In this document: positions 1 through 50,972 of the stretch, piece after piece
Layout of the letters: every line of letters begins with the position of its first letter
Position numbering within the stretch: position 1 is the first letter of the stretch
Source: a virus
Length of the DNA: 50,972 nt
Virus record (IMG/VR): IMGVR_UViG_3300036859_000587
Coordinates: 1 to 50,972 of that record
Direction: 5' to 3' (one strand)
The notes under the pieces: generated by a model
Told to the model about the DNA's origin: nothing
Seen by the model: only the letters and a program-made list of their open reading frames with translations
Database searches by the model: none
Translations under genes and position numbers: made by a program

Positions 1-135
1 GGTCGTGGTGTCGCCGCCGCTGAACATCGGCACGACGATCGACAACGCGGCGATGGCGAGTATCCCGGTCCAGACCGGGTGTCGGCGGGGCCACGATCTC
101 TGGGGCTCGGCGGGCGGGGATTCGTGCTGGGTCAT
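1..135 (-). CDS. Partial small membrane or secreted protein, 3' end outside the window
   Basis: The gene starts at ATG 135 on the minus strand and runs off the left edge, so only about 45 residues are visible. After a Pro/Arg-rich cytoplasmic head there is one hydrophobic segment (TGILAIAALSIVVPMF) that could be a membrane anchor or uncleaved signal. The start overlaps the stop of the upstream gene by ATGA, so it is the last visible gene of a leftward operon. No family recognised. It may belong to flanking host DNA or another element rather than to the phage. Confidence 0.6.
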   Translation of the reverse strand, partial: MTQHESPPAEPQRSWPRRHPVWTGILAIAALSIVVPMFSGGDTTT

Positions 136-404
136 GGCCTGATCCTTAGGTTCCGGGTGATCTGTTGTTCGGATGGGTGTGGGGCGGCCGGGGCCGGGAT
201 GCGCGGCGTGGGCGTGCTGGCCGGGGCCAGGGCGCGCCGGACCAGGGCGGCCAGCGCGAGGGTCAGGGCGGCCAGCACGGCCTCGGCTGACCAGAACGGC
301 CACCAGGCGCCGGTGTTGGCCAGGCTGCCAGCGAACGCGCCGTGGGTGGCGGCTAGCGCCGCCAGGGTGGTGGTGGCGAGTGTGCGCAGCGTGAATCTGT
401 TCAT
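132..404 (-). CDS. Small two-segment membrane protein
   Basis: 90 residues, with an N-terminal hydrophobic stretch that could be a signal peptide (residues about 6-27) and a second hydrophobic segment around residues 38-58, followed by a Pro-rich tail. An AGAGGAA ribosome-binding site lies just upstream of the ATG at 404. Its stop overlaps the start of the next leftward gene, indicating translational coupling. Family not recognised. Position in the operon behind a small DNA-binding-like protein suggests an accessory module. Confidence 0.6.
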   Translation of the reverse strand: MNRFTLRTLATTTLAALAATHGAFAGSLANTGAWWPFWSAEAVLAALTLALAALVRRALAPASTPTPRIPAPAAPHPSEQQITRNLRIRP

Positions 405-437
405 GGGTGCGGTTCCTCTGTGCGAGAAGGGAGCGGA

Positions 438-587
438 TCAGGGATTGATCGTGTCTTGGTAGGCGCGTAGCGCGATGACGATCAGCCGGGCCAGTGAGAT
501 GCCCTCGGCCTGTGCGTGGCGGCGGGACCATTGCCAGACGTCGTCGTCGTCTTCGCGGACGTAGACGGTGATCGGTGATATGCGCAT
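438..587 (-). CDS. Ribbon-helix-helix-like small protein
   Basis: 49 residues if started at ATG 587. The sequence opens with a short beta-strand-like stretch (ISPITVYVRE) followed by two predicted helices (VWQWSRRHAQAEG, SLARLIVIALRAY), the layout of CopG/Arc-type DNA-binding proteins. The start at 587 is preferred over an in-frame ATG at 623 because a near-consensus promoter (TTGCCG, 17 bp, TATACT at 623-595) covers the longer start. ATG 587 falls 7 nt past the -10 box, so the mRNA is probably leaderless. Likely a self-regulating repressor of the leftward operon. The DNA-binding assignment rests on pattern only. Confidence 0.55.
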   Translation of the reverse strand: MRISPITVYVREDDDDVWQWSRRHAQAEGISLARLIVIALRAYQDTINP

Positions 588-594
588 ACACATA

Positions 595-623
595 AGTATA
601 CGCCTACGTATGTTGGTCGGCAA
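595..623 (-). promoter_or_regulatory. Leaderless-type promoter for the leftward operon
   Basis: Reading the minus strand, TTGCCG (623-618) and TATACT (600-595) are separated by exactly 17 bp. The next in-frame ATG begins 7 nt after the -10 box. Short palindromes in the promoter (GTATAC, TACGTA) and ACATA/TATGT arms could be the operator of the ribbon-helix-helix-like protein. Confidence 0.6.
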
Positions 624-692
624 GTCGGCCGTTCGGATGACTCAGGCCTCGTCGTGTTCGCTGGGCTAACCGTAGGTATCTAGATCTGTCGC

Positions 693-2087
693 GTGCGGGA
701 GATTCAGTCGAGGCCTACACTACCCGGCGTGACCGCGAAGCCAAACGCCGCCATCTATGTCCGGATCAGCGACGACCGGGAGGGCGCTGGCCTCGGCGTC
801 GCCCGGCAGGAGAAGGATTGCCGCGAGCTGGCGAAACGCCTCCGCTGGACCGTCACCGACGTCTACATCGACAACGATTACTCCGCCTACAGCGGGAAAC
901 GTCGCCCGGAATACGAACGGCTGCTCGAGGACATACGCGCCGGGTCCGTCGATCGGATCCTGATTTGGCACACCGACCGGCTGCATCGCCGCCCGGTCGA
1001 GCTCGAGGAGTACGTCGCCCTGTGTGAGCGGCACGGCATTATCACCCAGACCGTGCGCGCCGGTGAACTCGACCTGGCCACCCCGTCAGGGCGCTTTGCC
1101 GCCCGGATGCTCGGCGCGGCCGCCCGGCACGAATCGGAACACAAGGCCGACCGGAACCAGCGCAAACATCAAGAGATCGCGGAGAAGGGCCGCCCCAACG
1201 GAGGCCTCCGACCGTTCGGGTGGTACTCCGATCGGATCACTCTCGACCCGGCCGAGCACGCCATCATCAAGGAATGCGCCCGCCGCCTGCTGAGCGGGGA
1301 ATCGCTGCGGGCGGTCGCGGCCGACCTGAACGTGCGCGGGATCCGCACCGTCACCGGCAAGCCGTGGTCCCCCACCGTGCTCCGTGCCATGATGTTGCGC
1401 CCCCGGATGGCGGGCCTGCGTGAACACCACGGCGAGATCATCGGCAAAGCCGTCTGGCAACGGGCCCTCCCCAGATCGATCTGGGATGAGCTGCGCGCTC
1501 TATTCGCCGATCCGCAGCGCAAGATCGGGGCCAACGCCCGCCGCTGGCTGCTCACCGGCATCGCGCAGTGCCCTGCCGGCCACCGGATGACCACACGGAT
1601 GGGGTCCCGCGCCCGTTCGGACGCCTCCCGCACCTCCTACGCCTGCCCGGCCTGCCGCATCTATCGGGCGGCCGGGCCGCTGGATATATACGTAACCGAG
1701 AGCGTCCTTCTCCGACTCGGCCAGCTGCAACCCGAACCTCCACCGCCGGTCGACAAGATGCTCGCCGCGGAAATCGAAAGCGTGCGGGAACGGATCGCCG
1801 AGGCCGACGAGATGTACGCCGGCGAGATCATCAGCGGCGAGCAGTACGCCCGTACATCCCGGCTGCTGCGCGTCCGATTGGCCGAGATGGAGAAGCGCGC
1901 CATCCCGCCCCGGCGCCGTCGCCTCACCAAGGGGCTGACCAAGCCGGACAACTGGGCAGCATGGGGGAAATTGTCGCTGGACCGGCAACGGGCCATCGTC
2001 GCCGAGCTCGTCGAGGTGATCGTGCATCCCGCAGGGGTCGGCCGGCGCGCGTTCCGCCCGGAGACGGTCGAGCTGGGCTGGAAATAG
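693..2087 (+). CDS. int: Large serine recombinase, phage integrase
   Basis: 464 residues. The N-terminal resolvase domain (about 18-165) has the catalytic serine in AAIYVRISDDREG (Ser26) and the conserved RPEYERLL and HTDRLHRRP segments. A recombinase domain follows (about 170-275), then a Cys-containing zinc-ribbon region (CPAGH ... CPAC, about 291-325) and a charged coiled-coil-like tail. Large serine integrases join phage attP to host attB by a double-strand break through a 5'-phosphoserine link. GTG 693 is the longest start; GTG 729 directly before the conserved domain is an alternative. The gene stands at the left end of the phage genes, so an attachment site is expected nearby in 600-692 but cannot be defined from one side. 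Confidence 0.93.
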   Translation: MREIQSRPTLPGVTAKPNAAIYVRISDDREGAGLGVARQEKDCRELAKRLRWTVTDVYIDNDYSAYSGKRRPEYERLLEDIRAGSVDRILIWHTDRLHRRPVELEEYVALCERHGIITQTVRAGELDLATPSGRFAARMLGAAARHESEHKADRNQRKHQEIAEKGRPNGGLRPFGWYSDRITLDPAEHAIIKECARRLLSGESLRAVAADLNVRGIRTVTGKPWSPTVLRAMMLRPRMAGLREHHGEIIGKAVWQRALPRSIWDELRALFADPQRKIGANARRWLLTGIAQCPAGHRMTTRMGSRARSDASRTSYACPACRIYRAAGPLDIYVTESVLLRLGQLQPEPPPPVDKMLAAEIESVRERIAEADEMYAGEIISGEQYARTSRLLRVRLAEMEKRAIPPRRRRLTKGLTKPDNWAAWGKLSLDRQRAIVAELVEVIVHPAGVGRRAFRPETVELGWK

Positions 2088-2090
2088 GAT

Positions 2091-2123
2091 CGGGCGGCAG
2101 GCTGGGTTCTGGGCTGCCGCCCG
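2091..2123. terminator. Bidirectional hairpin terminator between integrase and immunity operon
   Basis: Perfect 10-bp inverted repeat, 2091-2100 (CGGGCGGCAG) with 2114-2123, loop 13 nt, lying between the converging ends of the integrase gene and the leftward membrane-protein gene. There is no T tract, as is common in actinomycetes. Confidence 0.65.
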
Positions 2124-2132
2124 GAAAGATGA

Positions 2133-2555
2133 TCAGGCGAATCTGTGGTCGCTGGCCGCTTCGTCCGGTTCGTCGTCGCGGCGGCGCAGCGCTTCCTCGC
2201 GCAGCTGCCGGGAGCGGCGGATGGCGAACCGGGCCCGGGTGTGCAGGTGATGAGCCCGGGCGGCCGGATCGGCGGCGTCGGGCTCGGCGACCATGCTGGG
2301 CGGGACGAGCGCGCCGCCGGAGCCGGTGCTCAGCCCGAGGTCGAAACCGAGCCGGAATCCGCGCCGCATCCCGGTCTCGATCAGCTCGGCCATGCACGCC
2401 ACCGCCGTCACGATGGTCACCGTGGCGGCCGCGACGAGCACCTCCAGGTGCACGGGTGACGACCATCCCAGCATCAGGCCCACCGCCGACAGTGTCCACA
2501 GTCCCGCCGCGATCGCTGCCGCCACGCGTCGCGCGCGGCATCCCATCAGTCGCAT
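2133..2555 (-). CDS. Two-segment membrane protein downstream of the repressor
   Basis: 140 residues, with two hydrophobic segments (about 10-30 and 38-58) followed by a charged, Arg- and Glu-rich cytoplasmic tail. A GGGAGGG ribosome-binding site lies upstream of the ATG at 2555. It follows the repressor gene on the same strand, so it would be expressed in the lysogen. That position is typical of superinfection-exclusion membrane proteins in temperate phages, but the function here is inference. No family recognised. Confidence 0.65.
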   Translation of the reverse strand: MRLMGCRARRVAAAIAAGLWTLSAVGLMLGWSSPVHLEVLVAAATVTIVTAVACMAELIETGMRRGFRLGFDLGLSTGSGGALVPPSMVAEPDAADPAARAHHLHTRARFAIRRSRQLREEALRRRDDEPDEAASDHRFA

Positions 2556-2688
2556 GGAGAATGCCCTCCCGCCCTAACTCGCCGTTGAGTCGGTCATTAC
2601 ATGAAGACGGCAGCGGTCCGGTCGCTGCCGCGGGTCGCCGAGGGCTGGGGGGCGGGCGTAGCGCCGGTGACCCTGCGCGCAGGCTACA

Positions 2689-3120
2689 TCACCCTTTGGC
2701 GTGCGTTGACCGGCCCGTAACCTCCGCTTCATTGCCCAGGCCGTGCTCGCGCATGGCCATCCGTAGGACGCGCTTGAGCGATTCGGCCGTCTCGGGGTAG
2801 TCGGCGAACCAGCGGTCGATGGTCTCCTCCGGGGTGAGGATGACCACGCGGGGCGGGGCGGGGGTTTGGTTCATTTTGGCCTCTGCGGGTTCGATGTGGC
2901 CGGCGGCGACCATCAGTTCGGGCAGCGGGATGCCCAGCACCGGGACGAGTTTCCGCAGATGGGGGATGGAGGGCATGACGCCGACGAACCAGCGGGAGAT
3001 CAGCGAGGAGTCGGCGCCGCTGCGCCGGGCCAGCTCGGCCTTGCTGTGGATGCGGGCGGCGAGCATCGCCTGCTCGAGGTAGGCGGGCCAGCCCGCGGCC
3101 GCCTTGTCGGGTTTCCGCAT
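2689..3120 (-). CDS. XRE-type phage repressor
   Basis: 143 residues from ATG 3120. The N-terminal half carries a helix-turn-helix of the Cro/C1 type (SKAELARRSGADSSLISRWF with RKLVPVLGI after it). The C-terminal half has no peptidase motif, so RecA-stimulated self-cleavage of the LexA type is unlikely. The start is chosen because GGAG sits 8 nt upstream, whereas the longer GTG start at 3189 lies inside the control region. It is transcribed divergently from the Cro-like gene across a 231-bp region with palindromic operators, which is the usual immunity-switch layout. Confidence 0.8.
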   Translation of the reverse strand: MRKPDKAAAGWPAYLEQAMLAARIHSKAELARRSGADSSLISRWFVGVMPSIPHLRKLVPVLGIPLPELMVAAGHIEPAEAKMNQTPAPPRVVILTPEETIDRWFADYPETAESLKRVLRMAMREHGLGNEAEVTGRSTHAKG

Positions 3121-3171
3121 CGTCAGCTCCGGGGTGTGTCGCCGGCGGTACGCGGAATTGCGCCGCTGCAG

Positions 3172-3204
3172 GAACGGTAGCGCATGCACGTTCCGTCACC
3201 GTTC
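3172..3204. promoter_or_regulatory. Inverted repeat GAACGGT-N19-ACCGTTC
   Basis: The arms GAACGGT (3172-3178) and ACCGTTC (3198-3204) are exact reverse complements in the repressor-proximal half of the divergent control region. They could be an operator for repressor autoregulation. Confidence 0.4.
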
Positions 3205-3206
3205 TT

Positions 3207-3218
3207 TGCATATATGCA
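3207..3218. promoter_or_regulatory. Operator palindrome TGCATATATGCA
   Basis: Perfect 12-bp palindrome, 14 bp if the flanking T and A are counted (3206-3219), in the middle of the divergent intergenic region. It matches a second site at 3349-3360 with the shared form TGCATNNATGCA, and is therefore the best candidate for a repressor/Cro operator. Confidence 0.55.
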
Positions 3219-3316
3219 ATGTGATCGTGTCGCGTCGGCATGGGCCGCGTTTCCGCAGGTCAGCCAGGTTGCGCGCGGCCCCGGACGGCATGCCTGCCAA
3301 GTTTTACCGTCAGGCA

Positions 3317-3345
3317 TTGCACACCTGCCGCATCTCTGCAATACT
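3317..3345 (+). promoter_or_regulatory. Rightward early promoter before the Cro-like gene
   Basis: TTGCAC (3317-3322) and AATACT (3340-3345) are separated by 17 bp. The ATG at 3352 starts 6 nt beyond the -10 box, so the early message is probably leaderless. The -10 box and start codon adjoin the 3349-3360 palindrome, so a protein bound there would block transcription. Confidence 0.6.
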
Positions 3346-3348
3346 GCC

Positions 3349-3360
3349 TGCATGCATGCA
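3349..3360. promoter_or_regulatory. Operator palindrome TGCATGCATGCA over the Cro start codon
   Basis: 12-bp palindrome of the same TGCATNNATGCA form as 3207-3218. It covers the presumed transcription start and the start codon at 3352. Confidence 0.5.
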
Positions 3361-3651
3361 CTCCCCGGACCGGCCGAAGGGCGGGAATTCACGGTGCGTC
3401 TGCGGCTCAAGCTCAGCGAATACCAGAAACTGGCCCAGCCCCTCGGCTGGGACAGCGACGAGAAGGCCGCCGCCGCCATCGGCGTGGACACCACCACCGT
3501 GTGGCGGGTCCGCACCGGCCGCACCGACCCCGGGCAGCGGTTCATCGCCGGACTGCTGGCCGTCGCCCACACCCACGGCTGGGCGTTCGAGGACCTCTTC
3601 GAACTCGTCCCCGACGACGACGGCGGCAACGACGGGGAGCAGGTGGCCTGA
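3352..3651 (+). CDS. Cro-like XRE-family regulator, first early gene
   Basis: 99 residues. A helix-turn-helix region is visible (SDEKAAAAIGVDTTTVWRVR followed by a further helix and AFEDLFELVPD), with a short acidic tail. It is the first gene of the long rightward operon and is divergent from the repressor, so a Cro-type role in the lytic switch is likely. ATG 3352 is chosen because the promoter at 3317-3345 ends just before it. The start codon lies inside a palindromic operator, implying control by the repressor, by itself, or by both. Confidence 0.7.
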   Translation: MHALPGPAEGREFTVRLRLKLSEYQKLAQPLGWDSDEKAAAAIGVDTTTVWRVRTGRTDPGQRFIAGLLAVAHTHGWAFEDLFELVPDDDGGNDGEQVA

Positions 3652-3824
3652 TGACCCCCGCCCAGGAGGCCGCCATCCGCGCCGCTGCCCGCGCCGACTA
3701 CGAGGCCGCCCGCGCCGCCGGCCGGGTGCCCGAGCTCACCGACGCCCAGCGGGCCCGGCTGCGGGTGCTGCTGCACGGCCCCGCCCCCGAACCCGAAACC
3801 GGGGCCGACCGCAAGACCGCCTGA
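3651..3824 (+). CDS. Small early protein of unknown function
   Basis: 57 residues, Ala/Arg-rich, predicted mostly helical, with an acidic C-terminus. ATG 3651 overlaps the TGA of the Cro-like gene by one base, so translation is probably coupled. The motif LTDAQRARLRVLL resembles short helices common in small actinophage early proteins. No function can be assigned. Confidence 0.6.
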   Translation: MTPAQEAAIRAAARADYEAARAAGRVPELTDAQRARLRVLLHGPAPEPETGADRKTA

Positions 3825-3835
3825 GAAGCAGAAAA

Positions 3836-3868
3836 GGCCCGCCGGCCGCTGCGAACGACCGTCGGGCC
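3836..3868 (+). terminator. GC-rich hairpin in the early operon
   Basis: GGCCCGCCGG (3836-3845) pairs with CCGTCGGGCC (3859-3868) with one mismatch and a 13-nt loop. There is no T tract. It could attenuate early transcription or mark an RNA processing site; the next gene has its own strong ribosome-binding site. Confidence 0.4.
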
Positions 3869-3909
3869 AGGAACCGCGACATCAGTGTCGCAGAGGAGGA
3901 ACCGCGACC

Positions 3910-4095
3910 ATGAAACTGATCACCACCATCGGCGGCGACCAGATCGCCGTCACCCAGACCGGGCCCGCCTACGGGCTGCGGGTACGGCACGGCGCCCACG
4001 CCGCGACCGCCGTCATCCTCGACCGGGCCGACGTCAACGAGCTGATCACCGCGCTGCTCGACCTCGGCGCCCACGACCTGCGGACCGCGTCATGA
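3910..4095 (+). CDS. Small early protein of unknown function
   Basis: 61 residues beginning MKLITTIGGDQIAV. A very strong ribosome-binding site (GAGGAGGAA) lies about 9 nt upstream of the ATG. Predicted beta strands in the first half and a helix (RADVNELITALLDLG) at the end. Its stop overlaps the next start. Family not recognised. Confidence 0.65.
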   Translation: MKLITTIGGDQIAVTQTGPAYGLRVRHGAHAATAVILDRADVNELITALLDLGAHDLRTAS

Positions 4096-4415
4096 CCGTC
4101 ACCGCCATGTTCGAGGTGCGCTCGGTCACCGTCGCTGGCGAGCCGCAGCCGGACACCTTCGACGTGACGTTCGCCGGCCAGTACGTCGGCACCGTCGACT
4201 CCTATCTGCCCGGCCGATGGCGCTGGACCCGCTATCGCATCAAATCCCGCCGCGACTGGGACACCCGCGAACCTGCGATCGAGGCGCTGCTGCGGACTCG
4301 CGCCGCGCAGGTCATCACCGCCGCGCCCCCGGCCACCTTCACCTGGCGCGATGTCGACCAGCCCTACGACTACGGACGCGACCTCGACGGACGACCGAAG
4401 CGAGGCCGGCCATGA
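4092..4415 (+). CDS. Early protein of unknown function before the exonuclease
   Basis: 107 residues. Beta-rich N-terminal half (VTVAGEPQPDTFDVTFAGQ), then a basic, aromatic middle (PGRWRWTRYRIKSRRDWDTR). ATGA overlaps at both ends tie it to the upstream small gene and the downstream exonuclease gene. Function not known; the coupling suggests a role with the recombination genes. Confidence 0.65.
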   Translation: MTVTAMFEVRSVTVAGEPQPDTFDVTFAGQYVGTVDSYLPGRWRWTRYRIKSRRDWDTREPAIEALLRTRAAQVITAAPPATFTWRDVDQPYDYGRDLDGRPKRGRP

Positions 4416-5479
4416 CCGCCACCACCGACCATCAGCTGGTCACCCCCACCGCGTACGTCGTGTCCACCGCCGCGCACCGCACCCCCGAATGGCACGCCGC
4501 CCGGGCCGCCGGCATCGGCGGCTCGGAGATCGTCACCATCCTCGGCCTGTCGAAGTACGACTCCCCCACCTCGCTGTGGCTGGAGAAGACCGGGCAGATC
4601 CCGCCCGAACCCGCGGGCGAGCAGGCCGAGATGGGGCTGCGGCTCGAACCGGTGCTGCGGCAGCTGTTCATCGACCGCACCGGCATCGCGGTGTGGACAC
4701 CACCCGGCACCCTGGCCCGGGCCGACGCGGACTGGCAGCGGGTCAACCTGGACGCGCTCACCGCCGACGACGGGGTGCTCGAGTTGAAGGCCCCGGGGCT
4801 GCGGATGGCCCCGGAGTGGACCGATGAGGACACCGAGGTCGGGCCCGGGGGGCAGATCCTCGGCGAGGGCGGCGTCCCGGTGCACGCCCTGGTGCAGGTG
4901 CTGTGGGGGCTGCACGTCACCGGCTACGACCACGGCTACATCGGCTGTCTGCTCGGCGGTCAGGAGTTCCGCTGGAGGAAGATCGACCGGGACCAGGAGC
5001 TCATCGACCTGATCGTGGCCCGCGCCGACGCGTTCTGGGCCCACGTCGTGGACGGCACCCCGCCGCCGATGGACGGCCATGCCGCCACCGCGTCGGCGCT
5101 GGGCCGGCTCTTCGACGCTGTCGATGACCGCACCGAGGTCCTGGATCCGGATGAGGTCACCCCGCTGCTGAAGGAGTACACGGCCCGCAAGCACATCGCC
5201 GCCGAGGCCGAGGCCGCGCTCGGTGAGATCGAGAACAAGCTGCGGGCGCTGCTCGGCGACGCCGAAATCGGAGTGCTGGACGGCCGCAAGGTCGTCACCT
5301 GGAAGCAGAACGGCACCTTCGCCGCCAAGCGGTTCCAGGCCGAGCACCCCGACGCCTACACCCGCTACCTCACCACCCGGCCCGCCGTCGATACCAAGCG
5401 GCTCGCAGCCGAAGACCCCGCCCTGTACCGCGCTTTCCGTGCCCGCGTGCTGCGCGTGTCCGGCGCCCCCAAGGAGTAA
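4412..5479 (+). CDS. YqaJ-family phage recombination exonuclease
   Basis: 355 residues. The YqaJ/lambda-Exo signature is clear: GIGGSEIVTILGLSKYDSP near residues 35-55, a conserved Glu in the following helix, and the D...ExK core in VNLDALTADDGVLELKAPG (about 110-130). A coiled-coil-like segment and a C-terminal region follow. Such nucleases degrade the 5' strand of double-strand ends to leave a 3' tail for the annealing protein. The partner RecT gene begins 3 bp after its stop, forming a RecE/RecT-like pair. Start ATG 4412 overlaps the upstream stop. Confidence 0.9.
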   Translation: MTATTDHQLVTPTAYVVSTAAHRTPEWHAARAAGIGGSEIVTILGLSKYDSPTSLWLEKTGQIPPEPAGEQAEMGLRLEPVLRQLFIDRTGIAVWTPPGTLARADADWQRVNLDALTADDGVLELKAPGLRMAPEWTDEDTEVGPGGQILGEGGVPVHALVQVLWGLHVTGYDHGYIGCLLGGQEFRWRKIDRDQELIDLIVARADAFWAHVVDGTPPPMDGHAATASALGRLFDAVDDRTEVLDPDEVTPLLKEYTARKHIAAEAEAALGEIENKLRALLGDAEIGVLDGRKVVTWKQNGTFAAKRFQAEHPDAYTRYLTTRPAVDTKRLAAEDPALYRAFRARVLRVSGAPKE

Positions 5480-5482
5480 GCC

Positions 5483-6457
5483 ATGGCGTCCACCCGCACC
5501 GTGAAGAACCAGCTCGCCACCCAGGAGCAGGCCGCCGGCCCCAACGGGCAGGTCGCCGAGCGCAGCGAGTTCGCCAAGGTCAACGACTGGCTGGAGCTGC
5601 TCAAGCCGGAGATCGCCCGCGCGCTGCCCGACCACCTGAAGCCGGATCGGCTGGCCCGGCTGATCCTCAACGACGTCCGCAAGATCCCGCTGCTGGCCCG
5701 CTGCACCCCGGAATCGTTCGGCGGGGCGATCATGACGTGCGCGCAGCTGGGGCTCGAGCCGGGCGCCGCCACCGGTGAGGCGTACCTGCTGCCGTTCAAG
5801 AACACCGATCGGGACACGGGCCGCGTCTTTTACGAGGTACAGCTGATCGTCGGCTACCAGGGCATGGCCAAGCTGTTCTGGCAGTCCCCGATGGCCCGGT
5901 CGCTGGACGCGCAGGCGGTGTACCCGGAGGACGAGTTCGACTACGAGTACGGGCTGACCCCGGTGCTGCGGCACCGCCCGTCGCTGGACCGCGCCGCCGA
6001 TTCCACCCCGTACGCCTATTACGCGGTCGCCACGACGACCACCGGCGGGTCGGCGTTCGTGGTGATGTCCCGCCGAGACGTGGAGCAATACCGGCGCCGG
6101 TCCAAGTCGCCGAACAAGGGCCCGTGGGTCAGCGACTACGACGCGATGGCGAAGAAGACTTGCCTGCGGCGGCTGTTCAAGCTGATGCCCAAGTCGCCGG
6201 TCCTGGCCGCGGCGCTCGCCCACGACGGCACGGTGCGAACCGACCGGGCCCCCGACGCGCTGGAAACCGCGCCGGCCTACCTGGAGGGCGAGATCGTCCG
6301 CAACGGCAACGGCGGCGGGCACGCCCCGGCCGGGGTCGACGAGACCACCGGGGAGGTCACCGACCCGGCCGTCCTGGCCGAGGCAGGGAACGACGGCGAG
6401 CCGGACTGGGAGGCGATCGACGCCGCCCGCGAAGCCGAGGAAGAGACGCAGTCGTGA
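5483..6457 (+). CDS. recT: RecT-family single-strand annealing protein
   Basis: 324 residues. Conserved RecT features: LARLILNDVRKIPLLARCTPESFGG, then AQLGLEPGAATGEAYLLPF, QLIVGYQGMAKL and the later segment WVSDYDAMAKKTCLRRLFK. An acidic, low-complexity C-terminus follows. RecT proteins coat 3' tails made by the partner exonuclease and anneal them to complementary DNA. It follows the YqaJ gene by 3 bp and overlaps the next gene by GTGA. A role in recombination-dependent repair or circularisation is inferred from the family. Confidence 0.93.
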   Translation: MASTRTVKNQLATQEQAAGPNGQVAERSEFAKVNDWLELLKPEIARALPDHLKPDRLARLILNDVRKIPLLARCTPESFGGAIMTCAQLGLEPGAATGEAYLLPFKNTDRDTGRVFYEVQLIVGYQGMAKLFWQSPMARSLDAQAVYPEDEFDYEYGLTPVLRHRPSLDRAADSTPYAYYAVATTTTGGSAFVVMSRRDVEQYRRRSKSPNKGPWVSDYDAMAKKTCLRRLFKLMPKSPVLAAALAHDGTVRTDRAPDALETAPAYLEGEIVRNGNGGGHAPAGVDETTGEVTDPAVLAEAGNDGEPDWEAIDAAREAEEETQS

Positions 6458-6789
6458 CGGCGCCGCTGGTCGGCCCGCTGCCGACGATCCGGTTCTGGGA
6501 CGGCACCCGCGTCGTGTACGATCCGCCCCGGAACACGCTCGACCTGCGGTATGTGGCCTGCCGGGACCATCACCCGGCCTGCGACTGCCGCGAGGGGCTG
6601 ATCGCCGAGGACCGCCACGAGTTCCTCGTTGCACGCCGCGAGCTCTCCGCGGCCCTGGATGAGGTCCTCGCTGGACATCGCACCTATTCCTGGTCTTATG
6701 CCTACGACTGGCGAACCGACCGCTACCTGCCCGATGACGACGCGGTGTGCATGTGCACCGGTTGCCAGATCGCGAGGCGCGTCCGATGA
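6454..6789 (+). CDS. Cysteine-containing early protein of unknown function
   Basis: 111 residues from GTG 6454. It has a beta-rich start (TIRFWDGTRVVYDPP), a CRDHHPACDC cluster around residues 40-50 and a C-terminal CMCTGCQIARR. The paired Cys/His groups suggest a bound metal. It lies between recT and a DnaQ-like exonuclease with 4-bp overlaps on both sides. No family assigned. Confidence 0.65.
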   Translation: MTAPLVGPLPTIRFWDGTRVVYDPPRNTLDLRYVACRDHHPACDCREGLIAEDRHEFLVARRELSAALDEVLAGHRTYSWSYAYDWRTDRYLPDDDAVCMCTGCQIARRVR

Positions 6790-7583
6790 CCGGCTGGCAC
6801 CTGGGCCGGTTCGCCGCCCTCGACACCGAAACGGACGGGGTGAACCCGCGCGACGCCCGGATCGTCACCGCCGCGGTGATCCTGTGCGGCAACGGCGCCG
6901 CCACCCAATCCCACACGTGGCTGTTGAAGCCGACCCGGCCGATCCCGCCGGAGACCACCGCTATTCATGGCATCACCACGGACCAGGCCACCGCGGACGG
7001 CATGGACCACGCCACCGCGGTCGATCTCATCGCCGCCGAGTTGTGCCTGTCGATCCGGGCCGGCTGCCCGGTCGTCGGCCAGAACGTGGTGTACGACCTG
7101 ACCGTGCTGGCGCACGAGCTGGCCCGGCACGAACTGCCGTCCCTCGAGCAGCGCCTCGGCGGCCCCGTCCAACCGGTTATCGACACGCTGGTTCTCGATA
7201 AAGCTCTTGATCGTTATCGCAAGGGGTCCCGCAAATTGGACGCCCTGGTCGCGCACTACCGGGTCCGCCTGGACGGGGCGCACGACGCCACCCTGGACGC
7301 GCTGGCCGCCGCCCGGGTCGCGTGGCGGATCGGGACGCTGGGGGTGATAGCCGCCGACGAGCAGGCCTGGGAGATGACCGGGCTGGACGAGAAGCTGCGG
7401 GAGGGCTACCGCCGCGTCGCCGCCATGAGCCTGCACGAGCTGCACCACACCCAGGTCGGCTGGGCGCTCGAGCAGGCCGAATCGTTCCGCGCCTATCGCA
7501 AACGGAAGGGCGAGCCGTACGAGGACATCACCGGCGAGTGGCCGCTACGTCCGGCCGCGTCCGATGCGGCGGTGGGGTCGTGA
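6786..7583 (+). CDS. DnaQ-like (DEDD) 3'-5' exonuclease
   Basis: 265 residues. The three exonuclease motifs are visible: FAALDTETDG (Exo I, residues 9-18), VVGQNVVYDLTVLAHEL (Exo II, about 97-113) and LDGAHDATLDALAAA (Exo III with the conserved His and Asp, about 163-177). The PPETTAIHGIT segment is also typical. A C-terminal extension of about 80 residues ends near RAYRKRKGEPYEDITGEWP. Proofreading-type exonucleases of this kind are common in actinophage early regions, where they may act in replication or in processing recombination ends. Confidence 0.87.
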   Translation: MTGWHLGRFAALDTETDGVNPRDARIVTAAVILCGNGAATQSHTWLLKPTRPIPPETTAIHGITTDQATADGMDHATAVDLIAAELCLSIRAGCPVVGQNVVYDLTVLAHELARHELPSLEQRLGGPVQPVIDTLVLDKALDRYRKGSRKLDALVAHYRVRLDGAHDATLDALAAARVAWRIGTLGVIAADEQAWEMTGLDEKLREGYRRVAAMSLHELHHTQVGWALEQAESFRAYRKRKGEPYEDITGEWPLRPAASDAAVGS

Positions 7584-7900
7584 CCGGCCGGATGGCCGGG
7601 CCTCGGGCCGGGGCCGCGCTGCAGCTGGTGGTGGCGGTGGCGACCGCGTTGGCCCCCATGCCGATCCCGGACGTAGAGGAGGAGGCGCGGCGCGCCCTGG
7701 TGGATGAGCTGCTGGCGGGCGCCGACCCGGGGCTGCTCGCCGACGGGATCCGCATGTGCGCCGGCATGTACCTGGCCGCGCTTGCCATGAACGCGCACGT
7801 GTGCGGCCGCGACCCGGCGCACGACCAGGTCGCGGTGCTGCGGGTGCTCGGGCATACCGCCGCGCAGCTGGCGGCCCGCACCGAGGGGGCCGCCCCGTGA
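7580..7900 (+). CDS. Helical early protein of unknown function
   Basis: 106 residues from GTG 7580, predicted largely alpha-helical, with an acidic central helix (DVEEEARRALVDELLAG) and two Cys residues. It overlaps both neighbours by 4 bp. Not recognised. Confidence 0.6.
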   Translation: MTGRMAGPRAGAALQLVVAVATALAPMPIPDVEEEARRALVDELLAGADPGLLADGIRMCAGMYLAALAMNAHVCGRDPAHDQVAVLRVLGHTAAQLAARTEGAAP

Positions 7901-8073
7901 CCCGCAAAGACCACCCCGGGCCCGGTGCCGGACCGCCCGCGCCGCGCCGGCCCCGGGGTGACCCACCGGCCGCCTCTGCGCTGACCCGGCTGTTGTTCGC
8001 GTTCCTGGCCGGGGTGACCGTCGGCTCGCTCGCCGTCGGGCTGCTGCTGCTCCTCCCCGCCGGCTGCCCCTGA
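7897..8073 (+). CDS. Single-span membrane protein
   Basis: 58 residues. A Pro/Arg-rich cytoplasmic head is followed by one strong transmembrane helix (LLFAFLAGVTVGSLAVGLLL, about 33-52) and a short tail. GTG start overlaps the upstream stop. Function unknown. Confidence 0.6.
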   Translation: MTRKDHPGPGAGPPAPRRPRGDPPAASALTRLLFAFLAGVTVGSLAVGLLLLLPAGCP

Positions 8074-8089
8074 AAGGACAGACCTCCGC

Positions 8090-8299
8090 ATGAATCCGTA
8101 TCTCGCCTTCGCGTTCGGCGCGTTCACGCTGCTCATCACCTTGGCCGTGGCCACCGGCGTCGCCCTGGCCCGCGAGGAGATCAGCCGCCGCCGGGACAAC
8201 GCCGCCGAGGAGGCGCTCACGAAGCATTTCCTGGCCGCGATGCGCCAAGCCAACCCCAGCAACGTCCGCGTCCTGCCGCAAGGCGGCGGCGATGACTGA
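8090..8299 (+). CDS. Small N-terminally anchored membrane protein
   Basis: 69 residues with a transmembrane helix near the N-terminus (AFGAFTLLITLAVATGVALA, about 8-27) and a charged cytoplasmic part. AAAGGA ribosome-binding site upstream. Overlaps the next gene by 8 bp. Not recognised. Confidence 0.62.
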   Translation: MNPYLAFAFGAFTLLITLAVATGVALAREEISRRRDNAAEEALTKHFLAAMRQANPSNVRVLPQGGGDD

Positions 8300-8594
8300 G
8301 GGCGTGATCCGGCTCGCCGACCGGGACGCCGAGGCCGCGCTGCGCGAAGCCGAGGCGCTGCGCGAACAGCTGCACCGGCAGAAACCGGTGATCGACGCGC
8401 TGCTCGCCGCCGGTTGGGTGCCGCCGTGGGCGGCCGCGCAGATGCTGGCCCGGCAGGCGCACGCGCTGACCCAACGCGACGACGCCCGGGCGATCGCCGT
8501 GGCGCTGGAACAGTCCGCGGCCGAAGCGATCCGGCTGCTGGAAGACGACCGGCCCGACGCCGCGCTCGCCGTGCTGCGGGGACCGACCCCGTGA
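8292..8594 (+). CDS. Helical early protein of unknown function
   Basis: 100 residues, almost entirely predicted helix with heptad-like spacing (EAALREAEALREQLHRQ), then LLAAGWVPPWAAAQMLARQ. Overlaps the genes on either side. Could be a small coiled-coil partner protein; no family assigned. Confidence 0.6.
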   Translation: MTEGVIRLADRDAEAALREAEALREQLHRQKPVIDALLAAGWVPPWAAAQMLARQAHALTQRDDARAIAVALEQSAAEAIRLLEDDRPDAALAVLRGPTP

Positions 8595-8776
8595 AGGCGT
8601 GGCTGCCGTACCAGGCGCCCTCGGTGGAACTGCTGCGGCTGCGCGCCCGCCTGGCCGCCGCCGAGGCCCAGCGGGACAGCTACCGGGACACCGCGGTGCG
8701 CGCCATCGCCGCCGCGAAGGCGCTGCACCGCCTGGCCATGGGAACCGACCGAACGACCGAGGCCAGCACGCCATGA
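8591..8776 (+). CDS. Small coiled-coil-like early protein
   Basis: 61 residues from GTG 8591, with a long helix rich in Ala, Arg and Leu (VELLRLRARLAAAEAQRDSY). It overlaps the upstream gene and the RusA-fusion gene by 4 bp each. It resembles the protein at 18137-18373 in composition (ARLAAAEA... pattern), but distant homology cannot be judged by eye. Confidence 0.58.
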   Translation: MKAWLPYQAPSVELLRLRARLAAAEAQRDSYRDTAVRAIAAAKALHRLAMGTDRTTEASTP

Positions 8777-9912
8777 CCACCCCCATACTGCGCACAACGT
8801 CGCGGCCCACGCCCCCCCAGGCCGCGACCGCCGACCCGCCCCCGGGCGTCGCCAGCCCCCCCGGCGACGCTGGCCGCCAGCCCCCACTGGACGGCCACGG
8901 GGACGGGTCGGCCCTGACCATCACGGTGGACGGAATACCCGAGGCCGCCGAGACAGTCAGCGGAGATTGGCGGCCCGGTCGCCGAGACAAGGACTGGGCA
9001 TTCGATCTCTACGCGGCATTCGCTCGCGCAGGCGACGATGAATATCTGGTTTACAGCGAGATCGAGGGCGACCCGTGGAGCAAATCCCGACCTCGGTTCA
9101 CACGACGCGGCAGGCCATATCAGCCGCGCGATGACCGGCTTGCCGAGCAGGCTCTGCGCACACGACTCAGCCAGCGCGTGAGCGAATCATTTCCCGGCAA
9201 TGTCATGCTCCTGTGCCGCTTCTATCGCGCCAACCTTCAACGAATCGACGCCGACAACCTGATCAAACATGTCTGCGACTCTGCGACCGGTGTCCTCTGG
9301 CATGACGACTCACAGGTCACCCTCGTCGTCGGCGAAGTTCTGTACGACCCGGAACGTCCTCGGACGATCATCCTCGTCGGTAATCACGACTCCAATCTGC
9401 TTCGCGGTGAAGACCGGAAGCGACCCTGCGTGCACTGCGGTGAACCGTTCCTGCCATCCGATGGCAAACGTATGCAGGAACAACGCTTCTGCTCAGCTAA
9501 ATGCGCCTATGCCGCGCGGACCACCGTCCTGTCCGAGATCGCGTGCCAGCAATGTCACCAGCTGTTCAAACCCAAGACGAAAACGCAAATCATGTGCTCA
9601 CGCGAATGTTCGGCGGAATGGAGACGCGGGCGTAAGAAGTCCACGGGCATTCCGCGGAGCTGCTGCGCCGACTGCGGCAAAGAGCTAGGGCACTGGCGCG
9701 GTGGGCGCTGCCGCGACTGCTGGCGACAGAACCCTCGCTTCTATGGCTCGGGCCAGCCGACTACACGGACGACTACTGCCCGGCAGATTCGCATGTGGGC
9801 AGCCGAGACCGGCATCGAATGTCCCCCGAGCGGTCGCGTCCCGAACCACGTCCGGGCTGCCTATCGCGCCGCCAATCCGCCGGAGAACACCACCCAAGGA
9901 ACCGCGCCATGA
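8773..9912 (+). CDS. RusA-like Holliday-junction resolvase fused to zinc fingers and an Lsr2-type DNA-binding tail
   Basis: 379 residues. After a Pro-rich leader, a RusA-like domain spans about 90-205: EGDPWSKSRPRFTRRGRPYQ, then RIDADNLIKHVCDSATG carrying the DxDN-type acidic motif, then LWHDDSQV. Three Cys-paired zinc-finger-like units follow (CVHC...FCSAKC, about 219-245; CQQC...CSREC, about 258-277; CADC...CRDC, about 298-315). The last about 35 residues (ARQIRMWAAETG ... GRVPNHVRAAYRAA) match the Lsr2 C-terminal DNA-binding pattern, including the RGRIP-like loop. RusA is normally about 120 residues and stands alone. Codons after about 8940 are less GC-rich than in neighbours, hinting at separate acquisition. 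Confidence 0.85.
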   Translation: MTTPILRTTSRPTPPQAATADPPPGVASPPGDAGRQPPLDGHGDGSALTITVDGIPEAAETVSGDWRPGRRDKDWAFDLYAAFARAGDDEYLVYSEIEGDPWSKSRPRFTRRGRPYQPRDDRLAEQALRTRLSQRVSESFPGNVMLLCRFYRANLQRIDADNLIKHVCDSATGVLWHDDSQVTLVVGEVLYDPERPRTIILVGNHDSNLLRGEDRKRPCVHCGEPFLPSDGKRMQEQRFCSAKCAYAARTTVLSEIACQQCHQLFKPKTKTQIMCSRECSAEWRRGRKKSTGIPRSCCADCGKELGHWRGGRCRDCWRQNPRFYGSGQPTTRTTTARQIRMWAAETGIECPPSGRVPNHVRAAYRAANPPENTTQGTAP

Positions 9913-10370
9913 CCACGCCGGCCCGCACCCGCTGCCCGCCGGATTGGGCCGATGCGGCCTGCGTGCACAACCAGGCCTGGTCGAAAGCCGACGCCGCCGC
10001 CACCCGCGTCCTGTCCGGCAACGGCGGCGCCACCCCGGCCGCCATCCGCATCGAGCTCGCCCACGTCGCCGCCGCGGCCGCGCTCGCCGGCTGCGCCGGT
10101 TGCCCGCTGCTGGGCGCCTGCGGGTCCTGGGTGCGCTCCGAGCCGCTGTACGACGGGGTCGCCGCCGCCGCCCTGTACCGGCACGGCCACCCCATCGGCC
10201 GCCCCACCGGGGACGACCTGGACCGGGCCCTCGAGCACGCCGCCGCCGGGTGGCTCGCGGCCCGGCACCGCGCGTATGAGTCCGGGGATATCGCCCGGCT
10301 CACCATCCACGCGGAGCATGAGCATCGTCGCCGCCAAACCGACCAGCAGAAGGGAACGACCGCCGCATGA
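9909..10370 (+). CDS. WhiB-like iron-sulfur protein
   Basis: 153 residues. A first Cys at about 18 (DAACVHN) and the cluster CAGCPLLGAC (about 62-71) give the four cysteines of the Wbl family with C-x2-C-x5-C spacing. The usual G-[VI]-W-G-G turn is replaced by LYDGVAAAALYR. The family binds a 4Fe-4S cluster and usually partners the principal sigma factor; phage copies can alter host transcription. The C-terminal half (GDDLDRALEHAAAGWLAARH) is an extra helical region. It overlaps the preceding gene by 4 bp. Confidence 0.75.
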   Translation: MTTPARTRCPPDWADAACVHNQAWSKADAAATRVLSGNGGATPAAIRIELAHVAAAAALAGCAGCPLLGACGSWVRSEPLYDGVAAAALYRHGHPIGRPTGDDLDRALEHAAAGWLAARHRAYESGDIARLTIHAEHEHRRRQTDQQKGTTAA

Positions 10371-10690
10371 CCGTGCTTAAGCTCGAAACGACCGCGCTGC
10401 CGAAGAAGGCCCTCGACCACGTCGCCACCCAGTTGTGGCACCAGCTCGGCTCGCATCACGTCGCCATCGTCGAGCTGCAAGTGATCGACCGCACCGAGGC
10501 CGCGGACGCCGACGATCATCCGCTGGCCCGGCTGCGGATCGTCGGCCTCGAACTCGCCGTCGACGACCGGGACGACGAGAACCTGCGCCAGGCCATGGCC
10601 CGGTTGCATGCCGCCCGCACCGCGACCGGCACCCTCGACGAGGCCCTGCCCGGCACCGACATCCCCGACGTGGAGCTGGTCGCCCGATGA
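10367..10690 (+). CDS. Early protein of unknown function
   Basis: 107 residues. Beta strands in the middle (HVAIVELQVIDRTEA, ARLRIVGLELAVDD) and a helix (DDENLRQAMARLHAAR). It sits in the chain of 4-bp overlaps between the WhiB-like gene and further small genes. This type of small acidic protein is frequent in actinophage early regions, but no function is known to me. Confidence 0.63.
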   Translation: MTVLKLETTALPKKALDHVATQLWHQLGSHHVAIVELQVIDRTEAADADDHPLARLRIVGLELAVDDRDDENLRQAMARLHAARTATGTLDEALPGTDIPDVELVAR

Positions 10691-10827
10691 GCGCCCCCAT
10701 CTATGACGAGCTGGCCGCCGAACTCGGCGACGTCCTCGCCCAACCCGCCGACGAACGCGGCTACAACCAGCTGTACCGCGACATCCACGGCCGCGACCCG
10801 CAGCCCGCCGAGGAGGCGACCGAATGA
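10687..10827 (+). CDS. Small acidic protein
   Basis: 46 residues, acidic, mostly helical (PIYDELAAELGDVLAQ, NQLYRDIHG). Starts and stops in 4-bp overlaps with neighbours, which is the main reason for calling it. Confidence 0.55.
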   Translation: MSAPIYDELAAELGDVLAQPADERGYNQLYRDIHGRDPQPAEEATE

Positions 10828-11090
10828 GCACCGCCGAACCGCCGATCGAGACCGACATCCGGCCGGTGCGCCACGAGGGGGTGCGGATGGTGCCGCAGTC
10901 CTACGACCTGCCGGACCCGGACGTGCTCGTGGAGGTGCGGGTGGAGATCCGCGGCATCGTCCGGGAGGCCCGACTCGAGGTGCCCGCCGGGCAGGTGGCC
11001 GGCGAGGACCTGTTGATGGCCGGAGAGGACGCGATGGGCCGCGCCGCCGATGCGGTGCGGTCCATGCTGCAGGCCGGTGACCCGGCATGA
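10824..11090 (+). CDS. Early protein of unknown function
   Basis: 88 residues. A beta-rich middle (DVLVEVRVEIRGIVREARLE) is followed by a helix ending in AVRSMLQAG. 4-bp overlaps at both ends. Not recognised. Confidence 0.6.
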   Translation: MSTAEPPIETDIRPVRHEGVRMVPQSYDLPDPDVLVEVRVEIRGIVREARLEVPAGQVAGEDLLMAGEDAMGRAADAVRSMLQAGDPA

Positions 11091-11200
11091 CGACCGAACC
11101 CACGCCGGTGCCCCCCGACCCGCCGAACATCCCGCCGCCCGGCTACCGCCCCGACGGCTGCCTGGCCGGCGGCTGCACCTGCCGAGGAACCCGGCCATGA
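11087..11200 (+). CDS. Very small proline- and cysteine-containing protein
   Basis: 37 residues: a Pro-rich first half (PVPPDPPNIPPPGYRPDG) and a C-terminal CLAGGCTCRG with three cysteines. Called because it fills the gap between two genes with ATGA overlaps on both sides. Could bind a metal; no family recognised. Confidence 0.5.
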   Translation: MTTEPTPVPPDPPNIPPPGYRPDGCLAGGCTCRGTRP

Positions 11201-11403
11201 GCCTGTACGAGTACCGGCAGAGCCGCACGGCGTCCGCCGAGTACAACTTCTACGCCCTACTCATGGCCGCCATGCGCAACGCCGACACCTACAACCTGGC
11301 CACCCTCAAGGCCGCGTTCCCCGCCGTCTGGACTGAGCTGCAAGAGCGCTACCACGCCCCCGGCGGGCTGCTCCCCAGCGAACAGGAGATGCCGACCGCA
11401 TGA
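11197..11403 (+). CDS. Small early protein of unknown function
   Basis: 68 residues, soluble, with helices containing EYNFYALLMAAMRNAD and LKAAFPAVWTELQERY. Overlaps both neighbours by 4 bp. The ending TELQERYHAPGG recurs in actinophage small proteins in my recollection, without known function. Confidence 0.62.
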   Translation: MSLYEYRQSRTASAEYNFYALLMAAMRNADTYNLATLKAAFPAVWTELQERYHAPGGLLPSEQEMPTA

Positions 11404-11570
11404 CCTCCTTCGCCTGCCGACTCCTCGAACGCACCGGTCCGCACGTGCGCCTGCAGATCTTCGCCGGCCCCGATGAGCAGCATCGCGCTCTGGTCGGCGT
11501 GCTGACCATGACGCCAGAAGAGGCCGGGGACTTCGCGCTGTGCTACCCGATGGCGGAGGCGCGGCCATGA
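11400..11570 (+). CDS. Small early protein of unknown function
   Basis: 56 residues. Beta-strand pattern (PHVRLQIFAGPDE, ALVGVLTMTPEEAGDFA). Coupled by ATGA overlaps to both neighbours. Not recognised. Confidence 0.55.
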   Translation: MTSFACRLLERTGPHVRLQIFAGPDEQHRALVGVLTMTPEEAGDFALCYPMAEARP

Positions 11571-11863
11571 CAGTGTGCCGGTCCTGCGGCGCCGAGGTGA
11601 TCTGGGCCGAGACCGCCACCGGGAAACGCATCCCCATGGACCCCGGCCCGGTCCCGCTCGAGCAGCGCGGCGCCCTGGTCCTCGTCGAGGCCGGCGCCCG
11701 GAACTACGTCTACGGCCTGGCCGATCTCACCCAAACGCTCGCGTTCGCGGAAGGCGTCTCCGAAACCCGCGCCCGCGAACTCATCGACGAACGCTACGAG
11801 GCCCTCGTGTCGCACTTCAGCTCCTGCCCCGAGGCCGACCAGCACCGCAGGAGCAGGCCGTGA
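11567..11863 (+). CDS. Zinc-ribbon-containing small protein
   Basis: 98 residues. Opens with CRSCGAEVIWAETATGKRIP, a CxxC knuckle followed by the loop seen in many phage zinc ribbons, and ends with SHFSSCPEADQHR, whose His and Cys can complete the metal site. The helix between them (SETRARELIDERYEALV) makes it longer than a plain ribbon. Probably a small nucleic-acid- or protein-binding factor. Confidence 0.65.
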   Translation: MTVCRSCGAEVIWAETATGKRIPMDPGPVPLEQRGALVLVEAGARNYVYGLADLTQTLAFAEGVSETRARELIDERYEALVSHFSSCPEADQHRRSRP

Positions 11864-12348
11864 GGATGCAACAAAGCCAGAAAGCAACTGACCCGGCGCC
11901 GCTCGACCTGGCCGCGATCCGTGCCCGCTGCGACGCCGCCACACCGGGGCCGTGGCACATCTGGCGCGATCTTGACTACCGGGGTTACTACACAGTCGGG
12001 GACGCGGCTGGAGTCCTCACACCTGAGCGCCCCGAGACAGATGAGTGCAACCCGACTGCACATGTCTACATCGAGCCGGACGCCGAGTTCATCGCCCGCG
12101 CCCGTGAGGACATCCCCGCCCTGCTCGCCGCCCTGGACGCCGCCCAGGCCCAACTCGACCTGCTGGGCAAGTCCTACGAGCAGGTAGCGGACGAGCGGGT
12201 GGAGTATGCGGCCCGCCTCGACGCCGTGAGGACTGTTCTGGACCGTCTATCTGGCCGCTACACGGTCGGACCCTCCAACTATCTGCGGGTGCTCTCGCTG
12301 TATGAGCAGGACATCCGCCGCGCCCTGAACGGAGATACCGATGCCTGA
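11860..12348 (+). CDS. Conserved actinophage-type protein of unknown function
   Basis: 162 residues from GTG 11860 (ATG 11866 is an alternative). The segments LAAIRARCDAATPGPW and FIARAREDIPALLAALDAAQ form a pattern I recognise as frequent in actinophage and prophage early genes, with no assigned function. The rest is helical. Overlaps the next gene by 8 bp. Confidence 0.68.
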   Translation: MRMQQSQKATDPAPLDLAAIRARCDAATPGPWHIWRDLDYRGYYTVGDAAGVLTPERPETDECNPTAHVYIEPDAEFIARAREDIPALLAALDAAQAQLDLLGKSYEQVADERVEYAARLDAVRTVLDRLSGRYTVGPSNYLRVLSLYEQDIRRALNGDTDA

Positions 12349-12802
12349 CCCGCTGCGTCTTGTGCCCGTGTCCTTCGATGACGCCTGCCGGTTCATCGCC
12401 ATGTGGCATCGACACCACGCCCCGCCCCGTGGGCACAAGTTCAGCATTGGCGTCGCCCACGACGGAGCGCTCTGCGGGGTCGCCATGATCGGTAGGCCCG
12501 TGGCCCGCTCCCACGACGACGGACTCACCCTCGAAGTCAACCGGTCAGCGACGGACGGCACGCCGAACGCCAATTCCATGCTCTACGCAGCTGCGTGGCG
12601 AGCAGCGAAGGCTATGGGATTTCAGCGCCTCATCACTCTCGCCGCACTGCCCCACATCGAGGCCGCCGTGCTCCGTGCTGCCGCCGAACGCCTCGCCCGC
12701 GGTCCTGACATTCCGCTCCCGCCGGGTGTCTACATCGCGCTCCTCAACGAATACGCAGACGAGGCGGCCGCGCGCGTCGCACAGGAAGGGGCAGCGGTAT
12801 GA
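12341..12802 (+). CDS. XF1762-family-like protein with a substituted C-terminus
   Basis: 153 residues. Residues about 4-100 follow the XF1762 pattern closely: RLVPVSFDDACRFIAMWHRHH, GHKFSIGVAHDGALCGVAMI, PNANSMLYAAAWRAAKAMGF, RLIT. In that family the sequence normally goes on through a glycine-rich acetyltransferase-like segment. Here it changes abruptly after RLIT to an unrelated helical tail (HIEAAVLRAAAERLARG ...). The gene may therefore be a recombinant of two ORFs, and any catalytic function may be lost. Reading frame is intact. Confidence 0.7.
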   Translation: MPDPLRLVPVSFDDACRFIAMWHRHHAPPRGHKFSIGVAHDGALCGVAMIGRPVARSHDDGLTLEVNRSATDGTPNANSMLYAAAWRAAKAMGFQRLITLAALPHIEAAVLRAAAERLARGPDIPLPPGVYIALLNEYADEAAARVAQEGAAV

Positions 12803-13113
12803 CCGACCGCAACGAACTGCGGGCCGCCATCGACTCACTCCTTGATGGCTGGTTCCCGATGACTTCGGCCGCACTGAGAGCGGGTTGCTCCGAACGCTTG
12901 ATGGCAGCGGTGGCCCCGGTCCTCGACAAGCAGCAGGCAGAGATCGACCGGCTGCACTCCTGGGACGGACTCATGGAACTGCTCGATGAGCACTGGCCCG
13001 CTGACATTTTCACGGGTGAGTCCGGCGACCCGGGACCGCGCATCGTCGCACTGATCCGGATGGTGGACCAGGCCCGCGCTGCCGCCGCGACCAGCAGTGG
13101 GGACGAGCGATGA
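12799..13113 (+). CDS. Early protein of unknown function
   Basis: 104 residues, helical and acidic, starting MTDRNELRAAIDSLLDGWF. A central stretch (KQQAEIDRLHSWDGLMELL) may form a coiled coil. 4-bp overlaps with both neighbours. Codons here are a little less GC-rich than in the operon upstream. Confidence 0.6.
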   Translation: MTDRNELRAAIDSLLDGWFPMTSAALRAGCSERLMAAVAPVLDKQQAEIDRLHSWDGLMELLDEHWPADIFTGESGDPGPRIVALIRMVDQARAAAATSSGDER

Positions 13114-13523
13114 GCGATCTCAACAGTCGGCGCGCTTGGTTCATCTACGAAGGTGCTCGCCTAGCCGCCTACGCGGCGAAAGCTCCGATCATCCCCGAGC
13201 CGTACGAGCTTCGCGACCGAGCGTTCCGCGACCAATTCTCCGACGTCGTCGCCATGATGTGTGGCCCTGGTCGCAAGTCCTCGCCGGAGGAGCTGCACGA
13301 CGACTGGGTGAAGGCGTACGAGGCGATGGGGTGGAGTTACGGGCCGGAGCGTGACCCGGAGGCCAAGACGCACCCCGACATGGTCGGCTACTGGGAGCTC
13401 GGTCAGCTTGAGCGAGACAAGGACGCCGTGTTCGTCGCGCTCTGTGAGATCGCCCGACGGTGGATCTACAAATTGAACGACCATGCCCCGGCCAGCGCAC
13501 CGGACGGGACGGAGGAGTCGTGA
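13110..13523 (+). CDS. RyR-domain protein
   Basis: 137 residues. Residues about 70-125 fit the RyR (ryanodine-receptor repeat, PF02026-like) pattern: WVKAYEAMGWSYGPERDPEA, KTHPDMVGYWELGQLERDKD, then a helix with IARRWIYKL. In prokaryotes this domain is found in phage and in nucleotide-linked conflict systems, where ligand binding is suspected but not shown. N-terminal part unassigned. Overlaps the upstream gene by 4 bp. Confidence 0.7.
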   Translation: MSDLNSRRAWFIYEGARLAAYAAKAPIIPEPYELRDRAFRDQFSDVVAMMCGPGRKSSPEELHDDWVKAYEAMGWSYGPERDPEAKTHPDMVGYWELGQLERDKDAVFVALCEIARRWIYKLNDHAPASAPDGTEES

Positions 13524-13717
13524 TGGCTGAGGCGCGAACCGCTGTCGTTTGCCCCGAGTGCAGCGCAGAGATCGAAATACCGATCACCGTCCGCATCGAA
13601 GGCGACGCATTCGCTGGCGAGCAGTGGATGGTCTGCGACCCCGACCTGTCTGACGTGTGGGCGCATGCATGGACCCACGAGCCCGCTGCGGGTGACACAG
13701 AGGAGGGCGAGCGGTGA
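13523..13717 (+). CDS. Small zinc-knuckle protein
   Basis: 64 residues. CPECSAEIEIPITVRIEG near the N-terminus gives a CxxC knuckle with following beta hairpin; a further Cys occurs in WMVCDPD. Start ATG 13523 overlaps the upstream stop by one base and has GGAGGAG about 6 nt before it, so it is preferred to GTG 13520. Confidence 0.58.
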   Translation: MAEARTAVVCPECSAEIEIPITVRIEGDAFAGEQWMVCDPDLSDVWAHAWTHEPAAGDTEEGER

Positions 13718-13905
13718 GCGACGACCCGCCGGTCTGCGCGTACCGCGGCTGCGATAACCCGGCCAGCACCGTCTACGCCGGCACCACGCCCGGCGGGCAC
13801 CGCATCGGCGTCCGCGTCTGCGAGCAGCACCGGCTGCCCTCCGACCGCTCCCCACCCGAACAGCAGGACGCGACACAAGAAGAACAGCCCGCCACCCTCT
13901 TCTAA
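13714..13905 (+). CDS. Small zinc-finger-like protein
   Basis: 63 residues. CAYRGCDNPAS followed by VRVCEQHR (Cys/Cys ... Cys/His) is a compact zinc-binding pattern common in small actinophage proteins. The C-terminal third is Gln/Glu-rich and probably disordered. GTG start overlaps the upstream stop. Confidence 0.6.
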   Translation: MSDDPPVCAYRGCDNPASTVYAGTTPGGHRIGVRVCEQHRLPSDRSPPEQQDATQEEQPATLF

Positions 13906-13929
13906 CCCAGACCAGCGACGGAGCGTCAG

Positions 13930-14445
13930 ATGACTATTTACGCCATCCCGCTCACGTATCACGGCGCCACTTTCCGCTCTCACCTGGAGGCTGACTGGGC
14001 CGCCACGTTTGACGCGCTCGGCTGGACCTGGAGCTACGAACCGGAGCCCTACACCGGCGATGGGGTGCGTTACCTGCCCGATTTCTGGCTACCCGCGCAG
14101 CGGATCTGGATCGAGATCAAGGGCCCACACGACGAGCGGATCAGCAAGACCTGGTGGTTCGCAGCCAGCCAAGACCACGACCCCTATGACATCAACACCA
14201 AGGCCGTCGCTGTCCTCCGCGCCGCCGGGCCGGGCCGTGCGGCCCGATGGGAACGCGCTGCGGGACGCCATGCCATAGATCTCGCGGACTGTCTCCGCTG
14301 CAAATACATGACCCTCTTCCACCCCAACGCAGCCAACCAATGCCGTATCTGCGGTCACCACCCACCCGGCCCAGCCACCGACATGCTCATCCTCGCCCGC
14401 GCACCCCGGTTCCGTGATGCCGAGAAGGGAGGAACCCTGCTGTGA
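13930..14445 (+). CDS. PD-(D/E)XK nuclease-like protein with a zinc ribbon
   Basis: 171 residues. YHGATFRSHLEADWAATFDA, VRYLPDFWLPAQ and IWIEIKGP form the E...PD...ExK layout of a PD-(D/E)XK nuclease fold, as in the phage-borne family related to VSR/recombination nucleases. After about residue 118 there is CLRCKYMTLFHPNAANQCRI with CGHH, a CxxC...CxxC zinc ribbon. A cut or DNA-repair role near the replication genes is plausible but inferred. Stop overlaps the primase-helicase start. Confidence 0.75.
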   Translation: MTIYAIPLTYHGATFRSHLEADWAATFDALGWTWSYEPEPYTGDGVRYLPDFWLPAQRIWIEIKGPHDERISKTWWFAASQDHDPYDINTKAVAVLRAAGPGRAARWERAAGRHAIDLADCLRCKYMTLFHPNAANQCRICGHHPPGPATDMLILARAPRFRDAEKGGTLL

Positions 14446-16943
14446 CGGGACTCCTGCAGGCCGCTCTCGCGTTCCACGACGGCGGCTACTGCGTCGTGCC
14501 CGCCCGCGCCGACGGGACCAAAGCACCCGCACTCAAGACCTGGCGCCAGTTCCAGAGCCAACGCCCCACCCGCGACCAGGTCGGCAAATGGCTATCCAAC
14601 GGCGCCTACGACGGGTTCGGCGTCATCTGCGGCGCGGTCTCCGGGCAGCTGGAGATGCTTGAACTCGAAGGCCGCGCCGTCGCCGACGGCATGCTGGAGC
14701 AGGTCACCGAGCTCGCCGACAACTCCGGCCTCGGCCCGCTGTGGGCACGCGTCACCGCCGGCTATCTCGAGCAGACCCCCTCCGGCGGGATCCACATCCT
14801 GTACCGCGTCACCGGTGACGCGAAGCCGAACACCAAGCTCGCCCGCAACGCCGACGGCCTGGTGCTGGCCGAGACCCGCGGCGAAGGCGGATTCGTCGTC
14901 GTCGCACCCTCCGCCGGCCGCACCCACCCCGAGGGCAAGCCATGGGTCATCCAACACGGCGGACCGGGCACCGTCGCCACCGTCACCGAAGACGAACGCG
15001 ACGCCCTCCACATCCTCGTCTCCGCGCTCGACCGCAGCCCCGAACCCGAGCCCCAGCCAGAACGCCCCATCCCGCCAACCCGGCGGCCGGCGGACAGCCA
15101 AGACGTCAGCCCCGCCGACGACTACAACCAGCGCGCCACCTGGGACGAGATCCTCATCCCCCTCGGCTGGACGAAAGTTCACCAACACGGCCGCACCGTC
15201 CACTGGCGGCGCCCCGATAAGCGCATCGGCGTGTCCGCCACCGCCGGCCGCAACGACGGCGACAACCTGTACGTCTTCTCCACCAGCACCGGATTCGACG
15301 CCGAGAAGCCCTACAGCAAGTTCGGTGCGTACGCGCTGCTGGAGTACGCAGGTGACTTCTCCGCAGCCGCCAAGGCCCTCCGCGCCGCCGGCTACGGCAG
15401 CCCCCACCCTCTCGCACTCGTTGCGCAGAACGAGGCACCACCGCCGACCGAGCCTCCCGACGACGACCCGGATGAACAGCCGCCGCGCGCCTACACACCC
15501 ACCGACGACGGCAACGCCCTGCGCCTCGTCGACGCCCACCACGGCACAATCCGGTACTGCCCCCAGCGCGAACAGTGGCTCCGCTGGACCGGTCACCGCT
15601 GGACCTGGGACACCGCCGAAAACATCCGCGAACTCGCCCGGGCCATCGCCCGCAGCCTCCCGATGCCGACCAAAACCTGGGAGACGCACAAAAAACGCAG
15701 CCTCAACCACACCGGCATCCACGGCATGGCCGCCCTCGCCCGCACCGATCCCCGCATCGTCGTCCACCTCGGTGATCTCGACGCACAGCCCTACCTGCTC
15801 AACACCCCCGCCGGCGTCGTCGATCTGCGCACCGGTCAGCTCCAGACGCCAGACCCCGCGCTGCTGCAGGTCCGCTCCACCAACGTTGCACCCGACTTCG
15901 ACCAGCCACCCACCCGCTGGCTCGATTTCCTCGCCGACACCTTCGCCGGCGACCCTGACATCACCACCTACATGCAGCGGCTGCTCGGCGTCACCATCAT
16001 CGGGAAGGTCCTCGAGCAACTCCTCGCCTTCTGCCACGGCGACGGCGCTAACGGCAAGACCACCCTCCTCGGCGCCATACAGCGCGTCCTCGGCACCGGA
16101 GAGACTGGCTACGCCACCATCGCCAGCGCCGACATGCTGCTGCAGACCAGTAGCCCGCGCCACCGCACCGAAATCGCGCGCCTATCCGGCGCCCGCCTGG
16201 TGGTCACCAGCGAGCTCGAGGACGGGCAGCGGTTCGCCGAAGCGAAGATCAAGGAACTCACCGGGCGCGACCAGTTGTCGGCGAATTTCATGCGCCAGGA
16301 CATCTTCGACTTCATCCCCACCCATACCCTCTGGCTGCTCGCCAATCATCAGCCCGCCGTCCGCGCCGGCGGCCACGCCTTCTGGCGACGGGTACGCCTC
16401 ATCCCGTTCGCCCACACCGTGCCGCCCGAACAACGCAACCCGCACCTCGAAGATGAGCTCGTCGAGGCCGAAGGTCCCGCGATTCTGGCCTGGATGCTTC
16501 GCGGCGCCGTCGACTACCTGCACGACGGCCTCGCCGAACCGGAAGGCGTCAGGGCCGCCACCGCCGAATACGAAAGAGATCAGGACACCGTCGCCCGCTT
16601 CGTCGAAGAGATGTGCGTCCTCGGCGACCCAGCAGGGCCGCACATGCTGATTCGTGTTGCCGAGCTGCGCGCCGAATACGAGAAATGGTGCGCCGCCGAA
16701 GGGGAGACCCCGGTCGGCCCGAAGATCCTCACCCAGACCCTCGCCTCTCGCCTCGACGTTCGCTCCCAGCGCACCCGCGACGCCCGCTACTACGCCGGCA
16801 TCCGGATGTCTCGCCCCGACGAAAACCCCGACGACCAACCCACCCAAGGCCGCTTCTTCAGCGACCCCGAAGACCGCTGGGAACTGTCATCCGAGCCCAC
16901 CAACGAACTGTCACAGGAAGAGGAGCCATGGTGGCAAAAATGA
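14442..16943 (+). CDS. Primase-polymerase / D5-type SF3 helicase fusion
   Basis: 833 residues. N-terminal prim-pol domain (about 1-200: AALAFHDGGYCVVPARADGT, GFGVICGAVSGQLEMLELEG, PSGGIHILYRV). A D5_N-like middle region includes APDFDQPPTRWLDFLADTFA. The SF3 helicase ATPase is at about 520-690: Walker A GDGANGKTTL, LVVTSELEDGQRF, motif C HTLWLLANHQPAV and the arginine region FWRRVRLIPF. A winged-helix-like tail follows. P4-alpha-like proteins of this type open the origin, unwind and prime. The gene is followed immediately by a cluster of GTGACA repeats that would be its natural target. GTG 14442 overlaps the upstream stop. Confidence 0.92.
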   Translation: MTGLLQAALAFHDGGYCVVPARADGTKAPALKTWRQFQSQRPTRDQVGKWLSNGAYDGFGVICGAVSGQLEMLELEGRAVADGMLEQVTELADNSGLGPLWARVTAGYLEQTPSGGIHILYRVTGDAKPNTKLARNADGLVLAETRGEGGFVVVAPSAGRTHPEGKPWVIQHGGPGTVATVTEDERDALHILVSALDRSPEPEPQPERPIPPTRRPADSQDVSPADDYNQRATWDEILIPLGWTKVHQHGRTVHWRRPDKRIGVSATAGRNDGDNLYVFSTSTGFDAEKPYSKFGAYALLEYAGDFSAAAKALRAAGYGSPHPLALVAQNEAPPPTEPPDDDPDEQPPRAYTPTDDGNALRLVDAHHGTIRYCPQREQWLRWTGHRWTWDTAENIRELARAIARSLPMPTKTWETHKKRSLNHTGIHGMAALARTDPRIVVHLGDLDAQPYLLNTPAGVVDLRTGQLQTPDPALLQVRSTNVAPDFDQPPTRWLDFLADTFAGDPDITTYMQRLLGVTIIGKVLEQLLAFCHGDGANGKTTLLGAIQRVLGTGETGYATIASADMLLQTSSPRHRTEIARLSGARLVVTSELEDGQRFAEAKIKELTGRDQLSANFMRQDIFDFIPTHTLWLLANHQPAVRAGGHAFWRRVRLIPFAHTVPPEQRNPHLEDELVEAEGPAILAWMLRGAVDYLHDGLAEPEGVRAATAEYERDQDTVARFVEEMCVLGDPAGPHMLIRVAELRAEYEKWCAAEGETPVGPKILTQTLASRLDVRSQRTRDARYYAGIRMSRPDENPDDQPTQGRFFSDPEDRWELSSEPTNELSQEEEPWWQK

Positions 16944-17233
16944 CCGGGCACTGGACAATTTGGCCAGTACGTGTCGGCGGCGTGACAGGTGAAGGTAAAA
17001 ACGTGACAGGTGGTGACACTTCAAAATGCCCAACTGTCACGCCCCCGAGAAGCCCCAATGTGACGCGTTGCATCGGAAAAACCGCAGGTGTGACACGTGT
17101 GACACGTCCCCAGGTCATCAACACCCGACCCCGCCGTGACAGTGTGACACTTCTTTCTCCACAACCACCTCCTACGCGCGCGCATATAGAGGTTCATACG
17201 GGGAGCCCGTCACACCTGTCACGACCTGTCACG
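16909..17233. other. Candidate replication origin: iteron-like GTGACA repeats
   Basis: The 301 bp between the primase-helicase gene (ends 16943) and 17245 hold no convincing gene. Together with the last bases of the primase-helicase gene they contain 11 exact copies of GTGACA/TGTCAC: plus-strand at 16982, 17003, 17013, 17090, 17099, 17136 and 17144, and minus-strand at 16909, 17035, 17217 and 17227. GTGACG (17060) and CGTCAC (17208) are variants. Most copies extend to (C/T)GTGACA(G/C). Several are in pairs 8-10 bp apart, near one helical turn. A/T-richer stretches lie between. By chance fewer than one copy would be expected. Position beside an SF3 helicase gene fits an origin; a transcriptional operator array is the alternative. 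Confidence 0.65.
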
Positions 17234-17244
17234 CCGGCCAGGCC

Positions 17245-17949
17245 ATGACGAGGGATCCGAACGGTGATGGCCATGACCGGTGCGGCGCCGACGGCAGGAC
17301 CAGGCCCTGCCTGCTGCCCGCCGGCTGGGGCACCGATCACGTCGGCGTCGGCCGGTGCAAGCTGCACGGCGGGAGCACCCCGACCCACGTCCGGGCGGCG
17401 CAGCGGGCCCAGGCGGAGGTGGCCGTGGTGACCTACGGGCTGCCCCGCAACGTGGAACCGGCGATCGCGCTGATCGAGGAGGTGCACCGCACCGCCGGGC
17501 ACGTGGCCTGGCTGGGCGCGCTGATCGCCACCCTGAACCATGACGGCGACGGATACGACCAGATCGACGGGGAAGACGGCCGGTCCATCTATCGGCCTCG
17601 TTCGGGACTTAAACAGGTGGACATGACGGGGCGGTTCGAGAAGCCCAGCGTGTGGGTCGAGCTCTACCAGGTTGAGCGGAAGCACCTGGCGGCGGTGGCG
17701 AAGGCCGCGCTGGACGCGGACACCGCCGCCCGGATCGTGAAACTGGAGGAGGACCGCGCCGAGCTGATCGCCGGCGGGCTGCGTTGGCTGCTGGCCGCCC
17801 TCGGCACCGAACTGGCGGCCCGGCTGCAGCTGCCCGACGTCGACGCGGTGCGGACCGTCGTGCTCGACGCCGGCGCGGAACTGGCGCCGGTGATGCTGCG
17901 CGGCCTGGCCGCCGGCGAGCTGCCCGCGGCGGCGGGAAGCGCGCCGTGA
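17245..17949 (+). CDS. HGG-motif protein, candidate small terminase subunit
   Basis: 234 residues. The N-terminus has cysteines and a GRCKLHGGSTPTHVRAAQ motif (about 33-50), a signature of actinophage proteins often found near the terminase and sometimes annotated as its small subunit. The rest is helical, with LYQVERKHLAAVAKAALDAD and a long C-terminal helical region. The large terminase is 7.3 kb downstream and no other small-subunit candidate was seen. Function remains tentative. Confidence 0.68.
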   Translation: MTRDPNGDGHDRCGADGRTRPCLLPAGWGTDHVGVGRCKLHGGSTPTHVRAAQRAQAEVAVVTYGLPRNVEPAIALIEEVHRTAGHVAWLGALIATLNHDGDGYDQIDGEDGRSIYRPRSGLKQVDMTGRFEKPSVWVELYQVERKHLAAVAKAALDADTAARIVKLEEDRAELIAGGLRWLLAALGTELAARLQLPDVDAVRTVVLDAGAELAPVMLRGLAAGELPAAAGSAP

Positions 17950-18137
17950 TGTGTGCTGGTCCCGGCCAGTCCTCCCGTCGGGGGACGGTCGGGCCGGAAA
18001 CGGCGCTGGAACGGTCGAGGGGCGGCCGTACAGCGGCCCGCATGACGCGCGCGTCGGTGGCGACCACCGGGCGCGTCGCCGCGCTCAGAATTGCGTACAG
18101 GCCCTCGCGCGGGTGCGGGGCCTGCGTGCATGCCTGA
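17946..18137 (+). CDS. Small basic protein, uncertain
   Basis: 63 residues, Arg-, Gly- and Ala-rich, with cysteines at both ends (MCAGPG, CGACVHA). GTG 17946 overlaps the upstream stop by 4 bp, and its TGA overlaps the next ATG by one base; this coupling is the main evidence. Composition alone does not prove coding. Confidence 0.38.
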   Translation: MMCAGPGQSSRRGTVGPETALERSRGGRTAARMTRASVATTGRVAALRIAYRPSRGCGACVHA

Positions 18138-18373
18138 TGGGAGCGGCGCATGCTGGTCCGGTGGCCACCAAGGCGCCGCTGCCGCGGGTCACCCTGCAGG
18201 CCCGGCTGGCCGCGGCGGAGGCCGACCGAGACGACTGGCGCGAGGTCGCGCTGGCGGCCGGCCGGCGGCTGGGGTTCGAGCGGGACCGGGCGGACGCGCT
18301 GGCCGCGCGGTTGGCGGCCGCGCTGGCCGCGCTGGCGGCGCTGCGGGACCGGGCGCCGGCGCGGATGCCCTGA
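18137..18373 (+). CDS. Small coiled-coil protein
   Basis: 78 residues from ATG 18137 (GTG 18161 possible). A long Ala/Arg-rich helix (VTLQARLAAAEADRDDWREV, then DALAARLAAALAALAALRD) looks like a coiled coil. Similar in style to the protein at 8591-8776. Function unknown. Confidence 0.6.
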   Translation: MGAAHAGPVATKAPLPRVTLQARLAAAEADRDDWREVALAAGRRLGFERDRADALAARLAAALAALAALRDRAPARMP

Positions 18374-18442
18374 AATTCCCATTCCACTGCACGCGTGCAA
18401 CCATGGGCGGGCGGGCACGGCCTCAATCCCCGGGAGGACCCC

Positions 18443-18733
18443 ATGACCCGACCATCCCCGGCGCGCCCGGTTGCGGCCGCGCTGCTCACCCTGACCGCGC
18501 TGGCCGGCTGCGGCGGCGGCACGTCCGGCGGCGTGGACTGGGCGAACTACGACCAGTCCGTGCGGCCTCGCATCGACGCGCTGGCCGCGGCCAAAGACTG
18601 CGCCGGGCTGCAGAACGAGTTCGACACCGCCGACGCCAACGACGCGGCGCAGCGCAGCCGCACCGGGGACGGCAACGCCGACCTGCTGGACTACATCGAT
18701 CAGCAGCTGCGCGACGCCGGCTGCTACGAATGA
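18443..18733 (+). CDS. Phage-encoded lipoprotein
   Basis: 96 residues. A short Arg-containing head, a hydrophobic stretch and the lipobox LAGC (Cys about residue 23) followed by a Gly-rich spacer mark a secreted lipoprotein. The mature part has two Cys (KDCAGL, DAGCYE) that may form a disulfide. GGGAGGA ribosome-binding site upstream. Phage lipoproteins in other systems act in superinfection exclusion or alter the lysogen surface; here that is a guess. Confidence 0.75.
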   Translation: MTRPSPARPVAAALLTLTALAGCGGGTSGGVDWANYDQSVRPRIDALAAAKDCAGLQNEFDTADANDAAQRSRTGDGNADLLDYIDQQLRDAGCYE

Positions 18734-18807
18734 GCGACCTGGCCGACTTCCTGCTGGCCCGCTGCTCGGCAGCCGATTGTGACCGCGTAGAGGAATGGCG
18801 GCCGTGA
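18730..18807 (+). CDS. Very small ORF behind the lipoprotein gene
   Basis: 25 residues (MSDLADFLLARCSAADCDRV...), overlapping the lipoprotein stop by ATGA. It resembles the first helix of longer actinophage proteins of the same opening, so it may be a truncated remnant. Confidence 0.35.
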   Translation: MSDLADFLLARCSAADCDRVEEWRP

Positions 18808-18845
18808 CCGGCCAAGCGGCGGCTCGTTTCTCCCGGTCGGGGCGT

Positions 18846-18882
18846 GTCCGGCCGGCGGGAGGCGGGCTCAAGCCGGCCGGAC
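18846..18882. terminator. Bidirectional hairpin terminator between converging operons
   Basis: Perfect 11-bp stem (18846-18856 GTCCGGCCGGC with 18872-18882), 15-nt loop, between the rightward replication operon and the leftward GIY-YIG/XRE operon. The rest of 18808-18987 shows no gene. Confidence 0.7.
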
Positions 18883-18987
18883 TCAGGCCCCGCGCCGCAG
18901 GTTCACCGACGCTTGACCAGTCGCCGGTAGTCCGCGGCGATCCGGGCCAGCTCCTCCCGCGCCGCGTCCCCGAACACCGCCAGCGCC

Positions 18988-19404
18988 TCACGGCACCGGA
19001 TAGTGAGCGCGGATGCGCGCCGCCCCGGGGTACCGGTATTTGAACCGATCCCACTCACGACGTAAGCGGTCATCTTCGTCGCGGGGTGCCCGGTAATAGC
19101 CGCCCAACTGGTTCAGGAGATCGGCGCCGGCCGCGCGGGCCTCATCCATCGCGGCCGTCTCCCGCGGCCCGAGCTGCTCCCACGGCACATCGGTCTCGAG
19201 AACACGCAGCGCCGGTCGCAGCCCGTGACCACGTAGCTCCTCCACCCAGGGCCTAAGCCGGTCGTGCGGCTGCCTACAGCTCGCGCTCCATCGCCGATTC
19301 ACCGGCTGAATAGTCGACCCGATGTACCGCACGGCACCGTCACGGGGATCGACCAGCGCATACACCGTGCCCGGCCCCTCCCGCCGCGGCTTCGTGTGCC
19401 TCAC
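18988..19404 (-). CDS. Stand-alone GIY-YIG nuclease
   Basis: 138 residues. TVYALVDPRDGAVRYIGST gives the GIY-YIG core strands (residues about 13-31), followed by the conserved Arg in VNRRW and a Glu-containing helix (ETAAMDEARAAGADLLNQ). The C-terminal part is charged (RREWDRFKYRYPG). It could be a small nicking or homing-type nuclease. It is the last gene of a leftward operon and its start overlaps the stop of the XRE-DUF5753 gene by 4 bp, so it is co-regulated with that regulator. Confidence 0.8.
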   Translation of the reverse strand: MRHTKPRREGPGTVYALVDPRDGAVRYIGSTIQPVNRRWSASCRQPHDRLRPWVEELRGHGLRPALRVLETDVPWEQLGPRETAAMDEARAAGADLLNQLGGYYRAPRDEDDRLRREWDRFKYRYPGAARIRAHYPVP

Positions 19405-20243
19405 GAAAGGTCCTCTAGAACGCGGCGGATCAACGCGACCGCCTCATCCCCGGTCACCGCGACCTCGAGCAGCGCCTCCAGCCAGCCCCGGTACCGCGCG
19501 ACCTGATCGGGGTCGGCGATCTGCAGGTCCCCGCCGGCGTGGTCGATGCCGACCAGATCCTCGTCGTAGACGACGAACCCAGACGCCGGCTCGATCGGCA
19601 CCGCCGCGGCGAACGGGATGACGCCCAGCTCGTGACCGGGCAGGCCGGCGACCTCGATCAAATGCTCCAGCTGGCCGCGCAGCGTCTCGGCGGTCTGCTG
19701 CCCGATCCGGGTGCGCAGCGCGGCCTCCCCGAGCACGTGCACGATCCGGCGGCTGCCTTCGTGCAGGATGCTGCCGCGGCGCACCTTCGCCGCGACCAGC
19801 CGACCGATCTCCTCGCCGGACAGATCGATGTCCCCGGCCGGGCCGAACATCTGCCGCGCGTATGCCGGGGTCTGCAGCAGCCCCGGGATCATCGCCGGCT
19901 GGTACTCGCCGAGGAACGCGCACGACGCCTCAAGGGCGGCGAGCTGGTCCTGGAACGCGGCGCCGCCGCCGGCCTGCTCGAGCCGCTCCCGCCAGGCCGC
20001 ATACGCCGCGGACGCCTTGCCGCGCAGCGCCAGCAGCGGGCCCGGGTCAGCGCCGACCGCGGCCGCGATCGCGGTCACCTCCTCGGCGGTGGGGACCCGC
20101 GCCCCGGTCTCGATCTTGGCGATCTTCGACTGCCGCCAGCCCGGGCCGAGCTTCTCGGCCAGCTTCTCGGCGGAGATCCCGGCCTCTCTGCGCAGCGCAC
20201 GCAACCGGGCGCCGAGTGCTTCGGCGCGAGGGGTCTTCGCCAA
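19401..20243 (-). CDS. XRE regulator with DUF5753 domain
   Basis: 280 residues. N-terminal helix-turn-helix (ALRREAGISAEKLAEKLG, WRQSKIAKIETGARVPT), then the DUF5753 ligand-like domain from about residue 105 (EYQPAMIPGLLQTPAYARQM, RRIVHVLGEAALRTRIG, VIPFAAAVPIEPASGFVVYD). This family is abundant in actinomycete chromosomes (WhiJ-like regulators) and commonly pairs with DUF397 or DUF6879 proteins; a DUF6879 gene is directly upstream here. Its presence inside a phage genome points to capture of a host-type regulatory module. Confidence 0.9.
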   Translation of the reverse strand: MAKTPRAEALGARLRALRREAGISAEKLAEKLGPGWRQSKIAKIETGARVPTAEEVTAIAAAVGADPGPLLALRGKASAAYAAWRERLEQAGGGAAFQDQLAALEASCAFLGEYQPAMIPGLLQTPAYARQMFGPAGDIDLSGEEIGRLVAAKVRRGSILHEGSRRIVHVLGEAALRTRIGQQTAETLRGQLEHLIEVAGLPGHELGVIPFAAAVPIEPASGFVVYDEDLVGIDHAGGDLQIADPDQVARYRGWLEALLEVAVTGDEAVALIRRVLEDLS

Positions 20244-20261
20244 GACCGGTCTCCGATCGGG

Positions 20262-20810
20262 TCAGGACGCCCGGCGGGCGTCACGGGTGCGCAGGTATTT
20301 CCCCAACGGCACCGCCGCCTCGAGGGCCAGATCGCGCCAATGGCGGTGGGCGTGGATCAGCCCGTCCGGGGGTCGTTCGGCCTCGATGAAGGCGCCGGCG
20401 TCGGTGTAGTGCAGGATCCACACGTCGACGTCATCGAAGAGCCAGAAGTCGTGCCGCGGCAGCCCGGCGGGCCAGCTGTCGACCGTGGTGGGGATGATCC
20501 GGATGTCTTCTCCGGCGGCGGCGAACCGGCGCAGGTAGGGCAGCTGGAAGCGGGCGTATTCGGACAGCGGCTCGACCAGGACCCGGACCCGGGTCATGGT
20601 GTGCCCGCCCTCGGTGTGCCGGGTGACCAGGTCCTCCCACCAGCTGGTGTCCAGGCCGGGATCCTCCCCGGCGCGGAACCGGTCAAGCGCGTCGGCCTCG
20701 TCCGGCTCGGCGTAGGTCTGCAGCGTCTCCAGCCGGAACGCCGAGGCGCCGAGGTCGAACAGGGCGCGCCAGGCGTCCCAGTCGTCGGCGGTGATGATCC
20801 GGCCCATCAC
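20262..20810 (-). CDS. DUF6879-family protein
   Basis: 182 residues. The pattern SAFRLETLQTYAEPDEADAL, RVRVLVEPLSEYARFQLPYL, and HDFWLFDDVDVWILHY is that of DUF6879 proteins encoded beside XRE-DUF5753 regulators in actinomycetes. GTG 20810 (or ATG 20807) overlaps the stop of the upstream small gene. Possibly the effector or antagonist partner of the regulator. Confidence 0.82.
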   Translation of the reverse strand: MMGRIITADDWDAWRALFDLGASAFRLETLQTYAEPDEADALDRFRAGEDPGLDTSWWEDLVTRHTEGGHTMTRVRVLVEPLSEYARFQLPYLRRFAAAGEDIRIIPTTVDSWPAGLPRHDFWLFDDVDVWILHYTDAGAFIEAERPPDGLIHAHRHWRDLALEAAVPLGKYLRTRDARRAS

Positions 20811-21082
20811 ATACCCCGGGCGTCCAGGAATGCCTCGAGTCCGGCCGCGAGGGCGTCGTCGCCGTGCTCGGTGGCGAACTTGGCGACCGCGCGGAGCACG
20901 GTCTCGGTGGGGATGGAGCCGTACGTCTCGTCGTCGGCGAGCTCGAGGATCTGGTCCCGCTCCATGTTGGTGAGGTCCTGCCGGACCTGGGCGATCATGC
21001 GGGCGGGGTCGTCGGTGGCATAGAGGGCGGGGCAGCGGCCGCTGCTGGTGCTGGCGGTGTCCTTGGCGAGCCGGGTGAGCAT
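20807..21082 (-). CDS. Small first gene of the XRE/DUF6879 operon
   Basis: 91 residues from ATG 21082, preceded by AGGAGA. Contains CPALYATDDPARMIAQV, a motif I associate with small companion proteins of DUF5753 regulators, then a helical C-terminus. An in-frame start at 21163 lacks a ribosome-binding site. Reads leftward from a region shared with a rightward promoter (21172-21200). Confidence 0.65.
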   Translation of the reverse strand: MLTRLAKDTASTSSGRCPALYATDDPARMIAQVRQDLTNMERDQILELADDETYGSIPTETVLRAVAKFATEHGDDALAAGLEAFLDARGM

Positions 21083-21171
21083 GGTGGTCTCCTGCGGATC
21101 CGGGGAACTGGCCGCTCCCATCATGCTCCGATCCGGGTTAGTCCGGGGATACCGCACGCCCAAGTGGGTGC

Positions 21172-21201
21172 TTGTCGTAAGGGTAGCGAGGATTTATCCT
21201 C
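21172..21201 (+). promoter_or_regulatory. Rightward promoter with overlapping inverted repeat
   Basis: TTGTCG (21172-21177), 17 bp, TATCCT (21195-21200). The inverted repeat GAGGAT-TT-ATCCTC (21188-21201) covers the -10 box and is a likely operator, perhaps for the divergent XRE regulator. An in-frame ATG at 21207 lies 6 nt past the -10 box. Confidence 0.55.
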
Positions 21202-21206
21202 ACGCA

Positions 21207-21491
21207 ATGGGAACTGATCCTCACCGTCCGGAGGGAGGACCCATGGCGCGACCCGGGTCAGGTACGGCTCCGACCACCCGGCCCGGGTCGCCCGACCGGA
21301 GTACCGCGCCTCCGATGAGGACTCCTCCAAGAATGCGATGGGCGGCACGGCTCAGCTGTCAGTGCATCGTCTTCTTCCCTGAGACCCCTCCCCGCGAGGG
21401 CGACGCCGTGTCCTGCACCCGGCATACGGTGCGGGTGGTGGAGATCCGCCGGGTCGTGGTCGACCCCCGCGCCGAGGTGGTGGCGTCGTGA
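21207..21491 (+). CDS. Small protein upstream of the FtsK-like gene
   Basis: 94 residues if translation starts leaderless at ATG 21207; 82 if at ATG 21243, which has a strong GGAGGGAGG ribosome-binding site. Pro/Arg/Thr-rich first half, then SCQCIVFFPETPPREGDAVS and a basic beta-rich end (HTVRVVEIRRVVVDPR). Its stop overlaps the FtsK-like start. Function unknown. Confidence 0.6.
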   Translation: MGTDPHRPEGGPMARPGSGTAPTTRPGSPDRSTAPPMRTPPRMRWAARLSCQCIVFFPETPPREGDAVSCTRHTVRVVEIRRVVVDPRAEVVAS

Positions 21492-23257
21492 CCTCGCCGG
21501 TGCGGATCGTCAAGCCGTGGACCGTCGGCGGCGGCGGGCGGCTGCGGGAGCTGTGGGAACCCGGCCCCGTCTGGATCATCGCCGGGCGGTTCACCGGCTG
21601 GTGGCTGCGGCATCCCCCGCACACGGCGGTGCTCGCGGCCGGGGTCGCCGGCGCGGCGCACTGGCGGTCGTGGCTGGCGGGGGTGCTGTCGGCGGTCGGC
21701 GTCGCGGTCCTGATCGTCGCCGCCTCGATCGCGTGGGCCTGCAAGCGGGGCTCCGCGCGCGGCATCCACGCGATCGTAACCGGCATGATCAGGTCGCGGA
21801 AGGTGCGCCGCCGCTGGCCCTACGCCGCGTACGCCGCCGGGGTGACCGCGAAGGGCGAGGCGGGCGCGGCACCGCCGCTGCGGGATCTGCGCATCACCCA
21901 GACCGGGCTGACCGCGATCGCGATGACCGGGGCGGTGGGCCGGCATTCCCTCGAGGTGGCGAAGGCCGCCGATTCGCTGGCCGCGTCGATGTTCTGCTCC
22001 CGTGTCATCGTTCGCGCCGTCGAGCCGGCGGTGGCGGTGTTGCGGTTCGACTGGGGCGCGCACCTGGCGGCGACCTACCGGCTGGCGGATCTGCCGGTGG
22101 CGTCGGCGGCCAACCGGATCGTGTACGGGGTGCGGCACAACGGCGCGCCGGCGGAGCTGGTGTTCAACCTGTCCACGCTGGTCGTCGGGGTGTCCGGATC
22201 CGGGAAGAGCTCCACCGCCTGGTCGATCATCGCCGGGTACATCAAGGCCGGGATCCCGCTGCGGGTCCGGGTGCTGGATCCCGGGCAGGTCGAGTTCGAC
22301 GCGCTGCGCCGCGCCCTCGAGTCGGGCAGCTCCCCGATCGCGCATGAGTATGTGCAGGACTTCGATCAGCTGCCCGAGCTGTGGCGGCATGTCGATCGCG
22401 CGTTGGACGCGCGGCTGGCGGCGGTGCGTGACTCCGGCCGCCGGGAGCACGTGCCGACCCCGGATCAGCCGCTGGATCTGCTGATCATCGACGAGTTGCT
22501 GCCGATCGCCGGGGAGTTGCGCCGCCTGGGGGTGCAGCACACGGTGGGGCGGATCGCCTACCTGGGGCGCAAGGCCGGGTTCGTGGTGGTCGCGCTCTCG
22601 CAGGCGTCGAAGGTGTCGGCGATCGGGGACGTGCGGGACCTGTTCCCGCAGCGGCTGTGTCTGCGGACCGGGAACCGGCACATGACCGATGCGGCGCTCG
22701 GGGACGGGGCGCACGATCAGGCCCGCTGCCAGGACCTGGACGTGGACCACGATCGCGGGGTGGGGTATTCGGCGGCGGACGGCATGCCGGGGTTCGACGC
22801 GTTCCGGGCGGCGTGGGTGCCGGACTCGGAGACCGCGGCGCTGGCGATGGGCCGCCTCCCCGCGGCACCGACCGTCCGCGGCGAGCTGGAGGCGGCGGTG
22901 ACCTCGCTGTACCGGCTGTACGGGGACTTCCGCCCGGCCGCCGGCACGATGGTCACCGAGACCGACGCGCTGCTGTACGTGGGCATCTCCGACGACGTGG
23001 ACCGCCGGTTCTCCCAGCACGCCAAGGGCAAGTGGTGGTGGCCGGATGTGCGCCGGCATGTGGTGGAGACCTACCCGGATCGGGAGCTGGCCGAGACCGC
23101 GGAGGCGTTGGCGATCCGCCGGGACCGGCCCCGGCACAACGACCTGTTCAACCGCTCGAACCCGGACCGGGTGCGGGGTCGGCGTTGGCTGCGCCGGCCG
23201 GACGGGGCGGTGCAGCACCTCGAGCTCGAGGTGCCTGAGGATGAGGCGGCGTCGTGA
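21488..23257 (+). CDS. FtsK/SpoIIIE-like DNA translocase fused to a GIY-YIG domain
   Basis: 589 residues from GTG 21488. Two hydrophobic segments (about 55-90) anchor it in the membrane. The FtsK-type ATPase has Walker A VGVSGSGKSSTAW (about 232-244) and Walker B LDLLIIDELLPIAG (about 328-341), with a VRDLFPQRLCLRTGN segment later. After about residue 490 the sequence becomes a GIY-YIG nuclease-like domain: DALLYVGISDDVDRRFSQH, then a WWPDVRRHVVETYP stretch and AETAEALAIRRDRPRHN. FtsK-like proteins pump double-stranded DNA, as in actinomycete Tra proteins that move AICE DNA between hyphae. The nuclease fusion is unusual. Confidence 0.85.
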   Translation: MTSPVRIVKPWTVGGGGRLRELWEPGPVWIIAGRFTGWWLRHPPHTAVLAAGVAGAAHWRSWLAGVLSAVGVAVLIVAASIAWACKRGSARGIHAIVTGMIRSRKVRRRWPYAAYAAGVTAKGEAGAAPPLRDLRITQTGLTAIAMTGAVGRHSLEVAKAADSLAASMFCSRVIVRAVEPAVAVLRFDWGAHLAATYRLADLPVASAANRIVYGVRHNGAPAELVFNLSTLVVGVSGSGKSSTAWSIIAGYIKAGIPLRVRVLDPGQVEFDALRRALESGSSPIAHEYVQDFDQLPELWRHVDRALDARLAAVRDSGRREHVPTPDQPLDLLIIDELLPIAGELRRLGVQHTVGRIAYLGRKAGFVVVALSQASKVSAIGDVRDLFPQRLCLRTGNRHMTDAALGDGAHDQARCQDLDVDHDRGVGYSAADGMPGFDAFRAAWVPDSETAALAMGRLPAAPTVRGELEAAVTSLYRLYGDFRPAAGTMVTETDALLYVGISDDVDRRFSQHAKGKWWWPDVRRHVVETYPDRELAETAEALAIRRDRPRHNDLFNRSNPDRVRGRRWLRRPDGAVQHLELEVPEDEAAS

Positions 23258-23682
23258 CGCAGACCACGAACGTCCGTTCGCACAGTCGCCGCACCCCGCG
23301 CGGGTCGACGACGGTGCGCCGGCACGCCCGCCGGCTGCCGTTCGGCGACGGTTCGGGGGACGGCTGGCCGACCGCGCTGGGCGCGCTGGTGACCTCCGCG
23401 TTCGCGCTGTGCGTGTGGGGGCTGTCGGCGGTGATGTCGGTGACGGCGGCGATCCTCGCCGCGGTGACCGTGGCCGCGTTGGGATTCCTCGGGTTCACCG
23501 TCGGCGGGAGCGCGGCGCGGGATCGGCGGCGGCGGCAGGGGCCGAAGCGGGCCTCTTCCCGGCGGCCGCGGACGTTGTCCCGGCGGCGGCGGTGGCGGCT
23601 GCGCTGGTGGCGGGCCCGCCGCTGGGCCCGGGCGCGGCTGCGCCGCGCATATGAGGCGGAACCGAAAGGGAGGGCGACATGA
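23254..23682 (+). CDS. Membrane protein with a very arginine-rich tail
   Basis: 142 residues from GTG 23254. Two hydrophobic segments (about 44-62 and 63-84) then an Arg-packed cytoplasmic tail (RRRRWRLRWWRARRWARARL) likely to bind nucleic acid or acidic lipids. 4-bp overlap with the translocase gene suggests a partner role in DNA movement. Confidence 0.65.
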   Translation: MTQTTNVRSHSRRTPRGSTTVRRHARRLPFGDGSGDGWPTALGALVTSAFALCVWGLSAVMSVTAAILAAVTVAALGFLGFTVGGSAARDRRRRQGPKRASSRRPRTLSRRRRWRLRWWRARRWARARLRRAYEAEPKGRAT

Positions 23683-23819
23683 TCGTGATCGAGGAACCGG
23701 CCGGGGCGCTGGTCGACACCCTCGCGGGGCTCGGCTACCGGCTCGCGTTGATTGTGCAGACCGGCGGCCTGGACGACGGGGAGATGGACAAGCTGGAGCG
23801 GGTATTGGCCGACGGCTAA
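23679..23819 (+). CDS. Small protein at the end of the translocase operon
   Basis: 46 residues, helical (DTLAGLGYRLALIVQTGGLD, MDKLERVLADG). Starts in an ATGA overlap with the membrane-protein gene. Not recognised. Followed by the promoter of the DndB-like unit. Confidence 0.55.
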   Translation: MIVIEEPAGALVDTLAGLGYRLALIVQTGGLDDGEMDKLERVLADG

Positions 23820-23880
23820 CCGCTCTGGACTACGCGGGATGCATGCTTGCGTGGCCCTGCGGACTCGCGTAGCGTAGGGC

Positions 23881-23910
23881 TTGACGCGACAATGCGCCTA
23901 GTCCTATACG
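23881..23910 (+). promoter_or_regulatory. Promoter of the DndB-like gene
   Basis: TTGACG (23881-23886) and TATACG (23905-23910), 18-bp spacer. A GGAG ribosome-binding site precedes GTG 23933. Inverted arms CTACGCG (23830-23836) and CGCGTAG (23866-23872) lie just upstream and could be an operator. Confidence 0.65.
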
Positions 23911-23932
23911 CCCGATCCCAAGGAGACGACCC

Positions 23933-25159
23933 GTGACCGTCACCATGCCAGTGGAGAAATTGCTCTACGGCTACATCCCGCATCCCGCCATCGCGTATCG
24001 CATCGGCGGCCGCACCTTCGTCATCACCGTGATGAGCCCCGTCACCTATCTGCAGGCCGTCGGGCCGCGCGAGGTGTGGAACCCGCTGTCCGGTAAAGGC
24101 ACCAACCGGAAAGAGGACGTGCAGCATCGCAAGGACATCGCCCGCTACGTCGAGAACACCGTCGACTACGTGCTGAACGCGGTGCTGGTCTACGCGTCCG
24201 AGGAAGACGCCGTGTTCATCCGCGCCGAGCACGTGCCCGACGGCGCCCCGATCCAGCTCGGCACCCTGTACCGCAAGCCGACTGCCAAGTTCACCGTCGG
24301 CGACGGCGGCCACCGCACCGACGGCATCGGGGACACCGCCCAGGCTCACGAACCGCTCAACGATGAGGTCTACCGCCGGCTGTGCGAGAACGGCCAGCCG
24401 GTCATCGTCTGCCTTGATGACGACCGGGACCGCCGCGCCACCGACTTCGTCGACTTGCAGAAGAACGCCAAGCCGCTGAACGCGTCCATGGCGACCTCGA
24501 TGAATGCCCGCGAGACGCTGCGGCACGTCCTGATCGAACAGGTGATCCGCGATAGTGCCGCCATTCCGCTGTTCGGCGGCGGTGACCGGGTGGACTTCCA
24601 GTCCGACAGTCCCGGCCGGCTGTCCGCGAAGGTGGCCGGCTATAAGACCGTCCGATATGCCTCCGGTACCCTGCTGATCGGCACCGATGAGCGGACCACC
24701 AAGGGATGGGACGAGGCGGTAGAGCTGGAGCTGAAAAAGGACGAAGCCGGCGGTGCTGAACGGCTGCGGCAGTTCTGGATCGGGTTCGGGACGCTGATCG
24801 ACAACCAGATGATCGGCACGCCGCCGACGCCGGGCGTGCTGGCCCGCGACGGTGGCATGGCATTGCTGCGGGACCAGTCCTGGCTGCTGGCCAGCACGGT
24901 GATCTATGCGATTGCCGAGGCGGTGCGGCAGGTGACCACCGTCGACGCGCAGATCACCGTCGCCGAGGCGGTGGGGGCGTTCACCGCGGTCGACTTCGAC
25001 CGGTCGCTGGGCACCGGGTCGCCGCTGAACGGCACGCTGGTGGCCTGGGATGACAAATCGCAGAAGGTGAAACTGGCGGCCGGTCGACCGGCGTGGGAGG
25101 GCGGCGCCGGCGTGTTGGCGGCGCACATCTACAAGCAGCTGGGCCACCCCGCGGCCTGA
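23933..25159 (+). CDS. DndB-like (DGQHR-domain) protein
   Basis: 408 residues. The DGQHR-type motif appears as VGDGGHRTDGI (about 121-131), followed by VIVCLDDDRDRRATDFVDLQ and KNAKPLNASMATSMNARET, the pattern of DndB, known as a regulator in DNA phosphorothioation (Dnd) clusters. The motif's Gln is Gly here. No dndA/C/D/E gene is in the window, so it acts alone, on host dnd genes, or in another way, for example as a counter to modification-based defence. It has its own promoter (23881-23910) and hairpin terminator (25168-25212) between two operons, as morons do. Confidence 0.75.
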   Translation: MTVTMPVEKLLYGYIPHPAIAYRIGGRTFVITVMSPVTYLQAVGPREVWNPLSGKGTNRKEDVQHRKDIARYVENTVDYVLNAVLVYASEEDAVFIRAEHVPDGAPIQLGTLYRKPTAKFTVGDGGHRTDGIGDTAQAHEPLNDEVYRRLCENGQPVIVCLDDDRDRRATDFVDLQKNAKPLNASMATSMNARETLRHVLIEQVIRDSAAIPLFGGGDRVDFQSDSPGRLSAKVAGYKTVRYASGTLLIGTDERTTKGWDEAVELELKKDEAGGAERLRQFWIGFGTLIDNQMIGTPPTPGVLARDGGMALLRDQSWLLASTVIYAIAEAVRQVTTVDAQITVAEAVGAFTAVDFDRSLGTGSPLNGTLVAWDDKSQKVKLAAGRPAWEGGAGVLAAHIYKQLGHPAA

Positions 25160-25167
25160 GTCCTGCT

Positions 25168-25212
25168 CGCCGACGCCCCGCTACCGCCGATGCGCGGAAC
25201 GGGGCGTCGGCG
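25168..25212 (+). terminator. Strong hairpin terminator after the DndB-like gene
   Basis: Perfect 13-bp stem (25168-25180 CGCCGACGCCCCG with 25200-25212), 19-nt loop, between the DndB-like stop and the terminase start. It closes the DndB-like transcription unit. Confidence 0.75.
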
Positions 25213-25227
25213 CGCCATCCTGAGGCC

Positions 25228-26730
25228 GTGACCGGCGATCTGGTGTTCGAGCGGGCCGCCGCCCTGTTCGAGGGCGGCCCCGGCGCCGATTGGCACAACA
25301 GCCCCGGCGCGATGGCCTGCACGCTGGACCGTCGCACCGTGCAACGCGCCCATCTCGCCCTCATGGATCAGGCGTTCCTCGACGTCGCCGCCGGGCGCAT
25401 CGACCGGATCCTCATCACCACCCCGCCGCAGGTCGGCAAGAGCAGCCGGGTGGTGTGGGCGGCGTTCTGGTGGCTGACCCGCCGCCCCGACGACAAGCTG
25501 ATCGTCGCCTCGTACGGTGCCGAGCTGGCGGCGAAACGCGGCCGGGCGGTCCGCAACCTGATCCGCGACCACGGTCACCGGGTCGGGCTGTCGCTGGCCT
25601 CGGATAAGACCGCCGCCAACGACTGGGCGCTGACCGGTGGCGGCGGCATGCGCACCGGCGGCATCGATTCCGGGCTGACCGGCGAGCCCGCCGACCTAGC
25701 CGTCATCGACGACCCGGTGAAGAACCGGGTCGAGGCGGATTCCCCGACGGTGCGGAACGCCACCTGGGACTGGTATTCCTCGACGCTGCTGTCCCGGCTG
25801 TCACCGAGCGCGCCGCTGGCGCTGATCCAGACCCGCTGGCATGAAGATGATCTAGCCGGCCGGGTGCTGGCCGAGGAGGGAGACGTGGCCGACGGCGGCC
25901 GGTGGCACGTGCTGCACGTGCCGGCGCTGGCCGACTGGCGGTTCGGGCCGGATCCGCTGGGCCGTGGCGACGGCGCGCCGCTGCCGCACCCGAAGATCCC
26001 CGAGGAGGATGTGGCTGCGGCGGCGGCGCATTGGGCGGAGAAGCGGCGCACCGCCACGGTGCGGGACTGGGCGGCGCTGTATCAGGGCGACCCGGTGCCG
26101 CTGGAGGGCGCGTTGCTGTCTCCGGAGATGCTGGCGGCGCGGCGGCATTACGGCGCGGCGGCGGCGACCCGGTTCGCTGCGGTGGCGGTGGACCCGTCCG
26201 GCGGCGGCCGGGACGAGGCCGGGATCGTGGGCGGGTTCCTCGGCACCGATGGGCGGCTGTACTGGACGCAGGACCGGTCCGGTCGGATGCCGTCGGAGGC
26301 GTGGGGGCGGGCCGCCTGCCAGTTGGCTCGGGAGATCGGCGCGGACCGGATCGTCGCGGAGCAGACCTATGGCGGGGACATGGTGCGGCTGGTGATTCGC
26401 ACCGCGTGGGACGCCCTGTCCCGGGAGGCGGTGAGGCGGGGCGAATCGGCGTGGGGATTCGCGCCGCGTGTGCAGCTGGTGCATTCGAAGCGGGGGAAGC
26501 TGCTGCGGGCGGAGCCGATCGCGCAGCAGCTGGTGGAGGACCGGATCCGGTTGGCGGCGCCGCTGCTGGAGTTGGAGCGGGAATGGTTGACGTGGCGACC
26601 GGATTCGCCGTGGTCACCGGGCCGGATCGACGCGTCGGTGCACCTGGCGTACGCGTTGTTGCCGGTGCCGGGGGCGGAGTCGGTGGTGGCGTTCCCGGGG
26701 CAGGCGATGGCGGCGTCCCGGATCGGCTGA
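25228..26730 (+). CDS. Terminase large subunit
   Basis: 500 residues from GTG 25228. The ATPase part has the Walker A variant TTPPQVGKSSR (about 66-76), the Walker B-type LAVIDDPVKN and the coupling region LSPSAPLALIQTRWHEDDLA. The nuclease part begins at AVAVDPSGGGRDEAGI (about 315-330) and continues with RIVAEQTYGGDMV. Terminases translocate DNA into the prohead and cut it. Start chosen at the GTG after the terminator hairpin. Confidence 0.92.
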   Translation: MTGDLVFERAAALFEGGPGADWHNSPGAMACTLDRRTVQRAHLALMDQAFLDVAAGRIDRILITTPPQVGKSSRVVWAAFWWLTRRPDDKLIVASYGAELAAKRGRAVRNLIRDHGHRVGLSLASDKTAANDWALTGGGGMRTGGIDSGLTGEPADLAVIDDPVKNRVEADSPTVRNATWDWYSSTLLSRLSPSAPLALIQTRWHEDDLAGRVLAEEGDVADGGRWHVLHVPALADWRFGPDPLGRGDGAPLPHPKIPEEDVAAAAAHWAEKRRTATVRDWAALYQGDPVPLEGALLSPEMLAARRHYGAAAATRFAAVAVDPSGGGRDEAGIVGGFLGTDGRLYWTQDRSGRMPSEAWGRAACQLAREIGADRIVAEQTYGGDMVRLVIRTAWDALSREAVRRGESAWGFAPRVQLVHSKRGKLLRAEPIAQQLVEDRIRLAAPLLELEREWLTWRPDSPWSPGRIDASVHLAYALLPVPGAESVVAFPGQAMAASRIG

Positions 26731-26961
26731 CCGCACCGCGACGCGCCCGCCTGCAACGGTGATTCGGACGGACCTGCATACAGCCCCTACCCTCCTCATC
26801 AGCGGTCCGGGCGCCGCGGATGCGGGCCAGTCGGCGCCCGGGCCGATCCACGTGTGAGGGAGATGCTGCGGGTCGCGGCGTCCGGGTCAACCCCGCCCGC
26901 CCGTCCCGACCCTCCGGCGAGGAGGCGATGTACGTTCGCGCGGTGGTTGACCGAGGTGACC

Positions 26962-27147
26962 ATGAGCGATCGGCTGCGGGCCTCACTCATCGTGGTCATC
27001 ACCCTGGTGTGGGCGGTGAACCTGACCGCGCCGGTGCTGATCCGGGACTACGACCCGCCGGAGTCGATCCATGTGGTGTTCATGGCCATCGTCGGGGTGC
27101 TGACCGCCGCGCCGCGCCGCAACGGCAACGGCGGTGACCGCCGGTGA
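26962..27147 (+). CDS. Small two-segment membrane protein
   Basis: 61 residues. Hydrophobic segments [20 protein letters not shown] and [15 protein letters not shown] flank a short extracytoplasmic loop (IRDYDPPES). GAGGTG lies before the ATG. The RDY-x-PP loop is a pattern I recognise in actinophage membrane proteins near the lysis genes. 26731-26961 upstream shows no convincing gene. Confidence 0.68.
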
Positions 27148-27755
27148 GCCGGCACGGCCAGGCCGCCGAGTGGTCCCGCCGGGTGCTCGGCGCGGTGATC
27201 TTGGCGTTGGCGTTGGTCAGTTTCGTGCTGGTGCTGAACCGGCCCACCGACGAGCAGGTGAACACCCGGTTGCGGTCGGAGCGGGACCGCACCGACGCGT
27301 TGTACACCGCGTTGAAGCGGGAGCAGGACGCGCAACGACGGCAGGGCGATACCCCGGTGGCGCCGCCGGCGGAAGACATCGCGGTCGACCCGGGGCTGAT
27401 CGGCGACGCGGAAGGACCGCCAGGTCTGCCCGGGGTGCCCGGCCCCGCCGGGGTTCCCGGACCGCCGGGCCCGATGGGCGCCCCCGGCCTGCCCGGGCTG
27501 CCCGGTATCCAGGGTGAGCAGGGCGTCAGCGGTGAATCCGGCCCGGCTGGGGCGCAAGGTGAACCCGGCACGTCCGGTCCCCAGGGCGAACCCGGCCCCG
27601 CCGGCGCAGCGGGCGAACCGGGACCGCAAGGCGAACCGGGGCCCCAGGGCGAGCCGGGGCCTGCGGTGGGTTCGTTCACCTTCACCTTCCTCGGCACCAC
27701 CTGGACCTGCACCGACCCGGACGGCGACGGGGCATACGACTGCGCCCCCAGCTGA
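27144..27755 (+). CDS. Membrane-anchored collagen-like protein
   Basis: 203 residues from GTG 27144. One N-terminal transmembrane helix ([18 protein letters not shown], about 12-30), a coiled-coil-like segment with charged residues (about 35-60), then about 28 Gly-X-Y triplets (about 91-175; [30 protein letters not shown]), and a short C-terminal domain with two cysteines ([17 protein letters not shown]). It should form a trimeric stalk from the cell membrane. Its place in front of the lysis genes suggests an accessory or spanin-like role, which is inference. Confidence 0.8.
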
Positions 27756-27795
27756 ATCCTGCGGACGCCGCACCACCGGATGAGAGGAGCCCGAC

Positions 27796-27975
27796 ATGAC
27801 CGAACATCAGCCCGACGATGTGGTCGCCGAGCCGGAGGACCGGCCGGACCCGGACCTGCTGGCCGGCGAAGAGCTGGACGTGGATCCGTGGGCGATCGAA
27901 GAGGAGGAAGACTTCGACGCCGACCCGGACGGCGCCGACGCCCCGTCCGCGGCTGGTGACGGTGGGGAGGAGTGA
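27796..27975 (+). CDS. Small acidic protein
   Basis: 59 residues, extremely acidic (over a third Asp and Glu; EELDVDPWAIEEEEDFDADP) with no hydrophobic segment, preceded by GAGAGGAG. It overlaps the endolysin gene by one base. Probably disordered; function unknown. Confidence 0.65.
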   Translation: MTEHQPDDVVAEPEDRPDPDLLAGEELDVDPWAIEEEEDFDADPDGADAPSAAGDGGEE

Positions 27976-28613
27976 TGGCCGCCCCGTATCTGGCGCCGTC
28001 GCTGCTGCGGCTCCGCGACGAGATCAACCAGCGCTGGCCGCGGCGGGATAAGCGCTCCGACGGCTGGATCGGCGACGCCGCGCACCGGGCCCGCCGGTCT
28101 GAGCACAACCCGGACGGCAAGGGCTGCGTGCACGCCATCGACGTCGACAAGGACGGCATCGACGTGAAGGCGCTGCTGCGCGAGACCATCGGCGACCCGC
28201 GGGTCTGGTACGTGATCTACAACCGGGTGATCTACTCCCGCACCCACGGGTGGCGGGCCCGCCGCTACACCGGAGCGAACTCGCACGACAAGCACGTGCA
28301 CGTCTCGATCATGCTGTCCGACCAGGCGGAGCGGGACGTCGCGTCGTGGTTCGCCCCGCCGCCGGCGACCCGGGCATCGAGGTCCGCAGGCCGGGCGTCG
28401 CTGCCGGCCCCGCGGACGCTGCGCCGCGGCATGCGCGGGCAGGATGTGGCGTTCGTGCAGCGGTTCATCGGCGCCAAGCTGGCCGGCCCCGACGATGGCA
28501 TCTTCGGGCCGCGGACCGAGGCGGCGGTCCGCTGGTATCAGCGGATGCGCGGGCTGGCGGTGGACGGGCTGGTCGGCCCGGCGACCTGGGCGGCGATGGG
28601 GCGGCGGTCGTGA
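27975..28613 (+). CDS. Endolysin: M15-type peptidase domain with peptidoglycan-binding domain
   Basis: 212 residues from ATG 27975 (GTG 27972 is also in frame). N-terminal peptidase-like domain with zinc-ligand segments SEHNPDGKGCVHAIDVDKDG (about 37-56) and HDKHVHVSI (about 102-110). The C-terminal PG_binding_1 domain is about 145-210: LRRGMRGQDVAFVQRFIG, DGIFGPRTEAAVRWYQ, GLVGPATWAAM. The enzyme would cut peptide stems of peptidoglycan. Followed directly by a holin gene with a GTGA overlap. Confidence 0.88.
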   Translation: MAAPYLAPSLLRLRDEINQRWPRRDKRSDGWIGDAAHRARRSEHNPDGKGCVHAIDVDKDGIDVKALLRETIGDPRVWYVIYNRVIYSRTHGWRARRYTGANSHDKHVHVSIMLSDQAERDVASWFAPPPATRASRSAGRASLPAPRTLRRGMRGQDVAFVQRFIGAKLAGPDDGIFGPRTEAAVRWYQRMRGLAVDGLVGPATWAAMGRRS

Positions 28614-28807
28614 ACGGCACCCTGGCGCCGGTGCCGAAGGTGGCGGCCGGCTGGGGCGGCGGCGCCGCCACGGTGCTGATCGTGTGGCTGCTCGGCGCGT
28701 TCGGGGTGGACATGCCGGCGGAGGTGGCGGCCGCGTTGACCGCGGTGATCGCCGGCGCGGCGGCGTGGTTGCGGCCCGCGGGCGGCGATGGTCGGCACGC
28801 CCGGTGA
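28610..28807 (+). CDS. Candidate holin
   Basis: 65 residues from GTG 28610. Two hydrophobic helices (about 10-30, KVAAGWGGGAATVLIVWLLG, and 36-55, EVAAALTAVIAGAAAWLR) and a short charged tail, as in small class II holins. It overlaps the endolysin stop and the next start. Holin function inferred from size, topology and position. Confidence 0.75.
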   Translation: MNGTLAPVPKVAAGWGGGAATVLIVWLLGAFGVDMPAEVAAALTAVIAGAAAWLRPAGGDGRHAR

Positions 28808-29127
28808 ACCGGTGGCTGCCGGTGCTGCTGCTGGCGCTGGTCACGTACCGCATAACGCGATTGGTCGTCCGGGACGATTTCCCGCCGATCCGGTGGGCCC
28901 GCGGTCGGGTGCAGACGCTCGGCTCGGAGGCGTTGGCCGATCTGGTCACCTGCGCCTGGTGCGCCTCGTTCTGGGTCGCCGGCGCGGTGGTGCTCGGCGT
29001 CGAGGCGTTCCTCGCTAATCTGCCCGCGCATCCGCTGCTGATCTGGGGCGGGCTGTGGGCCGTCGCCCCATGGCCGATCCTGCTTGAGGATGCGCTGGGC
29101 GGCGACACGACCGCCCCGGACCGCTGA
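28804..29127 (+). CDS. DUF1360-like membrane protein of the lysis module
   Basis: 107 residues. Three hydrophobic segments: WLPVLLLALVTYRITRLVV near the start, a CAWCASFWVAGAVVLGV stretch and a final segment before WPILLEDALGGD. The LVTCAWCASFW motif is typical of DUF1360 proteins encoded next to phage holins. Possible second holin or holin partner. Confidence 0.75.
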   Translation: MNRWLPVLLLALVTYRITRLVVRDDFPPIRWARGRVQTLGSEALADLVTCAWCASFWVAGAVVLGVEAFLANLPAHPLLIWGGLWAVAPWPILLEDALGGDTTAPDR

Positions 29128-29233
29128 ACCGGCCCGCTGAGATTCCCGGTCCGGGTCCCCGGTGGGGCTACCCTGCCCCTTGACGCCCCCCGCATGGGCC
29201 ACCCCTGCCAGAACACCCGCTGGGAGGACCCCC

Positions 29234-31009
29234 GTGTCGCGGTGGTGGATGACCGGCCGGCAGCAGCAGACCGAGGCCGCCCGGGTCGCGGCCGCGACGA
29301 TCCGCGGCGACGCGCTGGCGGCTGCGGCGGTGGCGATGCGCACCGGCCGGGACCGCATCACCCCGCGGGAAAGCACCTGGCAGCGGGAGGCGTGGGGGTT
29401 CTACGAGGACTTGGGCGAATTCGGCTACGGCGTGGACTGGCGCGCCAACAAGATCTCCCGGGTCCGGTTGCGCGCCGCCCGCCTCGACCCGGACCAGGAC
29501 GAGCCGGTCATCGACGAGGAACCCTCTGCGGCGTCCGCGCTGGTGGAACGGCTCGCCGGCGGGGACCCGGCCGCGCAGGGCGACCTGCTGTCCACCCTGG
29601 CGGTGTATCTGGACGTGCCCGGCGAGGGCTGGCTGGTCGGCGAACGCGACGCCGACGGGACGGAACGGTGGTACGGCCGGTCCAATGAGGAGATCCGGCG
29701 CCGCGACCAGGGGATCGAGGTGATCGACGACGAGACGTCCGCGGTACGCGGATCCGCGGTGTGGCGGCCGCTGGCCGCCGACTCGTTGATCACCCGGGTG
29801 TGGCGGCCACACCGCCGGTTCCGGCATCAGGCCACCTCCGCCGCCCGCGGTGCCCGCACCATCATGCGGGAACTGGAGCTGGTCAACCGGCACATCCAGG
29901 CCCAATACCTGTCCCGGTTGGCCTCCGCAGGGGTGGTCATCTTCCCGGAGGAGGTCACGTTCCCGGTGCGGGAGGAGTTCGCCGACGCGCCGGACCCGTT
30001 CGTCGCCGAGTGGATCGAGACCGCGAAGGAGGCGATCGCCACCCCCGGCACGGCGGCGGCGGTGGTGCCGATCCCGATGCGGATGCCCGGCGAATTCATC
30101 GACAAGATCACGCACCTGGATTTCACCCTGAAGATCGACGAGAAGATCCTGGAGAAACGGGAGGCGGTGATCCGGCGGCTGGCCACCCGGCTGGACATGC
30201 CCGCCGAGGTGCTGCTCGGCACGGGGGACATCAACCATTGGGGGCAGTGGTTCATCGACGAGGACTCGATCAAGACCCACATCGCGCCCACCGTGGAGAT
30301 GATCGTGTCGTGCCTGACCGTCGGCTATCTGCGGCCGCTGCTGGCTGCCGAGGGTGGGCAGGACCCGGACGCATGGGTGGTGTGGTACGACCTGTCCGAG
30401 CTCACCCAGCGGCCGGATAAATCCGCGAACGCGGTGGCCGCCTACGACCGGTTCGAGTTGTCCGGGGCGGCGCTGCGCCGGGAGACCGGATTCGACGAGG
30501 CGGACGCCCCGGAACGGGACGAGCTGCGGGCGATGGGCCTGAAGGCGATGCTCAAGACCCCGCAGGTGGGGTTGGGCGCGCTGGACGAGCTGACCGGGAC
30601 CGGGACTCCAGTCCCCGGCGTCGGCACGGGCGGCGGACCGGGGTCGCCGCCCGTGCCGGAACCGGACATGGGCCCCCCCGAACCGGTGGAGACGGAACCG
30701 GGGCCGCCTGAGGCGGCCCGGGCCGCGATGGTGCGGACGTTGACCGCCGCGCAGGTGGAGGAGCATCGGGTGGCGCTGGGACTGGGCGGCTGGGAGGTGT
30801 GGCACCCCACGGCGGTATGTGAGGCGGCGGAGCAGGCCAGCTGCCCGGTCACCTGGGCGATGTATGAGCATCCGGGGATCGCGCCGGGCACCTCGGGGCT
30901 GTACCGGGTGAGGGTCGGCGACGACGGCGATATCCATCTCGGTGAGCCAGCGCACGCGATGGTCGCCGATGTCGATTGGGTGACCACCCCTGTGAAGGCG
31001 GGCAGATGA
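29234..31009 (+). CDS. Portal protein
   Basis: 591 residues from GTG 29234. GWLVGERDADGTERWYGRSN, VWRPHRRFRHQATSAARGA, MRELELVNRHIQAQYLSRL, and the later KREAVIRRLATRLDMPAEVL, NHWGQWFIDEDSIKTH form the usual actinophage portal pattern. The C-terminal about 100 residues after a Pro/Gly-rich linker (VPEPDMGPPEPVETEPG) are variable. Portals form the dodecameric DNA gateway at one capsid vertex and dock the terminase. First gene of the structural operon; the 106-bp gap before it holds no visible gene. Confidence 0.87.
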   Translation: MSRWWMTGRQQQTEAARVAAATIRGDALAAAAVAMRTGRDRITPRESTWQREAWGFYEDLGEFGYGVDWRANKISRVRLRAARLDPDQDEPVIDEEPSAASALVERLAGGDPAAQGDLLSTLAVYLDVPGEGWLVGERDADGTERWYGRSNEEIRRRDQGIEVIDDETSAVRGSAVWRPLAADSLITRVWRPHRRFRHQATSAARGARTIMRELELVNRHIQAQYLSRLASAGVVIFPEEVTFPVREEFADAPDPFVAEWIETAKEAIATPGTAAAVVPIPMRMPGEFIDKITHLDFTLKIDEKILEKREAVIRRLATRLDMPAEVLLGTGDINHWGQWFIDEDSIKTHIAPTVEMIVSCLTVGYLRPLLAAEGGQDPDAWVVWYDLSELTQRPDKSANAVAAYDRFELSGAALRRETGFDEADAPERDELRAMGLKAMLKTPQVGLGALDELTGTGTPVPGVGTGGGPGSPPVPEPDMGPPEPVETEPGPPEAARAAMVRTLTAAQVEEHRVALGLGGWEVWHPTAVCEAAEQASCPVTWAMYEHPGIAPGTSGLYRVRVGDDGDIHLGEPAHAMVADVDWVTTPVKAGR

Positions 31010-31152
31010 GTCCGGTGCGGCATGTGGTGGTGATCCCGGAGAGCACCGTGGAGGTGGTCGCGTTGGATGCCACCCACGCCGCGATCATGGACGCCGATGG
31101 CACCGCCCGGGTGATCTGCGCCACCGACTGCCCGCACCGGGCGGTGAACTGA
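31006..31152 (+). CDS. Small protein between portal and MuF-protease genes
   Basis: 48 residues, mainly beta pattern (RHVVVIPESTVEVVALD, ARVICATDCPHRAVN). ATGA overlap with the portal gene and one-base overlap with the MuF-protease ATG. Function unknown. Confidence 0.65.
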   Translation: MSPVRHVVVIPESTVEVVALDATHAAIMDADGTARVICATDCPHRAVN

Positions 31153-33809
31153 TGCCCCGGGTCGCCGGCCCGTCGCTGGCCGAGCTGGACCGGCTCGCCG
31201 ACGCGTTCACCGCCTCCATGCTGGCCGCCGTCGCCTCAGTGCTCGAGGACGCGGCGGAAGCGCTGCCCGCCACGGCGACGGTGGAGGACCTGGCGGGGCT
31301 GCGGGACGGCTGGACCGCGCGGGTCGATCAGGCGCTGCTCGGCGAGCTGTCCGGCGCGTACTGGCGCGGCGTGGACGTGATCCACGGCCGGGTCGGGCGG
31401 ATCGCCGACCAGCTGGTCGGCGCGCAGGTGGTCACGGCGGCGGGCCGCCGCCGGTTCATCCCCCGGGTGCTGGCCGCGGTCGCGGACCTGTTCCTCGAGG
31501 CGGCCCGCAACCGCCTCGTCGGGGTCGGCGACGAGGTGTGGGAACACGCCCGGACTGGACTGCTGGACGGGTTCCGCGCCGGCGAGGGGATCGCTAAGCT
31601 GCGGGACCGGATCCGGGCCGCCGCAGGCCTGGCGGCGCCGCGCGCGGAGATGATCGCCCGCACCGAGGTGATCGGGGCGGCGAATCAGGGCGCGTTGGCC
31701 GAGATGAGCGCGACCGGGTTGCGCTCCACCAAGGAATGGTTGGCCACCCGGGACGGTCGGACCCGGGAAGAGCACGCGGCGGCGAACGGGCAGAAGGTGC
31801 CGCTGGATCAGCCGTTCCTAGTCGGCGGGGTGGCGATGAACGGCCCGCATGACCCGGCCGCGCCGGCGCATCTGACGATCAACTGCCGATGCACCACCCT
31901 GTTCGACGTGACCGAGGACCAGTTCCGGATCTTCGCCGTGGAGGAGACGCTGGTAGCGGCGGGAGGAGACACCATGCCGTGGCACATCGAGCGCCAGCAC
32001 ACCGGCTGCCCGGCCGGGAAACCGTGGGCGGTGGTCCAAGATGCCGACGGATCGGTGGCGGGTTGTCACGCGTCCGAGACCGACGCGGAGGAGCAGCTGG
32101 CGGCGTTGTACGCGAACGAACCGGAGGGATCAGCGATGGCCGAGCACGAGCATTTCGGGTCCACCGACAACCCGGTCAGCGACGCCCCGTGGGACGGTGC
32201 CACGTCCGGGTACACCGACGAGCAGTACCGGATGGCCTCGGCGGCCTGCGACGAGGGCGAGCACCCGAAGACGTCTTGCTTCCTCCCGCATCACGAGCCG
32301 GACGGCGCGATCAGCCGGGCCGGGCTGGGGGCCGCCGCCGGGCGGGTCGGTGCCCTGTCCGGCCGGTCGGCGGAATCGGTGGCCCGGGCCAAGGCGCATC
32401 TGCGTTCCCACTACACCGCGCTGGACCTGGACGTGCCGGACTCGCTGGCCGCGACCGAGGAGGAGTTCGAGGCGCTCGGTGGCAAACCGTCCAAGGGCAC
32501 CAAGAAGGACAAGCGGCTAACGGAGAACAGCTACGACGCCGAGACGGTGACCGCCGAGACGCAGGAGCAGCCGGCCGCCGCCTGGCAGGGGGTGCTGGTG
32601 GTGGAGGGCGTGACCACCGGCGACGGCCGAGAGTTCGCCGCCGGCGCGCTGGACTGGGCCGACCTGCCGGTGCCGCTGCGGTGGAAGAAGGAGGACGCGC
32701 ACGGGGGCGAGCATGACGTCACGGTCGCGGTCGGCCGGATCGACGAGGTGTGGCGCGACGGGAACGAGATCTGGGGCAAGGGCGTGTTCGACCTCGGTTC
32801 CGAGGACGGCGCGGAGGCGCACCGCCGGGTCGGCGCCGGGGTGCTCAAGGGCGTGTCCATCGACGCCGACGACATCGGGAACGCCGACCTGGAGTACATC
32901 TGGCCGGACGATTCGGATTCGATCCTGGACGAGACCGGCGACGGCGAGGACGAGCTGATCAAGCTGCTGTTCGGTCAGCCGGAGAAGGTGGTCTTCCATG
33001 GCGGCCGGATCCGGGCCGCCACCCTGGTGGACATCCCCGCGTTCGTGGAGGCCTACATCGCCCTGGTCGACGAACCCACTGCGGCCACGGCGCCGCTGGT
33101 CGCCTCGCTGACCGTGCTCGCCGACGAGGCACTTGAGCGGCCGCCTGCGGCCTGGTTCGCCGACCCCAGGCTGAGCGTGCTCACCCCGATCGTGGTCACC
33201 GACGAGGGCCGGGTGTACGGGCACGCCGCGCAGTGGGGCCAATGCCACCTCGGCTTCGCCGGCGAATGCGTGGCGGTGCCCCGGGAGGACACCTTCCCGT
33301 ACTTCCTCACCGGCGAGCTGGTGTGCGCGGACGGTTCGCGGGTCGCGGTGGGGCAGATCACCGCCGGTATCGGGCACGCCCCGATCCACTACCGGGCCCA
33401 GCCCGCCGCCGAGCATTACGACAACACCGCCGCCGTGGTCGCCGACGTGACCGTCGGCAACGACCGGCACGGGGTCTGGGTGGCGGGATCGCTGCGCGGC
33501 GACGTCGACGAGGCCCGGATCCACGCGTTGCGCGCGTCGGGTCAGGTGTCCCCGGATTGGCGCCGGATCGGCGGGCAGCTGCGGATGGTGGGGCTGCTGA
33601 CGGTGAACATCTCCGGCTACCAGGTGCCGCGGGCCCGGGTCGCCTCCGGCGCGGTGCAGGCGCTGGTCGCCACCGGCATCCCCCGCCTCGGTCGGGCGCC
33701 GGAGACCGACATCGAACGGGCCGCGCGCCGAGCATTGGCCAACGAGATCGCCGCCCGGGTGGCGGCCAAGCGCACCGCGCTGGTCGCCGGCGCCGCCCCG
33801 GGCTCGTGA
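31152..33809 (+). CDS. MuF-like head protein fused to prohead protease
   Basis: 885 residues. About 1-265 is a MuF-like minor head domain ending in EMIARTEVIGAANQGALAEM, EWLATRDGRTREEHAAANGQ and HLTINCRCTTLFD. About 270-470 holds conserved phage linker modules (IERQHTGCPAGKPWAVV, DAPWDGATSGYTDEQY, CFLPHHEPDGAI, AKAHLRSHYTALDLDVPDSL). From about 475 a capsid maturation protease appears: HGGEHDVTVAVGRIDEVWRD supplies the likely catalytic His, GVLKGVSIDADD the Ser. The C-terminal about 200 residues (YGHAAQWGQCHLGFAGECVA ... VSPDWRRIGGQLRM) are also conserved in such proteases. The fusion packages injection-type and scaffold-processing functions in one chain. Confidence 0.87.
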   Translation: MPRVAGPSLAELDRLADAFTASMLAAVASVLEDAAEALPATATVEDLAGLRDGWTARVDQALLGELSGAYWRGVDVIHGRVGRIADQLVGAQVVTAAGRRRFIPRVLAAVADLFLEAARNRLVGVGDEVWEHARTGLLDGFRAGEGIAKLRDRIRAAAGLAAPRAEMIARTEVIGAANQGALAEMSATGLRSTKEWLATRDGRTREEHAAANGQKVPLDQPFLVGGVAMNGPHDPAAPAHLTINCRCTTLFDVTEDQFRIFAVEETLVAAGGDTMPWHIERQHTGCPAGKPWAVVQDADGSVAGCHASETDAEEQLAALYANEPEGSAMAEHEHFGSTDNPVSDAPWDGATSGYTDEQYRMASAACDEGEHPKTSCFLPHHEPDGAISRAGLGAAAGRVGALSGRSAESVARAKAHLRSHYTALDLDVPDSLAATEEEFEALGGKPSKGTKKDKRLTENSYDAETVTAETQEQPAAAWQGVLVVEGVTTGDGREFAAGALDWADLPVPLRWKKEDAHGGEHDVTVAVGRIDEVWRDGNEIWGKGVFDLGSEDGAEAHRRVGAGVLKGVSIDADDIGNADLEYIWPDDSDSILDETGDGEDELIKLLFGQPEKVVFHGGRIRAATLVDIPAFVEAYIALVDEPTAATAPLVASLTVLADEALERPPAAWFADPRLSVLTPIVVTDEGRVYGHAAQWGQCHLGFAGECVAVPREDTFPYFLTGELVCADGSRVAVGQITAGIGHAPIHYRAQPAAEHYDNTAAVVADVTVGNDRHGVWVAGSLRGDVDEARIHALRASGQVSPDWRRIGGQLRMVGLLTVNISGYQVPRARVASGAVQALVATGIPRLGRAPETDIERAARRALANEIAARVAAKRTALVAGAAPGS

Positions 33810-33821
33810 GAGGAGGACACC

Positions 33822-33893
33822 ATGAGCTGCGGATGCTCGAAGAAGCCGACCCCGCCGCCCCCGCCCCCGCCGCCCGGCAACGGCGGCGGCTGA
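33822..33893 (+). CDS. Tiny cysteine/proline protein
   Basis: 23 residues: MSCGCSKKP followed by nine-residue Pro-rich and Gly-rich tail. GAGGAGGA ribosome-binding site 5 nt before the ATG is strong. Position between protease and capsid genes, and a CGC opening seen in my recollection of other actinophage mini-proteins, argue that it is real. Confidence 0.55.
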   Translation: MSCGCSKKPTPPPPPPPPGNGGG

Positions 33894-33906
33894 TAGCGCG
33901 ACGCGC

Positions 33907-33933
33907 CGCGCCGCTATTTGGTGGCACGGCGCG
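33907..33933 (+). terminator. Hairpin before the capsid gene
   Basis: CGCGCCG (33907-33913) pairs with CGGCGCG (33927-33933), 13-nt loop, in the 140-bp gap before the major capsid gene. No T tract; it could be a terminator or an mRNA processing or stabilising element. Confidence 0.35.
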
Positions 33934-34033
33934 CCCCGTGACACCCTGCCCCTGAACACAGCCGTCCCGCATACGGCACCGCCGCCCGCATCGGCACCCC
34001 CAGAACAGTGCTGCCGCTGCCGGAGGCCGGACC

Positions 34034-35800
34034 GTGGATGAGCTGCTCAACATTCCCGCAGACCTGACCCTTCTCTCCGACCAGGAGCTCGCCGCGCTCT
34101 CCGAGCAGGCGCACGCGGAGTTCGAGCGCGTCAACACCGCCGAGGAGGTGACCGCCGAAACCCTCGAGCGCCTGATGGCGCTGGAGACCGACCTCGACCG
34201 GCTGCAGGCCGAGACCTCCGGCCGGGCCGAGAAGGCCCGGGTGGCCGCCGAACGGGAAAAGGCCAAGCTGACCGAGGCCCGGGACCGGATCGCCGCCCGG
34301 GTGAACGGTCCCACCGCGACCGCGGTCGAAGGCGAAGTTGTGTTGGAGGCCCAGGCCGCCGTGGATCCGGAGGCCATCGCCGCGGCCGCTGCCCGCGGCA
34401 CCGTCTCCGCGCTGGTCTCGGTGCTCGGCGAACGTGGCGGGATGGACCTGGCCCGGATCTCCGAGCGCGCCACCGCCTCGCTGGCGCAGACCCGCGCCCA
34501 CGCGCCGGCCCCCTCGCTGCCGAAGGCCCGGCTCTCGGTCACCGCCGGCGTGGACATCCCCGGGCTGGCCAACGGGCAGGACCTGACCAGCCTGGACGCG
34601 ATGGTGGAGGCCTTCCACAAGCGGGCCCGCGGCCTGCCGGTCGCCAACGTCGGGCTGGCCGACGGCGGCCCGGTGGTCGCCACCATCCGCAACACCTTCG
34701 AGCACACCATCGACGACCGGACCAGCCCGGGGCAGATCGACGAGCTGCTGCGCTACCTGGTGGCCGAGGACAAGAAGGAAGCCCTGGTCGCCGGCGGCGG
34801 CTGGTGCGCCCCGTCGGAGGTGCGGTACGACTTCTTCAACATCGCCTGCGAGGCCGGGCTGGTCGACCTGCCCACCTTCGGTGTGAGCCGGGGCGGCATC
34901 CGCTACCCGGTGTCCCCGTCCCTGGCCGACACCACGCCCTCGGGGGTGTTCGGCGGCTTCTCCACCACGTTCGCGAACAGCTCCAACCCGTGGCTGTGGA
35001 CCGAGTCCGACGACGAGTTGACGGTCACCGGTTCGACCAACAAGCCGTGCGTGCGGATCCCCTGCCCGACCTTCGATGAGCGGCGGCTGGAGTGCTACGG
35101 CATCTGCCTGACCGCGGGCAACCTCACCGACTCCGCCTATCCCGAGGCGACGGCGAACTTCCTGCGGCTGCTGATGGCCGCGCACGCGCACGCCATGAAC
35201 GGCCGGATCATCGCCACCATGGCCACGCTTTCCTCGGCCGCGGTCACCGGCGGCGAATTCGCCGCCGCCGGCACCCCGGTCTACAACCAGTTCTTCGGCG
35301 GCGTCGGGCTGGCCGCCACCGATTACCGGGCCCGCTATGGCATGTGCGACGACGACGTCCTCGAGGTCGTCGCGCCGTACTGGCTGAAGGCCACGATCCG
35401 CGCCGACATCGCGCACCGCACCGGCATCGCGCCGGACCAGGTACCCGACTCGGCGATCAACGGCCAGCTCGCCGCGCTGAACGTGCGGGTCCAGTGGGTC
35501 AACGACTGGCAGGTGCGCGGCGCCAGCCAGTTCGGCAACGCCACCGCGATGACCGCATGGCCGACCACCGCCACGTTCATGATCTACGCGGCGGGGACGT
35601 TCCTGCTCGGCAACGGCCTGACCCTGGACCTGGGCGTGGTCCGCGACTCGGTGCTGAACGCCGAGAACGACCACACCGCCGCCTGGTCCGAGGAATGCCA
35701 CCTGGTCGCCAAGGTCGGGCACGAGTCGCGGCAGTACACGATCGTGTTCGAAGTCAACGGCACCACCGGCGCCGCGGACATCAGCGACGCCAGCCTCTGA
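34034..35800 (+). CDS. Major capsid protein with N-terminal scaffolding region
   Basis: 588 residues from GTG 34034. The first about 165 residues are charged and coiled-coil-like (TAEEVTAETLERLMALETDL, then an Ala/Glu/Arg-rich stretch), the delta-domain scaffold expected to be removed by the protease fused in the upstream gene. The rest is an HK97-fold shell protein: FFNIACEAGLVDLPTFGVSR, GIRYPVSPSLADTTPSGVF, RRLECYGICLTAGNLTDSAY, NDWQVRGASQFGN, TFMIYAAGTFLLGNGLTLDL. This pattern is common in actinophage capsid genes. Confidence 0.87.
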   Translation: MDELLNIPADLTLLSDQELAALSEQAHAEFERVNTAEEVTAETLERLMALETDLDRLQAETSGRAEKARVAAEREKAKLTEARDRIAARVNGPTATAVEGEVVLEAQAAVDPEAIAAAAARGTVSALVSVLGERGGMDLARISERATASLAQTRAHAPAPSLPKARLSVTAGVDIPGLANGQDLTSLDAMVEAFHKRARGLPVANVGLADGGPVVATIRNTFEHTIDDRTSPGQIDELLRYLVAEDKKEALVAGGGWCAPSEVRYDFFNIACEAGLVDLPTFGVSRGGIRYPVSPSLADTTPSGVFGGFSTTFANSSNPWLWTESDDELTVTGSTNKPCVRIPCPTFDERRLECYGICLTAGNLTDSAYPEATANFLRLLMAAHAHAMNGRIIATMATLSSAAVTGGEFAAAGTPVYNQFFGGVGLAATDYRARYGMCDDDVLEVVAPYWLKATIRADIAHRTGIAPDQVPDSAINGQLAALNVRVQWVNDWQVRGASQFGNATAMTAWPTTATFMIYAAGTFLLGNGLTLDLGVVRDSVLNAENDHTAAWSEECHLVAKVGHESRQYTIVFEVNGTTGAADISDASL

Positions 35801-35847
35801 CCGAGCCGACGGTAATGGCCGACTCGCATGGGAAGGGGTGAGCGTCG

Positions 35848-36744
35848 ATGGCCGGGCCGCGTCTGCTGGTCGACCGCCGCACGGTGTTCACCCCTTCTCC
35901 GTTCGGGCTGCTAAGCGTCGCCGAGTTCCCCGACGCCTCCGACCTGCATTGGCAGAACGGCATCACCTACACCGCGCGCTGCCCGGTCACGCTGGGCGCG
36001 TTGACCTACGACGAATGCATCGCCGTCACCGGAGCCGGCGGAGCTCCGCCGGCACCGGAGGCCAAGACCGACAACGTCGATTACCCGAACACCCGCGGGG
36101 CCACCCCGTTCACCGTCTACGCCAAGTTCGACTGCTCCCCGGTCGGGATCATCGACGAGGCCCGGCAGGTCGCCGAATCGGCGCTGGCCCAGGCCGAATC
36201 CTGGCAGGCGGAACGGGCGTTCTGGACCGGCCAGATCGGCGGCCAGGCGCTGGTGTTCCCGCACCTAGCCGCCGGCGCCGAGATCCTCGACGCGCAGGAC
36301 ATCACGCTGCAGACCGCGGCAGTCACTGGCGGCGGCCCGTTCGACATCGCCGAGGGCCTCGGCATCCTCGAGGCCGCGCTGGTCGACTGCTGGGGCGGGG
36401 CCGGGGTGATCCACGTGCCGCAGGTGGCGCTGCCCACCCTGGACGCCTGGGGACTGGTCAAGGCCAACGGCGGGGTGCTGAAAACCACCAACGGCAACCT
36501 GGTCGCCGTCGGGGCTGGTTATCCGGGGACCAGCCCCCTCGGCCAGGCCCGACCGTCCGGACAGTCCTGGCTCTACGCCACCGGCCCGGTCTTCGCCTAT
36601 CGCGGAGCGGCCCGGGTCTTCCAGCCGCGGGAGGCCATCGACCGGGGCAACAACACCGTGGAGATGATCGCCGAGCGCGAGTTCGTGCTCGGCTGGGACT
36701 GCTGTCACCAGGCCGTCCTGGTGACCCTCGGCGTGCCGACGTGA
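35848..36744 (+). CDS. Structural protein A, paralogue of the protein at 44295-45116
   Basis: 298 residues. Shares with the later paralogue the ordered motifs FDCSPVG near residue 93, a helix with ERAFWTGQIGG, GVIHVPQVALP, GAGYPGTSP and SWLYATGPVFAYRGA, then DRGNNTVEMIAEREFVLGWD. It follows the capsid gene and precedes the major tail gene, so a capsid or neck structural role is likely. Specific function unknown. Confidence 0.7.
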   Translation: MAGPRLLVDRRTVFTPSPFGLLSVAEFPDASDLHWQNGITYTARCPVTLGALTYDECIAVTGAGGAPPAPEAKTDNVDYPNTRGATPFTVYAKFDCSPVGIIDEARQVAESALAQAESWQAERAFWTGQIGGQALVFPHLAAGAEILDAQDITLQTAAVTGGGPFDIAEGLGILEAALVDCWGGAGVIHVPQVALPTLDAWGLVKANGGVLKTTNGNLVAVGAGYPGTSPLGQARPSGQSWLYATGPVFAYRGAARVFQPREAIDRGNNTVEMIAEREFVLGWDCCHQAVLVTLGVPT

Positions 36745-36757
36745 TGGGAGAGATGAG

Positions 36758-37432
36758 ATGACGGCAGCGATCTGCGCGTCGCCCATCAAGGGCACGCATC
36801 TGCGGCTGGTGAAGGTCGACGCCTGCGGGGTGCCGGTCACCGGCGCCTCCGGGCTGGTGGTGGTCACCAAGGGTTTCATCCAGGTGACGATGTCGCCGCA
36901 ATACGAGGACGGCGAGGAATTCTTCGAGCGCACCGCCGACGGCACCGCCTGCGTGAACGAGAAGGACGACCCGACGCTGAAGCGGCTCGAGCTGGGGGTG
37001 CAGTTCTGCGAGGTCAACCCGCTGGCCGCCTCCTACGTGCTCTCGGCCCGGGACATCACCTCCGGCGCCCCGGCCACCGGCTACGGTTTCGCGTTGGCCG
37101 AAGGCCAGCCCACCAACCGGTTCTCCATCGAGGTGTGGCAGAAGGTCGCCGGTTCCGGGGCCTGCGACCCGTCCGGGGTGCAGCGCTACATCTACAACGC
37201 CTGGCCGAACGTGGGCGCGGTGCAGCTGCAGGACTACGTGGTGGAGAACGGCACGTCCACGCTGGAGTTCAACTCGGAGACCTCCGGCGCCTCGACGTTG
37301 TGGGGTGACGGCCCGGGCGCGGGCACGTCCTGGTTGCCGGCCGGTTTCGCGGTCGAAGCCGACGAGCATTGGCTGTGGTCGATCACCACCGTCGCGCCGC
37401 CGACCGAGGCGTGTTCCACCGGGACCTTGTGA
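36758..37432 (+). CDS. Major tail protein
   Basis: 224 residues. IKGTHLRLVKVDACGVPV, the segment SPQYEDGEEFFERTADGTAC, VNEKDDPTLKRLELGVQFCE and NRFSIEVWQKVAGSGACDPS form the pattern of actinophage major tail proteins that stack as tail-tube rings. It lies before the fibre cassette, far upstream of the tail chaperones, an unusual place. Ribosome-binding site GGAGAG is about 9 nt before the ATG. Confidence 0.8.
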   Translation: MTAAICASPIKGTHLRLVKVDACGVPVTGASGLVVVTKGFIQVTMSPQYEDGEEFFERTADGTACVNEKDDPTLKRLELGVQFCEVNPLAASYVLSARDITSGAPATGYGFALAEGQPTNRFSIEVWQKVAGSGACDPSGVQRYIYNAWPNVGAVQLQDYVVENGTSTLEFNSETSGASTLWGDGPGAGTSWLPAGFAVEADEHWLWSITTVAPPTEACSTGTL

Positions 37433-37444
37433 GGAGCGTGACCC

Positions 37445-37717
37445 ATGGGCAAGAGCCTGATCATCCGGAAGAAGAGGGACGGGTCGGTCAACATCGAGGG
37501 TGAGGCCCCGGATACCCAGACCTTCTCGGCCAGGTTCCTGCAACGGGAGCTTGGTGACCTGGTGGACGTGAGGATCATCCTCCACACCAGTGACGGGGAC
37601 ATGGAGTACCAGTTCCAGGGCTACGAGCCCATCGAGGGAGCCTTCGAGGACGAAGAGAAGACCATTCCCCGGCTCAACTTCACCGGCCTGGTCTGCACCA
37701 AGGTTGAGGGGAGCTGA
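37445..37717 (+). CDS. Small protein at the start of the fibre cassette
   Basis: 90 residues, beta-rich with a basic start (SLIIRKKRDGSVNIEGE) and LVDVRIILHTSDGDMEYQFQ. From here to about 43.9 kb the codons are less GC-saturated than in flanking genes. Not recognised. Confidence 0.65.
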   Translation: MGKSLIIRKKRDGSVNIEGEAPDTQTFSARFLQRELGDLVDVRIILHTSDGDMEYQFQGYEPIEGAFEDEEKTIPRLNFTGLVCTKVEGS

Positions 37718-37734
37718 GTCCGATTCCAGACATC

Positions 37735-38169
37735 GTGAACAACATCGCCCTGGGTGAGGTTAAGAAATACTGGAAGCTCGACGGTGGGGCCAACGACGCC
37801 ATCATCGTGGTTCCCTTCGAGACCACCGGCCTGGAGGCCGACGCCACCATCCGGGACTACGACAACCTGTCCCTGCTGCTGGCCGGGACCACCAACGAAC
37901 AGACCACGATGGGCCGGAAGACGGTGACCAGCCCGGTCATCACGGTGGACGACACCAACAACCGGGTGGACATCGACTGCGCCGACATCGTGTGGACCGG
38001 GGCCACCGGCAACGCCATCTCGGCTCTTCAGTTCGTCTACGACCCGGACACCACCGTGGGTACCGACGCCGATCTGATCCCGCTGCACCTCCATGCCTTC
38101 GTCATAACTCCAGACGGTTCGGATGTTACAGCAGTTATAGCTGCTGCTGGTATATTCCGAGCCCAGTAA
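37735..38169 (+). CDS. Structural (fibre-module) protein with a recoded C-terminus
   Basis: 144 residues from GTG 37735. The segments IVVPFETTGLEADATIRDYD, LLAGTTNEQTTMGRKT, IVWTGATGNAISALQFVYDP and ITPDGSDVTAVIAAAGIFRAQ form a pattern I recognise in a common phage structural family whose C-terminus is TPDGSD(I/V)TA...AG(F/I)FRA. From about 38104 to the stop the codons switch to A/T-ending (16 of 21 sense codons), while those just before are mostly G/C-ending. The last 17 codons are duplicated at 38849-38902. An HNH gene has inserted here. The true start may lie further upstream; no good ribosome-binding site is seen for GTG 37735. Confidence 0.8.
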   Translation: MNNIALGEVKKYWKLDGGANDAIIVVPFETTGLEADATIRDYDNLSLLLAGTTNEQTTMGRKTVTSPVITVDDTNNRVDIDCADIVWTGATGNAISALQFVYDPDTTVGTDADLIPLHLHAFVITPDGSDVTAVIAAAGIFRAQ

Positions 38170-38848
38170 GTCACCTTCGAACATGGGTGCGAGCCGAGTA
38201 TGAGTTATCCAAAAGTCGTGACATGATGACTGGGTGGAGCTGACCTGCATGATCTGCGGCACGGTCCTTGAACACACACGTCATGGTGGAGGTCCTGCTC
38301 CGGCGACGTGTGGGTCAGAGGATTGCCGGAAAAAGAAGCACGCTCAGGCTGCGGTGGAGTATCGCTGGCGCCAGCGGGGTGGATCGACCACCCAGGAACG
38401 AATCTGCCTGGAGTGTGGTGAGCCCTTCGAGTTCGTACGGACCCAGGGCACCATTGGGCGAGGGTCTGGGTTCTGTTCCGACGACTGCCGGGACAAGCGT
38501 CGCCGGGAGGGTGCTCGTAAGGCTACGTACGCGCACCGGGCTCGCCTGTCGGCCGAGGAACGATCCCGGCTACGTCGAAAGGCCCTGCTGGCTACTTTTG
38601 GGCTGACCCCAGAGCGTTATGGCGAGATGGTTGCTGCGCAGGACGGGGTATGCGCTATCTGCCATCGGCCCGACACCAAGCACCACAGCTCGTTGTTGAA
38701 GATCGACCATGACCGGTCCTGCTGCCCTGGACATGGGTCCTGTGGCAAGTGCGTACGGGGTCTGTTGTGTTCGGCTTGTAACACCGGGATCGGTCTGTTC
38801 GAGGATGACCTGGGACTCTTGCAGGCCGCTGCCGACTACCTGAGGTCT
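38104..38848 (+). mobile_element. HNH-endonuclease insertion carrying a recoded gene tail
   Basis: Inferred inserted segment: a recoded C-terminus of the upstream gene (38104-38169), a 64-bp A/T-richer spacer and the HNH gene up to its junction with the displaced original 3' end at 38849. Left and right copies share GGTTCGGA at the junctions (38116 and 38849). Boundaries are deduced from the duplication and are exact only to a few codons on the left. Confidence 0.75.
38116..38169 (+). repeat. Recoded copy of the 17-codon gene tail
   Basis: 54 bp including stop TAA; encodes GSDVTAVIAAAGIFRAQ. Compared with 38849-38902 it has 13 nucleotide differences but only one amino-acid difference (Ala versus Thr). 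Confidence 0.92.
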
Positions 38849-38902
38849 GGTTCGGACGTGACCGCAGTGATCGCCACGGCCGGGATCTTCCGGGCCCAGT
38901 AG
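38234..38902 (+). CDS. Endonuclease VII-like HNH homing endonuclease, C-terminally fused to the displaced gene tail
   Basis: 222 residues from GTG 38234. Two Cys-pair zinc fingers at the N-terminus (CMIC...CGSEDC, CLEC...FCSDDC), then an endonuclease VII-type domain: LLATFGLTPERYGEMVAAQD, CAICHRP, LKIDHDRSCC, CGKCVRGLLCSACNTGIGLF. The HNH/treble-clef His-Asp pair is in IDHD. The natural end of this family is near LLQAAADYL; here reading continues in frame through 17 codons (GSDVTAVIATAGIFRAQ) that are the original 3' end of the gene at 37735. The nuclease probably cuts the uninterrupted gene at that place and spreads the element. Confidence 0.9.
   Translation: MELTCMICGTVLEHTRHGGGPAPATCGSEDCRKKKHAQAAVEYRWRQRGGSTTQERICLECGEPFEFVRTQGTIGRGSGFCSDDCRDKRRREGARKATYAHRARLSAEERSRLRRKALLATFGLTPERYGEMVAAQDGVCAICHRPDTKHHSSLLKIDHDRSCCPGHGSCGKCVRGLLCSACNTGIGLFEDDLGLLQAAADYLRSGSDVTAVIATAGIFRAQ
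38849..38902 (+). repeat. Displaced original 3' end of the gene at 37735
   Basis: 54 bp with stop TAG in G/C-ending codons matching the surrounding structural genes, now forming the last 17 codons of the HNH gene. Confidence 0.9.
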
Positions 38903-38944
38903 GCAATTCTGCCCAACGACCCTTGGGGGGAGGAGTGAGAGGGG

Positions 38945-39295
38945 GTGCCGGAGATGTGGCACGCCGTCTACGACACCGTGACCGGGGAGCTGAAGTCACT
39001 GGGCCAGGTGGTGACCAGTCCCCTTCCGCTAGGGATGACCGATGCACCGCTCGGAGAAACCAAGCCAGCGGATACCCAGATGTGGGACGAGGTGACCCGG
39101 GCGTTCGTGGCCCGCCCGGTCAAGGTGCTGGTCGATCGGCTGGCCGACCTGCGGGCCGATGTGGACTTCCGGCTCACCTACGACACGCTGAACGCCACCC
39201 GGAAGGCCAACATCGACACCGGGGTGATCCGGCTGCTGGGTAACCGGAGGATGCGCTCGACCGGCGGGCCCGCAGCGCTGGATACGGGGACCTGA
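38945..39295 (+). CDS. Fibre-module protein of unknown function
   Basis: 116 residues from GTG 38945. Begins MWHAVYDTVTGELKSLGQVV, a motif like phage tail or fibre accessory proteins in which a short beta region is followed by helices (VKVLVDRLADLRADVDFRL). Preceded by GGGGGGAGGAG. Overlaps nothing; next gene starts 1 bp after its stop. Confidence 0.65.
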   Translation: MPEMWHAVYDTVTGELKSLGQVVTSPLPLGMTDAPLGETKPADTQMWDEVTRAFVARPVKVLVDRLADLRADVDFRLTYDTLNATRKANIDTGVIRLLGNRRMRSTGGPAALDTGT

Positions 39296-39296
39296 G

Positions 39297-40121
39297 ATGG
39301 CCGACTGGCCACTGATCGGTGGGGTGGTCCATGCCGCTGCCGGTGTGGTCGCAGGCTCGACGGATGGCACCACGGTTACCTCCTCGGCTACGGCCGACAC
39401 CAAGGGAGCCTGGGCCGAACTGTCGGCGTCGCTGCCGTTCGACGTGCAGAAGATCACCCTCCACTTCACCCAGACGACGGTGAACGTCAACACGTTCCTG
39501 CTCGACCTCGGGATTGGCACCGCCGGGTCGGAACAGGTGATCGTCCCAGACCTCATCTCCGGCCATGGCACCTCCGGGGCCATCTACCAGGTCGATCTGC
39601 CCGTTGCCATCCCGGTCGGGACGAGGCTGGCCGCGCGGGTGGCCAGCAGTGCCACGTCCGCCACGATGATCGTCGCCGTCCACCTGGAGGGGAAACAGGA
39701 CTGGATAGCACCACCGCCGTTCTCCACGGTCAGCGCCTACGGGGCGAACACCGCTGACAGTGGTGGGACCTCGGTCGATCCGGGAGGCACGGTCAACACG
39801 AAGGGTGCCTGGGTCGAACTCACCTCTTCGGTCGCTGGCCTGACCAGAGGTTTGTTGATCGGCATGGCTCACCAGAACAACAACACCGGTGCGGTGGCCA
39901 AGTGGTTGGTGGATGTCGGCATCGGGGCGGCGGGAGCGGAGCAGATCATCATCTCGGACCTGTGGGTGCGTGGCACCGGTACTCGGCTGTTCACCCCGAA
40001 TTACATGGGCCCGTACCCGGTCAACATCCCGGCCGGCACCAGGCTGGCCGTCCGAACACAATGCACGATCACCGACGCCTCCGACCGGCTGATCGACTTC
40101 GCTGCCTACGGGTTGGAGTGA
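39297..40121 (+). CDS. Two-domain internally duplicated fibre-module protein
   Basis: 274 residues made of two related halves (about 20-137 and 150-274). Both have TKGAWAELSAS or TKGAWVELTSS, then LDLGIGTAGSEQVIVPDL or VDVGIGAAGAEQIIISDL, then a PVAIPVGTRLAARV or PVNIPAGTRLAVRT segment. Mostly beta strands, as expected of receptor-binding or fibre-tip jelly-roll domains. No catalytic motif seen. Confidence 0.75.
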   Translation: MADWPLIGGVVHAAAGVVAGSTDGTTVTSSATADTKGAWAELSASLPFDVQKITLHFTQTTVNVNTFLLDLGIGTAGSEQVIVPDLISGHGTSGAIYQVDLPVAIPVGTRLAARVASSATSATMIVAVHLEGKQDWIAPPPFSTVSAYGANTADSGGTSVDPGGTVNTKGAWVELTSSVAGLTRGLLIGMAHQNNNTGAVAKWLVDVGIGAAGAEQIIISDLWVRGTGTRLFTPNYMGPYPVNIPAGTRLAVRTQCTITDASDRLIDFAAYGLE

Positions 40122-40124
40122 GCC

Positions 40125-40448
40125 ATGCCCACCTCGATAGCCTCCGGCACTCAGGCCGCCACGGTCGGCACCGAGCACACCCTGGCCACCGACACCACCA
40201 ACAAGACCTACGTCCTCGCTGTTGATGCCGGAGCCATGGTCAACGGTGACGAGCTGGAGCTACGGCTCTACACCATCGTGCTGTCGGCTGGGACCGAGCG
40301 ACTGGCCTTCTACGCCAAGTTCCCCAACGTGCAGGCCAGCCCGCAGCTCTACTCACCTCCCGTTCCGGCCGACATCTCCTGCAAGGCGACGCTGAAACAG
40401 ACGGCCGGGACTGGGAGATCATTTCCCTGGAAGCTGCTAAGCGTGTGA
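40125..40448 (+). CDS. Small fibre-module protein
   Basis: 107 residues, beta-rich (EHTLATDTTNKTYVLAVDAG, GDELELRLYTIVLSAGTERL). Starts 3 bp after the preceding stop. The TYVLAVDAGAMVNGDELELR pattern recurs in phage structural modules; function unknown. Confidence 0.68.
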   Translation: MPTSIASGTQAATVGTEHTLATDTTNKTYVLAVDAGAMVNGDELELRLYTIVLSAGTERLAFYAKFPNVQASPQLYSPPVPADISCKATLKQTAGTGRSFPWKLLSV

Positions 40449-40465
40449 CGTAAGGGAGGCCAGGC

Positions 40466-43400
40466 ATGAGCACCTACCGGTACCTGGCCGAGTACGTCAG
40501 TGCTGTTGGTCAGCAGGCCGAGTTGGCCCAAGCTGTCGAAACCAACACGGCTCAGGCCATCACCGAGGCCAAGGCTCGGGTTCTGGCCCAGGCCACCGAA
40601 ACCGAAATCGCCCAGCCGGTCACCCGGAGCAAGTCGCGGGTGCTGGCTCAGGTGGTGGAGACCGACACGGCCCAGGCGCTGGCTAACAAGACCAAGCAGA
40701 AGATCGTCAACCAGGTCGTTGAGACCAGCACGGCCCAGGTCATCGCCCAAGCCAAGACAAAGGCCCTTGCCCAGACCATCGAGACCAGCTCGGCCCAGGC
40801 CATCGGCCATTCCTTCGCCCGGACTCTGGCCCAGACCACCGAGACGGACCTGGCCCAGGCTTTGGCCAAGGTCAAGCAGAAGATCATCAACCAGGTTACT
40901 GAGGAGGACATCGCCCAAACGGTCGGAACGAGGATCTGCCCGATCCTGGCCTCGCTGAGGCCGAACGGCACCGGCACCGTGACCAACATCGAGGATCAGG
41001 GTGGTGGCACCACCAACCTGCACCTCGCGGTGGACGACGACCCGGACTCGAACGACGGCGACACCACCCGCCTTCAGCGACCGGGGCTACCACCGGGCTC
41101 TACCGATGGGCAGTGCTTCCTGCTGCTGGACGACATGCCGGTCACCTTCTCGTCCATGTGCAGGCTGGAGGTGAAGGTCGCAGCCTCCAACAACGACGGC
41201 ACCCGGGTGGACGACGACCTCATCCTGTACGCCCAGGTCTTCCAATCGGATGAGTCCACGGCCCTCTCCAACGAGGTGCAGATAGCCAACTACACCGAGC
41301 TGACCGGTGCGTACGTCGTCTTCAACAAGACACCCACCGGGTTGGTGGCCGGGACCAAGACGCTCTGGGACGGGGCCCGGCTGAGGCTTCGCTGGGACTA
41401 CACCCAGGCCGGTGCCCTCTCGGAGAGTCTGGACATCCGGGTGACGGCGGTGGAGCTGAACGGTTCCTACCTGGCCATCTCTGGGGCTGTTGCCGTCAAT
41501 CAGGTCACCGAGACGGACACGGCCCAGGTCCTGGGCAGGGCCAAGCAGAAGGTGTTGGCTCAGGCCGTCTCCACCGAGCTGGCTCAGGCCGTCACGGCCA
41601 GTAAGTCCCGGGTGCTGGCCCAGGTGGTCGAGGCCGACTCGGTGTTCGGGCTGGCTAAGACCAAGCAGGAGGCCCTGGCCCAGGTCACCGAGGTGGAGAC
41701 GGCTCAGGCCATCACCGAGGCCAAGAGCCGAGTCATCGGGATGACGGCTCTGAACGTCTCGTTGCTTACAGCCGATGGTTCAACCGTAGACGGGACGAGC
41801 TATAGCACGGCCAACGTCTCTCCGGTCGCCAACTCGCTGCTAGCCCTGTGGGTGACTCATGCCGTCACCGGAGGCACCACGGTTAGCTCTGTCTCCGGGC
41901 TGGGCCTGACGTGGACTCTACAAAAACGCCTCACGATTTCGGCCTCAACGAAGATCGAACTTTGGACTGCACCGGTTGGAGCCACCCCGAATAGTGGACA
42001 GGTCACCATCACCATGGCCGCCACGGTGGGCTCACTGGTCTGGCACCTCCAGCAGGTCACCGACCAGGACGCTGTTCCTCTGGTGCTGACCAACCTGCCC
42101 ACCAACACCGGCGCAGGCACCGATACCTCGGTGGCGTATGCCACGGCTGAGAAGCCCAGCAACCGATTCCTGTTTGGCTGTGGAGCCGCTGCCAACGTCA
42201 GCCAGATTCCCAGGGCCGGTTGGTCGGAGTTGGCTGACACCTCCCAGACCGGTCCTTCCTGTTCGATGGCCACGCAGTGGCGATCTGACGTGGCCGAAGC
42301 GACCGGTAGCTCCACCTTGTCGGTATCGGCCAACTGGGGCGTGATCGGCGTCGAGCTGTCGGCTGCCTTCCTTCCGGTCACTGAGACCGATGTGGTCCAG
42401 CCGATGGGCCATTCCTTGTCCCGGACCCTGGCCCAGGCCACCGAGGCAGATCTCACCCAGGTCGTCGGCAAGACCAAGGTGAAGGAGATCAACCAGGTAG
42501 TCGAGACGGACCTGGCGCAGGTGGTCTCTCCGACCAGTTCTGTCGATCTGGCTCAGGTCATCGAGACGGATCTCACTCAGGCCCTGACCAAGACCAAGGC
42601 GAAGAGCCTCAGCCAGGTGGCCGAAACCGACGTTGTGAACGATGGGCAGGACCTCATCCCGCTCAAGTCACGCGAGCTGACCCAGGCCGTCGAGACCGAT
42701 CTGACCCAGCCGATGACCAAGGCCAAGGCAAAGATCGTTCCCCAGGCCGTCGAGACGGACCTGGCCCAGTTCATCACCGAGAGCAAGGCCAAGGGCATTA
42801 GCCAACTCACCGAGACGGACTTGGCCCAGCACGTCACGGTCGGTTACAAGGCCCTGCATCTGACCAGCCAGGCAGCCGATGCCGAGGTGACGGTGGGGGC
42901 CGGGACCAAGCACAAGGCCGCCTTCCCTCCCGGCTCCTCCTCAGTGATCAGGAACAAGAACACGGTGCTCGGGCCGACTGCGCCCTTGCAGGTCACCGAC
43001 TCGGCCGTGGCAGGCACCGACGGGACTGCCATCTCCTGGTATTCACCCCGGCTGAAGGCCGTCACCATCGCCGGGGCCATCACGGTGGAACTGTGGGCCC
43101 GGGAGAGCAGTGGCCTGGCCAACGCGGCGCCCACCATCCGGGTCGAAAGGTGCTCCCTGGACGGCACGGTGCTGTCCACCATCGTGGCCGAGACGGTGAA
43201 TCACGGCGCCGGGGAGATGGACACCACCGCTGGCGGGACCTCCGACACCTTCACCGTCACGGCGGCCAACGTCACCGACACCGCGCTGGCCGACGGTGAC
43301 CGGTTGCGGCTCACGCTGTGGATCGATGACGCTGCCGATCAGGGTGGCCTGCCGACCGACGCGATGACCTCCGGCCAAAACGCCCAGTTCTACGTGAACG

Positions 43401-43924
43401 GTTCCCGAGGGGCTGCCGGGCAAGCCGCCTTCACCTTCACCGAGACGCTGGTCCCGTTCGCCGCGGCCGCTCTCACCCAGGTGATCGAGGTCGACACGGC
43501 CCAGCCGGTCACCAGGGCCAAGGCACGGGCGTTGGCCCAGGCCACCGCAACCGAATTGGCCCGGCCGCTAGGCCGGTCCAAGTCCAAGGTGCTGACCCCA
43601 GTGGTGGAGGCGAACCAGGCGCAGCCGCTGGCCCATGCCCTCTCCCGAACCCTGGACCAGGTGACGGAGACCGACACCGCAGCGGTGTTGGTGGCATCCA
43701 AAAGGCTCGGCATTGGTCAGGCCACAGAAACCGATCTGGCCCAGGCGCTGGCACTGGGCGCGGCTGTAGTCGTCGTCGAGGTTCGGCTGCACGGCCGGGA
43801 GCCCGCGGGGACGGTGGCCGGGGAGGAACCGGCGGCGCGGCTACACGGGCGGGAATCGCGCGGCGCGCTCACCGGCCGGGAACCGGCGGTTCGCCTGCAC
43901 GGGCGGGAACCGGGATCATCGTGA
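40466..43924 (+). CDS. Large repeat-containing fibre protein
   Basis: 1152 residues. About 24 copies of a 20-residue repeat with the form (L/V/I)xQxxET(D/E)xAQxxxxxKx(R/K)x occur in four blocks (residues about 20-157, 344-426, 638-794 and 1003-1098). Between them are beta-rich globular domains (about 158-340, 427-635 and 800-1000) like jelly-roll carbohydrate-binding modules. The C-terminus (about 1104-1152) repeats RLHGRE three times. The repeats probably form a trimeric shaft and the domains bind the surface of the cell. It is the main product of the fibre cassette. No signal peptide. Confidence 0.82.
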   Translation: MSTYRYLAEYVSAVGQQAELAQAVETNTAQAITEAKARVLAQATETEIAQPVTRSKSRVLAQVVETDTAQALANKTKQKIVNQVVETSTAQVIAQAKTKALAQTIETSSAQAIGHSFARTLAQTTETDLAQALAKVKQKIINQVTEEDIAQTVGTRICPILASLRPNGTGTVTNIEDQGGGTTNLHLAVDDDPDSNDGDTTRLQRPGLPPGSTDGQCFLLLDDMPVTFSSMCRLEVKVAASNNDGTRVDDDLILYAQVFQSDESTALSNEVQIANYTELTGAYVVFNKTPTGLVAGTKTLWDGARLRLRWDYTQAGALSESLDIRVTAVELNGSYLAISGAVAVNQVTETDTAQVLGRAKQKVLAQAVSTELAQAVTASKSRVLAQVVEADSVFGLAKTKQEALAQVTEVETAQAITEAKSRVIGMTALNVSLLTADGSTVDGTSYSTANVSPVANSLLALWVTHAVTGGTTVSSVSGLGLTWTLQKRLTISASTKIELWTAPVGATPNSGQVTITMAATVGSLVWHLQQVTDQDAVPLVLTNLPTNTGAGTDTSVAYATAEKPSNRFLFGCGAAANVSQIPRAGWSELADTSQTGPSCSMATQWRSDVAEATGSSTLSVSANWGVIGVELSAAFLPVTETDVVQPMGHSLSRTLAQATEADLTQVVGKTKVKEINQVVETDLAQVVSPTSSVDLAQVIETDLTQALTKTKAKSLSQVAETDVVNDGQDLIPLKSRELTQAVETDLTQPMTKAKAKIVPQAVETDLAQFITESKAKGISQLTETDLAQHVTVGYKALHLTSQAADAEVTVGAGTKHKAAFPPGSSSVIRNKNTVLGPTAPLQVTDSAVAGTDGTAISWYSPRLKAVTIAGAITVELWARESSGLANAAPTIRVERCSLDGTVLSTIVAETVNHGAGEMDTTAGGTSDTFTVTAANVTDTALADGDRLRLTLWIDDAADQGGLPTDAMTSGQNAQFYVNGSRGAAGQAAFTFTETLVPFAAAALTQVIEVDTAQPVTRAKARALAQATATELARPLGRSKSKVLTPVVEANQAQPLAHALSRTLDQVTETDTAAVLVASKRLGIGQATETDLAQALALGAAVVVVEVRLHGREPAGTVAGEEPAARLHGRESRGALTGREPAVRLHGREPGSS
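40523..43757 (+). repeat. Four blocks of 60-bp coding repeats in the fibre gene
   Basis: Units of about 60 bp (20 codons) encode the consensus LAQxxETDxAQxxxxxKxRx; they lie at about 40523-40936, 41497-41742, 42376-42846 and 43471-43757, some irregular by one to three codons. Diverged at the DNA level, so recent slippage is limited. Confidence 0.8.
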
Positions 43925-43940
43925 CCAGGAAGGAGCCGTC

Positions 43941-44294
43941 GTGGCACATCCCACGCTGAGCATCGGCCCGTACGTGGTCGGGGAAATCCCGGCCGCGCTG
44001 GAATACCAGTTCCTCGACGCCGGCGGGAACCCGCTGAACCTGACCGGCTATACCGCGAAGTTCCAATGGGGCCGCCGCGACGCCACGGCCACATTCGTGG
44101 ACGCGGTCACGGTGAACGCGGTGGTGACCGACGGCCCGAACGGCAAGATCACCCGCAACTGGGACGGCACCGAATTCCTGATCCAGGGCGACTACGCCGG
44201 CATGTTCTGGGTCGGCAACGGCACCAACCGGTTCGCCTCGCTGCTGATCGAATGGGACACCTGCCTGGCCGTGAACACCCCGCCGGTGATCTGA
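43941..44294 (+). CDS. BppU-like N-terminal-domain protein
   Basis: 117 residues from GTG 43941. IGPYVVGEIPAALEYQFLDA, GGNPLNLTGYTAKFQWGRRD and the ending FWVGNGTNRFASLLIEWDT match the baseplate upper protein (BppU/DUF2479-type) N-terminal domain, a beta-sandwich used to attach fibres. Location directly after the large fibre gene suggests that it helps attach the fibre. Followed by paralogue B. Confidence 0.78.
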   Translation: MAHPTLSIGPYVVGEIPAALEYQFLDAGGNPLNLTGYTAKFQWGRRDATATFVDAVTVNAVVTDGPNGKITRNWDGTEFLIQGDYAGMFWVGNGTNRFASLLIEWDTCLAVNTPPVI

Positions 44295-45116
44295 ATGACC
44301 CTGGCCGCCCCGCCCCGCTACGTCGCCGCACCCGTCGCGACGCCGTACCGATACGGGCTGCTCTCGAGCGCCGACGTCCTCGAGGACCCGCCCGGGCGCT
44401 GGCAGCTGGGGATCGAGTACGAACCGGTCGCGTGCGGGGGCGCGGCCGCGCTGCCGCCAGGCTGCGACATGACCGCGATGGCCGTCGACACCGGAGTGCC
44501 GCTGGTCAGCGGCGGCCCGCTGCTGATCTACGCCGGGTTCTCCTGCTCCCCGGTCGGGCATCTCGACGACGCCCAGGACCGGGCCGAGGCGGCACTGATC
44601 ATGGGCGAGCAGCGGGCCCTGGAGCGGGCGTACTGGACCGGTTCGGAGGGCAACCGGCCCCGATTGGCGGACCTGGCCTGCACCACTTTGAACGCCGTCA
44701 CCGGCACCGCCGGCGCGGTGTCGCTGCGGGCCGGGATCGCGATGCTCGAGGACACCCTCGGCGATGAGTACGGCGGGATCGGGGTAATCCACGCCCCCCG
44801 CGGGGTGGCCGTCAACGCGGCGACGCTGCAATTGCTGAGGCCGGCCGGGTTCGGGCTGGTCACGCCGCTGGGCACCCGGTGGGCGTTCGGCGGCGGCTAC
44901 GCGGTGAATACCGGCCCGGACGGCGCCCCGGCGGCGGCGGGCACCGCCTGGCTGTACGCCACCGGTGGGGTGACGGTGCGGCGCGGCCCGCCGGTCTTCT
45001 ACGGCGGACCGGAGACACTGGACCGGGCCGAGAACACGCTGACCGTCTACGCCGAACGGCTCTACGTGATCACCCATGACTGTCTCTGCGCGGCCGTGCT
45101 GGTCTGCTTCGACTAG
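44295..45116 (+). CDS. Structural protein B, paralogue of the protein at 35848-36744
   Basis: 273 residues. It shares with protein A, in order, FSCSPVG, ERAYWTGSEG, GVIHAPRGVA, GGYAVNTG and AWLYATGGVTVRRG, then DRAENTLTVYAERLYVITHD. The identity is well below half by eye, so the duplication is old. The gene starts immediately after the stop of the BppU-like gene. Probably a capsid or neck structural protein. Confidence 0.72.
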   Translation: MTLAAPPRYVAAPVATPYRYGLLSSADVLEDPPGRWQLGIEYEPVACGGAAALPPGCDMTAMAVDTGVPLVSGGPLLIYAGFSCSPVGHLDDAQDRAEAALIMGEQRALERAYWTGSEGNRPRLADLACTTLNAVTGTAGAVSLRAGIAMLEDTLGDEYGGIGVIHAPRGVAVNAATLQLLRPAGFGLVTPLGTRWAFGGGYAVNTGPDGAPAAAGTAWLYATGGVTVRRGPPVFYGGPETLDRAENTLTVYAERLYVITHDCLCAAVLVCFD

Positions 45117-45134
45117 ACGAAGGGGGTGACGTGA

Positions 45135-45596
45135 ATGACGTTGGTGGCGAACCCGTGCGCGACCGAACTGGGCGCGGTGGAGATTCTCGGCGAGGTCGAG
45201 GTCAAGAACGACCTGGGCGCGGCGCTGCCGGTCGCGGTCACCGACGGGGTGGACACCGCGGCGGTGAACGCCCGCACCGACGGGGTGGTGGCCCTCGAGG
45301 TCGCCGATGACTTCACCTCGTTCGAGGCCTCCCACCAGACGCTGGTCGCCTCCACCGACACCACCATCACGTTCGCGCAGACCGTGCGGGCGGTGCAGGT
45401 TACCAACTGGGATACCGCCGCTCGGGTGCTGGTGAAGGACGGCGCGATCGGCTCGGACATCGACGCCGCGTCGGCGCGGGTCGGGAAGGCCGCGGCCGCG
45501 GATGTGCCGTCCGAGGTGCTGTTCCCGATCAAGACCGGGTCGATTCATCTGCGCAGCGCGGCGGCCAGCGAGGTCACCGTAGTCGGGTTCTTCTAA
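45135..45596 (+). CDS. Structural protein, possible decoration protein
   Basis: 153 residues, mostly beta (EVLGEVEVKN-like start, TDTTITFAQTVRAVQVTNWD, TGSIHLRSAAASEVTVVGFF). Phage proteins with the ending SIHLRSAAAxEVxVxGFF-type strand are usually small head or tail decoration proteins. GGGGGTGAC precedes the ATG. Exact role unknown. Confidence 0.65.
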   Translation: MTLVANPCATELGAVEILGEVEVKNDLGAALPVAVTDGVDTAAVNARTDGVVALEVADDFTSFEASHQTLVASTDTTITFAQTVRAVQVTNWDTAARVLVKDGAIGSDIDAASARVGKAAAADVPSEVLFPIKTGSIHLRSAAASEVTVVGFF

Positions 45597-45607
45597 GGAG
45601 CGGCCAC

Positions 45608-46399
45608 ATGACGGACTTCGGCCCTTGCGCCACCTGGCCTGTCAGATGGCCGTGTGACGTCTCCTGCGAGTCGCCGACCGCGACTGGGCGGGCCGCCGAT
45701 GCGGCCACCGAGATCTTGTGGGCGCTGTCCGGGCGGCAGTTCGACAATTGCCAGGTGACGCTGCGGCCGTGCCGGGCCGACTGCTCCACCTACCCGTTCG
45801 GCGACTACACGCCCTGGCCCGGCCTCGGCGCGTCCTACCCGATGCCGGCGCTGATCGGCGGGCTGTGGTTCAACCTGATCTGCGGCTCCTGCGGCGAGGG
45901 CTGCTCCTGCACCGCGCTGTCGCAGGTGCGGCTGCCCGCCCCGGTGTCCTCCATCGTCACCGTCAAGGTGGACGGCGCGCCGCTGGCCACCGGGGGCTAC
46001 CGGCTCGATGACAACCGGCTGCTGGTGCGGCTCGGCGGCGGCGAATGGCCGCGCTGCAACGATCTGACGCTGGCCGACACCGAGGCCGGCACCTGGTCGG
46101 TGACGGCGATCTACGGGCAGCCGGTGCCCGAGTCCGGGCAGTGGGCGGTCGGCGAGCTCGCATGCGAACTGTTGAAGGCGATGAACGGGGAAGACTGCCG
46201 GCTGCCGCAGCGGGTCACCCAGCTGGCCCGGCAGGGGGTGACGATCGCGTTCCCGGACGTGTCCGAGTTGTTGACCGAGGGTCGCACCGGGCTGTTCATG
46301 GTCGACATGTTCCTGACGGCTCACAACCCGTCCCGATTGCGCCGCCGCGCCGGGGTGTACCGGGTGGACGGTTCCCCGCCGACCAGGGCCGGGGTGTGA
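45608..46399 (+). CDS. Head-tail connector-like protein
   Basis: 263 residues. ATEILWALSGRQFDNCQVTL with CRADCSTYP, then VSSIVTVKVDGAPLATGGYR and the helix WAVGELACELLKAMNGEDC followed by LPQRVTQLARQGVTIAFPDV form a pattern of actinophage head-to-tail connector proteins. The Cys-rich N-terminal part (LICGSCGEGCSC) is notable. Position before the small connector and tail-completion genes fits. Confidence 0.78.
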   Translation: MTDFGPCATWPVRWPCDVSCESPTATGRAADAATEILWALSGRQFDNCQVTLRPCRADCSTYPFGDYTPWPGLGASYPMPALIGGLWFNLICGSCGEGCSCTALSQVRLPAPVSSIVTVKVDGAPLATGGYRLDDNRLLVRLGGGEWPRCNDLTLADTEAGTWSVTAIYGQPVPESGQWAVGELACELLKAMNGEDCRLPQRVTQLARQGVTIAFPDVSELLTEGRTGLFMVDMFLTAHNPSRLRRRAGVYRVDGSPPTRAGV

Positions 46400-46536
46400 C
46401 CGTGGACCAGGACATTGAGCGCGAGGTCGACACCTACGCCTGGTACTGCACTACCGACGGCGTCACCTCGCCCTGCGGCGACTGCGACGGTTGCCGCTAC
46501 GACCAGGCCGTCGCGCGCTGGCGGGCCTCGTGCTGA
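46396..46536 (+). CDS. Small cysteine-rich protein
   Basis: 46 residues from GTG 46396 (GTG 46402 possible). CTTDGVTSPCGDCDGCRYDQ contains four closely spaced Cys suited to metal binding. 4-bp overlap with the connector gene and 7-bp overlap with the next. Function unknown. Confidence 0.6.
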   Translation: MTVDQDIEREVDTYAWYCTTDGVTSPCGDCDGCRYDQAVARWRASC

Positions 46537-47042
46537 CCGGGCCGAGCGCCTTCTACACGGTCGCCAGCGAGATCCTCGAGGCCGCCTCGGATCGCCTCGC
46601 CGAGACCACCGCGGGCCGGCCGGACCGGATGTGCGTGGTGGACGGGGAGATCGCCTGGGACAACTGCGAATGCGGGCTGCTGGCGGTGGCGCTGTCCCGC
46701 ATCTACCTGTCCGCGGCGTTCCCGACCGAGCTGGTGACCGTGTCGGTGTGCGACGCGCCGTGGGCGGTCGGCGACCTGGTGGTGCAGACGCTGCGCTGCG
46801 CCCCGCAACCGGCCGGGCAGGACCTGGCCCCGTCCTGTGCGGCCCTGGACGCCTCCGCGCAGACGGTGATCGCCGACGCGTACGCGGTGCTGGCGGCGGT
46901 GGCCTGCCGGCTGGGTGAGCTGCGCGACGCCGACGACATCGTGGACTACCTGATCCGGCCGCAGAACGCCGCCGGGCCGGCCGGGCGGTGCGTCGGCTCC
47001 GAGCTGCGGGTCTCCGTCGCGGTCCCGTTCACCAGGACATGA
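46530..47042 (+). CDS. Head-tail connector or completion protein
   Basis: 170 residues from GTG 46530. Mixed fold with FYTVASEILEAASDRLAETT, PDRMCVVDGEIAWDNCECGL, and a C-terminal helical part (AVLAAVACRLGELRDADDIV). Conserved position after the connector gene in actinophages. The specific head-tail part is not determined. Confidence 0.72.
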   Translation: MLTGPSAFYTVASEILEAASDRLAETTAGRPDRMCVVDGEIAWDNCECGLLAVALSRIYLSAAFPTELVTVSVCDAPWAVGDLVVQTLRCAPQPAGQDLAPSCAALDASAQTVIADAYAVLAAVACRLGELRDADDIVDYLIRPQNAAGPAGRCVGSELRVSVAVPFTRT

Positions 47043-47043
47043 C

Positions 47044-47454
47044 ATGACCGTCACCGTCACCCACCGACTGGATGAGGCGGCGTTGGATCAGCTGCTGCGC
47101 TCGCGCACCGGGCCGGTCGGGGTGGAGATGTTCCGGCGCGGGAAGCGGGTGGAGGCCGCGGCGAAGCGCCTGTGCCCGGTGGACACCGGGCGGCTGCGTT
47201 CCTCCATCGGCACCACCGTGGAGGCCACCGCTGTGGGGCCGGTCGCGGTGGTCGGCACCGACGTCGAATACGCGATTTTCAGACACGAAGGGACCGGTGT
47301 GTTCGGGCCGCGCGGCGCGGTGATCACCCCTAAGCGGGGCCGGTTCCTGGTGTTCACCCCGCGCGGCGCCCCCGGCCCGGTGTTCGCCCGTTCGGTGCGC
47401 GGCTCCCCCGGGGTGCCGTTCCTCCGCGATGCGCTGCGGGCGGCCCGTGGCTAG
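47044..47454 (+). CDS. HK97 gp10-like tail completion protein
   Basis: 136 residues. RRGKRVEAAAKRLCPVDTGR, LRSSIGTTVEATAVGPVAVV and VVGTDVEYAIFRHEGTGVFG are the conserved HK97-gp10 motifs; PFLRDALRAARG ends the protein. The family closes the tail tube or joins it to the connector. Confidence 0.85.
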   Translation: MTVTVTHRLDEAALDQLLRSRTGPVGVEMFRRGKRVEAAAKRLCPVDTGRLRSSIGTTVEATAVGPVAVVGTDVEYAIFRHEGTGVFGPRGAVITPKRGRFLVFTPRGAPGPVFARSVRGSPGVPFLRDALRAARG

Positions 47455-47800
47455 CCCGACGCTGCCCGGTTTCCTGCCCGATCCGAACGCGGAGCTTCGC
47501 GCGGCCCGGGGGGATCGGCGGGCGCTGTCGGTGTACTGCTACGCCACCCGGCGGCCCCGGCTGGTCGCTTTGGTGGTGGAACGTGACGGCCGGGACGTTC
47601 TGCTGCTCCCGGCCGCCGCGATCGGGTTCCCCACATTGGGCGGGGCGGTGCAGGTCGGCTGCCGCTGCCCGCAGCGCGGTCACACCATCGCCGTGGGCAC
47701 GTTGGCGGAGGCGCTGTCCCGGCTGCGGCGGCGACCCGCCAAGGCCCGCATCATCGACGTCGCGCGGATATCCCGTGCTACCGTCGCCGCAATCGAATAG
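47447..47800 (+). CDS. Small protein between tail completion and chaperone genes
   Basis: 117 residues from GTG 47447. A beta-rich middle (RPRLVALVVERDGRDVLLLP) with two Cys (QVGCRCPQRG) and a basic C-terminal helical region. 8-bp overlap with the upstream gene. Could serve in head-tail joining; no family recognised. Confidence 0.65.
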   Translation: MASPTLPGFLPDPNAELRAARGDRRALSVYCYATRRPRLVALVVERDGRDVLLLPAAAIGFPTLGGAVQVGCRCPQRGHTIAVGTLAEALSRLRRRPAKARIIDVARISRATVAAIE

Positions 47801-47870
47801 ACCGCCCACCGGCCTCCGGCCCGACCTGGCGCCAGGGCAGCGCACTCCCCGACGAAGGGGTGTGCCCCCC

Positions 47871-48218
47871 ATGACCGTGGTCAGCGTGGACGAGAAGACC
47901 CGCGACTTCTCCGTCGCGCACGACCCGATCGCCTTCACCATCGACGGCGACACCTTCGACTGCTACCCGGCGCTGCCCGCCGGGGTGCTGATCCAATTCG
48001 CCATCGGCGCGGCAAAGATCAACCAAAGCGACGTCGAGCAGCAGGCCAAGATGCTGGACGGCCTATTCCGGCTGGTGCTGCGCCCCGAGTCGGCCGACCT
48101 GTTCGCCGCCCGGATGACCGACCCGGAGCGACCGATCGAGCTCAAGCAGATCAACCTGATCATCCCATGGGTGATGGAGGCGCACGGGCTGCGCCCTACG
48201 CCGCTGCCCGCGGACTGA
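47871..48218 (+). CDS. Tail assembly chaperone, G part
   Basis: 115 residues. FTIDGDTFDCYPALPAGVLI, DVEQQAKMLDGLFRLVLRPE and ADLFAARMTDPERPIEL form the first tail assembly chaperone typical of siphoviruses, placed before the tape measure gene. A second ORF in the -1 frame (48167-48532) overlaps its end and would be read by programmed frameshift in other phages. I see no standard slippery heptamer near the overlap. Confidence 0.82.
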   Translation: MTVVSVDEKTRDFSVAHDPIAFTIDGDTFDCYPALPAGVLIQFAIGAAKINQSDVEQQAKMLDGLFRLVLRPESADLFAARMTDPERPIELKQINLIIPWVMEAHGLRPTPLPAD

Positions 48219-48532
48219 TCGACTGGCTGCGGGAACCGGGTGTCTGGCATGAACTGGACGGGCTGTGGGCGAGCCAGGGGATCGAACCGCTGGCACTGCC
48301 GCTGGACAGGTTCCTCAACATGACCTACGCGCAGATGGTGCAGCGCACCTACGACGACAAAGGCAAAGACCACCGGCCCGAGGTCGACGCGGCGTTCGGG
48401 GTGGCCGCCTGGGACACCCCGTTCGGGTCGCGTTACCGGATCGACCGACCGGACGGCGCTCCCCCGTGGTGGGCCGGGGATGAGGAGGCGAGCCAGGGTT
48501 TCCTGCGGGCGATGGGCGTGGGGTTGAGCTGA
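48167..48532 (+). CDS. Tail assembly chaperone, T part (probable frameshift extension)
   Basis: 121 residues if begun at ATG 48167, but the frame is open further upstream and no ribosome-binding site precedes that ATG, so it is probably made as a -1 frameshift fusion with the G part. Motifs GLIDWLREPGVWHELDGLWA, LALPLDRFLNMTYAQMVQ and DKGKDHRPEVDAAFG. The fusion chaperones wrap the tape measure during tail assembly. Confidence 0.75.
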   Translation: MGDGGARAAPYAAARGLIDWLREPGVWHELDGLWASQGIEPLALPLDRFLNMTYAQMVQRTYDDKGKDHRPEVDAAFGVAAWDTPFGSRYRIDRPDGAPPWWAGDEEASQGFLRAMGVGLS

Positions 48533-48533
48533 C

Positions 48534-50591
48534 ATGGCCGTCATCGACACCGCGACTGTCCGCATCCTGCCCGACTTTTCTGGGTTCACCCGGCAGGTCC
48601 GCACCGAACTCGACTCGTCGCTGAAGGGCGTCACCGCCTCGGTGGACAAGGGCGTGAAGAGCGCCACCGATTCGGTGGCGAAATCCACCACCGGGATGGC
48701 CTCGAGGGTGAAGGGCAGCCTCGGCACGGTGAAGGGCGCGTTCCTCGGGGCGTTCGCCGGCACCGCCGTCCTCGGCGGGCTGGCCGGCGTCGTCGGCGGG
48801 ATCAGGGGAGCGATCAGCGCCGCCTCCGACCTGGGTGAGACCACCTCCAAGGTGGGGCAGATCTTCGGTCAGTCGGCGCTGCCCGAGCTGCAGAAGTTCG
48901 CCGCCGGCGCGGCGGCCGCGTTGGGTCAGTCCAAGCAGCAGGCGCTGGACGCTGCGGCCACCTTCGGTGTGTTCGGTAAATCCGCGGGCCTGTCTGGTGG
49001 GGAGCTGGTCGGCTTCTCCACGAAGCTGACCGGGTTGGCCACCGACATGGCCAGCTTCTCCAACACCACCCCGCAGGAGGCCATCGACGCGCTCGGCGCG
49101 GCTCTGCGCGGCGAGTCCGAGCCGATCCGCCGCTACGGGGTGCTGTTGGACGAGGGCTCGGTGCAGGCCGAGGGGCTGCGGCTGGGGCTGGTGAAGGCCA
49201 CCGGCGACACCGGCAAGATCGCCATCGCGCAGCAGAAAGCGATGCTGGCGCAGAAGGCCTACAACAAGGCGGTCAAGGAGCACGGCGCCGACTCCGATGA
49301 GGCGGCCCGGGCCAACATCGCGTTGCAGACCGCCACCGCCGGGTTGAAGAAGGCCACCGAGGGCACCATCCCGCCGCTGAGCCAGCAGCAGAAGGTGCTG
49401 GCCCGCCAGTCGCTGATCCTGGCCCAGACCAAGGACCAGCAGGGCGACTTCGCCCGCACCTCGGGCGGGTTGGCGAACCAGCAGCGCAAGCTGACCGCCC
49501 AATGGAACAACGCCAAGACCACCCTGGGTGGATTGCTGCTCCCGGCCGCGACCGCCGTGGTGAAGGTGTTCAACGGCATGTTCTCGGTGCTGGGGACGCT
49601 GTCCGGCCCGTTCAAGGCGCTGACCGGCTTCGTGAAGGAGAACCAGACCGCGTTCAAGGCGATCGCCGCCGTGATCGGCGCCGCGCTGATCCCCGCCCTG
49701 ATCCGGTCCGGGGTGCAGGCCACCCTGTGGGCGGCGCGGCAGGTCGCCGCCGGTGCCGCCGCCGTGGCCAGCTACATCCGGGCTGGGCTCGCCGCCACCG
49801 CGTCTGCGGTCCGGCAGGTCGCCGCGTGGGTGTTGGTCGGTACCCAGTCGCTGATCCAGGCCGCCCGGGTCGCCGCGGCCTGGCTGATCGCGATGGGCCC
49901 GATCGCGCTGGTGGTGGCCGCCGTGGTCGCCCTGGTCGTGGTGGTGGTGAAGAACTGGGACAAGATCCGCAACGCGATCACCGTCGCCGCCACCGCGGTG
50001 CTGAACTTCCTCAAACGGAACTGGCCGCTGATCCTGGCCATCCTGACCGGCCCGATCGGGCTGGCGGTGCTGGCCATCGCCCGGAACTGGGACAAGATCA
50101 AAGCCGGGGCGGGCGCGGTGAAGAACTTCGTCGTCGACAAGTTCAAGGCCATGGTCGACTTCGTCAAATCGCTGCCCGGGAAGATCGGCCGGGCCGCCGG
50201 CGGCATGTGGGACGGGATCAAGAACGCTTTCCGCTCGGCGATCAACTTCATCATCCGCGGCTGGAACAACCTGCAATTCCGCATCCCCGGCTTCTCCGTC
50301 GGGCCGGTGAAGTTCGGCGGCTTCACCCTCGGCCTGCCCGACATCCCGCAACTACAGGCTGGCGGCATCGTGAAACGTCCCACCCTGGCCGCGCTCGCCG
50401 AACGCGGCCGCCCCGAGGCGGTCATCCCACTCGAGCGGCTCGGCGATTTCGGCGGCGGCCGCTGGCATCCCGACGACATCACCGACCTGGCCGTGCAGAT
50501 CGGGCAGGTGGTGCTGGCCGGCATCTACGGCGGCATCTCTGAGACCAACCGCGCCACCCGCCGCCGGGTCCAGGCTGGGAGCACCCGATGA
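48534..50591 (+). CDS. Tape measure protein
   Basis: 685 residues. Opens with VRILPDFSGFTRQVRTELDS, has a hydrophobic helix (FAGTAVLGGLAGVVGGI), conserved tape-measure segments such as ETTSKVGQIFGQSALPEL and FSNTTPQEAIDALGAALRGE, long coiled coils (about 220-330), and two more hydrophobic helices (IALVVAAVVALVVVVVKNW, PLILAILTGPIGLAVLAIA). The C-terminus has LAALAERGRPEAVIPLERLG. At about 1.5 angstrom per residue the tail would be near 100 nm, short for an actinophage siphovirus. Confidence 0.9.
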   Translation: MAVIDTATVRILPDFSGFTRQVRTELDSSLKGVTASVDKGVKSATDSVAKSTTGMASRVKGSLGTVKGAFLGAFAGTAVLGGLAGVVGGIRGAISAASDLGETTSKVGQIFGQSALPELQKFAAGAAAALGQSKQQALDAAATFGVFGKSAGLSGGELVGFSTKLTGLATDMASFSNTTPQEAIDALGAALRGESEPIRRYGVLLDEGSVQAEGLRLGLVKATGDTGKIAIAQQKAMLAQKAYNKAVKEHGADSDEAARANIALQTATAGLKKATEGTIPPLSQQQKVLARQSLILAQTKDQQGDFARTSGGLANQQRKLTAQWNNAKTTLGGLLLPAATAVVKVFNGMFSVLGTLSGPFKALTGFVKENQTAFKAIAAVIGAALIPALIRSGVQATLWAARQVAAGAAAVASYIRAGLAATASAVRQVAAWVLVGTQSLIQAARVAAAWLIAMGPIALVVAAVVALVVVVVKNWDKIRNAITVAATAVLNFLKRNWPLILAILTGPIGLAVLAIARNWDKIKAGAGAVKNFVVDKFKAMVDFVKSLPGKIGRAAGGMWDGIKNAFRSAINFIIRGWNNLQFRIPGFSVGPVKFGGFTLGLPDIPQLQAGGIVKRPTLAALAERGRPEAVIPLERLGDFGGGRWHPDDITDLAVQIGQVVLAGIYGGISETNRATRRRVQAGSTR

Positions 50592-50972
50592 GCGTCATCC
50601 TCACCTACGACGACCTGCTGGCCCGGGTGCAGGTCTCCGGCTCGGCGGTGACCGGCTCGGCCGCCGACGTGGACCGCTCCTGCGACGGTGGCATCACCTA
50701 CACCCGGGTGCGCGGCGGTACCGGCATGCCGATCAGCGGCGGCAACTTCGAACTGCCGGTGGACGACTACGAATTCTGCACCGGCACGTTCCCGTCCGGC
50801 GCGCTGTGCCCGCCCGGTGTGACCGGGGTCGCCTCCACCTATCGGGTCTGCGGCTACAACGCCGAGTCGATGCTGACCGTCACCGGCGGACCCAACTCGT
50901 ACGCGTCCACCCCGGACAACGCGGCGCTGGACATCACCGGCGACATCGACGTGCGGATGTGGCTGCGCCCGG
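50588..50972 (+). CDS. Partial distal tail / minor tail protein with LamG-like domain
   Basis: 128 residues are visible before the window ends. After a beta-rich start (ILTYDDLLARVQVSGSAVTG) and a conserved GxCxxxxx region (DYEFCTGTFPSGALCPPGV), the sequence enters a concanavalin/LamG-type domain (NSYASTPDNAALDITGDIDV). ATGA overlap with the tape measure. Likely the distal tail protein or a following minor tail protein binding the cell surface. Confidence 0.75.
   Translation, partial: MSVILTYDDLLARVQVSGSAVTGSAADVDRSCDGGITYTRVRGGTGMPISGGNFELPVDDYEFCTGTFPSGALCPPGVTGVASTYRVCGYNAESMLTVTGGPNSYASTPDNAALDITGDIDVRMWLRP

Follow-up and report, generated by a model that had tools for sequence, protein, structure and literature searches.

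Homing nucleases usually spare genes by residing in introns, inteins or intergenic gaps. The seg and mob enzymes of phage T4 are intergenic and cut hundreds to thousands of base pairs away, or split genes when misplaced, as with mobE/nrdA (PMC2988022). The case of F-CphI shows that the catalytic fold of Endo VII can serve homing, and the histidine corresponding to H43 of the T4 enzyme occurs in the majority of Endo VII-motif proteins but is missing from some (PMC6083498). In fungal mitochondria, mobile ORFs with replacement C-termini were described in atp6 of Allomyces and in atp6, atp9, cox2 and nad3 of Glomus sp.; these C-termini differ from the native ones mainly in DNA, the Glomus atp6 copies sharing 63.5% of their nucleotides and 91% of their amino acids (PMC3630166). 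In the synthetic HomeR drive, a re-coded 3′ end serves to restore PolG2 (PMC7968924). The fungal mobile ORFs and the HomeR drives are, by analogy, the systems which best match the locus reported here.

The locus belongs to the IMG/VR virus record IMGVR_UViG_3300036859_000587, of which positions 1 to 50,972 were analysed (50,972 bases, hereafter the window). Its features are listed in Table 1. The model obtained for the target protein was of poor quality and gave no PDB match. The best-conserved part of this protein is TPDGSD, with T-DGSD invariant in an alignment of 10 sequences.

Table 1. Position of the nuclease gene, the target gene and its two 3′ ends in the window
Feature	Position	Strand	Evidence or remark
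Major head protein	34034-35800		phrog_777
Major tail protein	36758-37432		phrog_792
Target gene, whole	37735-38169	+	phrog_26662, function unknown, in phage structural module
Target gene, native 5′ part	37735-38103	+	PHROG match 3e-48; 113 homologues; body GC3 0.91
Recoded, protein-restoring 3′ end of the target gene	38104-38169	+	Codon-aligned GC3 profile; 5/21 codons G/C-ending, P = 2e-13
Inferred insertion point, TPDGS-D codons	38113-38124	+	Native sequence continues from G128 (window) and from the D130 equivalent (L058)
Element-borne intergenic stretch, restored stop to nuclease start	38170-38233	+	64 nt; L057, L058 and L144 have 22-31 nt
Nuclease proper	38234-38848	+	PF02945 5e-19; T4 Endo VII chain 1e7d 2e-4; four-protein alignment
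Displaced native target 3′ end, in-frame fusion to the nuclease	38849-38902	+	41/54 nt and 16/17 residues as in 38116-38169; GC3 0.89
Nuclease ORF including the fused tail	38234-38902	+	Ends with the target-derived stop codon

Two versions of the 3′ end of the target gene are present in the window. The upstream copy starts from 38116 with GGT TCG GAT GTT and terminates with TAA at 38169, and the downstream copy starts from 38849 with GGT TCG GAC GTG and terminates with TAG at 38902. Out of 17 sense codons compared, ten differed synonymously, six were identical and a single one was missense (GCT Ala versus ACG Thr), leaving 41 identical nucleotides out of 54. The duplicated peptide scored 75, whereas 300 shuffles never exceeded 37. 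From position 38104, 16 of the 21 codons ended in A or T, in a gene whose body showed a GC3 of 0.91 (binomial P = 2e-13). The recoding peaked at 38122-38148 (GAT GTT ACA GCA GTT ATA GCT GCT GCT). The displaced copy had a GC3 of 0.89, similar to that of the neighbouring genes (0.84-0.95), and joining the two flanks produced an uninterrupted gene with the end TPDGSDVTAVIATAGIFRAQ. The original prediction, made from the letters of the window alone, had reported the same sequences, the same counts of codons and the opposition between an A/T-ending upstream copy and a downstream copy of native style; all were reproduced, the counts exactly.

That prediction further described the downstream gene as an HNH gene ending in the tail copy. 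The tail copy is indeed located there, and the rest of the description was refined: the Pfam profile scan identified an Endo VII domain (PF02945, 5e-19, cut-off passed), the coding part of the nuclease itself stops near 38848, and the 17 codons after it belong to the target gene. This 17-residue tail is not part of the enzyme, because the nucleases of relatives stop where it begins. Matches in the PDB were T4 Endo VII (1e7d, 2e-4) and Hpy99I (4e-3). Two Cys4 modules (C5/C8/C26/C31 and C58/C61/C81/C85) are followed by a C-terminal catalytic domain at residues 119-204. The residues D40, H41, R54 and N62 of T4 Endo VII and its two CxxC pairs correspond to D158, H159, R175, N183, C140/C143 and C179/C182, which were invariant in the four nucleases compared. 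At the position of H43, all four possess an arginine (R161, window 38714-38716), giving DHDR instead of DHDH. From these sequence features, the nuclease is assigned to the Endo VII fold family; strict DHHRN membership is not claimed because this second histidine is absent. The arginine could reduce or alter the nuclease activity, for which there are no cleavage data. In the structure model, the N-terminal modules were fairly confident and formed repeated strand-helix units, and the catalytic part was poor.

Three other interpretations of the nuclease gene were rejected. A Holliday junction resolvase of the T4 type needs an N-terminal Endo VII plus dimerisation domain, whereas here the catalytic domain is C-terminal, after the Cys4 modules. 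The upstream ORF ends with its own stop, and neither a group I intron (no Rfam match in 37400-39400) nor an intein (no intein domain in the Pfam scan) was detected.

Three additional loci, found by searching for the nuclease and not for the tail, carry the same nuclease family directly 3′ of a phrog_26662 gene. L057 and L058 are viral contigs, and L144 is a prophage-like region of the Dactylosporangium roseum chromosome (NZ_CP073721.1), where it adjoins phage head genes. The four nucleases were 50-59% identical, and a full-length target protein was kept in all four loci. Scans of viral contigs and genomes for the nuclease gave no members beyond these three, and the 355 genomes of the D. roseum family contained distant Endo VII only. 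The change in the proportion of G/C-ending codons from body to tail was calculated for 113 distinct target homologues. The four nuclease-bearing genes occupied ranks 1-4, with shifts of -0.64, -0.45, -0.42 and -0.35, against a mean of -0.01 (sd 0.10) and a minimum of -0.28 in the 109 nuclease-free homologues. The probability that the three loci retrieved by the nuclease search alone occupy the three lowest ranks of 112 is 1/C(112,3) = 4e-6, with the reservation that elements of common descent do not count as independent. The recoded block corresponded approximately to codons 123-138 of the window gene. It starts at the TPDGSD codons and continues past them, was strongest at codons 130-137 (GAT xTW ACW GCA ... 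ATA GCT GCT) and had nearly vanished at codons 140-144. At D130, T132, A133, I135 and A137, 0% of the codons were G/C-ending in the element loci, compared to 67-89% elsewhere.

Two observations named in advance as capable of refuting the original prediction were not made. An A/T-ending 3′ end without the nuclease was looked for, and no comparable switch existed in the 109 nuclease-free homologues. A C-terminal tail proper to the nuclease family is excluded: the tail of the window begins at DYL, and the enzymes of L057, L058 and L144 terminate at most a few residues away from that point. The straight read-through anticipated in relatives was also encountered: nuclease-free homologues cross TPDGS-D in the native codon style, the nearest having only about 70% protein identity. 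A near-identical element-free allele of the phage of the window was not found in two target-gene scans of viral contigs (64-70% protein identity at best). A DNA scan for the recoded spelling gave matches outside these loci mostly in low-GC genomes, and no gene of the nuclease family followed them. At L122:2987-3511, another Endo VII ORF (41% identity) precedes a phrog_26662 gene instead of following it, and the tail of that gene has only a mild shift (-0.24).

A displaced native 3′ end was visible downstream of the nuclease in two of the four loci, the window and L058. In L058, GACATTACGGCCGACGT overlaps with the stop codon of the nuclease; translated in another frame, it gives DITADV in a G/C-rich spelling, the same residues as in the recoded tail of L058. 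This remnant (4418-4434) is only 17 bp long and is situated at the contig end. No recognisable native remnant was present behind the nuclease in L057 and L144. The very end of the L057 nuclease gene (5603-5624), where the native remnant would be expected, is formed by a perfect inverted repeat, GGAGAGGAC-CCGC-GTCCTCTCC.

The distribution of the nuclease was patchy, with 4 of the 113 target homologues concerned, at the same site in diverged genomes. The nuclease-bearing target genes did not constitute one clade (four changes on the 113-protein tree, AU p=0.0002), and the divergences of target and nuclease disagreed. L058 and L144 had the most similar targets (63%) and the least similar nucleases (50%), and the window differed from the other three more in its target (39-41% identity) than in its nuclease (56-58%). 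For these two reasons, we consider that the element has moved several times. The same codon was used for the same residue at 37 of 61 positions among the recoded tails, versus 137 of 399 in the comparison with A/T-rich element-free genes. Such shared choices beyond A/T richness imply that the tail probably travels with the nuclease. Joint movement of nuclease and tail between diverged phages is the simplest account.

We propose that the insertion is an intronless homing element, composed of a free-standing Endo VII-type nuclease gene and a copy, in a different spelling, of the final ~20 codons of the invaded gene, that it cuts element-free alleles, and that immunity is the reason for the recoding. 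We hold this explanation with good confidence. It agrees with the original prediction of a homing insertion whose recoded replacement 3′ end keeps the structural protein intact, and this reading gained support from the finding of the same architecture in three more loci. The architecture, its recurrence in four loci, the localised recoding, the displaced native ends in two of them and the discordant histories are direct observations, whereas cleavage, homing and the immunity of the recoded copy are inferred, in the absence of cleavage, co-infection or expression data. In this model, the nuclease would recognise about 30-45 bp at the conserved TPDGS-DxTA codons of phrog_26662 genes. Element-free alleles would be cut during co-infection, or superinfection of a lysogen, and repair from the element-bearing genome would insert the recoded tail, its stop and the nuclease gene at the TPDGS-D codons. 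The old 3′ end would be displaced behind the nuclease and would then decay or disappear, and the recoded tail would preserve the target protein. A plain restoration of the reading frame at the cut site would rebuild the recognition site, which the re-spelled tail should not. The re-spelling would also leave only short exact repeats for the recombination that deletes the element. The cut site has probably been destroyed, again an inference without cleavage data. As the recoded block maps the likely recognition site of the nuclease, the idea is testable at once.

It is possible, but in our opinion rather unlikely, that the tail is foreign. The element would have come from or via an A/T-rich phage, the target 3′ end being co-converted, and the codon difference would reflect the composition of the donor and not an escape from cutting. 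Such phages do encode similar tails (L201, GAT ATT ACA GCA CAA ATT GCT GCT GCT GGT TTC TAC AGG GCG CAG), the GC3 of the nuclease gene (0.68-0.79) is below that of most target bodies, and the fungal mobile ORFs have been attributed to horizontal transfer of a foreign tail (PMC3630166). However, the residues encoded by each tail are nearly those of the displaced end at the same locus (16 of 17 in the window, including GIFRAQ, and DITADV in L058), which a distant donor would not supply. In addition, the tail GC3 of 0.27 in the window and L057 is far below that of the accompanying nuclease genes (0.68 and 0.79, respectively), and codons 140-144 have returned to a near-native style. The constant A/T direction of the re-spelling is not explained by immunity alone, and an A/T-rich donor could contribute to it.

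The A/T richness of the block and its location directly 5′ of the nuclease might also point to a regulatory segment, a promoter or a translation coupling for the nuclease, overlapping the coding end. In all four loci, exactly 6 nt separate the end of a TANNNT-like, -10-like hexamer from the nuclease start (CATGAT, window 38222-38236; TAGAAT, L057 4989-5003; TACGAT, L058 3775-3789; TATCAT, L144 4989-5003). A hexamer at this distance from the start codon would fit a leaderless transcript. This explanation nevertheless seems improbable to us, since the hexamer falls outside the recoded block, no sigma-70-like site was found in 37900-39100, and promoter and terminator scans around the locus were negative. 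Moreover, the position of the block is constant in the target gene (codons 124-138), whereas the spacing between block and nuclease start ranges from about 43 to 85 nt. The block thus follows the coordinates of the target, as a recognition site would, and not those of a nuclease promoter. The retention of a full-length duplicate in the window only could suggest a chance tandem duplication with drift, or an assembly artefact, beside an ordinary nuclease gene. We give this practically no credit, as it is already contradicted by the existence of four loci, each from an independent assembly and one lying on a complete bacterial chromosome. The strong codon shift was exclusive to nuclease-bearing loci, and drift would not be directed towards A/T with the protein conserved in the functional copy.

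The duplicated-tail test was run on about 40 other Endo VII loci and gave one further plausible case, in the Klebsiella phage Keithsmous (OR896854.1, L181:2323-3005). There, a distant Endo VII gene, whose product is 35% identical to the nuclease of the window, is found at the 3′ end of another target, the T7-like gene 0.6. As in the window, the functional tail, FKANKVGVFYIATH, is upstream of the Endo VII gene and a decayed native tail, FKTDKVGIFYSA (also given as FKTDKVGIFYSALTTT), is downstream. Closely related empty alleles of gene 0.6 exist in Koku (L185) and CT02 (L187); their upstream sequence is shared almost exactly as far as TTTAAGGCCAA, and the spelling diverges from there. T7-like phages with gene 0.6B and without the nuclease (L186:1698-1869 and L190:1183-1354) spell the 0.6A tail as the nuclease-bearing phages do, which makes the history of the Keithsmous case less clear. 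In phages devoid of both 0.6B and the nuclease, the 0.6A tail is spelled differently from one point on. Gene 0.6B and the nuclease may be inserts that take each other's place. Another duplicated-tail match, at L170:1414-1962, was discarded: the Endo VII ORF is flanked on both sides by tRNA-gene-like translations (VAQRPE...GSNP), possibly a tRNA duplication.

No phage precedent for a recoded, gene-restoring homing element was found in the open-access papers searched, subscription literature not being covered. The general kind is already known; the novelty lies in an intronless homing element of phages that is based on Endo VII and rebuilds its target gene with a recoded 3′ end. A broader hypothesis, which we judge to have an even chance of being correct, is that a natural home-and-rescue drive operates in dsDNA phages. 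The tail would be a co-evolved, element-borne module of immunity plus rescue, kept by selection synonymous to each host protein yet uncuttable, and the strategy would have had more than one origin among Endo VII nucleases, in phrog_26662 of high-GC phages and in gene 0.6 of T7-like phages. If true, this would represent a general, unrecognised route for nucleases into indispensable phage coding sequence. By invading a coding sequence and compensating through a re-spelled rebuild of the gene, the phage element would follow the design that gene-drive engineers chose for essential genes, and it would constitute a natural record of drive evolution, remnant loss and crossing between diverged phages.

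The phage element resembles the T4 seg and mob genes in being free-standing, patchy and without intron, and the spread by break repair shown for T4 is presumed here (PMC2988022). Unlike them, it enters a gene and restores it with a recoded end. With F-CphI and the DHHRN homing endonucleases, it shares a phage-borne, free-standing nature, a C-terminal Endo VII domain, the zinc cysteines and the residues D40, H41, R54 and N62 (PMC6083498). It differs from them in the arginine at H43, in the two N-terminal Cys4 modules and in the position of the gene inside its presumed target, with a rescue tail. Like HomeR, it is inserted at a coding cut site near the 3′ end of the gene, the re-coded end of HomeR being cut-resistant (PMC7968924), but HomeR is an engineered Cas9/gRNA system in Drosophila, whereas the present element is natural, relies on a protein nuclease and resides in phages. 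As in the fungal mobile ORFs, a nuclease ORF and a replacement 3′ end lie inside a coding gene, with the native 3′ end downstream and the protein nearly unchanged (PMC3630166). The fungal elements are mitochondrial and of the LAGLIDADG or GIY-YIG type. Here, by contrast, dsDNA phages and an Endo VII-type nuclease are involved, the recoding affects only ~15 codons, located at the insertion point, and its link to the nuclease was tested over 113 homologues.
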